Below are positions 1 through 25,065 of a DNA stretch of 25,065 nt, one piece after another. The DNA comes from a virus. Every line of letters starts with the position of its first letter. The first letter of the stretch is position 1. The DNA lies in IMG/VR virus record IMGVR_UViG_3300028025_004957, positions 1 to 25,065 of that record; one strand, given 5' to 3'. A program made the position numbers and the translations under genes. Below the pieces are notes generated by a model that did not search any database, was not told the DNA's origin, and saw only the letters and a list, made by a program, of their open reading frames with translations.

Positions 1-308
1 GTTAATCTGTTTTGTGAGACTCCATCATAGTATAATGATGATGCTAAAGAACTAGTATTTAAATTTTGATTACTAGATGAATAATTTTGGTAGAATAAAT
101 GATTTATCTGTGAATAGATCAATCTTTCATATTGGCCTTCTGTGACTGGATCATATTTAGTTGAAAAGGAACCAGTTATGTTGGTTCCTTTGTATAACTT
201 AATATACTGATCTTTAGGGTAGGGACAATATTCAAAAACCCAATTTTTATTGGCTACATATGGAACGGAAATTACATCCGATCTCTTCAATCTTTTAAAT
301 GAAGCCAT
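1..308 (-). CDS. Virion structural protein, N-terminal part (runs off the window)
   Basis: The first 102 codons of a gene that continues beyond base 1. The start ATG (MASFKRLKRSDV) lies 14 nt after the stop of the preceding structural gene. The reading frame is open to the window edge. It is rich in Ser, Asn, Tyr and aromatic residues, like the other tail proteins upstream. No catalytic motif is visible. Its position at the end of a baseplate block suggests a baseplate or tail-associated virion protein; this is inference from context. Confidence 0.7.
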   Translation of the reverse strand, partial: MASFKRLKRSDVISVPYVANKNWVFEYCPYPKDQYIKLYKGTNITGSFSTKYDPVTEGQYERLIYSQINHLFYQNYSSSNQNLNTSSLASSLYYDGVSQNRL

Positions 309-321
309 TTATAATAGTTTT

Positions 322-1323
322 TTAATAGTCTAATTTAACTCTAATTAATGCTTCTTTAGTAAAGTCTTTAATTAAAGGACGAGATAATTTAGCAACAGCT
401 AATAATTCATTATTATCATTATACATACCTACAGTAGTCATATAAGTCTGTGGGTTGTCAATTAATGTATCATATAATAAACTACCACTGTCATTTATAA
501 CTGATGGGTTTGTTGTATAATTAAATTCGTTATTTTTAACTCTAGTAAAGAAATAACGTGATGACACGGTTTCTTGTGATTGTAATGTAAATGATTTAGC
601 AGCCGAACCACTAATAGCCTTATACATGCTTATTAGATTTGGATTACTTGAAGTACCATTACCTGTATTTACACTTAGACCTATACCTCCTGAGCCTGAA
701 TTTAAAGATAGTGCTTTTGGATTTAATAAAATAACACCTAAATCAGGAAATAATAAACCATAACTACCAGAAACACCAGCTAATGATGCAGCCGCAGTAC
801 CTGTACTGCCTGAAATTAAGGTATAATAACGATTAGATCCAATAAAATTAGTAACAGATCCATTTGTTATACTATCATCAGTTAGACTAAGCATTGTTCT
901 GCCGTAATCCGAACCAGATAATTGTAAAGTTAATGAACCCGGCTTAATTGATTCTTTAAAACGAGAACGAGCAATATTTAAAGCAAAGAAATGTTCTGAT
1001 GTAATTCCGTTAAAAGTAAATGCAGAATTTTCATCATTGTAAATCAAACTTCTATATTGACCATAAGTAATACGAGTTGGAGTAATATCAGCTACTGATG
1101 AATTTATATCTGATGAACCACTTCCGCTAACATGTCCATATTGAATAGCAAATTGGAGAGATGAAGTAGTTGATGTATCATATACATTTAAGTAATATAA
1201 ACTTGTAACTAAACTAGATGTAAAAAATGTAGTCAAACTAGCAGTATCTGCTGTCCACATCCCTCTTACTACTGTTTCTGAACTTATTACTGAATCATCA
1301 GTATTATATCTAACAAATGACAT
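322..1323 (-). CDS. Tail/baseplate-associated virion structural protein
   Basis: A 333-residue Ser/Gly/Thr-rich protein without signal peptide or membrane segment. Its C-terminal third (about residues 255-333) has an RYFFTRVKNNEFNYTTNPS-type stretch, then TVGMYNDNNELLAVAKLSRP and a terminal ALIRVKLDY. From memory this resembles structural proteins of marine and freshwater T4-like phages; I could not run a search. It starts 1 nt after the stop of the 220-residue gene, so it is translated from the same late message. The exact virion location is unknown. Confidence 0.7.
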   Translation of the reverse strand: MSFVRYNTDDSVISSETVVRGMWTADTASLTTFFTSSLVTSLYYLNVYDTSTTSSLQFAIQYGHVSGSGSSDINSSVADITPTRITYGQYRSLIYNDENSAFTFNGITSEHFFALNIARSRFKESIKPGSLTLQLSGSDYGRTMLSLTDDSITNGSVTNFIGSNRYYTLISGSTGTAAASLAGVSGSYGLLFPDLGVILLNPKALSLNSGSGGIGLSVNTGNGTSSNPNLISMYKAISGSAAKSFTLQSQETVSSRYFFTRVKNNEFNYTTNPSVINDSGSLLYDTLIDNPQTYMTTVGMYNDNNELLAVAKLSRPLIKDFTKEALIRVKLDY

Positions 1324-1324
1324 A

Positions 1325-1987
1325 TTATATGTTGTTTACTTTAATTATGTTTACTGGGATTGTAATTCTAGCACCAGAATCTCTACCAATTACAGTTATT
1401 GTAGTTGATAATTGAGTAGCTGAAGTACCAAATAAGGTATTAACTGTAGTACCGGTTAATGTAAATGAAGTTCCAAGAACTGATTTACTTAATTTAGTAC
1501 CAGTAGTTGTATTAGCATCTGTTGTAGGAGTAGTAGTTGTAACTCCAACTCCACTAAAATCAGATAATAATCTAATATCTGAAATTGTTGCTGTGTATCC
1601 GTTAGCTTCAAATGTTGAAGTAGCTCCTAAATAATTTAATGTTTGAGGAGTAATAGTTAAGCTAGCACCTTGACGTAATGATATTGTGTTGTAACCTAAT
1701 GAAATAACAGGTAATTTTGAAGTACCACGAGGTAAAGTAACCAATTTATAACGCATGATTTGCGCCTCATCAGGAAATGCTTCTAACATAGGCATAGCTT
1801 CAATAGCTTCACCATAAAATGCTGATCCAGACGGGTGAGTAGGATTATATAGAGTATAATCTATTTCATCATCAGCTAATGAAAATTGGGTAATTTGGAA
1901 AGAACCGTCATTTCTAGCTAGTAACTCACGTCCCTTTTTAGTTAATATAGCATCTACGGTTACGGTAGTGTTATTTAAAATTGCCAT
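1325..1987 (-). CDS. Virion structural protein with Ig-like C-terminal region
   Basis: A 220-residue protein. The N-terminal part (residues 14-48) reads ILTKKGRELLARNDGSFQ then FSLADDEIDY, a pattern I associate with small structural proteins of T4-like phages. Residues 90-220 are Thr/Ser-rich beta-strand sequence with a run of Thr and Asp, suggesting an Ig-like adhesion or decoration fold (inference). The start ATG follows a leader with no Shine-Dalgarno, and a TATATTTATA-type box lies about 20 nt upstream, so it may be the first gene of a late transcript that includes the next two genes. Confidence 0.7.
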   Translation of the reverse strand: MAILNNTTVTVDAILTKKGRELLARNDGSFQITQFSLADDEIDYTLYNPTHPSGSAFYGEAIEAMPMLEAFPDEAQIMRYKLVTLPRGTSKLPVISLGYNTISLRQGASLTITPQTLNYLGATSTFEANGYTATISDIRLLSDFSGVGVTTTTPTTDANTTTGTKLSKSVLGTSFTLTGTTVNTLFGTSATQLSTTITVIGRDSGARITIPVNIIKVNNI

Positions 1988-2006
1988 AGTTTATCTGTTA
2001 TTTTCG

Positions 2007-2018
2007 TATAAATATATA
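2007..2018 (-). promoter_or_regulatory. Candidate late promoter box TATATATTTATA
   Basis: On the minus strand TATATATTTATA lies 19 nt before the ATG of the 220-residue gene, in a 50-nt gap between genes. Similar boxes precede three other leftward genes. A gp55-like sigma factor is encoded upstream. AT-rich sequence makes chance matches easy. Confidence 0.4.
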
Positions 2019-2037
2019 TATTTTATAATTTTTTTAA

Positions 2038-5000
2038 TTAAAATGTACCCCCACCATTAGTTGTTCCTAAATCAATTAATTTTTGTTTTACTTCTTTAGT
2101 TATAACATCTATATTAGCTAATACACTAGGATGAAGATTATTAGGAATAATAAATCCTAAAGATGTATCTCCTGGTTTTTTGTCAAATGTTAATATTAAA
2201 TTAGTTTCATCATTTACTTTACTTAATATTAAAAATTTAGTTATATCAGTTTCATTGTATGCTGGTTTATTCAAATTGCTAGGTAATTCTGATGATAAGG
2301 TTAGGTTGAGTTTCTTTGATGTTGAATCCGTAAAAACATTTGATATAGTAGATTCAAAATACCCTCCATTATAGTATATAAGTATAACATCTCCAAATTT
2401 TGGGCTAAAATTATACTCAACTTCACCATAAGTATTATATAAATTATTTTTAGTTATAGGGAGACTTCCACTAGGCATAAATAAATAATCTTTAAAATAA
2501 CTTAAAGAACTATTAAATATTAAATTATTATTTAATGAACCCGATATAAATGGAGCTGGTGCATTATTAAAAGAAGATGTAGCAAATGGATTATTTCCTA
2601 CTTGATATTCAGCTAATTCATTGGAGAAAAATCCTCTTTCTGGGTTAGAAGTATAAGGTTTTATAGATGCGGTAAAATTATTAGTATTAAATCCTCCACT
2701 TCCTGTTATAAACTCATAACTGATTTTATCACCTACTGCAAATGGAGTATAATTGGTACTTACATTGAAAATTAAAGTATCTGATAATTTACTAGTAGGT
2801 GCATCATATACCTCAGCATTAAAATATTGATATGTTGATTCACACCCTGGAGATAAATTTGAGGGGTTAAAAATTCCATAATAATCTTCATCAGTCATAT
2901 ATAATGTAACAGGATTAATAAGATCACATCCTGGACTGTTAATATTTTCAGCTGCTGAAACTAAAACTAGTTGAGTACCTGGGGCTAATACGGTAGGGGA
3001 TAAAGTTCCATTTGCATTGTAAATCTTAGTTTCTACATCTATAAACAAAAAAGTAGGTGAAAAATCTACTTGGAAATATTTGTAATTTGTATATTTAATT
3101 GTTGATTTACCTGATGCTATAAATTTTGTTTCAGTAGCTATTGGATTTTGGGTCCCACCAACTTTATTAATATTAAATGTAAATGATCCTGAAAGATTAA
3201 TTGATGGGAATGAAACTTCAACATCAAATTTAGCATTAAATCTTTGATTACTAGTTTCTTGAATACTATAAGTTGAGAATGTATTTAAATTATTATTATC
3301 TACTTTATAAAAAATATTACCATCATTAAATGTAGTATCAAATGTATCTGTAAGGTTTTGAAAAATTTTATGTATTTTATCACCATTAGTAATAGGATAT
3401 TTTAAAGTACTATCACCATATATAAATCCTCCAGAATTCTTTATTTTAAATAATTTAGATTTAGTATCTCCAGTATAGTTAAAATATAATTTTGAATCTG
3501 AACTACTAGCATACATTATAGGGAAGTATGAATAGCCACTATCGTATATAGGTTTAGAACCATCTGTGGATTTTTGGGATTGATTAGTTGTAGTAGAATT
3601 TCTAGAGCTATCAAATTGAGATACGGTTAAAGATTCTCCAGCTTTAAAAATATTTTGTACTTCATTCCAATTTTTATTCTTTTTATTTAATTCTGTTAAA
3701 TTTCCATTTTCATCAACGAGATATTTTATAAAAACATTATTTCTAAAAGGGAAATTAAAATATGCATTATTACTAATTTGATAAAATAAACCTAATTTTC
3801 TAGTATTATGTTCAATAACAGCCGTCTTACCATAAGAAGAATCCCCAGGATAAGTACCAGATGCTGAGCTATATGTATTAAGTTTTAAACTTGATGCTTT
3901 AGTTCCATCATAACGTGAATTTTGAAATCCTCTTAATGATAAATTACTTTCTTGTAATTCAGCATCTGATGTATATTCATTGAACGAACTTGATAAAAAA
4001 ACATTATTATTTAAAGTAACATAAATTTTTTCAAGTTTTTTCCTTGAATTAGATAATACACTTGAAGAAACATTGTTTAAAGTTACATTGAAATCAGTAT
4101 GATTAAATTCATTTATATTAATTGAATTTGTTGGGTGGAGATACGGATTAGGATTTGAGTTTTCAAATATATTATTTATATTAATATATGAACCTGTAAA
4201 TTCACCAGTATAAAATGATGATTTACTACCTGTTACTTTATTATAATAGTATGTTTTATCTTCTGTAATGGTTGGTCCACTATATTTAGCATCATATGTT
4301 GTTTCTTTTGTTACTTTAGGATGATATACTGGTACTTTATTACGTTCTAAAACTGGTGATTTAATTGTTATACCTGTTAAAGCATTTGTTCTGGCAGGGA
4401 CAAAATCTTTTAACATCTTAAATAAACTATTATCAAAATATTTTACTAATTCAATAAATCCTTTATAATCTAGACGTTTTGCACTACCAGATATAGCTGA
4501 GCTAGCAGAAGTAAAATAGTTCTGTTGGTTTATTAAGTCATCATATGATGATGAAGCCATTAATCTAGGATCTCCTATATATTCATCTAGTGAAAATGTA
4601 GGATAAGTTACTGCAACTGATGCTGATATTCTAGAATTTAATTCTGTTTGAGGGCTAAATGATAAATCAACAAAATGTAAATCAGTTGATGTAAAATCTG
4701 ATGAAGCTGTAGATGGTTGCTGTAATGATATAAACGGAGATAAAACACTACCAGTTATAGTATTATTTTGGATTGTTATTTTATCGTTATCATATCCTTT
4801 TAATTGGTTTTTCTTTGTAGAACCACCAAATTCATTTGGAGAAAATATACTACTAGTAACACCAAATGTAGTTATTAATTCTTGTAAACCAGTTGATGTA
4901 CCCTTTGTTTTAGATAATAAAGGTATATTATGGTATATTCTTTTAAATGTTTCAGCTAATAAATCTTTTTTAGGTACGTTATTTAAATAACTACTTGTTA

Positions 5001-6501
5001 CTGAAAAGTCATCTGTAAATAATGTACTTCCATTATTTGATCCTCCAATATAGTCTTCAAAGTCATTATCTCCTTTACTGTTATATAATTTAACACCTAA
5101 CGAACGTAAAGCATCATATACTATATCTTTAGAAACACCTTTTTCAAGATTGTTATCTGCATTATATAATTCATTAATTGATGTAATATAAATCCATATA
5201 TTATCAAAATAATGTCCAATCATATCAGTAAAAGTATAATATGATTGATAATTTAATGGGTCATTCTTTACATAAGCGGGAGCAATATTATATAAATGAT
5301 CTAAATTATTTTCATCATATTCATTAGCTGATGATGTATAATTATTATACCAAGTATTAGCTGAAGCTGTAGTAGATAATATAAAGGGTTTTGTTGAGGT
5401 TGTTTTAGGCCATGCATATGAAGATGATTCATAATACAAATAATTCTCAAATCCATCAAATTTAGAAACAATATCATCAATATTCTGCTTAATTGATGCA
5501 GTTTGTTCATTTTTTAAAATATTTGTAGAACCAGTTATAACATTTATGTTATTATTATAGTCTTCAATTTGTTTTACTTTACTATAAAATATTTCTAAAC
5601 GTTTTTTAGCAGAACTAAAGTGAATAAAATTATTAAAAGAAGTATAATCTATATTTAAATCATATGAGTTATCATTCATATAATTTAATACTTGACGATA
5701 GGATGAACCAGTCAACGAAGATACTAATGATGAATAATTTTCATACTTAGTTCCTAAATTCTGTTTTATATCTATATCAATATCAAAATTTGGACCTTTT
5801 AATTGAGGAGTAGGTGCAGGAATTATTGAAGTGTCTAAGTTTATATTAAAGACATAAGGTTCAATAATTTCTTCTGTTACCCATACTGTTGATTTTAAAT
5901 CAACATTTAACGGTAAAGGTTCATATAATTTTAATAATATACTAGGAGTTTGAGAGTTTTCATCTATTATAGCATTAACTATTAATATTTGAGTATTATT
6001 AGATTGGTTTAATAAAAATGATTTTTGTTCTACTGAATTAGTTAATAAGTTAATTACAGAATTTCCTCTAGTAACTAAATTATCTGATGTTATATCAGCT
6101 GAATTAATTCTTATTTCAGTACGATCATCAGATATTTCTTGAATAAATAAATTTATAGAAGGGTCTAATGAAGTAGATTTAAAGAAATTATATTGAGATA
6201 AAAACTCGCCTGAAATATAATTTAGGGATTGAATATCATTAACAGGATCTATTTCTATTACAGGAATACTTCCATTAGGATTTAAACCAAAATTATTAGC
6301 GGATTTAAAATTTTTATAATCTAAATTAGAATATACTAAATTTTGATTCAGATCATATATAAATAATTCTATATAATCTTTATTATACCCAAACGTTTGA
6401 TTAATAGTTTGAGTATTTAAAAGATTTTGGTCTTCATTTTTTATTCTAGATATTCTTTGAATATCATTTATATTCCCTATAATTTTAATATTATCGGCCA
6501 T
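2038..6501 (-). CDS. Very large baseplate/tail structural protein (1487 aa)
   Basis: The largest gene of the window, extremely rich in Asn, Ser, Tyr and Thr with little Cys, no signal peptide and no membrane segment. Residues 35-110 contain a GYNKDYIELFIYDLNQNL stretch and GEFLSQYNFF. Residues 420-490 (DMIGHYFDNIWIYI to DALRSLGVKLYN) and 515-560 (RIYHNIPLLSKTKGT to LQELITTFG) look like the conserved helical core. The rest is long beta-rich insertions. It sits downstream of gp25- and gp6-like genes, where T4 has gp7, so it may be a wedge-side baseplate protein; sequence alone does not prove gp7 homology. The start ATG overlaps the upstream stop in TAATG, suggesting translational coupling. Confidence 0.8.
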   Translation of the reverse strand: MADNIKIIGNINDIQRISRIKNEDQNLLNTQTINQTFGYNKDYIELFIYDLNQNLVYSNLDYKNFKSANNFGLNPNGSIPVIEIDPVNDIQSLNYISGEFLSQYNFFKSTSLDPSINLFIQEISDDRTEIRINSADITSDNLVTRGNSVINLLTNSVEQKSFLLNQSNNTQILIVNAIIDENSQTPSILLKLYEPLPLNVDLKSTVWVTEEIIEPYVFNINLDTSIIPAPTPQLKGPNFDIDIDIKQNLGTKYENYSSLVSSLTGSSYRQVLNYMNDNSYDLNIDYTSFNNFIHFSSAKKRLEIFYSKVKQIEDYNNNINVITGSTNILKNEQTASIKQNIDDIVSKFDGFENYLYYESSSYAWPKTTSTKPFILSTTASANTWYNNYTSSANEYDENNLDHLYNIAPAYVKNDPLNYQSYYTFTDMIGHYFDNIWIYITSINELYNADNNLEKGVSKDIVYDALRSLGVKLYNSKGDNDFEDYIGGSNNGSTLFTDDFSVTSSYLNNVPKKDLLAETFKRIYHNIPLLSKTKGTSTGLQELITTFGVTSSIFSPNEFGGSTKKNQLKGYDNDKITIQNNTITGSVLSPFISLQQPSTASSDFTSTDLHFVDLSFSPQTELNSRISASVAVTYPTFSLDEYIGDPRLMASSSYDDLINQQNYFTSASSAISGSAKRLDYKGFIELVKYFDNSLFKMLKDFVPARTNALTGITIKSPVLERNKVPVYHPKVTKETTYDAKYSGPTITEDKTYYYNKVTGSKSSFYTGEFTGSYININNIFENSNPNPYLHPTNSININEFNHTDFNVTLNNVSSSVLSNSRKKLEKIYVTLNNNVFLSSSFNEYTSDAELQESNLSLRGFQNSRYDGTKASSLKLNTYSSASGTYPGDSSYGKTAVIEHNTRKLGLFYQISNNAYFNFPFRNNVFIKYLVDENGNLTELNKKNKNWNEVQNIFKAGESLTVSQFDSSRNSTTTNQSQKSTDGSKPIYDSGYSYFPIMYASSSDSKLYFNYTGDTKSKLFKIKNSGGFIYGDSTLKYPITNGDKIHKIFQNLTDTFDTTFNDGNIFYKVDNNNLNTFSTYSIQETSNQRFNAKFDVEVSFPSINLSGSFTFNINKVGGTQNPIATETKFIASGKSTIKYTNYKYFQVDFSPTFLFIDVETKIYNANGTLSPTVLAPGTQLVLVSAAENINSPGCDLINPVTLYMTDEDYYGIFNPSNLSPGCESTYQYFNAEVYDAPTSKLSDTLIFNVSTNYTPFAVGDKISYEFITGSGGFNTNNFTASIKPYTSNPERGFFSNELAEYQVGNNPFATSSFNNAPAPFISGSLNNNLIFNSSLSYFKDYLFMPSGSLPITKNNLYNTYGEVEYNFSPKFGDVILIYYNGGYFESTISNVFTDSTSKKLNLTLSSELPSNLNKPAYNETDITKFLILSKVNDETNLILTFDKKPGDTSLGFIIPNNLHPSVLANIDVITKEVKQKLIDLGTTNGGGTF

Positions 6502-6833
6502 TATTTTTTATTTAAATCTAATAATGTTTTATTAGCATCTAATAACTCACTTCTTAATGTTGTAATTTCATTTAATAAAGCTTGAATATCATTTTCTTCA
6601 CTTAATTTAATTCCTAGATATTCAGCAGTTTTATTTAAAATATATTTATGAGATTCTACATCTCCTTCTTTAGGAATTTGATAAAATAAATCTTCATATA
6701 TTTGAAAAAAATCACTTAATGTAATATCTCCTTGAGATTGTTGAGTACCTACTAATTGTTTAAATCTAGTATCAACTACCTTTTCAAAATTATTTTTTCC
6801 AAAAACATTCTTATCAAAAGATATTTGAGTCAT
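6501..6833 (-). CDS. Small baseplate-region protein with C-terminal coiled coil
   Basis: A 110-residue protein. Residues 78-110 (NDIQALLNEITTLRSELLDAN) have heptad spacing of Leu/Ile and probably form a coiled coil. The N-terminal half has no recognised domain. The stop overlaps the next start by one base, and its own ATG overlaps the stop of the 358-residue gene, so it is co-translated with two structural proteins. A chaperone or connector role for the giant neighbour is possible, but this is inference. Confidence 0.65.
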   Translation of the reverse strand: MTQISFDKNVFGKNNFEKVVDTRFKQLVGTQQSQGDITLSDFFQIYEDLFYQIPKEGDVESHKYILNKTAEYLGIKLSEENDIQALLNEITTLRSELLDANKTLLDLNKK

Positions 6834-7909
6834 TATCTTATTACTTTGAAATAATTATTATCTTCATGTATTATTGTACTTCCACTTACTATGGTTTTAA
6901 TTAATATACTATAGTATCTTTCAGGTTGTAAACCATTCATGTATAAGTTAAAATAATTACCTGTTGAATCAGCTGATAGTTTGGTAAAAGTAGTATCAAA
7001 ATCAATTACAAATTCTTCAGTTTTAATATCTTTAATAGCGTAATATGAAGATGTAGGTAATAACTTATTATTTAAATATAATGAAGATGTTTGAAATGTC
7101 CTAGTAGGATATTTATCTCGTACATTTACTTTAAAACGGTTAACTGAATCTTCTTGGAACTCACCTTTATTGTTTGCTAATGAAATAAATATATTATCTG
7201 ATTGGACTGTAGTTAAAGAACCGGTAGAATAAGAAAAATCATTCCATCTAAATTCTAAACATGGAGGATAAATTGTGTGAGTATCAGTAGAAAAATATTT
7301 AAGCTCAAATGTTGAACTTGTAGAAAATTCTAATGAACTAGAATGTTTAACAATAAATCCGTTTTGATAATAACTAGAACTAATAGCATTAGTTACATCT
7401 AATTCAATATCTTTATTAGTTGTATAAGTAAAAGATTGAGTAGAAATTAAATTACTCCCAGTCCACCAACTTCCACCTCCAATATTAGTTCCACTGTACG
7501 CATTTGTAGCATTTGCAACGGATGAGGTAAATACACTTCCACTTAAATTATCTCTATACTTCCAACTAACTCCATCTGTAATAGAAGGTGTATTAGCAGC
7601 ACGTCCTGTACCCATATTCCAAGAACCTGATATTGGGGAACAATATAAAGTATAATCTAATGGAATTTCTGATGCGTTAGCTAAATATAACTTTAAATAT
7701 GCTTTATATGTAGATGGGGTAATTTTATTAGTTAATAAATCAGATATTTCAGTATTAGAAAATGCTAGTAGTATTCTAGAAACTTCCCCAGTACTTTCAA
7801 TAGATTCATATAAACTTATATCTAATATTTCATCTAACCCAGCGTTTTTTGTTGGATAATATGAATATATAGAAGCGTCTTTTGTAGGAAAAATTTTATA
7901 TACTGCCAT
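6833..7909 (-). CDS. DNRLRE/CBM-like beta-sandwich structural protein
   Basis: A 358-residue protein starting MAVYKIFPTKDASIYSYYP and continuing with an NAGLDEILDISLY stretch and a VSRILLAFS strand. This 'P-x-x-D-a-x-I ... N-x-G ... R-x-L-L-x-F' layout in residues 5-60, with a Trp-rich segment GSWNMGTGR near residue 95, is typical of DNRLRE or carbohydrate-binding beta-sandwich domains. Residues 215-358 form a second beta-rich domain. It lies between the gp6-like gene and the giant structural gene. It is probably a baseplate or fibre-attachment component that may touch glycans. Domain call from pattern memory only. Confidence 0.6.
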   Translation of the reverse strand: MAVYKIFPTKDASIYSYYPTKNAGLDEILDISLYESIESTGEVSRILLAFSNTEISDLLTNKITPSTYKAYLKLYLANASEIPLDYTLYCSPISGSWNMGTGRAANTPSITDGVSWKYRDNLSGSVFTSSVANATNAYSGTNIGGGSWWTGSNLISTQSFTYTTNKDIELDVTNAISSSYYQNGFIVKHSSSLEFSTSSTFELKYFSTDTHTIYPPCLEFRWNDFSYSTGSLTTVQSDNIFISLANNKGEFQEDSVNRFKVNVRDKYPTRTFQTSSLYLNNKLLPTSSYYAIKDIKTEEFVIDFDTTFTKLSADSTGNYFNLYMNGLQPERYYSILIKTIVSGSTIIHEDNNYFKVIR

Positions 7910-7911
7910 GT

Positions 7912-9717
7912 TTAATATGTAATTATTCTACCGTTTATATCATTATCTGGAAAACGAATTTCAAATATACTAGGATCTATTGATGGATATACAATATTAT
8001 TCCTAGTAGCTGAAGTGATATCATATCCATATGGAGAATAATCTCCTCCTTGTTTATTTGTAATTTCTATCTTATGGACTGATCTAACGCCAGGTACCTT
8101 TAATAAAAGCGCATTAATCTCGGATATAATCACCGGTTGATTTATTTGCCATGAGTCTATGTTAAAATAATCTTTTATTTGAGATATGCAATTAGATAAT
8201 AATTCTTTATTATTATAGCTTGGATCAGCATTAATCTCAAAATCAACTCCTATATTGATATAAAATGCATTTTTGATGTTTATAGCATCAGTAATCATTC
8301 TATATTGATTAAGATATATTTTTAAATTATTCTTTAATGTATTATTAGCACTTATTAACTTTTTTGTTGAATTATATCCTAAAACATATAGGTCTAAACT
8401 CAATGGATTGCTATTTAATAAATTACCGGTTGAATTAAATATTTCTTGTGTGATATATGCTTTTGCTATATTACCATATTGAGGAGGTAAACTTAAAGTT
8501 CTAATTATATAGTCTTCTTTAGTTACAGCTCTATTCTGTGCTGTATAGGCACTTAGAGTATTTAAACGAATTTCTTCTACTGTATCTCCTCCTCTCCCTC
8601 CAGTAGCTGGTGATGGGTTATTAACTAATAAATTACCAATTATTAAAGTTTTTATCCCAGCATCAGATGGGCTATATTTAAACCATCCGGAAGATGATGT
8701 AGTATCTAATGTAGTTAATGAATTTGCAGGAATATTAGATTCTATACCTCCACCAACTAAATATTTTATATTTAAATTAGTAGAAGGAGCTATACCATAA
8801 CTTTTAGTATAAAAAATAGAGGCTTTATTATAATTACCTGCAGTATCTGCTATACTAGGTATTAATCCTAAATTAATATTATTTGGGGTAGGAATAATGC
8901 TTGTATCAACTTTGTTAGAAACACCAGCACCAAATTGTAATTCAATAGAACCAGAGTTTTTAATTCTAGTAACAAATCGTTTAGGGACTTGTTGGAGATT
9001 CATTAAATAGTTAATTCCATCACTTCCAGATGTAGGATTTAATGAACCTGAAAATATGACGTTTTGGGCCAAATATGGAACTTCATACCATTTATCACCA
9101 TCACTACCAGTAACAGCCAATATTTGAATTATATTATTATCATTTATTGTAACTGAGTTGAATTTTGTAGGAGAATTAAATACCGCTGTATATTCTTTTA
9201 TTTCAGCAGATATTACAGGTACTGACTTTTTAATTAAAAAATAATCAGTATTATAATAAGTTATCTCAGCAGATGAAGTATATGAAAAATCTATATCTTC
9301 TGTGGTAATAAATTTAGCAAAATCTGTATTACTAGTTACTGTAGTATTAGCAGGAATTAAAAGAGAATATGATAAATCTGGAGAACCACTTACAGAAGGA
9401 ATTAATTGGTAAATATCAACATTTGTAGTTGATGCATAAGATGATTTAGGTACATACCCAAATGAATAAGCTAAATTATATAAACTTTCTTTTTCTTTTG
9501 CTAAATTTAAAAAGTTTTCTTGAATTTGGGAATCAATATAAAACGAAGAAACATCACCAACATATGATGCCATTTCAATAAACATATTTCCTGGAGATGC
9601 ATCTGAAAAATCATTATATGTTTCTGGAAAATATGTTTTAGCAAATTCTTGAAGAGATGCTTTAAAATCACTAAATGATTTATTTACATATTTAATATTT
9701 TTATCTTCGTTTATCAT
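7912..9717 (-). CDS. Baseplate wedge protein, gp6/J-like
   Basis: A 601-residue homologue of the T4 gp6 / baseplate J family, whose copies form the inner ring of the contractile-tail baseplate. The N-terminal hallmark is visible at residues 25-90: YFPETYNDFSDASPGNMFIEM, ASYVGDVSSFYIDSQIQENF and YNLAYSFGYVPKSS. The C-terminal region (about residues 390-560) holds the J-like core with AQNRAVTKEDYIIRTLSLPP and a VPGVRSVHKIEI strand. The ATG overlaps the end of the gp25-like gene by 4 nt, matching the T4 gene order 25-6. Confidence in the family is high; the symbol is left blank because numbering differs between phages. Confidence 0.9.
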   Translation of the reverse strand: MINEDKNIKYVNKSFSDFKASLQEFAKTYFPETYNDFSDASPGNMFIEMASYVGDVSSFYIDSQIQENFLNLAKEKESLYNLAYSFGYVPKSSYASTTNVDIYQLIPSVSGSPDLSYSLLIPANTTVTSNTDFAKFITTEDIDFSYTSSAEITYYNTDYFLIKKSVPVISAEIKEYTAVFNSPTKFNSVTINDNNIIQILAVTGSDGDKWYEVPYLAQNVIFSGSLNPTSGSDGINYLMNLQQVPKRFVTRIKNSGSIELQFGAGVSNKVDTSIIPTPNNINLGLIPSIADTAGNYNKASIFYTKSYGIAPSTNLNIKYLVGGGIESNIPANSLTTLDTTSSSGWFKYSPSDAGIKTLIIGNLLVNNPSPATGGRGGDTVEEIRLNTLSAYTAQNRAVTKEDYIIRTLSLPPQYGNIAKAYITQEIFNSTGNLLNSNPLSLDLYVLGYNSTKKLISANNTLKNNLKIYLNQYRMITDAINIKNAFYINIGVDFEINADPSYNNKELLSNCISQIKDYFNIDSWQINQPVIISEINALLLKVPGVRSVHKIEITNKQGGDYSPYGYDITSATRNNIVYPSIDPSIFEIRFPDNDINGRIITY

Positions 9718-10133
9718 TGTAATGTTGAAAAGTCAATTATAATATTATCTGTTGTTCCTGAAAGTTTCAATTGGTAAATAACATTAACATATATTGTATT
9801 TCTATCAGTATCTGGTGTTATTTCTATGTTAGTTATAGTAACTTCAGGAATATAAGTTGATACACTAGTTACTATTTGATTTTCTATTTTTAATAATGTT
9901 TCATTATTTATAGGCTCAAATAATAATCTAGGTAAATCAGCACCAAATTGAGGATTTAATACTCTTTCTCCCTTATATGTTAATAAAAGATTAATTAAAT
10001 TAGATTTAATTTGATCTTTAGTTGAAAATGTACTTTTAAAAACCCCACCTCCATTAAAAGGAATAGATACCCCTATAGCTTTATTTTTATCTAGATCCCT
10101 AGGATCTATTCTTACTACTTGAGGTATTGGCAT
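9714..10133 (-). CDS. Baseplate wedge subunit, gp25/GpW family
   Basis: A 139-residue protein of the gp25 family, the sheath-initiator component of contractile-tail baseplates. The signature is clear: FNGGGVFKSTFSTKDQIKSN, then LLTYKGERVLNPQFGADLPR and LLFEPINNETLLKIENQI, ending in a beta-strand pair with ITNIEITPDTDRNTIYVNV. Length is close to T4 gp25 (132). It directly precedes and overlaps the gp6-like gene by 4 nt. Members of this family carry an old 'lysozyme-like' label from fold similarity, but the role is structural. Confidence 0.92.
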   Translation of the reverse strand: MPIPQVVRIDPRDLDKNKAIGVSIPFNGGGVFKSTFSTKDQIKSNLINLLLTYKGERVLNPQFGADLPRLLFEPINNETLLKIENQIVTSVSTYIPEVTITNIEITPDTDRNTIYVNVIYQLKLSGTTDNIIIDFSTLQ

Positions 10134-10135
10134 GA

Positions 10136-10444
10136 TTATTCGTTATATTGTCTCATTGCAGCTAAATCTTGAGCAGTCATAGTAGAAGCTGTTTCAGCTA
10201 TGATATCTAAATATGGATTACCTGTTGATTGAGCTTTTGATTTTGAATGTACTGGTTGGGATGGAGGAGTCAATCCCATACTAGCTGCTAGATTTTGTCT
10301 ATATGCTACCATATCAACATCTTGAGTTGTAAAACTCATTGTTCTATTTTCTTGTATTTGAGTAGGATTAGTTTGTGATAGTTCTTCTCTTAGAACTTCA
10401 CGAACAGCTTCTTTGATAAGTTTTTTAAATACGTCTACTTTCAT
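10136..10444 (-). CDS. Small baseplate-operon protein with N-terminal amphipathic helix
   Basis: A 102-residue protein. The start (VFKKLIKEAVREVLREELSQ) is a charged amphipathic helix of a type I have seen at the N-terminus of small proteins in T4-like marine phages. The middle is Gln/Ser/Pro-rich and likely disordered; the C-terminus is a second short helix. It lies 2 nt upstream of the gp25-like gene. A TATTTATAA box ends 2 nt before its ATG, so its transcript may have almost no leader. Function unknown. Confidence 0.65.
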   Translation of the reverse strand: MKVDVFKKLIKEAVREVLREELSQTNPTQIQENRTMSFTTQDVDMVAYRQNLAASMGLTPPSQPVHSKSKAQSTGNPYLDIIAETASTMTAQDLAAMRQYNE

Positions 10445-10446
10445 GA

Positions 10447-10457
10447 TTATAAATATT
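10447..10457 (-). promoter_or_regulatory. Candidate late promoter box AATATTTATAA
   Basis: The minus strand reads AATATTTATAATCATG directly before the start of the 102-residue gene. It matches the boxes before three other genes here. If active, the RNA would begin at or next to the ATG. Confidence 0.4.
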
Positions 10458-11700
10458 AAGCTACGAGACCCTTTTGGTCTATTTGTAATTTTAATTCTTC
10501 AATTAATACGTCTGGTTCTAAAGTAAATGAAGATGAACTTTGTAATATATCATTTCCATCTTTATTAACTGCGGTTGCATATCTGCGTTTATTTCCTTTA
10601 ACAACAAAATTTGGATTATTTTCTTCTTTTATAAAAAATTTAAATCCTTTATAATCATACCCACTTAAATAACCTAACCCTTGAGAAGAAGATAATAATA
10701 AATCATTCAAATCATTAATCGATAAATTATCTAGATTTTGTTCTAGTATATTACCTACTTGATTTAATCTACTTTCTTGGTATTCTAAATCATCTATTAA
10801 TTTGGAAACAACACTACTTAAAACGGAAACAATAGATAAAGATGAATCTATAATATCTTGTAATTTTCTAGTTTTATCACTTATTGTTGTAATTGTACCT
10901 AAAGGAACACCAACCCCAGGAGGAACAGATGATGGGATAGGATTTAATTTAAAGAAAGTAACAATAGGGGTAATTAAAGGAGCTAATAAATTTAAAACAT
11001 CTATTACTTGTTGGATTGTAGTAAGACGTCTTCTATTAGCTGCTATTACTATTAATGCATTATTTCTAAATAATTTTGCTTTTTCAATATCTTGTTTTGT
11101 AGTAGCATTTTCAATTATAGTAATAGTATCATCAACTAAAGTTTCTATTTTTTTATTACCAATAGCTATATTTGATATAATTACATTAGCAAATGAGCAT
11201 ATAAATCCTATTATTTCTGTTGGTTTAGGTCTATTTGCTTTATCTTTATTAGAAGTTTTTTCAGCTTGACGTTGTTTTAATTTTCGTTGAGCTGCTTCTC
11301 TATAAGTTTTAGCTAATAATTCATTATATGATGATTTTAATTGATCTCTATCTTCTTTTAAAGTTTCAAGTCTATCATTATATATTTTTTCTCTAGCATC
11401 GTATATTCTATTTACTTCTTTTAATATACCTTTTAATTCTTCATCCTTAATTTCTTGCTTTTCATATCTTTTATTATAATATTTTATAGCTTGATCACGA
11501 TCGATTTCGAGACCCTTCAATAAAATTTTAGTTGCTACTTCTTCTTTTATAATAGCTTCTCCTCTTTCATATCCTGATTGAGTAGCTATTACTACTTGGT
11601 TTAAATTATTTATAGTTTTACCAACACGCTCTAATCCACTTTGAATTAAACCTCCAACTTTTTTAGTTGATTTTACAACTTTTGAATTTGATAGAGCCAT
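10456..11700 (-). CDS. Unassigned baseplate-hub-region protein, coiled coil plus hydrophobic core
   Basis: A 414-residue protein. Residues 1-45 contain Gly/Val/Ile-rich helix sequence; residues 85-165 are strongly charged (Lys/Arg/Glu) and likely coiled coil. Residues 165-190 (IIGFICSFANVIISNIAIG) and 230-260 (LLAPLITPIVTFF) are hydrophobic, followed by a Pro/Gly linker PIPSSVPPGVGVP. The alternation of coiled coil and hydrophobic helices recalls tape-measure or hub proteins, but it is short for a tape measure. Its ATG overlaps the stop of the spike-like gene by one base. It lies where T4-like phages encode hub components. No confident family. Confidence 0.65.
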   Translation of the reverse strand: MALSNSKVVKSTKKVGGLIQSGLERVGKTINNLNQVVIATQSGYERGEAIIKEEVATKILLKGLEIDRDQAIKYYNKRYEKQEIKDEELKGILKEVNRIYDAREKIYNDRLETLKEDRDQLKSSYNELLAKTYREAAQRKLKQRQAEKTSNKDKANRPKPTEIIGFICSFANVIISNIAIGNKKIETLVDDTITIIENATTKQDIEKAKLFRNNALIVIAANRRRLTTIQQVIDVLNLLAPLITPIVTFFKLNPIPSSVPPGVGVPLGTITTISDKTRKLQDIIDSSLSIVSVLSSVVSKLIDDLEYQESRLNQVGNILEQNLDNLSINDLNDLLLSSSQGLGYLSGYDYKGFKFFIKEENNPNFVVKGNKRRYATAVNKDGNDILQSSSSFTLEPDVLIEELKLQIDQKGLVA

Positions 11701-12866
11701 TATATTGTATACACTTTTTTAGATTTAATACCTTCTAATTGTTTAATTATAGCATCCATTGAACCTTCTAATGAACTTGCAGGAGCTGAAATTGAAATCA
11801 ATGGGCGTGATGAATTATCAATAGCATTATTTAATGCTGAGGAGAATGTTTTTAAATTAGTTAATAAATCATTAAGTAAAGTTATAGTTTTATCACCTAA
11901 TAATACAGGTTCTGTTGGAAGTTTTCCATTATTACTATTTAATCCTAAAAATACATATTGTCCACCATTTATCAATACATTTTGGGCAGCAGATATAAAA
12001 GTTGTATTTTTTGACGATATACTTGTATTTGTTTTAGAATATAATAATATTTCGTCTTTATTTGAATTAATTAATATACGATTTGCACTTAATATAACTT
12101 GAGAATCATAATATTTTTCAGGAGATTGTGAAGAAAATAAAGGATTAACTATATTATTATCTATCTGAATAGGGATAGCTTGAGTTGATGTTAAATATAA
12201 TGATGATTTATCATTATTTATATCTTCAACATATGGTTTTCCTTTTAAATCAGGAGTAAAATTATAACCATTGACTAATAATGTTATAGGATCTCCATTT
12301 TTACCAGTTATACTCCAAAAATTTTCAAGATTATTTTCATTTAATGTACTACTAAATCGTATACCATGTCCCCACCTCCCATTAATAATATTATCACCTT
12401 CAAATGGAAATAAATTACTTACATTTTTTTCAATTATCCCTAATCCTAAATCAGCAGTGCCATCTTCCTTTTTATTATATATAACCTGAGAATTATGATT
12501 TGTATTATTATATATATTTATATGGTTTATGTAATATGATTGAGGTTTATTTGGGGATTTTGAGGGGGCATTTATTATTAAAATTAACTCTCCTATAACA
12601 GGAATAGATCTATTAGATGAAGATAAAGATATAGCACTATCATATGTATTTAATTCTTCAATATTGTTATAATTATCTTTTAATGGGTATGGAGATTTTG
12701 GATCAATGTAATAAACCTTCCCAATACTACTCCAATCAGTAAAACCTATTGAGTTCTCATCTATAATAACATGAAATACCTTTCCAATATTAGATGTTTG
12801 TAAAGCACTACCCCCAGTAGAACCTAAACTACTAACAACAACTCCTAAATTATTTGAAATCTTCAT
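11700..12866 (-). CDS. Baseplate central spike/hub protein, gp5/gpV-like
   Basis: A 388-residue protein. Residues 5-120 look like an OB-fold: VVVSSLGSTGG, then IGKVFHVIIDENS, IGKVYYIDPKSPYP and VIGELILIINAPS. Residues 240-310 have short repeated strands (SANRILINSNKDEILLYS, AAQNVLINGGQYVFLG) like the triple beta-helix spike region of gp5/gpV proteins. The C-terminus is a helical tail. No lysozyme domain is seen, unlike T4 gp5. Its start overlaps the stop of the 121-residue gene by 17 nt. It probably trimerises at the tail tip and pierces the envelope. Family call is moderate. Confidence 0.7.
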   Translation of the reverse strand: MKISNNLGVVVSSLGSTGGSALQTSNIGKVFHVIIDENSIGFTDWSSIGKVYYIDPKSPYPLKDNYNNIEELNTYDSAISLSSSNRSIPVIGELILIINAPSKSPNKPQSYYINHINIYNNTNHNSQVIYNKKEDGTADLGLGIIEKNVSNLFPFEGDNIINGRWGHGIRFSSTLNENNLENFWSITGKNGDPITLLVNGYNFTPDLKGKPYVEDINNDKSSLYLTSTQAIPIQIDNNIVNPLFSSQSPEKYYDSQVILSANRILINSNKDEILLYSKTNTSISSKNTTFISAAQNVLINGGQYVFLGLNSNNGKLPTEPVLLGDKTITLLNDLLTNLKTFSSALNNAIDNSSRPLISISAPASSLEGSMDAIIKQLEGIKSKKVYTI

Positions 12867-13215
12867 TTATTGGGAGGGGTTTATCTATTTCAGCACCAAT
12901 TTTTTGAACTTCACCTCTTATTTGATCTAATTCAGCTTCGCTTAAAAAATCATCAGAACCACCTCCACTATTATTCATAGCACGTTGCACAATTCCTGCC
13001 ATTTTAATTAATGAATCATCATTTTTAACAGATACATCAAGATATTCTTTAATTAATGGAACAACCATAAGAGCTGATTGAGTATCAGTTACAAGTGGTT
13101 TAAGGCTAGAAATAAGATCTTTTATTTGTTTTTCTTTTTCTTTAGAATTATCATAGATATTTTTTAAGATATCCGAAAATGATTTATTACCAAAGATTTT
13201 TTGTTCAAAATCCAT
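12850..13215 (-). CDS. Small helical protein before the spike gene
   Basis: A 121-residue mostly helical acidic/basic protein. It contains a glycine-rich linker NNSGGGSDDF near residue 90 that separates an N-terminal helical domain from a short C-terminal helix (LDQIRGEVQKIGAEI). It overlaps the spike-like gene by 17 nt, so the products are probably made together. A TATATTTATAAT box lies 14 nt upstream of its ATG, making it a likely first gene of a baseplate transcript. It might be a hub or assembly factor; no family is recognised. Confidence 0.65.
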   Translation of the reverse strand: MDFEQKIFGNKSFSDILKNIYDNSKEKEKQIKDLISSLKPLVTDTQSALMVVPLIKEYLDVSVKNDDSLIKMAGIVQRAMNNSGGGSDDFLSEAELDQIRGEVQKIGAEIDKPLPINEDFK

Positions 13216-13229
13216 AATATTTATTTTAT

Positions 13230-13240
13230 TATAAATATAT
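13230..13240 (-). promoter_or_regulatory. Candidate late promoter box ATATATTTATA
   Basis: On the minus strand ATATATTTATAAT lies 14 nt before the ATG of the 121-residue gene, in the only gap between the sigma-factor gene and the baseplate block. Same motif as at 2007, 10447 and 15704. Confidence 0.45.
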
Positions 13241-13244
13241 TTTT

Positions 13245-14000
13245 TTAGATTTTTATAAATCCATTCTTATAATATTCATTATATAGATTATAATACACCT
13301 TTTTTAGGATTTTTATCACTTTAGTTATTTGAAAAGTATCAACATCTATCATTTCACGAATGTAGATATAAATAGCTTTTTTATTAAAAATTTCTAAATT
13401 TTCTCTTTTACGGAATAACTCTAAAATCACATCTGCTGTTTTTTGATCTTGAATTCTTGGAAAATGTTTTTCAAGATAAGTATCCATATAACGAACAAAA
13501 TAGGAAATAAAATCATTTAAATCAGCATCATTATTTGATTCACGAACTAAATCTTCAACTATAATCTTATCTTCATCTACTTCTTCTAAAGTACCTTTAC
13601 CTTTAATTTTTTTATAATTTTTTTCATTATAAATAATTAAATAACGTTTAGCAATAGTTCCAAAATAAGAATAAGCTTTACCTTTAGATTGATCATATAA
13701 ATGAAGTTTCTCTAAAAGAAAAGCAACTACCTCATGCTTTAACTCATTTATAGTATCAACATCAGTATAATAAAACTTAAATGTGTGGATGATATTTTCT
13801 GCTAATTTATGAAAAGCATAATCAATACGTTGATCGAAAATATGATTACGTTCGTCTTGATTTTTAGAGGCTAAATATTCTATAATGGCTTCTTCAGTAT
13901 CTGAAGTAAAATATAGAATTGATTTTTTAGGTTTACGTTTACGTATTGTTCCTTTTTTAGTTAAAAGTACCTCTTCTTCTGGAGGGGATATTAAATCCAT
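13245..14000 (-). CDS. Late-transcription sigma factor, gp55-like
   Basis: A 251-residue protein. Residues 75-140 fit sigma-70 region 2 in its phage late form: VDTINELKHEVVAFLLEKLH, LYDQSKGKAYSYFGTIAKRY, LIIYNEKNYKKIKGK. The 'YDxxKGKAYSYFxTIAKRYLI' core is the gp55 hallmark that contacts core polymerase and the -10 element. T4 gp55 is 185 residues; this one has a basic N-terminal extension (KKGTIRKRKPKKS) and a long helical C-terminus. It presumably directs host RNA polymerase to late promoters of the structural genes just downstream. The ATG lies 1 nt after the stop of the membrane-protein gene. Confidence 0.8.
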   Translation of the reverse strand: MDLISPPEEEVLLTKKGTIRKRKPKKSILYFTSDTEEAIIEYLASKNQDERNHIFDQRIDYAFHKLAENIIHTFKFYYTDVDTINELKHEVVAFLLEKLHLYDQSKGKAYSYFGTIAKRYLIIYNEKNYKKIKGKGTLEEVDEDKIIVEDLVRESNNDADLNDFISYFVRYMDTYLEKHFPRIQDQKTADVILELFRKRENLEIFNKKAIYIYIREMIDVDTFQITKVIKILKKVYYNLYNEYYKNGFIKI

Positions 14001-14001
14001 A

Positions 14002-14286
14002 TTAATTGTTTCGAGTTTTGAAAGAATTCAATTGAGTTTGAATTTCTTGTAATGTCTCAAAGAAAAAACCGATATCATCATCTGCTTTAAATGCTTGCGC
14101 AACTTCAGACTCCCCTATTTTTTTATTTGATAATTCTATAAGTTCAGAAATATTAGTAATATATTGATTTTGTTGATCAACAATTTTTTCTAATTGTTCT
14201 GTTTTTGAAAATAGATTATAACACGCATATGATACGGCTATAATTAATGTAATTAAAGTATATAATATAATTTCCATATTAATCAA
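14002..14286 (-). CDS. Small membrane-anchored coiled-coil protein
   Basis: A 94-residue protein with one N-terminal membrane helix (residues 4-24, MEIILYTLITLIIAVSYACY) followed by a charged helical region (residues 28-94) with Leu/Ile heptads. The topology, a single N-terminal anchor and coiled coil, is that of an inner-membrane spanin or of a membrane-tethered regulator; nothing decides between them, and no lysis genes are visible nearby. It overlaps the HD-domain gene by 8 nt and precedes the sigma-factor gene by 1 nt. Confidence 0.65.
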   Translation of the reverse strand: MINMEIILYTLITLIIAVSYACYNLFSKTEQLEKIVDQQNQYITNISELIELSNKKIGESEVAQAFKADDDIGFFFETLQEIQTQLNSFKTRNN

Positions 14287-15040
14287 AAAATGTATTCATA
14301 ATATCTTTTAAATTTGAATTTTCTGGAACTGTTATTTGAACTGGTTTTTTATTTGGTTGAGAAACCGTTTGTTTTGGTTGTTCAACCGGAGTTCCATTTA
14401 ATTTATCTAACCATTCGCGTTCGAATTCAATACGAGCAGCCAATAAATCAGCCTGATGAATAATAAACGGTAATGATGTACGTAATTTAGTTTCTGGAGA
14501 CCATGACATTAAATAAGGTTTATTTGCGTCATCATATAAACCATCATGTAATTTAATAGCTAACCATTCATTTTTAGAAACTTCAACCCCAATTTGAGAC
14601 AATAACCACAAACCTCGGTCTGGAACAGTCATATAATCCATTTGAGTGTTAAAAGTATAAATTTCACCTCTATTCTTAACATGCCATTCAGACGGATTAG
14701 GTAAAACAGCTTCATGTTCTAATGTACCGAATTTACCCAAATCATGATTTAAAGCAGAAAATACTACCTCTTCAGTAGTATATGTAGGTTTAACATCAAA
14801 TTTCCTCCAAATTGAATCTATATCCAAACTAGCTGATACCACGCGGTTAACATGCTCAACATAGCCTCCAGGGAAACAATTGTGGTATTGCGGTTTATGT
14901 GATGCAGGTAATAATATAAAGCGCTCTTCATACTTATTATAAAAATCAATTAACCGTTTTTTACGATCACCAGTAATATATTGTTCAATATAACCTAAAA
15001 ATTGTTGCCAGTTTTCTAGCAATTGTTCTTCATTCAACAT
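14279..15040 (-). CDS. HD-domain phosphohydrolase
   Basis: A 253-residue protein. The metal-binding H...HD...H...D pattern is visible: HNCFPGGYVEHVNR (about residues 53-66), FSALNHDLGKFG (about 92-103), the AIKLHDGLYDD segment (about 160-170) and HQADLLAARIEFER (about 193-206). These match HD-superfamily metal-dependent phosphohydrolases, whose substrates include nucleotides, cyclic dinucleotides and RNA ends. The C-terminus (from about residue 215) is a Pro/Gln/Lys-rich tail. It shares an operon with the sigma factor, overlapping the membrane-protein gene by 8 nt. The substrate cannot be inferred; a nucleotide or signalling-nucleotide role during infection is plausible. Confidence 0.82.
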   Translation of the reverse strand: MLNEEQLLENWQQFLGYIEQYITGDRKKRLIDFYNKYEERFILLPASHKPQYHNCFPGGYVEHVNRVVSASLDIDSIWRKFDVKPTYTTEEVVFSALNHDLGKFGTLEHEAVLPNPSEWHVKNRGEIYTFNTQMDYMTVPDRGLWLLSQIGVEVSKNEWLAIKLHDGLYDDANKPYLMSWSPETKLRTSLPFIIHQADLLAARIEFEREWLDKLNGTPVEQPKQTVSQPNKKPVQITVPENSNLKDIMNTFFD

Positions 15041-15055
15041 AACCTATTTTTTATT

Positions 15056-15247
15056 TTAAACGTACGTGGGAAACTCATCGTGTTCTAAAGAAACAGTTGA
15101 GCGTAAATCCTCAATTTTTTCTTTCATATCACTTAATGTTTGCATCAATTCATTAAAACCTTCACCTCGTGAAAGTTGAAAATCCAATGTACGGTTTAGA
15201 TTTTCTAATTGATTTATTTTATTTAAGACTTGATCCTTATACCTCAT
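15056..15247 (-). CDS. Small coiled-coil protein
   Basis: A 63-residue charged helical protein with Leu/Ile/Met heptads (VLNKINQLENLNRTLDFQ and LMQTLSDMKEKIEDLRSTV). It is the first gene of the unit that contains the HD protein, the membrane protein and the sigma factor; its stop is 15 nt before the HD gene. It starts after an AT-rich leader that carries a CGTATATACG palindrome. Function unknown. Confidence 0.65.
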   Translation of the reverse strand: MRYKDQVLNKINQLENLNRTLDFQLSRGEGFNELMQTLSDMKEKIEDLRSTVSLEHDEFPTYV

Positions 15248-15264
15248 AATTTAATACATTTATA

Positions 15265-15315
15265 CGTATATACGCTATTTATTTAATGTTTGGTCGACGT
15301 TTGCAAACGTTTGCA
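15265..15315. promoter_or_regulatory. Palindrome-rich control region (LacI/PurR-like operator)
   Basis: Upstream of the 63-residue gene are a CGTATATACG palindrome (about 15264-15273) and two overlapping perfect 14-bp palindromes, ACGTTTGCAAACGT (15297-15310) and TGCAAACGTTTGCA (15302-15315). The core GCAAACGTTTGC equals the consensus half-site pair of PurR/LacI-family operators. It lies where a regulator would control the operon containing HD, membrane and sigma genes. No repressor gene is seen in the window. Confidence 0.45.
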
Positions 15316-15396
15316 CATTTCGCGTTCATTTTCCAATCGTTTGTGGTTCAAACCATCCCGACGTTTGAATATACGTGAGACACTTTTAACGCCAAA

Positions 15397-15681
15397 TTAT
15401 TTCTTAGATTTCTTTTTAAATTTTTTAGATTCCTTAATCATTTCTTGCAAATCGATTGCACGAAATGGAAATGAGAAATATTTTATTTTCTCAGCATTCT
15501 TTAAAATATCATCCTCTTGTGGATCATCAGTAATAAAAAATGTGAATTCGGCTTTACCGGGTAAAGCATCCAGTAAATCGGTTGAAGAAATTTCACGGTC
15601 CAAACCATTATCTTTAAATAAATTGTTTACACCGTTAACAAAAGCTGCTTTGTTAGCATCTTTAAATAGATATGTTGCCAT
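15397..15681 (-). CDS. Hypothetical protein with basic C-terminal tail
   Basis: A 94-residue protein. It begins ATYLFKDANKAAFVNGVNNL and has an acidic DDPQEDD patch near residue 55; it ends in a strongly basic tail (KKFKKKSKK), suggesting nucleic-acid or ribosome contact. The TAA stop is followed in the same frame by 37 more open codons (15283-15396), also basic. The ATG has an A-rich leader with a TATATTTATTA box upstream. Family unknown. Confidence 0.65.
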   Translation of the reverse strand: MATYLFKDANKAAFVNGVNNLFKDNGLDREISSTDLLDALPGKAEFTFFITDDPQEDDILKNAEKIKYFSFPFRAIDLQEMIKESKKFKKKSKK

Positions 15682-15703
15682 ATTAAAATTTTTATGTTTA
15701 ATA

Positions 15704-15714
15704 ATAAATATATA
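15704..15714 (-). promoter_or_regulatory. Candidate promoter box TATATATTTAT
   Basis: On the minus strand TATATATTTATTATTAAAC lies about 22 nt before the ATG of the 94-residue gene. It fits both the leftward late-type box and the TAnnTTTA core used elsewhere in the window. Confidence 0.4.
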
Positions 15715-15724
15715 AATTGATAAT

Positions 15725-16195
15725 TTACGTGAGATCCTCGTTAGGTATGCCTAAAACTTTAAAAATCACGTCACGCGCAACATTAAAATTTACCGCAAAC
15801 CCCTCGCGATTATTTTCCACTCTATAATCCGAAAGTAAATCGTGAATTTCTTGTTCTGCTAAATAAGGTTCCTGGGTAAACCAAAAATCGCGTACTTGCC
15901 AAGGTGTAATAACACCGGTTGCCTTATTGATTTCATTTAAACGTTCAACAACCGAACGTTCAGTAAATCCGATTTTAAAAATACCGGGTACCGACGTATT
16001 TTGTAAAACATAAATATGACCCGTAGAAAGTGGTGATTTTTTAGAACCATACTTTCTTTTAAAATAGCGCACTTCCCACACATTATTATCGACTCCGACA
16101 AAATCGTACGCTTGAGCTGTTCTAACGCTATCTCGCACTTGTCGATCGCTCATCTCGTAAAATTCTAATGTACTCTTACCTGTTAGATTTTCCAT
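15725..16195 (-). CDS. T5orf172 / GIY-YIG-superfamily nuclease-like protein
   Basis: A 156-residue protein. Residues 75-145 match the T5orf172 (MUG113-like) layout of the GIY-YIG superfamily: STGHIYVLQNTSVPGIFKIG with the 'IYVL...FKIG' pair, then FTERSVVERLNEINKATGV with the conserved Arg, and a downstream Glu in EPYLAEQEIHDLLSDYR. Residues 1-60 are a charged extension with no clear domain. Such proteins are frequent in phages as putative DNA nucleases; the exact target is unknown. It overlaps the zinc-ribbon gene by 20 nt. Confidence 0.78.
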   Translation of the reverse strand: MENLTGKSTLEFYEMSDRQVRDSVRTAQAYDFVGVDNNVWEVRYFKRKYGSKKSPLSTGHIYVLQNTSVPGIFKIGFTERSVVERLNEINKATGVITPWQVRDFWFTQEPYLAEQEIHDLLSDYRVENNREGFAVNFNVARDVIFKVLGIPNEDLT

Positions 16196-16550
16196 TTTCT
16201 TTTTTGTATTGATCTATTATTTGTTTTCCAATTTCTTCATCAATTGCTTTTTTAATATTTTCTGCTAACCCATCAATAACATCTTTATACTTTTCATCTT
16301 CATTTTTAGATGGGGTATATGTTACTGTAATTGAATGATCTTCAACCCAAATTTCTAAATCTTCATCTAACGGGCTAGATTTACCTGGGATATAATTTGG
16401 ATTTTTGATTGTTTTCCATTTTACACTACAACGCGAACATTTACAACGGTTTGGAGCCCAACCAAAGTTGTACACGTACTTGTGACCAAAAATTTTACAT
16501 ATTAATTTTTTGATAAGTTTCTTCATAACCGGTAAATGTGGTAAGGACAT
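16176..16550 (-). CDS. DUF1660-like zinc-binding phage protein
   Basis: A 124-residue protein. Residues 9-45 carry a basic stretch, CKIFGHKYVYNFGW and CKCSRCSVKW: a Cys/His then CxCxxC arrangement typical of the small DUF1660-type phage proteins, probably one zinc site. The rest is acidic and helical at the C-terminus (KKAIDEEIGKQIIDQYKKEN). Two starts are possible: the first ATG, or codon 9 (MKKLIKKLICKIFG), which looks more like the family start. The promoter-like CTTAATTGTATATAC lies just before the first ATG and favours that one. Confidence 0.7.
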   Translation of the reverse strand: MSLPHLPVMKKLIKKLICKIFGHKYVYNFGWAPNRCKCSRCSVKWKTIKNPNYIPGKSSPLDEDLEIWVEDHSITVTYTPSKNEDEKYKDVIDGLAENIKKAIDEEIGKQIIDQYKKENGKSNR

Positions 16551-16553
16551 TCT

Positions 16554-16568
16554 GTATATACAATTAAG
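16554..16568 (-). promoter_or_regulatory. Degenerate copy of the repeated promoter motif
   Basis: On the minus strand CTTAATTGTATATAC differs by two bases from the consensus CTTAATTATATTTAC found upstream of many genes to the right. It lies 4 nt before the first ATG of the zinc-ribbon gene. Confidence 0.4.
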
Positions 16569-16692
16569 TTTCCAAAAAATTTTGTAGAGGTTAAAATTTC
16601 GGATCCCGGATATTTGATGTAAAATGGTTATTTTGGAATTTGAAATTTCCCTATTATGTTTATGATGTTAAGACGTTATTTGACTTATTGGT

Positions 16693-16700
16693 TATATTTG
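16693..16700 (+). promoter_or_regulatory. Plus-strand -7 box TATATTTG
   Basis: TATATTTG is an exact match to the Bacteroidota -7 consensus TAnnTTTG. It points into the GC-rich structured island, opposite to all genes of the window. A -33 TTTG at the ideal spacing is not seen, so the call is tentative. Confidence 0.35.
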
Positions 16701-16706
16701 TATATA

Positions 16707-16861
16707 CGAGGCGTGGGGTGTAAAGTTGTGTACGTGTTGAGAGTGTGTGTGGTTAAGACACGCGCCTACCCGCCGCGCGTAGGGACCGCGGCCATCGTGG
16801 GAGCAAGTCGCGAGTGAGTCGCGGTCGACCCGCTATCGACCGTCTCTTTTGAGATTTTTTT
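16707..16861 (+). ncRNA. GC-rich structured noncoding RNA candidate
   Basis: Bases 16741-16842 are about 67% G+C in a genome of roughly 30%, with no credible ORF on either strand. On the plus strand several hairpins can form: CCTAC/GTAGG around 16766-16784, CGCG/CGCG with loop AGTGAGT (16809-16823) and a perfect 7-bp CGGTCGA/TCGACCG (16822-16842). The last is followed by TCTC-TTTT-GAGA and seven T, a terminator-like end. A TATATTTG box lies just upstream. I infer an RNA of about 150 nt; a replication or packaging element is the main alternative. Family not recognised. Confidence 0.4.
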
Positions 16862-16885
16862 GACAAGCGCGATTTTTTTGTGATA

Positions 16886-16926
16886 CACGGGAAGCCGCAC
16901 GTCTTTTTGTGACATGCGGCTCCGTG
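16886..16926. other. Long 15-bp hairpin
   Basis: CACGG, then AGCCGCA and GTC pair with GAC, TGCGGCT and CCGTG around a TTTTTGT loop, with one C/A mismatch and a 2-nt bulge. It begins 27 nt downstream of the stop of the 50-residue gene. CCGCACG (16895-16901) can alternatively pair with CGTGCGG (16923-16929). No T-run follows on either strand, so it is not a standard terminator; RNA processing or stability is a possible role. Confidence 0.6.
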
Positions 16927-16952
16927 CGGAAGGGAATATATAATTGGGTGAA

Positions 16953-17105
16953 TTATCGAACTTTGGTATAATACGTCACATTACCAGCATCATCCATATG
17001 ATAGGCGTGAACGTGTGACTCGATTTGATATTTGGCGATACGGTGTATAGAACTGAATACTACTGGCTTATATTGACGTGATTTTGGATTAGTTAATTTG
17101 GTCAT
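16953..17105 (-). CDS. Tiny hypothetical protein (50 aa)
   Basis: An ORF of 50 codons starting MTKLTNPKSRQYKPVVFSS and ending AGNVTYYTKVR, basic and without membrane segment. The frame is open over the whole gap between the AT-hook gene and the GC-rich island, and it has the same short basic character as its neighbours. It lacks its own copy of the repeated promoter and is probably read from the AT-hook gene, whose stop is 50 nt upstream. Function unknown. Confidence 0.5.
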   Translation of the reverse strand: MTKLTNPKSRQYKPVVFSSIHRIAKYQIESHVHAYHMDDAGNVTYYTKVR

Positions 17106-17155
17106 GTGGGTTGGGTTGAATGTTAGTTACTTAGACGGATTAAATGGGTAGTAGC

Positions 17156-17521
17156 TTATTTAGCTACCACCTTTGATTTAACCTTGGTCTTAGCCTTAGT
17201 AGGCACTTCAATCACAATCGCTTTAGGACGTCCTAACTTTAATGTCCCGTTTGCACGACGTGCTTCTAAATCAGCTATACGTTTTGCTCTAGCGCTTTCT
17301 GGATTCGTAGGACGTCCACGTTTAATATCTAGACCTAATGCTTGCTTCATTAATCGCATTTCGCTTTTAATAGCATTCATTGAACCTGGAACTGATGGAC
17401 GACCACGCTTGATTAAACCTGCTTCACGCTTTGCTTGAATTTCTTTTAAACGGATTTGACGTGCTGAATTCTCGTTTACTGGACGACCTAATTGTGCTGT
17501 GTTGTTTTCTTGATTTTTCAT
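17156..17521 (-). CDS. AT-hook-like tandem-repeat DNA-binding protein
   Basis: A 121-residue very basic protein made of four units of about 27-30 residues, each beginning with a Gly-Arg-Pro core: QLGRPVNENSAR (residue 10), KRGRPSVPGS (38), KRGRPTNPESAR (68) and KLGRPKAIV (97), separated by charged helices such as IADLEARRANGTLK. RGRP is the core of AT-hooks, which enter the minor groove of AT-rich DNA. The tail is Lys-rich (KTKVKSKVVAK). A role in compacting phage or host DNA, or as a transcription modulator, is inferred. It starts behind a clear copy of the repeated promoter. Confidence 0.75.
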   Translation of the reverse strand: MKNQENNTAQLGRPVNENSARQIRLKEIQAKREAGLIKRGRPSVPGSMNAIKSEMRLMKQALGLDIKRGRPTNPESARAKRIADLEARRANGTLKLGRPKAIVIEVPTKAKTKVKSKVVAK

Positions 17522-17555
17522 ACTGTTTTTGTTTATTTGTTAGTTATATGTTTTA

Positions 17556-17580
17556 TTATGATGTAAATGTAACTTGGAAA
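17556..17580 (-). promoter_or_regulatory. Repeated promoter motif, copy before AT-hook gene
   Basis: Minus strand: TTTCCAAGTTACATTTACAT, then CATAA, 35 nt before the ATG. The core TACATTTA fits TAnnTTT(G/A). Confidence 0.6.
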
Positions 17581-17591
17581 CCTATTGGAAC

Positions 17592-17849
17592 CTAATCTTT
17601 TAAACTAACGGCTCCATATGCTGTTACTATGGATCCGAATATTAAAATGATTGCCCAATCAGTGTCTTGATTATATAGGAACCCATAACATGCAATTGCT
17701 ACTACTGTTACCCCTAACTTCATAAGCAGTGAAGCGCTGTTTTTCTTGGTTTTAGCCTGTTTCTCGGCTGCTACTCTAGCTTTAATTTCCATTAAACGCT
17801 CTTTGTCATCAGCCCACTGTTCGAATTGTCTTGATTGTTTTGTCAACAT
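17592..17849 (-). CDS. Small two-helix membrane protein
   Basis: An 85-residue protein. Residues 1-40 are charged and helical (WADDKERLMEIKARVAAEKQ). Two hydrophobic helices follow, about residues 43-58 (MKLGVTVVAIACYGFLY) and 66-81 (AIILIFGSIVTAYGAVSL), joined by a short NQDTDW loop. It probably sits in the inner membrane with the charged domain in the cytoplasm. It has its own promoter copy. Family not recognised; phage membrane proteins of this size often affect lysis, superinfection or host membrane physiology, which is speculation here. Confidence 0.65.
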   Translation of the reverse strand: MLTKQSRQFEQWADDKERLMEIKARVAAEKQAKTKKNSASLLMKLGVTVVAIACYGFLYNQDTDWAIILIFGSIVTAYGAVSLKD

Positions 17850-17883
17850 GTTTTTATTATTTTGTTAATTAATTAATTATTTA

Positions 17884-17908
17884 TTATGGGGTAAATGTAG
17901 TTAAGACC
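17884..17908 (-). promoter_or_regulatory. Repeated promoter motif, copy before membrane-protein gene
   Basis: Minus strand: GGTCTTAACTACATTTACCC then CATAA, about 34 nt before the ATG at 17849. It overlaps the stop codon of the preceding small gene. Confidence 0.55.
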
Positions 17909-18084
17909 TACATCAAACGCAACTTATCAATTCGAACTATGTTTTTATTTTCGTCGAATATATCAACTGTGACTCTGTTGACTTTAGTAATTACACCTGT
18001 GTGCTTAATTACTTCGTAACTTCTACCATCGTGAAAATGATCACTCCAATTCACTTTTTTACCTAATGCGATTTTATTTTTCAT
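17908..18084 (-). CDS. Tiny hypothetical protein (58 aa)
   Basis: A 58-codon ORF starting MKNKIALGKKVNWSDHF with an ATG preceded by AACAAACAAAC. The sequence is a mix of basic residues and short beta-type strands (VITKVNRVTVDIFDENK NIVRIDKLRLM read with the break for length), resembling small SH3- or KOW-like barrels, though this is only an impression. Own promoter copy immediately upstream. Function unknown. Confidence 0.6.
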   Translation of the reverse strand: MKNKIALGKKVNWSDHFHDGRSYEVIKHTGVITKVNRVTVDIFDENKNIVRIDKLRLM

Positions 18085-18098
18085 GTTTGTTTGTTTTA

Positions 18099-18123
18099 TT
18101 ATGAGGTAAATATAATCTGGAAA
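18099..18123 (-). promoter_or_regulatory. Repeated promoter motif, copy before 58-aa gene
   Basis: Minus strand: TTTCCAGATTATATTTACCT then CATAA, 15 nt before the ATG at 18084. Confidence 0.6.
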
Positions 18124-18127
18124 CGGG

Positions 18128-18301
18128 TTAATCCCTATCCTCCCACTCTAATATGTAATCCATCTCCTCAGGTGTTAAGTTATTTACCATCTCATCTAAC
18201 CGATCAGCCTTAGCAATGGTTGTATACCCGATTTGATAGATATCTGAATTGATAGCCCACTGTAATTTCTTGACTTCGATGCACTTTTGAATGTTAAGCA
18301 T
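18128..18301 (-). CDS. Tiny acidic hypothetical protein (57 aa)
   Basis: A 57-codon ORF, MLNIQKCIEVKKLQWAINSD at the start and EEMDYILEWEDRD at the end, helical and acidic. The ATG follows the leader AAAACAAACGAAC. It has its own promoter copy. The compact acidic helix layout is like small phage anti-host proteins, but nothing specific supports that. Function unknown. Confidence 0.6.
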   Translation of the reverse strand: MLNIQKCIEVKKLQWAINSDIYQIGYTTIAKADRLDEMVNNLTPEEMDYILEWEDRD

Positions 18302-18317
18302 GTTCGTTTGTTTTTAT

Positions 18318-18342
18318 GTACGAGGTAAATGTAATTAGGAGA
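18318..18342 (-). promoter_or_regulatory. Repeated promoter motif, copy before 57-aa gene
   Basis: Minus strand: TCTCCTAATTACATTTACCT then CGTAC, about 16 nt before the ATG at 18301. Confidence 0.6.
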
Positions 18343-18345
18343 CTA

Positions 18346-18507
18346 TTAACTTTCAACCTCAATTTCCATTATATCTAAATGCCATCCTCCATCTTCCACA
18401 CACTTATCACTCCATGCTTCAGCAGCTTCTCTGGTGGTGAATGCTTTGGTGTCAGTCATATCACTCAAACCGTAATCACTTATCTCATGTGTTATGTAAA
18501 TCTTCAT
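18346..18507 (-). CDS. Tiny hypothetical protein (53 aa)
   Basis: A 53-codon ORF starting MKIYITHEISDYGLSDMTD, with a helix FTTREAAEAWSDKC and a C-terminal strand WHLDIMEIEVES. Strand-helix-strand layout of an acidic small domain. The 52-residue gene at 19065-19223 has the same beginning (MKIYTVVPYYSD) and the same overall layout, so the two may be distant relatives. Own promoter copy. Function unknown. Confidence 0.6.
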   Translation of the reverse strand: MKIYITHEISDYGLSDMTDTKAFTTREAAEAWSDKCVEDGGWHLDIMEIEVES

Positions 18508-18522
18508 TTGCTTATTTGTTAT

Positions 18523-18547
18523 GTACAGGGTAAAGTTAATCAGGAAA
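18523..18547 (-). promoter_or_regulatory. Repeated promoter motif, copy before 53-aa gene
   Basis: Minus strand: TTTCCTGATTAACTTTACCC then TGTAC, 16 nt before the ATG at 18507. Confidence 0.6.
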
Positions 18548-18551
18548 CTCG

Positions 18552-18716
18552 TTACTTACTAATATCATAATAAGTAACACCATTAATTAAGATAAAGTTA
18601 TCGTGTTTAACTGTACAGTAACTGTAATGCATGTACTTGGTTCCGTTAATTATCTTAACAGGTACGATGTTTGGATTTGAGTTCTTAATGTGGGCGTTCT
18701 TGATTGTAGCTGACAT
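18552..18716 (-). CDS. Tiny hypothetical protein (54 aa)
   Basis: A 54-codon ORF starting MSATIKNAHIKNSNPNIVPV and ending FILINGVTYYDISK, beta-rich and basic with one Cys. The ATG is preceded by TTAACTAAACAAAAT. Own promoter copy. Function unknown. Confidence 0.55.
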   Translation of the reverse strand: MSATIKNAHIKNSNPNIVPVKIINGTKYMHYSYCTVKHDNFILINGVTYYDISK

Positions 18717-18742
18717 ATTTTGTTTGTTTAGTTAATTATTTA

Positions 18743-18767
18743 TTACATGGTAATGATAATCTGGAAA
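18743..18767 (-). promoter_or_regulatory. Repeated promoter motif, copy before 54-aa gene
   Basis: Minus strand: TTTCCAGATTATCATTACCA then TGTAA, 26 nt before the ATG at 18716. Identical over 25 nt to the copy at 19040. Confidence 0.6.
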
Positions 18768-18768
18768 T

Positions 18769-19023
18769 TTAACTAATGAAAATAGCTACTGATCTATAAG
18801 GGCCCATAGGTTCAATTTTAAACCTATATGGAACATTCTGGGTCAAGTAATCAACTAATTTATCTATACTGTAATCATTCATTCTCCAAAACTTCATTCT
18901 ACATACACCATTTTTTCTTTTTTCGGTATACACTCTCCTATAATTAAAATTGGGGATATTTATTTTGATTAATTTTCTAAGTACTTGAGCTTCAGCTTTG
19001 TTCTTATTATACGTTTCTATCAT
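18769..19023 (-). CDS. Small basic hypothetical protein (84 aa)
   Basis: An 84-residue basic protein: N-terminal helix (KNKAEAQVLRKLIKINI), an RRVYTEKRKNGVCRMKFWR strand pair and a C-terminal helix-strand ending VAIFIS. The mixed alpha/beta layout and positive charge could suit RNA or DNA contact (inference). Own promoter copy directly upstream. Family not recognised. Confidence 0.6.
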   Translation of the reverse strand: MIETYNKNKAEAQVLRKLIKINIPNFNYRRVYTEKRKNGVCRMKFWRMNDYSIDKLVDYLTQNVPYRFKIEPMGPYRSVAIFIS

Positions 19024-19039
19024 ATTATTTATTTATTTA

Positions 19040-19064
19040 TTACATGGTAATGATAATCTGGAAA
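19040..19064 (-). promoter_or_regulatory. Repeated promoter motif, copy before 84-aa gene
   Basis: Minus strand: TTTCCAGATTATCATTACCA then TGTAA, 16 nt before the ATG at 19023; it ends against the stop of the next gene. Confidence 0.6.
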
Positions 19065-19223
19065 TTAATCTAATTCACTTTCTACTATCTCATAATCGCA
19101 TGAGCCTAACTCGGAAATATATTTTTTAGCTACTTCTATATTAGCGAAGGATTTAATTTCTGTAAAGTGTATGTCTGTACCTTCACAATCGCTGTAATAT
19201 GGAACTACGGTATATATTTTCAT
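19065..19223 (-). CDS. Tiny hypothetical protein (52 aa)
   Basis: A 52-residue protein starting MKIYTVVPYYSDCEGTDIHF and ending CDYEIVESELD, with a helix NIEVAKKYISELG. The frame stays open upstream to 19295, but the repeated promoter lies inside that extension, so the ATG at 19223 behind the AACAAATAATCAA leader is the likely start. Layout resembles the 53-residue gene at 18346. Function unknown. Confidence 0.6.
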   Translation of the reverse strand: MKIYTVVPYYSDCEGTDIHFTEIKSFANIEVAKKYISELGSCDYEIVESELD

Positions 19224-19235
19224 TTGATTATTTGT

Positions 19236-19261
19236 TATGTATGGTGTAAATGTAATAAGGA
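19236..19261 (-). promoter_or_regulatory. Repeated promoter motif, copy before 52-aa gene
   Basis: Minus strand: TCCTTATTACATTTACACCA then TACATA, 12-15 nt before the ATG at 19223. It fixes the start choice of that gene. Confidence 0.6.
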
Positions 19262-19268
19262 CAAAGAT

Positions 19269-19285
19269 GGAGGACAACGTCCTCC
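19269..19285 (-). terminator. Hairpin at the end of the tRNA-like cluster
   Basis: GGAGGAC-AAC-GTCCTCC, a perfect 7-bp stem. On the minus strand it is followed by ATCTTTGT, only a short T-rich stretch. It lies about 40 nt beyond the last tRNA-like unit, just before the next promoter copy, so it probably ends or protects that transcript. Confidence 0.5.
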
Positions 19286-19324
19286 TCTTATGCATCTGTA
19301 ATAATTAACTAATAAACAATATAG

Positions 19325-19397
19325 CTGAATAGAAAGGATTCGAACCTTAATCCTGCATCCATGTTACTTTCTGCCGTGCACCATACACCATATTCAA
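19325..19397 (-). tRNA. tRNA-like RNA C, no canonical anticodon arm
   Basis: Acceptor strands TTGAATA and TATTCAG pair over 7 bp (one G-T). T8-G9 follow, then a D arm GTG-TATGGTG-CAC with the GG pair, and a T arm AAGG-TTCGAAT-CCTT. Length is that of a normal tRNA (about 73 nt). Between D and T arms no 5-bp/7-nt anticodon arm can be drawn, so no anticodon is assigned. CCA is not encoded. It could be a degenerate tRNA gene or a tRNA mimic. Confidence 0.45.
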
Positions 19398-19399
19398 TC

Positions 19400-19442
19400 G
19401 AACGTTTCGAACCGTTCAGTCACAGGGTAATTAATCCTGTGA
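19400..19442 (-). other. Hairpin plus T-arm-like inverted repeat between tRNA-like units
   Basis: Two adjacent structures on the minus strand: TCACAGG-loop-CCTGTGA (7 bp, 9-nt loop, 19420-19442) and GAACG-GTTCGAAA-CGTTC (19400-19417), the latter like a T arm with an 8-nt loop. Flanking CAAATC and GATTG can pair weakly. It could be a D-armless tRNA-like unit or remains of a tRNA. Confidence 0.4.
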
Positions 19443-19447
19443 TTTGA

Positions 19448-19526
19448 GGCTAGTACGGGTCTCGAACCCGTTGAGGAATTTCTTCCACGTACCGTCCCAC
19501 TGTGAAGCCATTTACAGTGACCAGCC
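19448..19526 (-). tRNA. tRNA-like RNA B, no canonical anticodon arm
   Basis: Acceptor GGCTGGT/ACTAGCC pairs over 7 bp with one G-T. The D arm is CTGT-AAATGGCTTC-ACAG. The T arm ACGGG-TTCGAGA-CCCGT is perfect and directly abuts the acceptor strand as in real tRNAs. The 28 nt between D and T arms hold a GGAA-GAAA-TTCC hairpin that resembles a long variable arm, but no anticodon stem can be found. Isotype not assignable. Confidence 0.5.
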
Positions 19527-19531
19527 AATTG

Positions 19532-19651
19532 CAACCGGGACAGGAATCGAACCTGTAGGTATCTGTGACAGATACTATGGTGTGATTACGCTCACTCACC
19601 TTTGGGATGCGAACCCATTTCCATTAGCGTTACCCACTGCGCCACCCGACT
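19532..19651 (-). tRNA. tRNA-like RNA A with enlarged anticodon region (about 119 nt)
   Basis: AGTCGGG pairs with CCCGGTT over 7 bp (two G-T), with T8-G9, a classical D arm GCGCAGTGGGTAACGC and a perfect T arm ACAGG-TTCGATT-CCTGT that abuts the acceptor. A long variable-arm-like hairpin GTATCTG/CAGATAC lies at 19559-19575. Where the anticodon loop should be, ATGG and CCAT flank about 40 nt, which include another T-arm-like TGGG-TTCGCAT-CCCA. This may be an insertion, an intron-like element, or a fusion of two decayed tRNAs. Confidence 0.45.
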
Positions 19652-19659
19652 ATTTACTC

Positions 19660-19821
19660 TTAATTTGTCTTAACGAATCGTCCGTTACGGATATCACGTT
19701 TACGAGTTACGCCACGGCGATCTACCACCGTCTCGAAATAACGATTTGAAAGTGCTGTGTAAGCGAAATATCCACCTACTACTAATAATGCGGCTGAGCC
19801 TAAAATTTGAAATAATTGCAT
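19660..19821 (-). CDS. Small single-helix membrane protein (53 aa)
   Basis: A 53-codon ORF that begins MQLFQILGSAALLVVGGYFA: one N-terminal membrane helix (residues 4-22), then a strongly basic tail (VDRRGVTRKRDIRNGRFVK). Positive-inside logic puts the tail in the cytoplasm. The ATG follows the leader AAACAAACAT and a promoter copy. It ends 9 nt before the first tRNA-like unit, so both are likely on one transcript. Function unknown. Confidence 0.6.
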   Translation of the reverse strand: MQLFQILGSAALLVVGGYFAYTALSNRYFETVVDRRGVTRKRDIRNGRFVKTN

Positions 19822-19838
19822 ATGTTTGTTTTTATTTT

Positions 19839-19864
19839 TTACAACGTAAATATAATTAAGAAAA
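19839..19864 (-). promoter_or_regulatory. Repeated promoter motif, copy before 53-aa membrane protein
   Basis: Minus strand: TTTTCTTAATTATATTTACG then TTGTAA, about 18 nt before the ATG at 19821. Probably also drives the tRNA-like cluster. Confidence 0.6.
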
Positions 19865-19889
19865 TATTCAATAACAATATATGAAAAAA

Positions 19890-20075
19890 TTAATTATATT
19901 TCTGCATCAATATATCTGCATAGTCCCAAAATTGTCCTTTGTCTCCATCTTTCATTAATGCGACAGCGCTCATGAATTCTGCTTTAAATGCTTTTCGTTT
20001 GTCGCCACGTAAAAATAAATCGTCGGCACAATTAGTGATTTGTGTTTTACACCATTTTAAATTTTCGTTTTTCAT
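19890..20075 (-). CDS. Small hypothetical protein (61 aa)
   Basis: A 61-residue helical protein starting MKNENLKWCKTQITNCADDL with two Cys in the first 16 residues and ending FWDYADILMQKYN. No membrane segment. The ATG follows AACGAACGAAC and a good promoter copy. No family recognised. Confidence 0.6.
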   Translation of the reverse strand: MKNENLKWCKTQITNCADDLFLRGDKRKAFKAEFMSAVALMKDGDKGQFWDYADILMQKYN

Positions 20076-20089
20076 GTTCGTTCGTTTTA

Positions 20090-20115
20090 GTACGTCGTAA
20101 ATGTAATTAAGAAAA
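20090..20115 (-). promoter_or_regulatory. Repeated promoter motif, copy before 61-aa gene
   Basis: Minus strand: TTTTCTTAATTACATTTACG then ACGTAC, 15 nt before the ATG at 20075; it overlaps the 3' end of the GIY-YIG gene. Confidence 0.6.
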
Positions 20116-20388
20116 TTTAATTTTCCACTGTGAACCTTTATTACCCAATATTTTATTTTCTAATTGGAATCCCCACGACATAAAAGTCTGAATCCACATC
20201 GTCTCAATTGGTTCCCAGTCTTGTCTCCGTTTAGACTCCACTTGGTCTATTATAGTCATTTTTATTTGTGACCCAAATTTTTTACGGTGTCCGCTTTCCC
20301 TAACAACAAAATTATTTGTTTTACCCACATAAATTTTCCCTCCAGGTAGATTCTCTACTAAATAAATTAATGTATGTTTTACTCTCAT
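20107..20388 (-). CDS. GIY-YIG domain protein
   Basis: A 93-residue protein. Residues 6-35 carry the domain core: TLIYLVENLPGGKIYVGKTN (the 'IYL...IYVGKT' pair) followed by VVRESGHRKKFG with the conserved Arg and His. A downstream Glu (EPIETMWIQ) fits the metal-site residue. It is the minimal single-domain form. The frame is open to 20424, but the ATG at 20388 is preferred, because a promoter core TATATTTAGGTGT ends right before it. GIY-YIG enzymes cut DNA in homing, repair or phage competition; the target is unknown. Confidence 0.78.
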   Translation of the reverse strand: MRVKHTLIYLVENLPGGKIYVGKTNNFVVRESGHRKKFGSQIKMTIIDQVESKRRQDWEPIETMWIQTFMSWGFQLENKILGNKGSQWKIKFS

Positions 20389-20408
20389 ACACCTAAATAT
20401 AACAAAGA
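20389..20408 (-). promoter_or_regulatory. Promoter core abutting the GIY-YIG start
   Basis: Minus strand: CTTTGTTATATTTAGGTGT followed at once by ATG. Matches the TAnnTTTA core; the transcript would start at or within a few bases of the ATG. Confidence 0.5.
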
Positions 20409-20422
20409 CATCTATTGGTAGC

Positions 20423-20452
20423 AAAAAAAAATTTGATTAGACGGTCGTCTAA
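20423..20452 (-). terminator. Rho-independent terminator
   Basis: On the minus strand TTAGACG-AC-CGTCTAA (perfect 7-bp stem, 20437-20452) is followed by TCAAA and nine T (20423-20431). It ends transcription arriving from the right, and sits about 350 nt past the 58-residue gene. Confidence 0.7.
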
Positions 20453-20802
20453 CCATCACACCACCCATTTAGACGTTTATCTAATTACCTAATTGTGTAC
20501 CAAAAAAGTATATACAAAACGTTTATAAAAAAGGTAGGAGGTGTGGGGAGAAAAAATGGAACGCGTCTTTAACACATCTACCCACATCTACATTCCATTC
20601 CACATACAATTACATGATTACCTAATTACACGACTGTCTAATTACACGTTTATCTAACCACATTCCCTACTAACAAAACATTATTCCACCGTTCACTACA
20701 AAAAAATAATACACAAATCACGTTAGATTCGTGTGGATTTTGCGCTACCTACTACATTCCGTTACACTATGTGCTAACAAAAAAAATATGGTATCAATGC
20801 GT
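20453..20802. repeat. Noncoding gap with short TAATTA-type repeats
   Basis: No credible gene in 350 nt. Short imperfect repeats recur: ACGTTTATCTAA at 20474 and near 20647, and CTAATTAC forms at four or more places (for example TCTAATTACCTAATT and TAATTACACGACTGTCTAAT). TTAGAC-type pieces also match the terminator stem. The gap lies between a gene array and a terminator, so it is either a transcribed RNA tail, a regulator-binding region or an origin-like iteron area. None is proven. Confidence 0.5.
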
Positions 20803-20979
20803 TTATTCATTGTCTTGTTGTTTATCTTCCATTAACCAAGTATGTAACTTAACATATAACAACATGGCTTCAGTTCGTGATAGATGTTTCTTTTCGGACT
20901 CAAATTTGCCACAACCATTAATGGTGAATGTTTCCTTTGTGGTCTTTGTTGATAAGTGAATGTATTCTTTAGTTTTCAT
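20803..20979 (-). CDS. Tiny hypothetical protein (58 aa)
   Basis: A 58-codon basic ORF starting MKTKEYIHLSTKTTKETFTI and ending LHTWLMEDKQQDNE. It starts 1 nt after the stop of the SemiSWEET-like gene, which supports co-translation in the same operon. Strand-rich first half, helical second half. Last gene before the noncoding gap. Function unknown. Confidence 0.55.
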   Translation of the reverse strand: MKTKEYIHLSTKTTKETFTINGCGKFESEKKHLSRTEAMLLYVKLHTWLMEDKQQDNE

Positions 20980-20980
20980 A

Positions 20981-21226
20981 TTATTTACGATTTAATTTTC
21001 TAATACGATAATACCGCTTAATAAACCAATAAGTATGAGCCAATGCCACTAACATATTCACAATTATGGTCGGATTGTTTTCAATCATATAACCATAATA
21101 CATCCACACCAAACAAGCAATTAGATTTGCCGTTCGAATAAAGCGTTGTTTTTGAAATGCAAACGAGATTACACTTAAACTCATTGCCACATAACCTAAT
21201 ATATCTATGTTATTCATCATCATCAT
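20981..21226 (-). CDS. Three-helix membrane protein, SemiSWEET/YgjV-like
   Basis: An 81-residue protein with three hydrophobic helices: about residues 8-24 (ILGYVAMSLSVISFAFQ), 33-48 (NLIACLVWMYYGYMI) and 53-70 (TIIVNMLVALAHTYWFI), ending in a basic tail. Length, three-helix layout, ISFAFQ after helix 1 and the 'LVWMYYGYMIENNPTIIVNM' pattern recall SemiSWEET sugar transporters (PQ-loop) and the related YgjV family; the Pro of the PQ motif is absent. The start has four Met codons in a row (ATGATGATGATG), inside the 3' end of the upstream gene (17-nt overlap). If functional, it would act in the inner membrane. Moderate confidence. Confidence 0.55.
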   Translation of the reverse strand: MMMMNNIDILGYVAMSLSVISFAFQKQRFIRTANLIACLVWMYYGYMIENNPTIIVNMLVALAHTYWFIKRYYRIRKLNRK

Positions 21227-21860
21227 CTAATCCTAATGCAGCTTTTAATAATATTGTTCCAATCAAAATAATCATATATAATGCTATTGCACCTAAAGCA
21301 ATTAAGCATATAGCTAATGCTATCATAGGGTAGAAATACGCCAATGTTAAGAACGTAATAAAAAATGTACTCGATACGGTCCATAGTTTGGTTTCCGTCC
21401 ACCATGTTTTATTAGTCTGAGTATTTGTATTCGTCTTCTTATTCATCGTCTCTCCTATCTTCGTTACCGATGGTGGGGGTGAATCGTGTACAAGTTGCAT
21501 CGGTGTTTTGTTAAATTTTTCAAACGCTTTGTTTATTTCTTGTTGGTTTCTAAACGAATCAATTGATTGTTTCCAAATGTCTGTTACTAATCGTTCGGCT
21601 GCTTCTTGCCACGCTAAATTTTTAGCTCCGACTTCGGTTTTTTCTTCAACTACAAACGTATGTTTCAATAACCAATTCCATTGTCCATTAACGAGTTGTT
21701 CTCTAATACCATATGAACAATCCCATTTTGTGGTCCAATCATAGGATTGTTGACATTGAAATTCGATTATTACTTTCTCGTATCCTTTAATTTGATTGAG
21801 CATACGTTGTATTTCTTCTAATTTCCAATATCGCATTGGATTAATCGGTGATGTTATCAT
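21210..21860 (-). CDS. Membrane protein with large N-terminal domain
   Basis: A 216-residue protein. Residues 1-120 are soluble, Trp/Gln-rich, with a strand-helix character (YEKVIIEFQCQQSYDWTTKW, HTFVVEEKTEVGAKN); a Pro/Asn/Thr-rich linker follows (NTNTQTNKTWW). Residues 155-205 hold two to three hydrophobic helices (STFFITFLTLAYFY, ALAICLIALGAIALYMIILI). The C-terminus is acidic (LDDDDE). It overlaps the SemiSWEET-like gene, so the two membrane proteins are probably made and act together. No family recognised. Confidence 0.65.
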   Translation of the reverse strand: MITSPINPMRYWKLEEIQRMLNQIKGYEKVIIEFQCQQSYDWTTKWDCSYGIREQLVNGQWNWLLKHTFVVEEKTEVGAKNLAWQEAAERLVTDIWKQSIDSFRNQQEINKAFEKFNKTPMQLVHDSPPPSVTKIGETMNKKTNTNTQTNKTWWTETKLWTVSSTFFITFLTLAYFYPMIALAICLIALGAIALYMIILIGTILLKAALGLDDDDE

Positions 21861-21861
21861 A

Positions 21862-22101
21862 TTATGGTTTTACTATTTCGTCTTGAATTCTTTGAAAATT
21901 TATATCGGTTGTTAAATTTAACATACTTAAATGTTGATCACGTAACGTAGAATATATTCTACCTAATTCGAAGCCGTGTTGCATGTCTGTATTATCTTTA
22001 GTCGATAATCCTTTTACATCATTTGCTACCATATCGAACATAGTTTTATAATGTTCAAGGAATCGTAATTGATCGTCTGTTATATAATAGTTATTTGCCA
22101 T
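21862..22101 (-). CDS. Small helical hypothetical protein (79 aa)
   Basis: A 79-residue helical protein (MANNYYITDDQLRFLEHYKT, with DMQHGFELGRIYSTLRDQ). No membrane segment. Its start lies inside the end of the 76-residue gene (11-nt overlap), and its stop is 1 nt before the 216-residue gene. It is part of a four- to seven-gene operon driven from about 22755. Function unknown. Confidence 0.6.
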   Translation of the reverse strand: MANNYYITDDQLRFLEHYKTMFDMVANDVKGLSTKDNTDMQHGFELGRIYSTLRDQHLSMLNLTTDINFQRIQDEIVKP

Positions 22102-22321
22102 ATGTTTCGTTATAATATTGTTCTGAATCCTTCTTTTCTATTTGACATCCATCTGAATCGATATTATCCTCTCCTTCTTCATAAGCATTTTTTATCTGCT
22201 CTTTCTCCTTTGCAAGTAGTTCCTCTGCTTTCCGATACACATCACCTGGATCCACTGGAATGACTTGACTTTCTTCAATCATCCATTCCATTAACTCTTG
22301 TAGTGCTGTTTTATTTTTCAT
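22091..22321 (-). CDS. Small acidic helical phage protein (QYYNETY type)
   Basis: A 76-residue acidic helical protein. It starts NKTALQELMEWMIEESQV, continues with a KAEELLAKEKEQIKNAYEEG helix, and ends KKDSEQYYNETYGK. The 'KEKEQIxxAYxxG ... EQYYNETY' pattern is familiar from small proteins of many Bacteroidota phages. Role unknown. It overlaps both neighbours by about 11 nt, showing translational coupling. Confidence 0.65.
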   Translation of the reverse strand: MKNKTALQELMEWMIEESQVIPVDPGDVYRKAEELLAKEKEQIKNAYEEGEDNIDSDGCQIEKKDSEQYYNETYGK

Positions 22322-22520
22322 CTTTAACGTGGTCTTTCATTTGTTGAAGCGATTTACATAATGCGTCTACTTCTTCGAATGTTAGGTATAATCTTGCATC
22401 TGATGTAGTATCTACATTTTCTCTTGTAACGAGTACTAAACCATTATTGCTTTCATTCGGTTGAATGAGTACTGTTTGCTCGATTTGAGTATATAATCTC
22501 TGTTCTATGAATGGTTTCAT
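22311..22520 (-). CDS. Small hypothetical protein (69 aa)
   Basis: A 69-residue protein, N-terminal strands (TQIEQTVLIQPNES, GLVLVTREN) followed by a SDARLYLTFEEVDALCKSL segment and a charged helix. The SxARLYL sequence and 16 identical bases are shared with the 147-residue gene at 23198-23641, suggesting a common ancestor domain. Overlaps the next gene by 11 nt. Confidence 0.6.
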   Translation of the reverse strand: MKPFIEQRLYTQIEQTVLIQPNESNNGLVLVTRENVDTTSDARLYLTFEEVDALCKSLQQMKDHVKDEK

Positions 22521-22521
22521 A

Positions 22522-22734
22522 TTATAATTGTTTAAATATTACAATGTCTGCTGTAAATCCGTTATGGTCTTTATACATGCTGGGACATATCATAGCATCA
22601 TACATTCCTGTATACTGTGATATTGTCTCCCAATCTGTTAATGTTTTTATTTGAGCTACTAATACACCATTATAGATAGTTAATATACTACCATTAAAAT
22701 CGTAATCGTCGCACTTGTATACTGGATGGAACAT
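22522..22734 (-). CDS. Small hypothetical protein (70 aa), first gene of operon
   Basis: A 70-residue beta-rich protein (FNGSILTIYNGVLVAQIKTL, GFTADIVIFKQL) with Cys at residues 9 and 50. It starts after the leader AATAAACAAACAAT and a promoter copy, and its stop is 1 nt before the 69-residue gene. It thus appears to lead the operon running to 20803. Function unknown. Confidence 0.6.
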   Translation of the reverse strand: MFHPVYKCDDYDFNGSILTIYNGVLVAQIKTLTDWETISQYTGMYDAMICPSMYKDHNGFTADIVIFKQL

Positions 22735-22753
22735 ATTGTTTGTTTATTTATTT

Positions 22754-22779
22754 GAACAATATAAATATAATTAAGAGAG
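22754..22779 (-). promoter_or_regulatory. Repeated promoter motif, copy before 70-aa gene
   Basis: Minus strand: CTCTCTTAATTATATTTATA then TTGTTC, 20 nt before the ATG at 22734. Confidence 0.6.
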
Positions 22780-22784
22780 TCATC

Positions 22785-23138
22785 TTACTCCATTGGAGTA
22801 AAATGACTTTCTAATACGTGTGTAATTATCTTATTCATGCGGTACTTATCGTATGTAACATCTGTAAGACTAATTTCGTTATGAACGATTCCGTATTCTT
22901 GATCTTCGATTAACTCTATACCTTCGTTATCTAAATCCGCGACGATATCTTCTGCGATTTGATCTATTACCATTGGTGATAATATTCTTGTACCTAACAT
23001 GTCTGTAGCAACGCCTAATTGCGACTTCATTTGATCGGTCATTCCTGTTTTTTCAAGGATATGCTCCATTGTTTCGCCATCAACGTCGATTCCGTTTAAT
23101 AATGCGATTACTGCTGCGATTACTGCTTGATTTTCCAT
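22785..23138 (-). CDS. Acidic helical hypothetical protein (117 aa)
   Basis: A 117-residue acidic protein. N-terminal helix MENQAVIAAVIALLNGID is partly hydrophobic but too short and polar-edged for a clear membrane anchor. Helices continue (MEHILEKTGMTDQMKSQLG, SPMVIDQIAEDIVADLDN). The C-terminus alternates strands and helix. Monocistronic behind its own promoter copy. No family recognised. Confidence 0.65.
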   Translation of the reverse strand: MENQAVIAAVIALLNGIDVDGETMEHILEKTGMTDQMKSQLGVATDMLGTRILSPMVIDQIAEDIVADLDNEGIELIEDQEYGIVHNEISLTDVTYDKYRMNKIITHVLESHFTPME

Positions 23139-23167
23139 ATTTGTTTATTTATTGGTTTAACTTCTTA

Positions 23168-23191
23168 TTACATTTAAAGATAATCTGGAGA
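23168..23191 (-). promoter_or_regulatory. Repeated promoter motif, copy before 117-aa gene
   Basis: Minus strand: TCTCCAGATTATCTTTAAAT then GTAA, with a longer leader of about 30 nt before the ATG at 23138. The next copy (23674) shares the same leader, as if duplicated. Confidence 0.6.
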
Positions 23192-23197
23192 TCTTGT

Positions 23198-23641
23198 TTA
23201 GACTACCAATTTATATATTTCTTTAACGTCTTGAGGTAAATTATCAATTTCCACTATATTACCTCTATTACATAGGTATAATCTTGCATTACTGTTGCTA
23301 TCTAACTGATCAATAACAATCATTGCTTTTGCTTTTAACTTCTCTTCTACTTGTTGTGGATTTTTAGTTGATACTTGTTCGAACCATAATGTAGTTTCAA
23401 CTCCACTACTGTGTTGGTCTACCAATTCATGATTATCTTTTACTATCATTAATCGTGAGTGGTAATCTACTTTCCCATCATATGTTGCTTTGCATCTTAT
23501 CATATTAAGATCATAACCACCGTATTGGGTAACGAATACCTCATTTGTTGTATATGATGTTTTAGCTATGAAATTATTATAAGGGCAAGTATCGAAATTA
23601 TACTTAGATGGGGCGATGTTGTACTGCATTATTCCTCTCAT
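23198..23641 (-). CDS. Hypothetical protein (147 aa)
   Basis: A 147-residue soluble alpha/beta protein, beginning MRGIMQYNIAPSKYNFDTCP. A second ATG at codon 5 is a possible start, but the first follows the AATAAACGAC leader. Strand-rich middle (NEVFVTQYGGYDLNMIRCKA), then a helix (NPQQVEEKLKAKAMIVID) and an NARLYL strand shared with the 69-residue protein. Own promoter copy. No family recognised. Confidence 0.65.
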   Translation of the reverse strand: MRGIMQYNIAPSKYNFDTCPYNNFIAKTSYTTNEVFVTQYGGYDLNMIRCKATYDGKVDYHSRLMIVKDNHELVDQHSSGVETTLWFEQVSTKNPQQVEEKLKAKAMIVIDQLDSNSNARLYLCNRGNIVEIDNLPQDVKEIYKLVV

Positions 23642-23673
23642 GTCGTTTGTTTATTTATTGGTTTAAATTCTTA

Positions 23674-23698
23674 TTACATTTAAAGATAATTAAGAAAG
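23674..23698 (-). promoter_or_regulatory. Repeated promoter motif, copy before 147-aa gene
   Basis: Minus strand: CTTTCTTAATTATCTTTAAA then TGTAA, followed by a leader TAAGAATTTAAACCAATAAA nearly identical to that at 23140-23167. Confidence 0.6.
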
Positions 23699-23703
23699 TT
23701 TGG

Positions 23704-23829
23704 TTAATCAAGCGTATATACGTAGTACCTTATTGGTTCGCCACTACTACTTTGTATTTCATTCATTTGTGGTTCTGATCCAATGGATTCGAATAGCTGT
23801 TGTGATCCTGTAGGATCCACTTGAAACAT
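23704..23829 (-). CDS. Tiny hypothetical protein (41 aa)
   Basis: A 41-codon ORF starting MFQVDPTGSQQLFESIGSEP and ending RYYVYTLD. It begins 4 nt after the stop of the 60-residue gene and fills the gap up to the next promoter copy, which favours a real gene; its small size leaves doubt. Function unknown. Confidence 0.5.
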   Translation of the reverse strand: MFQVDPTGSQQLFESIGSEPQMNEIQSSSGEPIRYYVYTLD

Positions 23830-23833
23830 GTAA

Positions 23834-24016
23834 TTAATTGTTGTTTGTAGGTAGATTTGCTTCATATTCCATTAAGTCTAACGTGTCGATAAGTAATCGT
23901 TGATATAATCGCATCATATCTATCGGTAGTTCTGTATTACCTCGAAGCTCATATGCAGATGCTGATGCTTGATCCAAGTGGAATATTAATTGCTGTAGTG
24001 GTGTAATTTGTGTCAT
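23834..24016 (-). CDS. Small helical hypothetical protein (60 aa)
   Basis: A 60-residue helical protein (MTQITPLQQLIFHLDQASAS, YQRLLIDTLDLMEYEANLP). Starts 1 nt after the stop of the 100-residue gene; second gene of a three-gene unit. Function unknown. Confidence 0.6.
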   Translation of the reverse strand: MTQITPLQQLIFHLDQASASAYELRGNTELPIDMMRLYQRLLIDTLDLMEYEANLPTNNN

Positions 24017-24017
24017 G

Positions 24018-24320
24018 TTATAGTTTGTTTTCTAATGCTATGATGAAATCTAATGCATCTATTTTACCTCCAACGTGGAATATTTCCAATGTATTCAATG
24101 TGTATTCGCGATCAAATGTTTTCCAATCGTAAATTGTAAAGTAATTATTACGGAATTTAACTACCCACTCCACTTGTGTTTTATCATCGAATGATGCTTC
24201 GTTAAATGTAGGGGGACCTAATACTTCTACTAATCGTTTGTAGGTGGCTTTAGTATAGCCTTTTAATGATGTGCCGCATGTTTGATTTGATGCGAAGTCT
24301 TGATTTCTTAATGTTCTCAT
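24018..24320 (-). CDS. Conserved small phage protein (100 aa)
   Basis: A 100-residue protein. The pattern GTSLKGYTKATYKRLVEVLG, PPTFNEASFDDKTQVEWVVK and NYFTIYDWKTFD is one I recognise from small proteins in very many phages of diverse hosts ('GTSLxGYxxxxYxxLVxxFGxP ... KTxxEWxVxF ... TIYDWK'). Its biochemical role is not known to me. It is first in a three-gene unit behind a good promoter copy. Confidence 0.75.
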   Translation of the reverse strand: MRTLRNQDFASNQTCGTSLKGYTKATYKRLVEVLGPPTFNEASFDDKTQVEWVVKFRNNYFTIYDWKTFDREYTLNTLEIFHVGGKIDALDFIIALENKL

Positions 24321-24334
24321 GTTTGTTCGTTTTA

Positions 24335-24360
24335 TTACAGATTAAAGATAATAAGGAAAT
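24335..24360 (-). promoter_or_regulatory. Repeated promoter motif, copy before 100-aa gene
   Basis: Minus strand: ATTTCCTTATTATCTTTAAT then CTGTAA, about 15 nt before the ATG at 24320. Confidence 0.6.
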
Positions 24361-24361
24361 T

Positions 24362-24562
24362 CTATTTATCCAATATTACTGAATTAAGTATATCAATTGA
24401 TTCCATCAAATTATATCCATACTTATCTAAGATTCGGACAAAATCACGTAAATTATTACATTGATTTAATTCCTTTCGTATTTGTTTCATTGGGAATGGT
24501 GGGGATGCTTCTTCTTCATCCATAACATGAAATAATTTGAGTCTTAAATCTTGGATTTCCAT
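24362..24562 (-). CDS. Small helical hypothetical protein (66 aa)
   Basis: A 66-residue helical protein (MEIQDLRLKLFHVMDEEEAS, LNQCNNLRDFVRILDKYGYN). Its stop touches the next promoter copy. Single-gene unit. Function unknown. Confidence 0.6.
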   Translation of the reverse strand: MEIQDLRLKLFHVMDEEEASPPFPMKQIRKELNQCNNLRDFVRILDKYGYNLMESIDILNSVILDK

Positions 24563-24577
24563 ATGTTTATTTGTTTG

Positions 24578-24603
24578 TACAGATTAAAGATAATAAGGAA
24601 ATT
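24578..24603 (-). promoter_or_regulatory. Repeated promoter motif, copy before 66-aa gene
   Basis: Minus strand: ATTTCCTTATTATCTTTAAT then CTGTAC, 15 nt before the ATG at 24562; almost identical to the copy at 24335. Confidence 0.6.
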
Positions 24604-24614
24604 CTTAGATTGCC

Positions 24615-24833
24615 CTATACGTAGCCGTTTTCATTAGCGTATGTGCTTAAGTATTTATTAATTGCATCAAATGGATCATTACCACTGTAATTGAATACAT
24701 CGATTTCTTCACCGTAACTGAATACTACGTAGTCATCACTACCATTATTTTCAATTTTAATATGACTTAGGTCCACATCACCGAATTCTACTATGTAGAC
24801 AGTTTGTTTGTATATTCCGAAGTTTAATTCCAT
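24615..24833 (-). CDS. Small acidic hypothetical protein (72 aa)
   Basis: A 72-residue acidic, strand-rich protein (LNFGIYKQTVYIVEFGDVDL, DDYVVFSYGEEIDVFNYSG) with a short C-terminal helix. Starts 2 nt after the stop of the 62-residue gene. Function unknown. Confidence 0.6.
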   Translation of the reverse strand: MELNFGIYKQTVYIVEFGDVDLSHIKIENNGSDDYVVFSYGEEIDVFNYSGNDPFDAINKYLSTYANENGYV

Positions 24834-24835
24834 GA

Positions 24836-25024
24836 TTATTTCTTTTTAGTTAGTGAATTAACTTTTGATTGGATATCTTTAGATACCATTGCTGGATATC
24901 CCGAAGCAAATAATAGACGATGGCCTGTAGCTTCTCCGGCTTCAATTTCCTTTTCGAAATTTTCAACCCATAGCTCTAATGCTTGCTCAATTACGTACTG
25001 ATCGAATTTGTTAAATTTTGTCAT
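24836..25024 (-). CDS. Small hypothetical protein (62 aa)
   Basis: A 62-residue protein with an acidic N-terminal helix (FDQYVIEQALELWVENFEKE) and a basic C-terminus (SKVNSLTKKK). First gene of a two-gene unit behind the rightmost promoter copy. Function unknown. Confidence 0.6.
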   Translation of the reverse strand: MTKFNKFDQYVIEQALELWVENFEKEIEAGEATGHRLLFASGYPAMVSKDIQSKVNSLTKKK

Positions 25025-25041
25025 GTTAGTTTATTTATTTG

Positions 25042-25065
25042 TACAGATTAAAGATAATTAAGAGA
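25042..25065 (-). promoter_or_regulatory. Repeated promoter motif, rightmost copy
   Basis: Minus strand: TCTCTTAATTATCTTTAATC then TGTA, 17 nt before the ATG at 25024; it runs to the window edge. Confidence 0.55.

Follow-up and report, generated by a model that had tools for sequence, protein, structure and literature searches.

Results

The window, that is, the whole 25,065-nt stretch of DNA analysed here, is a 25-kb piece of the genome of an uncultivated myovirus, and its baseplate protein shares 45% identity with that of the Flavobacterium phages 'immuto'. The initial annotation had placed a cluster of tRNA-like RNAs at positions 19325-19651; the sequences lie there and two of the units, A and B, are real, but the RNA strand is the minus strand, on which all neighbouring genes also lie, and unit C is weak. 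The cluster is located 3' of a gene for a 53-aa protein with an N-terminal hydrophobic segment and a basic tail (19660-19821, minus strand), which borders the slot occupied by these units in all relatives, and 5' of a terminator-like hairpin, GGAGGACgttGTCCTCC (19269-19285, minus strand). Between the units and the hairpin lies the 3' slot flank (19293-19321, minus strand), the first 26 nt of which are identical in all slots checked but one (L010, with one substitution). In the relatives, the hairpin is GGGAGCC/GGCTCCC, and its arms have changed together in a compensatory manner. Read on the plus strand, the invariant flank (CTGTAATAATTAACTAATAAACAATATA) resembles the gene-leader motif of the window phage (TGTAATAAATAATTAACTAAACAAAC); the flank may be a source of antisense transcription running into the slot, or the resemblance might be a coincidence. 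Two genes upstream of the slot, an ORF with a GIY-YIG endonuclease domain was found (20107-20424, minus strand; Pfam PF01541, E 4.7e-8), close to the slot in the window and not seen at the corresponding position in L002. Enzymes of the GIY-YIG type, SegB among them, cut and amplify phage tRNA regions (PMC13096335), and the ORF is a possible driver of cassette exchange.

Aragorn in its default mode found no tRNAs in the window, and Rfam at gathering cut-offs gave no match in the cluster. With introns allowed, Aragorn called unit A (19532-19651, minus strand) alone, as an 'intron tRNA' at c[19531-19651]. Below the Rfam cut-offs, A scored 27.4 bits (RF00005, cut-off 29) and unit C (19325-19397, minus strand) scored 15.8 bits (RF00005), and unit B (19447-19526, minus strand) was unmatched by RF00005 in the window as well as in three other phages that carry it (G012, G013 and G014). 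Below the cut-off, B was matched by tRNA-Sec (RF01852), an assignment that we rejected on the basis of its score (20.2 bits against a cut-off of 47), its lack of a UCA anticodon arm and its acceptor of 7 bp rather than the required 8 bp. With a custom detector that requires a T arm, an acceptor and a D arm, A, B and C scored 12.2, 12.6 and 9.6, respectively. Because Markov-shuffled windows contained only 0.003 matches of at least 12 per window on both strands, and random upstream sequence beside a real T arm reached 12 in only ~0.3-0.7% of trials, A and B are not products of chance: their acceptor, D and T arms exceed it. The same does not hold for C, as random upstream sequence attained 9.6 in ~8% of trials, so that C is not significant alone. 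The earlier claim of three units with 7-bp acceptors, unlikely to arise three times by chance, was therefore upheld for A and B and not for C.

Both A and B possess the top of a tRNA, with a 7-bp acceptor, a D arm with GG and a 5-bp T arm with a TTCRA loop. The acceptor of A (AGTCGGG/CCCGGTT) forms 7 pairs, two of them G-U, and is followed by a TG linker and the D arm GCGCAGTGGGTAACGC; the T arm is ACAGG-TTCGATT-CCTGT, with G73. Its non-canonical centre of ~70 nt includes a variable hairpin of 7 bp that is class-II-like (GTATCTG tca CAGATAC), and the length of the unit (~119 nt) and the ~40 nt between ATGG and CCAT are as first described. In B, the 7-bp acceptor (GGCTGGT/ACTAGCC, with U73) is directly abutted by a 6-bp D hairpin (CACTGT-AAATGGCTTC-ACAGTG) with a nearly invariant loop, and GG and a 3-bp mini-hairpin (ACG-GTA-CGT) follow in place of the anticodon arm, succeeded by a variable hairpin (GGAA-GAAA-TTCC) and the T arm ACGGG-TTCGAGA-CCCGT. 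Unit C, which abuts the 3' flank as do all other slot occupants, shows the acceptor, D arm and T arm in part only: its acceptor (TGAATA/TATTCA) has 6 bp and a mismatch, or 7 pairs including one G-U, its D arm is short, it has no anticodon arm and its T arm is AAGG-TTCGAAT-CCTT. The folds of A (z -0.56) and C (z 0.22) were not better than those of shuffles. Of the fourth, partial unit that had been noted, D (19400-19442, minus strand), two good hairpins stand (fold z -3.2), TCACAGG-ATTAATTAC-CCTGTGA and the T-arm-like GAACG-GTTCGAAA-CGTTC, whereas its acceptor has at best 6 bulged bp. Our searches found no relative of D or of the centre of A, and the centres of A, C and D are unique to the window.

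A 5-bp anticodon stem with a 7-nt loop and U33 was not found in A, B or C, in agreement with the initial annotation. The possibility that these are normal tRNAs with an overlooked anticodon arm was rejected, as relaxed settings of Aragorn gave several mutually inconsistent low-score calls and the consensus fold of B has no such arm; neither Aragorn nor covariance models, both of which had been suggested as checks, assigned a normal tRNA.

Using a DNA pattern made from B and then looser patterns, we found B in at least six contigs: the window, G009/L014, G010/L018 (partial) and the tRNA arrays of G012, G013 and G014; B is probably commoner than this count. It lies directly in the slot in G009, and in the three arrays, which have 47, 27 and 26 RF00005 matches, respectively, it lies between normal tRNA genes. 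With 34-63% protein identity, the phage of G014 is distantly related to that of the window. G012 and G013 had zero matches to 19 window proteins and have a single weak protein match with each other. B is therefore common to at least three phage lineages. In an alignment that is small (five full-length members, partly close kin), 99.2% of the pair cells were standard and six pairs had changed on both sides (one in the acceptor, three in the variable arm and two in the T arm); the covariation score was reached by 0 of 500 shuffles, and slid controls collapsed. Among the members, the D hairpin and core hardly vary, the mini-hairpin follows ACG-N3/4-YGT, and the variable hairpin differs in length (GGAA GAAA/GCAA TTCC; AAGTA GAAA TACTT; long in G013). 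From the alignment alone, RNAalifold recovered all five of these helices and predicted no anticodon arm. A covariance model of B gave 65-107 bits for the members (105.7 bits for the window unit), 31.6 bits for one tRNA-Ser, which carries U73, at most 20 bits for other canonical tRNAs and a maximum of 22.9 bits on 871 kb of other phage DNA. With its compensatory changes and shared fold in distinct genomes, B is a conserved structured RNA. No match to B was found in INPHARED or in plasmids (PLSDB), or by exact patterns in one genome for each of 84,980 species, and a literature search, outside of which most subscription papers fell, found no description of an anticodon-less phage tRNA family.

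The 53-aa gene, the 3' flank and the hairpin recur in the slot relatives in IMG/VR, and each distinct slot holds a different tRNA-like cassette. Eight distinct slots of 90 to 345 nt were compared: those of the window, G001, L003/L006, G003, G004, G005, G006 (three identical contigs) and G009 (two units). The anticodon arm was canonical in only 1 of 11 slot units, the tRNA-His(GTG) of L003/L006, and the other ten lacked a 5-bp/7-nt arm with U33: a hairpin of this size persists in G001, G004 and the first of the two units in G009, where position 33 is G, A and G, respectively, and the remaining units have no 5-bp/7-nt arm. Among the array tRNAs called by Aragorn, 86 of 87 had an arm with U33 and one did not, a proportion biased by the caller itself requiring an anticodon arm. 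In G001, the nearest relative (107 kb), the slot unit is the sole tRNA match. The slot contents are exchanged between relatives while the flanks stay identical.

An A-type frame, AGTCAGG-TG-GCGGAATTGGTAGACGC ... ACAGGTTCGAATCCTGT-CCTGACT-A, is common to four paralogues in G014 and to the units in the slots of G004, G005 and G006. It is tRNA-Leu-like in its D and T arms and A73 and encloses unrelated centres of ~37 to 110 nt; some of the centres in G014 contain a displaced Leu(UAG) loop, CTTAGA. Unit A of the window has the 5' flank of the A-type units and a diverged frame (AGTCGGG/CCCGGTT). In an alignment of nine frames, including those of G001 and G003, 97.8% of the cells were paired and 9 of 15 pairs in the acceptor, D and T stems had double changes; some cassettes have A1-C72 or A2-C71 mismatches. 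The search for compensatory changes in relatives that the initial annotation had proposed was thus positive for both B and the A-type frames, and the latter show that the upper half of the tRNA was once under selection, though not necessarily after the anticodon arm had been lost. The adjacency of A and B in the window has a counterpart in G014, where two A-type units come immediately after a B unit. Unit A belongs to the tRNA-Leu-like frames with a hypervariable centre, and its decay is also possible.

Discussion

Because of its compensatory changes and near-invariant core in divergent phages, we consider B to be a new, selected, anticodon-less family of tRNA-like RNAs of phages that does not decode and did not arise by decay. 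The suggestion of a decaying tRNA array is therefore contradicted for B by its covariation and conservation, and it may hold for A, C and D, the centres of which are unique to the window. As B is conserved among phages with almost no detectable protein similarity, it probably has a tRNA-related job other than decoding. The suggestion of a tRNA mimic or decoy fits B best, conserved as it is with covariation and without an anticodon arm in at least three lineages, and B is perhaps a decoy for a tRNA-targeting defence.

The units, as read from their sequences, retain the upper half of a tRNA with its elbow (an acceptor stacked on the T arm and a D arm with GG) and have no working anticodon arm. 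Our tentative reading, to which we give somewhat less than an even chance, is that the locus is a phage cassette slot with non-decoding tRNA-like RNAs, likely mimics of tRNA on proteins that bind the acceptor, elbow or variable arm. The RNAs would be co-transcribed with the 53-aa gene; by analogy with general tRNA biology, host RNase P and RNase Z would excise them, CCA would be added, and they would fold into an L through the D-loop GG and the T-loop TTC. We propose with less confidence that they may then act on such proteins without decoding, most likely on a host tRNA-targeting defence, as a competitor or an uncleavable decoy, or alternatively on EF-Tu or an anticodon-independent synthetase (Leu/Ser type). 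The tRNA-His(GTG) in the slot of L003/L006 argues against mimicry, as the slot does not demand a non-decoding RNA. Phage tRNAs are deployed against PARIS, retron-Eco7, Septu and PrrC, and those published as evading PARIS, retron-Eco7, PrrC or VapC keep their anticodon and are thought to replace or resist the loss of tRNA (PMC10264068, PMC11555353, PMC13096335). In the case of retron-Eco7, an anticodon change in the phage tRNA-Tyr abolished rescue (PMC11555353); a pure decoy therefore fails to explain that system, and the decoy idea proposed here is not borrowed from it. A wider proposal is that B and the A-type tRNA-Leu-like frames with exchangeable centres form a dedicated phage class of non-decoding tRNA mimics, in the slot and in arrays, which would occupy host proteins that bind tRNA, for example immune nucleases directed at tRNA; we regard this as possible but rather doubtful. 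The prevailing view is that phage tRNAs supplement decoding or serve as replacements that resist cleavage; those roles are separated by a conserved tRNA-like RNA of phages that is unable to decode, which would show the tRNA shape itself to be a phage tool. B is also a short, testable RNA, and it accounts for gaps left by tRNA callers in phage tRNA arrays.

The main rival to mimicry is that the tRNA-like tops are mere RNase P/RNase Z signals with 3'-end protection, placed where the 53-aa mRNA ends and where one array transcript gives way to the next, so that any acceptor-T-arm shape would serve, the anticodon region would drift and tRNA-His would be equally good. This would suit the constant position of the slot between a gene and a terminator-like hairpin, and also its mixed contents, which have only top-half features in common, with hypervariable centres and one canonical tRNA-His; however, it leaves unexplained the near-invariant D hairpin and core of B between unrelated phages, the presence of B within arrays already rich in processing sites and the retention of D arms in A-type units, and we consider it unlikely on balance. 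Slightly less probable still is that insertion and drift have disrupted the tRNA genes A, C and D, which flank homology and homing endonucleases retain in a hot spot, with B alone functional. The unremarkable folds of A and C, the displaced Leu(UAG) loops in G014, the acceptor mismatches in some cassettes and the nearby GIY-YIG ORF are all consistent with such decay, but the acceptor, D and T stems stay paired while the centres do not (although these compensations could predate the loss of the anticodon arm), and a non-canonical state is found in nearly every slot.

Two further explanations would assign the units a role closer to that of ordinary tRNAs. The class-II-like RNAs could be charged by anticodon-ignoring synthetases (Leu for the A-type, with A73; Ser or another amino acid for B, with U73) and be used off the ribosome or tie up EF-Tu. 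LeuRS and SerRS do not need the anticodon, the A-type frame matches tRNA-Leu in its D and T arms and A73, A and B each carry a variable hairpin of the class-II kind, and the top canonical scorer with the B model was a tRNA-Ser with U73; nevertheless, U73 is untypical of bacterial tRNA-Ser and A of the window has G73, making this explanation improbable. The idea that the units are intron-bearing tRNAs spliced into normal tRNAs, also raised initially, draws on the intron-tolerant Aragorn call and on the centre of A between ATGG and CCAT, but we judge it very improbable and did not retain it: no Rfam intron family was found at gathering cut-offs in the window or in the G014 and G013 arrays, the inserts, a few tens of nt long and without shared sequence, are shorter and less alike than known self-splicing introns would allow, and B contains no insert. 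No RtcB was found in the contigs, which are incomplete (the control was positive), and no T4-type RNA ligase in a search of the contigs made without a positive control.

Canonical phage tRNA arrays, such as those of T5, T4 and mycobacteriophages, likewise combine acceptor, D and T arms with an array context and short spacers, but they differ in having the decoding arm that is absent from the units described here. The long variable hairpin is shared with class II tRNAs (Ser, Leu, Tyr and Sec), the A-type frame being tRNA-Leu-like and B scoring best against tRNA-Ser, and the 6-bp D stem of B is shared with tRNA-Sec; in contrast to class II tRNAs, the anticodon arm of the units is absent or cut to 3 bp, and B fails RF00005 and has a D loop of 10 nt. 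The T4 stable RNAs C and D (species 1 and 2 RNAs) are non-tRNA stable RNAs of unknown function within the T4 tRNA cluster, and we liken them to the units by description without claiming homology. Plant-virus 3' tRNA-like structures and mascRNA-type RNAs are tRNA mimics recognized by tRNA-processing or charging enzymes without decoding. Whereas these are domains at RNA 3' ends in eukaryotic systems, the units described here are small genes in the cassettes and arrays of DNA phages.

Several other unusual features were observed in the tRNA arrays. Upstream of those of G012 and G013 lie a short ORF and a strong terminator, AAACCCGAA...TTCGGGTTTTTT, an arrangement resembling an attenuator leader (L047 300-500 and 1400-1650; L051 reverse strand 300-500, 3850-4060 and 6800-7200). 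In G013, tRNA-Leu-like genes (L051 reverse strand ~2280-2490 and ~2700-3130) contain inserts of ~200 and several hundred nt, which gave no Rfam intron match at the gathering cut-off. Additional tRNA-like units that contain a long insert or lack an anticodon arm are present at G012:24002-24131 (plus), G012:67786-67846 (plus), G006:40432-40575 (minus) and G006:27401-27523 (minus), including a 61-nt tRNA without an anticodon arm in G012. A tRNA-Gln(TTG) of G012 (67705-67775, plus) has G rather than U at position 33, and a normal tRNA-Gln occurs in the same array. Directly before unit B in G012 (L047 2853-2941) lies a tRNA whose anticodon is GCA (Cys) and whose variable arm is long and class-II-like.
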